Source: Planctomycetota bacterium
GTDB lineage: Bacteria; Planctomycetota; UBA1135
DNA length: 9,862 bases
Assembly (NCBI GenBank): GCA_002400895.1
Contig: NVRO01000006.1
Location: 1 to 9,862 of the forward strand
Direction: 5' to 3'
Positions 1 through 9,862 of the stretch are shown piece by piece. The notes below the pieces were generated by a model that worked only from the letters and a program-made list of their open reading frames with translations, ran no database searches and was not told the DNA's origin. Every line of letters starts with the position of its first letter. The first letter of the stretch is position 1. Position numbers and translations under genes: made by a program.

Positions 1-1390
1 CAAAATCCAATGCGGCTTGCCAGCGCAATGCCATGACCCCCGGGTCCAGCCAGGCTTCGGCGGTGTCGTACCAGCCAGTGGGGTCATCACACTGGTACAG
101 CGGTTGACTCATCTCGGCTGAGGCCTTGAGTATGGCCCGCAAGCTGTCGGTCTCTGCACCGACCACCCGCAATGAGCTGACCAGGAACTCCCAAGGCGTC
201 TTGAACTTGCAACGATAATTTTCGCGCGACCAGAACTCATCGCTGGCGACAATCGTGCGCACCATTTGTTCGATATCCCCGTCAGTCTTGGCATAGGTTC
301 TGGTCAGATCCTTTACCAACGATTCAGGTGGTTCATCAGCAACAAAGTAACGTACCATTTTCATTGCGATAAATTGAGCGGTGCCCTTGTGCATTGCCAA
401 ATTTTCCAACACCTGTTCGCCTTCGGCTTGACCATCCTTGCGGTCGGACTTGATCGTTTTTCCCAGGAATCGTTTCTTGTCCGGAACATGCATGTTGTTG
501 CGGAACTCGAAGGTAAAGGTGCCATTACGTCCACCACTGAAAGTCCAACCGGTAAGAATCTCGGCCAACGCCACCACATCCTTCTGCTTGTAGTAGTTGT
601 CAACTCCAAGAGTGTGGAGCTCCAACAATTCACGGGCATAGTTTTCATTTAGTCCGCGCTGAAGAGCGAGATCGACGGCGGCTTCACCCTGGGCCGAGGA
701 ACCGGTACGGCGCCGAGTCCTACGCTCAATCTCCCGCAACTCCTGCTTACTGGGAGGTCGGCGCGAGGAAGAATTGTCAAGATAATGCAACATTGCCGGA
801 TGGTGGGCACTAAGCCGGAGCATGGCCGGAAACGACCCGCGCGCATTGGCACGTATTACTTCATTCTCCCATTCAGTAATGAAGTACTTGGAAGGTCCTC
901 CCTTGGTGAAACTGACATTCAGGTGATTGCGCCAAAAATCACAGAGCACCTCTTCAAGCTGATTCCGCGAATTGATTGCGCGCATCGCAACCGACTGCAA
1001 CAACTCCTGGCGCGGTACATTTTCCAAGCGCTGGCGCGCGCGGCGGTCCTCATTGCTTTCATTCTCCTCGGCTGGCAAGTTGTACTCATCGCGTATTTCG
1101 GCAATACTCATTTCGATTGATTCGAGGCTGCCCAGCATGTCGGCCAGAACCAGGTCGGGGCCGGCAGAGAACTGCTCGTCCAGCCAGGCTTGTTCGCCAA
1201 TTTCCAATAAATGTTCGATTTCACCTGGTGCTGGTCCGAAAGAGAAGCGGGACAGCAAATGAGCGGCGCGTTCACGGGTGCTGAGCGGCTGGTCAGGGCT
1301 GGAAGTCTGAGCCCACATCAGGGGCGGGAACACGGCGAAAGCTGCGCTCAAACCAATCGAAACGGTCAGAAGACGAACTGGTGAGTTCAT
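1..1390 (-). CDS. DUF1800 family secreted protein, 3' end truncated by the window edge
   Basis: The visible part is 463 codons, starting at the ATG at 1390 and running off the left edge without a stop. Residues 1-28 form an export signal (short basic start, hydrophobic core, Ala-rich end near MWAQ), so the protein is probably exported. The DUF1800 family (PF08811) is recognised from several blocks in order: AAHLLSRFSFGPAPGEIEHL (42-61) followed by AWLDEQF, CDFWRNHLNVS (150-160), HPAMLHYLDN (197-206), NENYARELLELHTLGV (248-263) with ALAEILTGWTF (274-284), and a final helical part with TDGDIEQMVRTIVASDEF (369-386). A strongly basic linker at about 209-230 sits where family members vary in length. 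The biochemical function of DUF1800 is unknown; in planctomycetes and relatives it is often next to a DUF1501 gene, which would lie beyond the left edge here. The start is supported by AGGATGG at 1399-1405, 8 bases upstream, and by a stop codon in frame with the nearby ATG alternative. The missing C-terminus is probably short, judging from family length. The family call is firm; the role is not known. Confidence 0.93.
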   Translation of the reverse strand, partial: MNSPVRLLTVSIGLSAAFAVFPPLMWAQTSSPDQPLSTRERAAHLLSRFSFGPAPGEIEHLLEIGEQAWLDEQFSAGPDLVLADMLGSLESIEMSIAEIRDEYNLPAEENESNEDRRARQRLENVPRQELLQSVAMRAINSRNQLEEVLCDFWRNHLNVSFTKGGPSKYFITEWENEVIRANARGSFPAMLRLSAHHPAMLHYLDNSSSRRPPSKQELREIERRTRRRTGSSAQGEAAVDLALQRGLNENYARELLELHTLGVDNYYKQKDVVALAEILTGWTFSGGRNGTFTFEFRNNMHVPDKKRFLGKTIKSDRKDGQAEGEQVLENLAMHKGTAQFIAMKMVRYFVADEPPESLVKDLTRTYAKTDGDIEQMVRTIVASDEFWSRENYRCKFKTPWEFLVSSLRVVGAETDSLRAILKASAEMSQPLYQCDDPTGWYDTAEAWLDPGVMALRWQAALDF

Positions 1391-1536
1391 TTGAACATCC
1401 ATCCTACATTGTGCGGAAGGTCTTGCACCACATTACTAGTGGAACAAGAATTGGAGGGCCAAGTTCCGTTCCGTGTTACACTCATTTCTGCCGATGGAAT
1501 AGGTATCGGCCCTCCCAAATACCCCTAATAGCGTCA
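1391..1536. promoter_or_regulatory. Divergent intergenic region with two overlapping inverted repeats
   Basis: This 146-bp gap lies between the divergent DUF1800 and hydroxylase genes and must hold both promoters unless they are transcribed from further away. It contains an 8-bp inverted repeat, GGAGGGCC (1453-1460) with GGCCCTCC (1508-1515), extendable by TT/AA around a one-base bulge. It also contains a 6-bp hairpin, GCCGAT (1490-1495) with ATCGGC (1505-1510). The two share bases 1508-1510, so both cannot form at once in a transcript. No convincing -35/-10 pair was found on either strand. A TTGGAG at 1451-1456 is only a weak candidate for the plus-strand gene. A regulatory role is inference; repeats of this length can arise by chance. 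Confidence 0.35.
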
Positions 1537-2130
1537 ATGTTCTTCGAAAACCACGATTTTCCCTGGACCCAAACACTCCAGGACAATTGGGAAACTGTAA
1601 GGGATGAATTCCAGGCATTGCCCAAGGACGACTACACCCCGTGGCCGGGAACCGATTTGTACCAGGGCAAATGGAATACTTTTCCATTTTTTGTTCCCGG
1701 GCAACGTTATCAACAGAACTGTAATTCCTGCCCGGAAACCGTCAAATTGGTGGAGGCGGTCATTCCGAACATCACCATGGCCTCTCTTTCCTACCTTGAA
1801 CCCGGGGCTCATATTGCGCCGCACGAAGGGTTCTCCCACGCAGTCTTGCGTACTCATTTGGCCCTGATCGTGCCCGAAGGAGAAACTTGGTTACGGGTAG
1901 GCGGAGAGCAGCGGGGCTGGGAACCAGGCGGATGTTTCATCTTCGATGACATGTATACCCACGAAGCCTACAACGGAACCGAGCATCCGCGGGTGGTGCT
2001 GATGTGCGATTTTCTGCGCCCGTTCAAACAGCGCACTTCAATCCTCGGACATCTCCGCCAACGCCTGTCCATCAAGAAAAAGATGCGTTCGCAATGGCAA
2101 AGGGTTGAAGACGCTCGTTCGGACAAATAA
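1537..2130 (+). CDS. Aspartyl/asparaginyl beta-hydroxylase-like Fe(II)/2-oxoglutarate oxygenase
   Basis: A 197-residue protein of the aspartyl/asparaginyl beta-hydroxylase family (PF05118). Family members use Fe(II), O2 and 2-oxoglutarate to hydroxylate a side chain or, in LpxO-like members, an acyl chain. The double-stranded beta-helix core aligns closely with the human ASPH catalytic region: PHEG (95-98), LRTHLALIVPEG (104-115), a Trp-Glu-Pro-Gly turn near 128-131, then FIFDDMYTHEAYN (134-146). By this alignment H107 and H142 are the two iron ligands and R152 in PRVVL binds 2-oxoglutarate. As in ASPH, there is no obvious carboxylate as a third ligand. There is no signal peptide or membrane helix, so it is probably cytoplasmic. 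The last 25 or so residues are rich in Arg and Lys. The frame stays open back to a GTG at 1381, but that extension overlaps the DUF1800 start and does not resemble the family, so the ATG at 1537 is preferred even though it lacks a clear ribosome binding site. Its substrate (protein, lipid or small molecule) cannot be told from sequence. It stands alone on its strand and converges on the next gene. Confidence 0.88.
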   Translation: MFFENHDFPWTQTLQDNWETVRDEFQALPKDDYTPWPGTDLYQGKWNTFPFFVPGQRYQQNCNSCPETVKLVEAVIPNITMASLSYLEPGAHIAPHEGFSHAVLRTHLALIVPEGETWLRVGGEQRGWEPGGCFIFDDMYTHEAYNGTEHPRVVLMCDFLRPFKQRTSILGHLRQRLSIKKKMRSQWQRVEDARSDK

Positions 2131-2180
2131 GAATTATTTTTTGCTCCAACAGCAGCTGGTAGCCATTCCCTCGCCCGCTC

Positions 2181-4358
2181 CTACTTCAGGGTAAGGATGT
2201 CGCCATTGCTAACGGCTGACTGCGGTATTTTCAGAACACTCTTGGCGCCCTGGCGGACGATAGCGGCCTTACTGGCAACTGCATCCCCCATCAAACCCTC
2301 GGTGGCATAGGGTACGCGCAGTTCAACCCAGCCATCCTCACCGGCAACAGCTTCAGCCTGGTATAAAAAAGCGTAGCTGCTGCTTTTCAAGTCGATGCGC
2401 ATCTCGATACCAACAATCGTTTGTGGTGGTGCGGCCACCCTCAACAGTGCGCCTTCAACGCGCTGCCAAATCATCCCCACCGGAGCAACTTCACCAGCGG
2501 CAGCCAAACGCGAATCGGGTTGTGGATCCTTGAATGGGCTGACAAAAACAAGGCGCAATCGGGAAGGCGCAGGGGGTCCCCCGGAATGGGTGAGTGCGGC
2601 GGCCAAAGAATTGCGCCATTGAGCAGTCGAGGTCCCGGCCGCAGCCTTGAGTTGTGACCAGGCGGAGGGAATCGCACTGTGCACCAGCACGTAATCGCAG
2701 CGGTGCCGATCAAGTATTTCTTCTCCCTCTTCCCAGGTGCTCGCAGTAAAGAATTCGGCAGGTGCACGGAATGATTCTTCCCCCACGTAGGAGCCGAAAT
2801 TGGTGGCAACACTGGCACGGCCGGCGACAAATTCCAAAGCATGACCCTGATCCCAATGGGCAAGAACACTTCCATTGCCCTCTGCATTGGCGGCCAACCA
2901 TTCGTGCAGACTACGCACCCCGTTCTGGCGCCACGACTCGACCGAGCTGCGGTCTTCATGACGATAACCAATGCGTTCAATGGTCTCGGCCACCGTGGTG
3001 GCCTGAAGCAAGGCAACTGCAAGCAGACCTAGCGGAATACGCAAACGACAAGATGGAATAAATTTAACCAGCAACGGCGCCAGCCAACAACCAACCAGGA
3101 TTGCTATCGGGATACTCGCCAGGTCGGAAAAACGGAGCTGAAACAAGGCTTGTGCCACCAACACCACCGCTGCCAGCACCCACACCAAGCTGGCGGATCG
3201 GTGTTGGGTCAAGCGACAAGCGTAAATTGCGCTCGGCAGTGCACAAATTGCAACACCAAGCCACTTAAAAACGCCCGTTAATCCATCCTTCCAGGCTGGC
3301 TGTGATTCGGCTATATCGGCCATGAATACATTGGCACGCGCGGCCCACTCAAATCCTTCGCTGACACCACTGAATGGTGGTAACTGCAACTGCCACAGGC
3401 CGATGGAAGTCGCAGCCAGACCGATCGCGCCAAAACGAGCAATGCGATTCGAGTCGCGAAAAAAATATAAGCTGGCAAAGTAGCCGACCGCCACCGCCAA
3501 CATTATTGGATGAAACCAGGAAAGGTTGACTACAACCCATGGCTGCAACTGTTGCCACGGGCTACTCATGACTGCGGGCATCAATGCAACAATTGCCGCC
3601 AAGTTGAAACTGGCAGCGAACATCGGCAAACCCGGGCGTTCCTTTATTCCCTTCATTGCCAGGCCCAGAAATACCAACTCAACAACTCCGACCTGCACCA
3701 GGGAAGCCGTCCAACTGCCCACCAATATTCCGGCGACTATACCGCCGGCAATGCCGAAGAGTTCGGCGCCAGCCTCGCGACGATGAACTCCACGCTTGAA
3801 GCCAAGTGCGACCATACCGAACATCGCTACCGTCAAAAAGGCGACAAAGGAATGGTGGTCGGCAATGCCGGGTGCGGAGTAATGGATTGACCCGCCAGCC
3901 AGGGCATGGAGCGATCCGGCAAGCAGTCCGGCCCGCCATCCACCCAGCGCAAATGCCGCTGCCGCGACCAGAACTGAAGTCAAGACTCCAAACCACAGCG
4001 GCAGGACTGCGCTTGCCCTTTCAACAAAAAGCTTCCGCTCGGCGGGTTGGTCGGCCAACGGCGCAAGCGGCTTCAATAACAGGTGCAAAATGGTGTCGTA
4101 ATAAGGTGGCCATGGAATCGCCGCCCCATGGGGGGCATTCATCGCCGAATCAAATTCGGCCACCGGTAAGCCGGTGCGCAAAGATTCCTCAACTCTGCGG
4201 GCATGGTACAGGCCATCCGGTTCGGCCGAGAACCAGCCAAGCTGTTGCGCGCTACTACCGGGAACCCGCTCGATCCGCATCTGGTTGGCTTCCCTGACAC
4301 CCCATGACAACAGCGCCACCACCGCAAAGATGGCGAGGAGGAATGGGGGACGCTGCAT
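2181..4358 (-). CDS. STT3/AglB/PglB-family oligosaccharyltransferase
   Basis: A 725-residue membrane protein, close to the length of Campylobacter PglB. About a dozen hydrophobic segments occupy roughly residues 5-456, followed by a soluble domain (about 476-725) expected on the outer face of the inner membrane. The family transfers a lipid-linked glycan to Asn of N-X-S/T. All landmark motifs can be placed in order: the first acidic metal-binding motif in SAEPDGLYHARR (44-55, D48); the second in GIADHHSF (164-171, DHH at 167-169, as in archaeal AglB); the external-loop SVSE/TIXE-like motif as IAESQP (349-354, E351), followed by PAW; a conserved-looking Arg in QLRFSD (407-412); and the WWDYG sequon-binding motif as HWDQG (501-505). 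The last deviates from consensus, with His for the first Trp and Gln for Tyr. It starts 21 bp after the DUF5916 gene stops, so the two are probably co-transcribed. A stop codon lies 9-11 bases upstream in frame, which fixes the ATG at 4358. The alternative is a related GT-C glycosyltransferase (for example a GT39/ArnT type), but the DHH, IAES and WD-G motifs together favour STT3. No lipid-linked oligosaccharide genes are in the window. Confidence 0.85.
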   Translation of the reverse strand: MQRPPFLLAIFAVVALLSWGVREANQMRIERVPGSSAQQLGWFSAEPDGLYHARRVEESLRTGLPVAEFDSAMNAPHGAAIPWPPYYDTILHLLLKPLAPLADQPAERKLFVERASAVLPLWFGVLTSVLVAAAAFALGGWRAGLLAGSLHALAGGSIHYSAPGIADHHSFVAFLTVAMFGMVALGFKRGVHRREAGAELFGIAGGIVAGILVGSWTASLVQVGVVELVFLGLAMKGIKERPGLPMFAASFNLAAIVALMPAVMSSPWQQLQPWVVVNLSWFHPIMLAVAVGYFASLYFFRDSNRIARFGAIGLAATSIGLWQLQLPPFSGVSEGFEWAARANVFMADIAESQPAWKDGLTGVFKWLGVAICALPSAIYACRLTQHRSASLVWVLAAVVLVAQALFQLRFSDLASIPIAILVGCWLAPLLVKFIPSCRLRIPLGLLAVALLQATTVAETIERIGYRHEDRSSVESWRQNGVRSLHEWLAANAEGNGSVLAHWDQGHALEFVAGRASVATNFGSYVGEESFRAPAEFFTASTWEEGEEILDRHRCDYVLVHSAIPSAWSQLKAAAGTSTAQWRNSLAAALTHSGGPPAPSRLRLVFVSPFKDPQPDSRLAAAGEVAPVGMIWQRVEGALLRVAAPPQTIVGIEMRIDLKSSSYAFLYQAEAVAGEDGWVELRVPYATEGLMGDAVASKAAIVRQGAKSVLKIPQSAVSNGDILTLK

Positions 4359-4379
4359 GCAGAGAGCCTAACCTCTGCG

Positions 4380-6575
4380 CTAGAAGCGAAGCGAGTAGAC
4401 AAACTTCAGACTGATATCACGATCTCCGGGAATCAGATATCCACCCGGCGCTTCATCCCAGCCATAGTTGACAACAAAAAAAGTCTCTCGGCCATCCTCT
4501 AGCATCCACCTGGTGCGCGATTGAAAACCAACATGCCCTGATTCATTGTCAGTTTGAATCAAGTTTTGAATGATGAAATCCGGGGAAAACGACCAGTCAA
4601 AGTTGACTCGACCCTGACGACTGGTGAAATCACCGCCCGGCAATTGGAATTGTCCCTGATAAGCAGACAAGCCCATCCGCAAGTTTGCATTGGGACGCCA
4701 GTCAATATCCGCGCGGATGCTGGTTCCGGTCCCGTCGTACCAGCCACCGGTTTGCACTGCGAGACCGCCGGAGATAGGGCGGCTGGAAGAAAAACGATAC
4801 TCGGCCTCAAGTTTGTGCCAGTTGTAATTCCCGGGCGCAATGGTCGAGCCATCAGAGGGTTCGAATTCATCGTCGAGATTGTCTCCGTCCCACGCCCAGG
4901 TGAAGTTTACTTCATCACCGTCGTGCCATTCGGCACCAAAGAAAGTCATGTCCCAGCCATGTGAACTTAAATCTCCCTTGGTATCGGTCCACCATTTTGG
5001 CCGGAGAGCAAATTTGTATTTGCGAATTGCGCTGCTTGAATCTGCTGGTCGTGGCTCCCAAGATGCACGCATCAGGTGGTAGCGCTCACCGGGGCGCAGA
5101 ACAAAACCCAGGGCCGGGTCAAAGTTGGTTTGCGAACCATAGGTTTTAAGATGCAAATTCCAATCCGAACTCGACAGCCCGGATTCAAACCCGAAAGCAC
5201 CGCCGACACCAGAACCGGCCGCTGAGGGAATGTCCCCGTCACTGGAACGAATTCCAAACAGATTCATTTCCAATCTCTTGCCGAAAAAATCGCTCTGCGA
5301 ATAACGAGCGTCAAGACCTGTAACAAGGTTGGTATTGTCTGATTCGGGGTTGCCACTGGTCAGCAACGCACCAATGGTCAACCTGTCAGTGACCCGGTAA
5401 GAAGGGCGCGCCACCAACATTTCACCTTCCGGTACTCCGACAGAACCCATCGCTCCGGTGTGTACTGCAAGCAGTCCTAGATTCCACCGCCCGACCCGGC
5501 CACTCAGGCGCGCGCCATAATTGATTGGCACTTCGTTGCCGCCGCTGGTCAAGCCGATGCGCCGGGAATAATAAGGCTGCATTAATCCACCGCCACGCCA
5601 ACCACCGGCTTCACCAAAGTCGAAGAGGCTTGAGTCTTCGAGAAAGAAGTCACGCTTCTCCGGGAAGAACAGAGAAAAACGGGTCAGGTTTACGCGCTGC
5701 TGGTCGGACTCGGTTTCCGCGAAGTCGGTGTTGACCGTAAAAGACGCCTTTAGCTGCGGTGTAATCCGCCAGTTAACCTCGCCACCGAAATCAGCGGCAA
5801 AATCACTACTATTCGGATTTCCAAACCGCGAATAACGCGTCTTGAGAAACGGCACGACCTCGAAACTGCTTTCGCTCGGCAACCCGCCCATGCCCTTCAA
5901 CAGGCCTGCTTGGCTCATCGTAAACATGCTGAATTTTCGTTCAAAGGCGGTCCAGCGAGATTCGCTGCGATCAACTCCGCGACTGCGCTGGACGTTGAAT
6001 CCCCAAGTGTCGCCCTCGCCGAAGGAAATCGCCCGGAATGGAATCGCAATCTCTACCGTCCACCGGTCTTCAAGAATCTGAGTGCGACCCTCCCAAAACG
6101 TATCCCAGCGCTTGTTGAAACGATTGCCATTGTCTCCGATGAGGGCATCGCCACGAGAACCGGCAGCGCTCATCTGAAAGAAGTAAGCGGACTTCCCGTC
6201 GTGGAAAGTATCGAATACAAACTGGATGCGGTCGTCTTCACGCAAGTACGAATCTCTGTTCATGCGCTGCATGACCATCTTGTCGGGTTCCGGCTCCATG
6301 CATTCGACCCCGATATAAAGCGCATGCTCGTCGCGTGCAATCATGATTCGGGTGCCGGGAGCGGAACGGCGCCCCTCGACCGGCTCGGACTCGGTCAGGT
6401 AGTCAATGGTGTTAGCCGTCTGCCAGATTGGCTCATCCAAATGACCATCAATGACCGGCGCCTGTTCGGTTAATCCCGCGGTAATGGTCGGGCCACTCCC
6501 GTCGTGTGGAACTGGATCCTGGAGCGCAGTGCCAAACAAAAATGGCGCAAGTACAAACAAAAATGAGGGTGCCAT
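4380..6575 (-). CDS. CBM9-like/DUF5916 outer-membrane beta-barrel protein
   Basis: A 731-residue protein from the ATG at 6575. Residues 1-18 make a hydrophobic export signal ending near TALQDP. Next comes a carbohydrate-binding-module-9-like domain (about 30-215): PVIDGHLDEPIW (40-51) is the typical opening, followed by beta strands such as ALYIGVEC (85-92), RIQFVFDTFHDGKSAYFFQ (116-134) and the EIAIPFRAISF strand. The rest is DUF5916 (PF19313), recognised from FTVNTDFAETESDQQRVNLT, then RFSLFFPEKRDFFLE and SSLFDFG. The C-terminal half is made of alternating strands and ends in SLKFVYSLRF, a C-terminal Phe signal typical of barrels inserted by the BAM complex. The likely location is therefore the outer membrane. 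The function is unknown; the CBM9-like domain suggests glycan binding but need not act on sugars here. A TTG at 6617 would add 14 residues, but it has no ribosome binding site, would place charged residues before the signal peptide, and coincides with a perfect -35 box. AGG lies just upstream of the ATG at 6575. First gene of a probable two-gene unit with the oligosaccharyltransferase. Confidence 0.9.
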   Translation of the reverse strand: MAPSFLFVLAPFLFGTALQDPVPHDGSGPTITAGLTEQAPVIDGHLDEPIWQTANTIDYLTESEPVEGRRSAPGTRIMIARDEHALYIGVECMEPEPDKMVMQRMNRDSYLREDDRIQFVFDTFHDGKSAYFFQMSAAGSRGDALIGDNGNRFNKRWDTFWEGRTQILEDRWTVEIAIPFRAISFGEGDTWGFNVQRSRGVDRSESRWTAFERKFSMFTMSQAGLLKGMGGLPSESSFEVVPFLKTRYSRFGNPNSSDFAADFGGEVNWRITPQLKASFTVNTDFAETESDQQRVNLTRFSLFFPEKRDFFLEDSSLFDFGEAGGWRGGGLMQPYYSRRIGLTSGGNEVPINYGARLSGRVGRWNLGLLAVHTGAMGSVGVPEGEMLVARPSYRVTDRLTIGALLTSGNPESDNTNLVTGLDARYSQSDFFGKRLEMNLFGIRSSDGDIPSAAGSGVGGAFGFESGLSSSDWNLHLKTYGSQTNFDPALGFVLRPGERYHLMRASWEPRPADSSSAIRKYKFALRPKWWTDTKGDLSSHGWDMTFFGAEWHDGDEVNFTWAWDGDNLDDEFEPSDGSTIAPGNYNWHKLEAEYRFSSSRPISGGLAVQTGGWYDGTGTSIRADIDWRPNANLRMGLSAYQGQFQLPGGDFTSRQGRVNFDWSFSPDFIIQNLIQTDNESGHVGFQSRTRWMLEDGRETFFVVNYGWDEAPGGYLIPGDRDISLKFVYSLRF

Positions 6576-6589
6576 GAGGCCTAAGTCCC

Positions 6590-6617
6590 TGTGTAACGAG
6601 GTAGGTTCGTGTGTCAA
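6590..6617 (-). promoter_or_regulatory. Candidate sigma-70-type promoter for the DUF5916/oligosaccharyltransferase unit
   Basis: On the minus strand TTGACA (6617-6612) matches the -35 consensus exactly. After a 16-base spacer comes TACACA (6595-6590), a poor -10 match with T, A and the fifth A shared with TATAAT. It sits directly after the terminator of the upstream gene and about 15 bases before the ATG at 6575, so the leader would be very short. The position is logical; the -10 box is weak. Confidence 0.3.
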
Positions 6618-6640
6618 GGATTAAACAGATTAGCGATGCG

Positions 6641-6672
6641 CAAAAAACAGCCGCCTCCAAAAAGGAGGCGGC
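6641..6672 (-). terminator. Rho-independent terminator of the FG-GAP repeat gene
   Basis: A perfect 9-bp GC-rich stem pairs GCCGCCTCC (6650-6658) with GGAGGCGGC (6664-6672) around a 5-base loop. Read on the minus strand it is followed by TGTTTTTTG, giving the U-run needed for intrinsic termination. It begins 39 bases after the stop codon of the minus-strand gene ending at 6712. The plus-strand side has no T-run, so it acts in one direction only. Confidence 0.92.
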
Positions 6673-6711
6673 CAAATGAGTGTGGATTCCCGGAGGAATC
6701 CCGATTATTGC

Positions 6712-8898
6712 CTAGTTGATGTCATATACCATCATGCGGGAAAGTTTGAAGTTTTGCCCAACCTTGCCAACTGCCTGGCTCCAGACCCGCAGGCCGGCAC
6801 CCTTAGCGGGGACATTTACTTCCAAACTGGCATTTCCATTGAGGTCGGCAATCGCGGAACCGAGCAACAAATAGGGCGAAGCCAACATCATGGTAAAGCC
6901 ATGCCCGGGGTCAAGCTGGCCGGTGCCATGAATGGACGCCACAAAGTAGACGGTGGCTCCATCGGACATGCCGCCGGCGTGCCAGGTATTGAACTGGCCG
7001 GCGAAAATCCCACCAATACCGGTGCCATCGTCAACCGTAAGGGTAGCACTGGTACCGGCAGACATTGCCATGATGTAGCCATTGTCAGCCATTCCACCGG
7101 AGTCGCTGTAAGGAGCAGAGACGATTAGGTCAGAGTGTCCGTCGCCATCGAGGTCGGGAACCTCCTTGGCAACCCAGCCGAAACGCGAGTCGTTGGAATC
7201 GCCATCAAGACGCCACAGCTCGCTGCCATCGGAACCGGAAAATGCGCGCACCGATCCGTTGTTAACAAAACCATTGGAATCGGCAAGGTTGCTATGTGAA
7301 ACGATATCGCGAACACCATCACCATCCAGGTCGCTCATGTCGGAAAGGTTGGCGCCAAGACGAATATCGCTGCTTTCACCATCGTGAGACCAGAGGGTCG
7401 CACCGTTAACACCATTAATGGCAATGATGGAACCGTTGTTGACAAAACCGGCGCTGTCATCGAATTCGCTGCCGGAGACGTAGTCGTCGACACCGTCACC
7501 ATCGAGGTCACCCGGGCGAGACAGGTATTGGCCAAGGTGCGCGGTGTCGCCAAGACCGTCTATTCGCCACAATGTGCTGCCGTTTTGACCGCTGAAAGCC
7601 TGCAAAAATCCATTGCCGTTCAGCCCTGAGGTGCTGGCCTCGGGGGCGGCGGCAACCACATCGCGGTAGCCATCTCCATTGAGGTCGTCGGTTAACCAGA
7701 AGTTTTCACCCAGACGACCGTAGTTGTCGGTTCCGTCCTTCTGCCAGATTGGCCAACCATGGGCGCCATCAAGGACCCACAATGAACCGTTGACGGTCTT
7801 GCCACCGGTCGAGCGGTCGGGCATACCAACGACAATATCGTTGACGTTATCGCCATTAAGGTCCCAACCAGCATTGTATTCGGAACCAAGTCGCTCCCCG
7901 TGGTAGTAGCCGGCGGCTGCCCAAATAGTGGACCCATCTACACCTGAAAGCATCTGCACCGTGCCGTTCCAGTACCAGGAGCCCTCGAAGGCCTCAGGGT
8001 TAACCACCAGAATGTCGGCAACGCCATCACCGTTGGCGTCGGGAACTGACTCCATACTCTGACCGATCATGGAGTTGTCGGAGGCTCCATCGACGCGCCA
8101 CAGCACAGCGCCGTTGGCGGAGGACATTGCTTGAACAAATCCATTCTGCCAATTGCCATTGGTGCTTGCTTCCGGGTTAGAAGAAAGGATGTCGGGGTTA
8201 CCATCGCCGTCGAGGTCGTCGACCATGGCAATCACCGCGCCGAGTCCTTCGTGGTCGGAGGTTCCGGCTATGTGCCACCACTGTTGGCCCAGCTTACCGT
8301 TGACCAGTTCAACGTAACCATTTGCCTGGCCGCCCCAATCGTTGGCACCTTTAGACCCAATTGCGATGTCGGGAACACCGTCTCCATTGATGTCTGGCAT
8401 GACTACAGCAGCACTACCCAGCAATTCGTTGTCAGACCAACCAAGACGGTTCCAAATCAGCGATCCGTTTGCTCCGGAAACTGCCTCGACTGAGCCATTT
8501 GCGGTATGGCCGTTATAGTTGCCTTCTGGTTGACGATGGAAGTAGTCATGGACTCCGTCACCATCAAGGTCGTCAGTAAGAATAAGGGCTTGCCCATATA
8601 GCTCCCCGTCGATAGTTCCGTCGCGACGCCAGAGCAGAGCACCGTCAACCCCGGAAAAAACCTGCACGCTTCCATTCTTGTAAAGCATGCCGGTTGAGGC
8701 ATTGGAGTTCTTGGAAACAACATCCACGACTCCATCGCCATTGAGGTCAACGAAATCACGCAACACACCCCATCCGAGCGCGGCGGAACTGTCAGCTCCG
8801 TCAACACGCCACATACTGGAGGCAGGATTCTGCTGGGCCACCAAAGGGACTGCTAGCAGAACCGCAAACAAGGTTATTGAGAAAAGAAATTTGAACAT
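6712..8898 (-). CDS. Secreted FG-GAP/VCBS-type repeat beta-propeller protein with ten identical-length units
   Basis: A 728-residue protein starting at the ATG at 8898. Residues 1-22 form a signal peptide (MFKFLFSITLF, then an Ala/Val-rich core ending VAQQ). Residues 30-614 are ten FG-GAP-like units. Each has a Ca-binding DxDGD-type loop (D51, D110, D169, D228, D287, D346, D405, D464, D523, D582), an NG turn at unit position 25-26, a SGxDGxxLW segment ending in Trp at unit position 40, and an LG/FG pair at 51-52. Such proteins fold as calcium-binding beta-propellers like the integrin alpha head and act outside the cytoplasm in adhesion or binding. The Trp-ended half of each unit also resembles PQQ-type blades. 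Residues about 615-728 form a separate beta-rich domain (PYLLLGSAIADLNGNASLEV, then VPAKGAGLRVWSQAVG) of a kind seen at the end of many planctomycete secreted proteins; it may be a sorting or adhesion module. No transmembrane anchor or LPXTG motif is present. No Shine-Dalgarno sequence is evident before the ATG. It is transcribed alone, with its own terminator. The ligand is unknown. Confidence 0.93.
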   Translation of the reverse strand: MFKFLFSITLFAVLLAVPLVAQQNPASSMWRVDGADSSAALGWGVLRDFVDLNGDGVVDVVSKNSNASTGMLYKNGSVQVFSGVDGALLWRRDGTIDGELYGQALILTDDLDGDGVHDYFHRQPEGNYNGHTANGSVEAVSGANGSLIWNRLGWSDNELLGSAAVVMPDINGDGVPDIAIGSKGANDWGGQANGYVELVNGKLGQQWWHIAGTSDHEGLGAVIAMVDDLDGDGNPDILSSNPEASTNGNWQNGFVQAMSSANGAVLWRVDGASDNSMIGQSMESVPDANGDGVADILVVNPEAFEGSWYWNGTVQMLSGVDGSTIWAAAGYYHGERLGSEYNAGWDLNGDNVNDIVVGMPDRSTGGKTVNGSLWVLDGAHGWPIWQKDGTDNYGRLGENFWLTDDLNGDGYRDVVAAAPEASTSGLNGNGFLQAFSGQNGSTLWRIDGLGDTAHLGQYLSRPGDLDGDGVDDYVSGSEFDDSAGFVNNGSIIAINGVNGATLWSHDGESSDIRLGANLSDMSDLDGDGVRDIVSHSNLADSNGFVNNGSVRAFSGSDGSELWRLDGDSNDSRFGWVAKEVPDLDGDGHSDLIVSAPYSDSGGMADNGYIMAMSAGTSATLTVDDGTGIGGIFAGQFNTWHAGGMSDGATVYFVASIHGTGQLDPGHGFTMMLASPYLLLGSAIADLNGNASLEVNVPAKGAGLRVWSQAVGKVGQNFKLSRMMVYDIN
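7057..8811 (-). repeat. Ten-unit coding tandem repeat, 177-bp (59-codon) period
   Basis: Nine complete units run from 8748 down to 7156, each exactly 177 bp long when measured from the first Asp of one calcium loop to the next. A half unit comes before them (from Trp30 at 8811) and a half unit after (ending near 7057). The units have diverged in sequence, with the loop, NG, W and LG positions kept, but no insertion or deletion separates any neighbouring pair. On the plus strand the loops appear as repeated CCATCGAGGTC-like words. Confidence 0.93.
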
Positions 8899-9123
8899 GG
8901 ATTAAGGGCAAATCAGGGCTTGCAGTAAGGAAAAATGGAGCAAAGCCAACTCAACGAAGTCTCATTAAGGAGGGGTTGTCAAACTCAAGCATACTTCATT
9001 CTTCCAAACCAATAATAACCCGACAGCAAGAGCCCCGCTAAATATCTATAAAATACTGCACATTAATGGCTTACCGACAGATACGGCCTGGAGCCCCCGA
9101 AGCGTATAGTATTGGCCATTAGC
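8899..9123. promoter_or_regulatory. Divergent intergenic region, AT-rich core
   Basis: This 225-bp gap separates the FG-GAP gene from the plus-strand membrane gene, so promoters in both directions are expected. An AT-rich patch at 9040-9067 includes TATAAAAT (9047-9054). A TATAGT (9105-9110) lies 13 bases before the ATG at 9124, without a matching -35 box. On the minus strand a perfect TTGACA lies at 8983-8978, 80 bases before the FG-GAP start, again without a good -10 partner. No RNA gene or small ORF worth calling was seen. Confidence 0.3.
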
Positions 9124-9862
9124 ATGTTTCCCCTAATAAGCTCACTGCTACTGGCTGCTGCCACCTCGATTTACGCTTTTGGTTGCATTGATGCAATTGC
9201 CCAGTTAGTGGGAGGCAGCACGCTCCACTATCTCACCATTGGCGGATTATTCATGCTGGCAATGGGTCGCGGGGCTCTACGCGCCAACCGTGCACCAATC
9301 AGTTGGGATCTGGGTCTTTTCATGTTGGCTCTGGGGATTGTTCCCCCACTGCTCGCCCCATGGGTCGCTCCCGTTCTGGGTGAGAATACTATTGGCTTCA
9401 GTTGGGCAGGTGGATTGGCACTGGCATGGCTATTGCTGCGGGTTCCGGCAATGGCGCTCGGTTCCCACCTGACGGCCAGAATCGACGCCGCCGCACCCGC
9501 CGCCTGGAATGCCGTCGGAATAGGAGCTACGCTGGGCATATTCCTGGTCACGAGTGCCGGGCTTGGAAGCCTTGGCTTTGTCGTTGCCACCATCTTTCTG
9601 GTGGCATGCTGTGGCATTTCCTTCCCGGCCCCCAGCCGTATGCGATTGACTGCTCCCCACGCCAAGCCCAGGGAGCTTGTCCCCCTCGCCATGTTCAGCC
9701 TTGCGCTTACGGTTGGATTACTTTGGTTACTCCCGCTGCTTGAATTATTTGACGGCTCCAGCACAACCCAAGATTCTCGGCGCCTGCTAACTCTCGCCAC
9801 CATCATGCTGGCAGGATCGTGGGCGGTTGGCAGTTCGATTTCAATGAGTAGATGGGCGGGTC
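9124..9862 (+). CDS. Polytopic membrane protein of unknown function, 3' end truncated by the window edge
   Basis: The visible part is 246 codons from the ATG at 9124, open to the right edge. It is almost wholly hydrophobic, with about eight predicted membrane segments near residues 3-28, 35-53, 62-86, 91-114, 124-148, 150-167, 183-206 and 219-241. They are joined by short loops with Arg, Asp and Pro, for example RGALRANRAPISWD (50-63) and SHLTARIDAA. The pattern of paired helices with basic loops fits an integral inner-membrane protein, possibly a transporter-like protein or the membrane half of a larger enzyme such as a membrane-fused aminopropyltransferase. No diagnostic motif was recognised, so no function is assigned. 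The start lacks a Shine-Dalgarno sequence; a TTG in frame at 9112 is an alternative. The long reading frame on the opposite strand (9228-9806) is judged a shadow. Confidence 0.75.
   Translation, partial: MFPLISSLLLAAATSIYAFGCIDAIAQLVGGSTLHYLTIGGLFMLAMGRGALRANRAPISWDLGLFMLALGIVPPLLAPWVAPVLGENTIGFSWAGGLALAWLLLRVPAMALGSHLTARIDAAAPAAWNAVGIGATLGIFLVTSAGLGSLGFVVATIFLVACCGISFPAPSRMRLTAPHAKPRELVPLAMFSLALTVGLLWLLPLLELFDGSSTTQDSRRLLTLATIMLAGSWAVGSSISMSRWAG

Follow-up and report, generated by a model that had tools for sequence, protein, structure and literature searches.

The window, a stretch of 9,862 nucleotides, encodes on its minus strand a 728-residue protein that we consider likely to be a secreted FG-GAP (integrin-type) β-propeller, with a calcium-type loop in each blade and all ten units joined in one closed ring. 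The protein matched the Pfam family FG-GAP (PF01839) with E-value 1.1e-29 (102.2 bits; curated cut-off 22.1) as well as FG-GAP_3 (PF13517) and the FAM234A/B propeller (PF23727); none of these three families is Asp-box, and the Pfam search gave no match to integrin legs. All ten loops have the form D-x-[ND]-G-D, a DxDxDG-type calcium loop, and are putative calcium binding sites. The features of the gene are as follows.

6712..8898, minus strand: gene of the ten-unit FG-GAP protein, ATG to stop (open reading frame and Pfam)
8836..8898, minus strand: signal-peptide-like N-terminus, about residues 1–21 (hydrophobic; read by eye)
8800..8820, minus strand: N-terminal Trp strand, residues 27–33, proposed closing (velcro) strand completing blade 10 (DSSP of the full model)
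7048..8817, minus strand: ten FG-GAP units of 59 residues (177 bp), residues 28–617
8713..8748, minus strand: first calcium-type loop, residues 51–62
8571, 8394, 8217, 8040, 7863, 7686, 7509, 7332 and 7155, minus strand: starts of the remaining nine loops, decreasing by 177 bp
6715..7047, minus strand: C-terminal region, residues 618–728, beta-rich (predicted structure)
6648..6674, minus strand: intrinsic terminator-like hairpin directly 3′ of the gene (11-pair stem, T tail)

With its signal-like N-terminus, read by eye, the protein is probably secreted; residues 1–23 had pLDDT below 50 in the AlphaFold2 model. For the C-terminal region neither Pfam nor NCBIfam gave a match with E ≤ 1; the region's pLDDT was 86–95 per ten-residue block from residue 631 (74 for residues 621–630). 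In genome G001, 11 of the 18 matches were confined to this region (E from 2.5e-11 to 5.3e-4), and it is possibly a sorting or anchoring domain shared by secreted planctomycete proteins. By eye, the end of a seven-unit protein, P0118, resembles it as well. The scan for terminators returned three sites (2.8 expected), the hairpin at 6648..6674 having the longest stem.

Length and number of units

The first Asp of the loops falls at residues 51, 110, 169, 228, 287, 346, 405, 464, 523 and 582; all nine spacings are equal to 59, as the original prediction had it, and the interval 7156–8748 given there is exactly nine periods of 177 bp (all ten units cover 7048–8817). Its description of the array as free of indels holds between the loops; unit 1, however, has one extra residue outside the measured span, the distance from Trp to the loop Asp being 21 residues in unit 1 and 20 in units 2–10, here and in P0001–P0006.

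The clade of orthologues was defined as the top similarity matches of the first search, minus P0022 (966 residues, 14 units); P0004, P0007 and P0024 are partial. We saw that the period, supposed to be exceptional, is unusual in comparison with the wider family and ordinary in comparison with the clade. In 96 non-orthologous FG-GAP relatives, 233 of 1072 spacings were equal to 59 (21.7%; only loop spacings of 45–75 residues were taken, the others were dropped); if spacings were drawn independently at this rate, nine out of nine would have a chance of ∼1e-6. Among the orthologues 203 of 222 spacings were 59 (counting the window's own nine; three cells absent for the partial P0007), so an exact copy is unremarkable within the clade. 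The others were 57 (one), 60 (two), 61 (six), 62 (one), 63 (three) and 64 (six); in 11 of the 24 orthologue rows all nine spacings were exactly 59. At 12 genome loci the value was 59 in 97 of 108 spacings (50 of 54 at the six loci independent of the first set). The period of 59 is therefore a property of the clade rather than of this copy.

Equal spacing is not restricted to the clade: P0038 has a run of eight at 58 residues and P0028 a run of seven at 59, and in the relatives runs of six to eight were seen at 57, 58, 59 or 61 residues. Near-exact periods also occur in seven-based relatives: P0065 (1240 residues) has two seven-unit sets with 11 of 12 within-set spacings exactly 61 and a step of 193 residues between the sets.

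A closed ring was originally thought to force the exact length. This idea was weakened, as ten units are also present in orthologues where some loops lie 57, 58, 60, 61, 62, 63 or 64 residues apart: across the orthologues the count is maintained and the length mostly so. Going by the sequence comparison, the length of 59 looks ancestral to the clade and only mostly kept, the count and the motif being what is held. One could take this further and suppose that the exact period is nothing but the ancestral unit length, with indels rare and mostly removed, and that ring geometry does not require it. The chances of this reading seem to us evenly balanced: the ten-unit orthologues with deviating spacings speak for it, as do the equal runs at several lengths in relatives, while the difference between the clade and the 21.7% of the wider family may reflect more than shared ancestry. 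It is compatible with a ten-bladed ring and largely accepted in that explanation, where unit length would be inherited and loosely constrained.

All ten loop columns were covered in 23 of 24 orthologue rows, and ten units were present in all 12 genome loci examined out of 14 strong ones (the remaining two were seen just as open frames). Agreement on ten is partly due to selection, since full-length clade members share a length of 716–752 residues; in the family-wide unit count P0004 and P0011 scored 11 each (one extra end match) and P0007 scored 8. A profile search of 151 genomes of G001's class, in which seven candidates per genome were scored, gave 14 loci in 13 genomes at 709–968 bits with the next match at 329, a gap partly built in because six loci (L054–L059) largely repeat proteins of the model (L060–L065 do not). 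In the protein profile search, whose list misses P0025, there was a break too: scores dropped from 739 bits, for a fragment that was the final clade entry in the list, to 657 and next 539 for 14-unit proteins. A scan of genome contigs with the window protein as query found no relative; with the closer alignment A2 it found 45 loci, among them a single near-full-length match, L001, at 40% identity.

The unit counts of the 96 relatives were 14 (55 proteins), 13 (14), 12 (6), 11 (7), 10 (1), 8 (3) and 7 (10), where counts of 8–13 may reflect partial proteins and missed units; the end of the sole ten-unit relative, P0037, appears damaged by eye. Most relatives fit seven or twice seven; the window's clade fits ten. 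In P0027, P0065, P0108, P0112 and P0116 a step of 102–275 residues comes exactly after unit 7, and most of the 55 14-unit relatives have no such break. No offset stood out in the positional correspondence of ten-unit with 14-unit proteins (54 proteins).

Another protein, P0106 (810 residues), has twelve FG-GAP units with 6 of 11 spacings equal to 57 and the outer-strand Trp in 92% of units; judged from these repeats, it is perhaps another ring whose number is no multiple of seven. In genome G014 (L074) two family genes are adjacent, at 7442–9709 and 9609–11756 on the minus strand, with 821 and 710 bits.

Divergence between units

Within the window protein the units share 24–54% of residues (mean 35%) and, in the gene, 33–54% of nucleotides (mean 45%); in this comparison the first part of unit 1 was off register by one residue, so that the identities for unit 1 come out lower. 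The longest in-register DNA identity between units is 11 bp, and Tandem Repeats Finder reported no array in the window DNA. Where units share a residue, the codon is shared as well in 358 of 899 cases (39.8%; codon usage predicts 36.8%); fourfold sites are identical in 177 of 548 cases (32.3%, against 31.5% expected). That the units are well diverged and no fresh duplication was thus borne out, with synonymous sites near saturation.

The other original proposal, that recombination with the 177-bp period repeatedly homogenised the units, fared worse. The exact period itself is the one thing in its favor. Against it, unit DNA identity does not exceed 54%, codon and fourfold sharing is near expectation, and the closest units within a gene have DNA identity of 0.50–0.63 across 12 genome orthologues; also, in comparison with P0003, P0005 and P0006, the three closest orthologues tested, ten of ten units match their own position best. 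Own-position matching drops to 3–7 of ten in comparison with 12 more distant orthologues listed (2757 of 5642 over all ordered pairs). With near-saturated synonymous sites, no near-identical units and position-specific matches, recent recombination between units is excluded; homogenisation as the cause of the period is extremely improbable, refuted for recent times, though an ancient amplification may stand. The ten units would then have been derived by amplifying a unit of ∼59 residues; the identity of loop cores, 0.33 between units inside clade proteins against 0.43 between different relatives, lends no support to such amplification inside the clade.

At the level of sequence evolution the clade of the window protein is under purifying selection. 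Finite dN/dS values from four orthologue pairs were 0.03–0.09, with 0.042 and 0.086 being firm (three of the four pairs make one trio, and two have dS > 2); in orthologue pairs with the window synonymous sites are saturated, with pS of 0.70–0.81.

Predicted structure and blade packing

The AlphaFold2 model of the full protein, built from a 25-row alignment, had mean pLDDT 91.5. Four strands are predicted per unit; in unit 1 the first strand has one or two residues. Segment 27–33 is a strand in the full model and bears the Trp motif of the strand ending each of the first nine units; W30 is conserved at ≥90% in the orthologue alignment. In the six proteins listed, Trp is absent from the stretch that follows unit 10. 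Closure of propellers by one-strand permutation ('velcro') is described as usual (PMC6805158); on this pattern the N-terminal strand would be the one that completes blade 10. All ten four-strand blades would thereby make one closed ring, a closure predicted from the secondary structure and the superposition figures of the model. The closed ring of the original prediction was thus supported by AlphaFold2 and by the orthologue comparison, with its length constraint weakened as described above.

When compared with the PDB, the full model had integrin heads as its best structures, with rmsd of 6.1–8.4 Å over 312–377 residues (50 matches listed) and Foldseek TM of ∼0.3 among the matches listed. Units 4–10 folded alone, with the same orthologue rows as the full model, gave pLDDT 93.4 and pTM 0.87; the first Trp segment formed no strand, and an open arc was predicted, which differed from integrin rings by rmsd of 7.6–9.8 Å (TM 0.43–0.48) among the matches listed. 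If the model contained a seven-bladed ring, a much closer superposition on integrins would be expected. In a toy model the figure for seven blades of a ten-ring was 8.1 Å, with 6.0 Å for a nine-ring and 9.8 Å for an eleven-ring; a ten-fold helix rising by 1–3 Å per blade gave 8.3–9.5 Å. In this one test the predictor left the seven units unclosed; the superposition figures are in keeping with a curvature near ten. All 50 matches listed per structure search were integrins; sortilin was absent among them, which is no evidence of a difference from sortilin.

Two smaller tandem propellers (e.g. 5+5 or 7+3) could be thought of instead of one ring of ten. The 14-unit relatives are most simply two seven-bladed rings and, since most of them have no break after unit 7, the unbroken period alone does not show one ring. 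Still, neither the whole model nor units 4–10 superposed closely on integrins, and a single overall arrangement was predicted confidently (pTM 0.85); we regard tandem propellers as unlikely. Even less likely, in our judgement, is an open repeat array, a superhelix that never closes. In its favor are the open-arc prediction for units 4–10 and the toy model, where a slightly rising ten-fold helix accounts for the superposition figures no worse than a flat ring, so these figures by themselves do not prove a flat ring. Closure is favored over the open form because the N-terminal Trp segment is a strand in the full model, needing a partner; the count of ten in 23 orthologue rows and 12 countable loci also argues against an open array.

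For the preferred reading, a closed ring of ten, one could ask what sets the number. We compared 203 clade units with 233 units of relatives of equal length. Trp at position Asp+39 was present in 99% of clade units against 10% of the relatives' units; Asn at Asp+24 was present in 88% of clade units, with relatives being mixed and Ala foremost (42%). The small-residue inner strand of the relatives (S/A-V-A-G) is lost in clade units: the mean side-chain volume from Asp−6 to Asp−4 was 140.7 in the clade (131.0–145.4, 25 proteins) and 114.0 in relatives (105.1–133.9, 96 proteins), the ranges overlapping slightly. The outer Trp was found in >60% of units for 3 of the 96 relatives (P0106, P0108 and P0089), the relatives' median being 14%. 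A wider ring would leave more space around the axis and could thus accommodate bulkier inner strands. Packing between blades, through the outer-strand Trp and the bulkier inner strand, may be what fixes the count at ten.

Possible role and relation to known propellers

The gene order resembles that of the window, for several of its genes, in two of the ten regions compared (G036 and G004), and hence a partner gene that would explain the function does not emerge. The order DUF1800, STT3/AglB-like, DUF5916 and ten-unit gene is common to the window (1–9862), G036 and G004 (L069 and L070); a divergent membrane-protein gene is also found in these two genomes, beyond two further genes. The window's gene at 2181–4358 (minus strand) encodes a bacterial STT3/AglB-like oligosaccharyltransferase homologue (PF02516, PF18079 and PF22627), scoring under the NCBIfam cut-off for the archaeosortase-associated type.

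No obvious catalytic set was seen by eye among the conserved columns of the orthologue alignment. As the protein is probably secreted, has a loop per blade and has neither such a set nor a gene partner common to the ten regions compared, with a terminator-like hairpin following its gene, it most likely serves on the cell surface or outside the cell as a rigid scaffold for binding or as an adhesin. Its putative ligands would be held on a face or in a wide central channel.

Integrins are the best matches of the window protein in sequence as well as in structure; the PDB sequence matches listed, at least 56 in one search and at least 52 in another, were integrins only. Like the integrin alpha propeller (PF01839; alpha-V, alpha-5), the protein has the FG-GAP motif, the DxDxDG-type loop and, by prediction, the four-stranded blade. 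The integrin propeller is closed by an N-terminal strand, and the same closure is predicted here. The integrin alpha propeller has seven blades and three or four calcium sites (PMC3192720); the window protein differs from it in having ten units, each with its own loop, and its model does not superpose closely on seven-bladed rings.

Bacterial integrin-type propellers were described by Chouhan et al. (2011) as having a calcium motif per repeat and loop lengths more regular than in human integrins, so regularity as such is not new; the proteins described there had seven repeats or two sets of seven (PMC3192720). Relatives with seven or 14 units often have small residues in the inner strand and mostly lack the outer Trp, unlike the clade. 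Sortilin was termed in 2013 the only known ten-bladed propeller (PMC3797127); sortilin/Vps10 shares with the predicted ring ten blades in one ring, but it is an Asp-box propeller, of a group known for irregular propellers (PMC2716378), whereas the window protein is FG-GAP. Highly repetitive VCBS/FG-GAP propellers were characterized by Pereira and Lupas (2022) as recent amplifications with near-identical blades and variable blade number (PMC9218822). The window protein falls in the same supercluster of amplified blades (PMC9218822); its own blades, however, have diverged well from one another, and the orthologues counted have ten of them. Blade identity >60% is mentioned for highly repetitive propellers in that paper, possibly not as its own cut-off (PMC9218822); the window protein, with mean 35% and maximum 54%, lies below this level.

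Known propeller structures range from four to twelve blades; one engineered fragment of five blades failed to form a ring of ten, for which its authors blame packing tension (PMC6805158). In the open-access PMC literature searched, we came across no paper that connects FG-GAP with ten blades. The clade could represent the first naturally occurring ring of ten blades in the integrin/FG-GAP lineage, having left the pattern of seven and fourteen through a change of the interface between blades (an outer Trp that hardly varies, a bulkier inner strand and loss of the small-residue inner motif), with ring number readable in sequence; we see this proposal as having about equal chances of being right and wrong.

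What determines the number of blades in a propeller is an open question. A natural ten-unit family beside relatives with seven and 14 units would provide a paired comparison for the determinants of ring size, as well as a regular scaffold with a wide channel.
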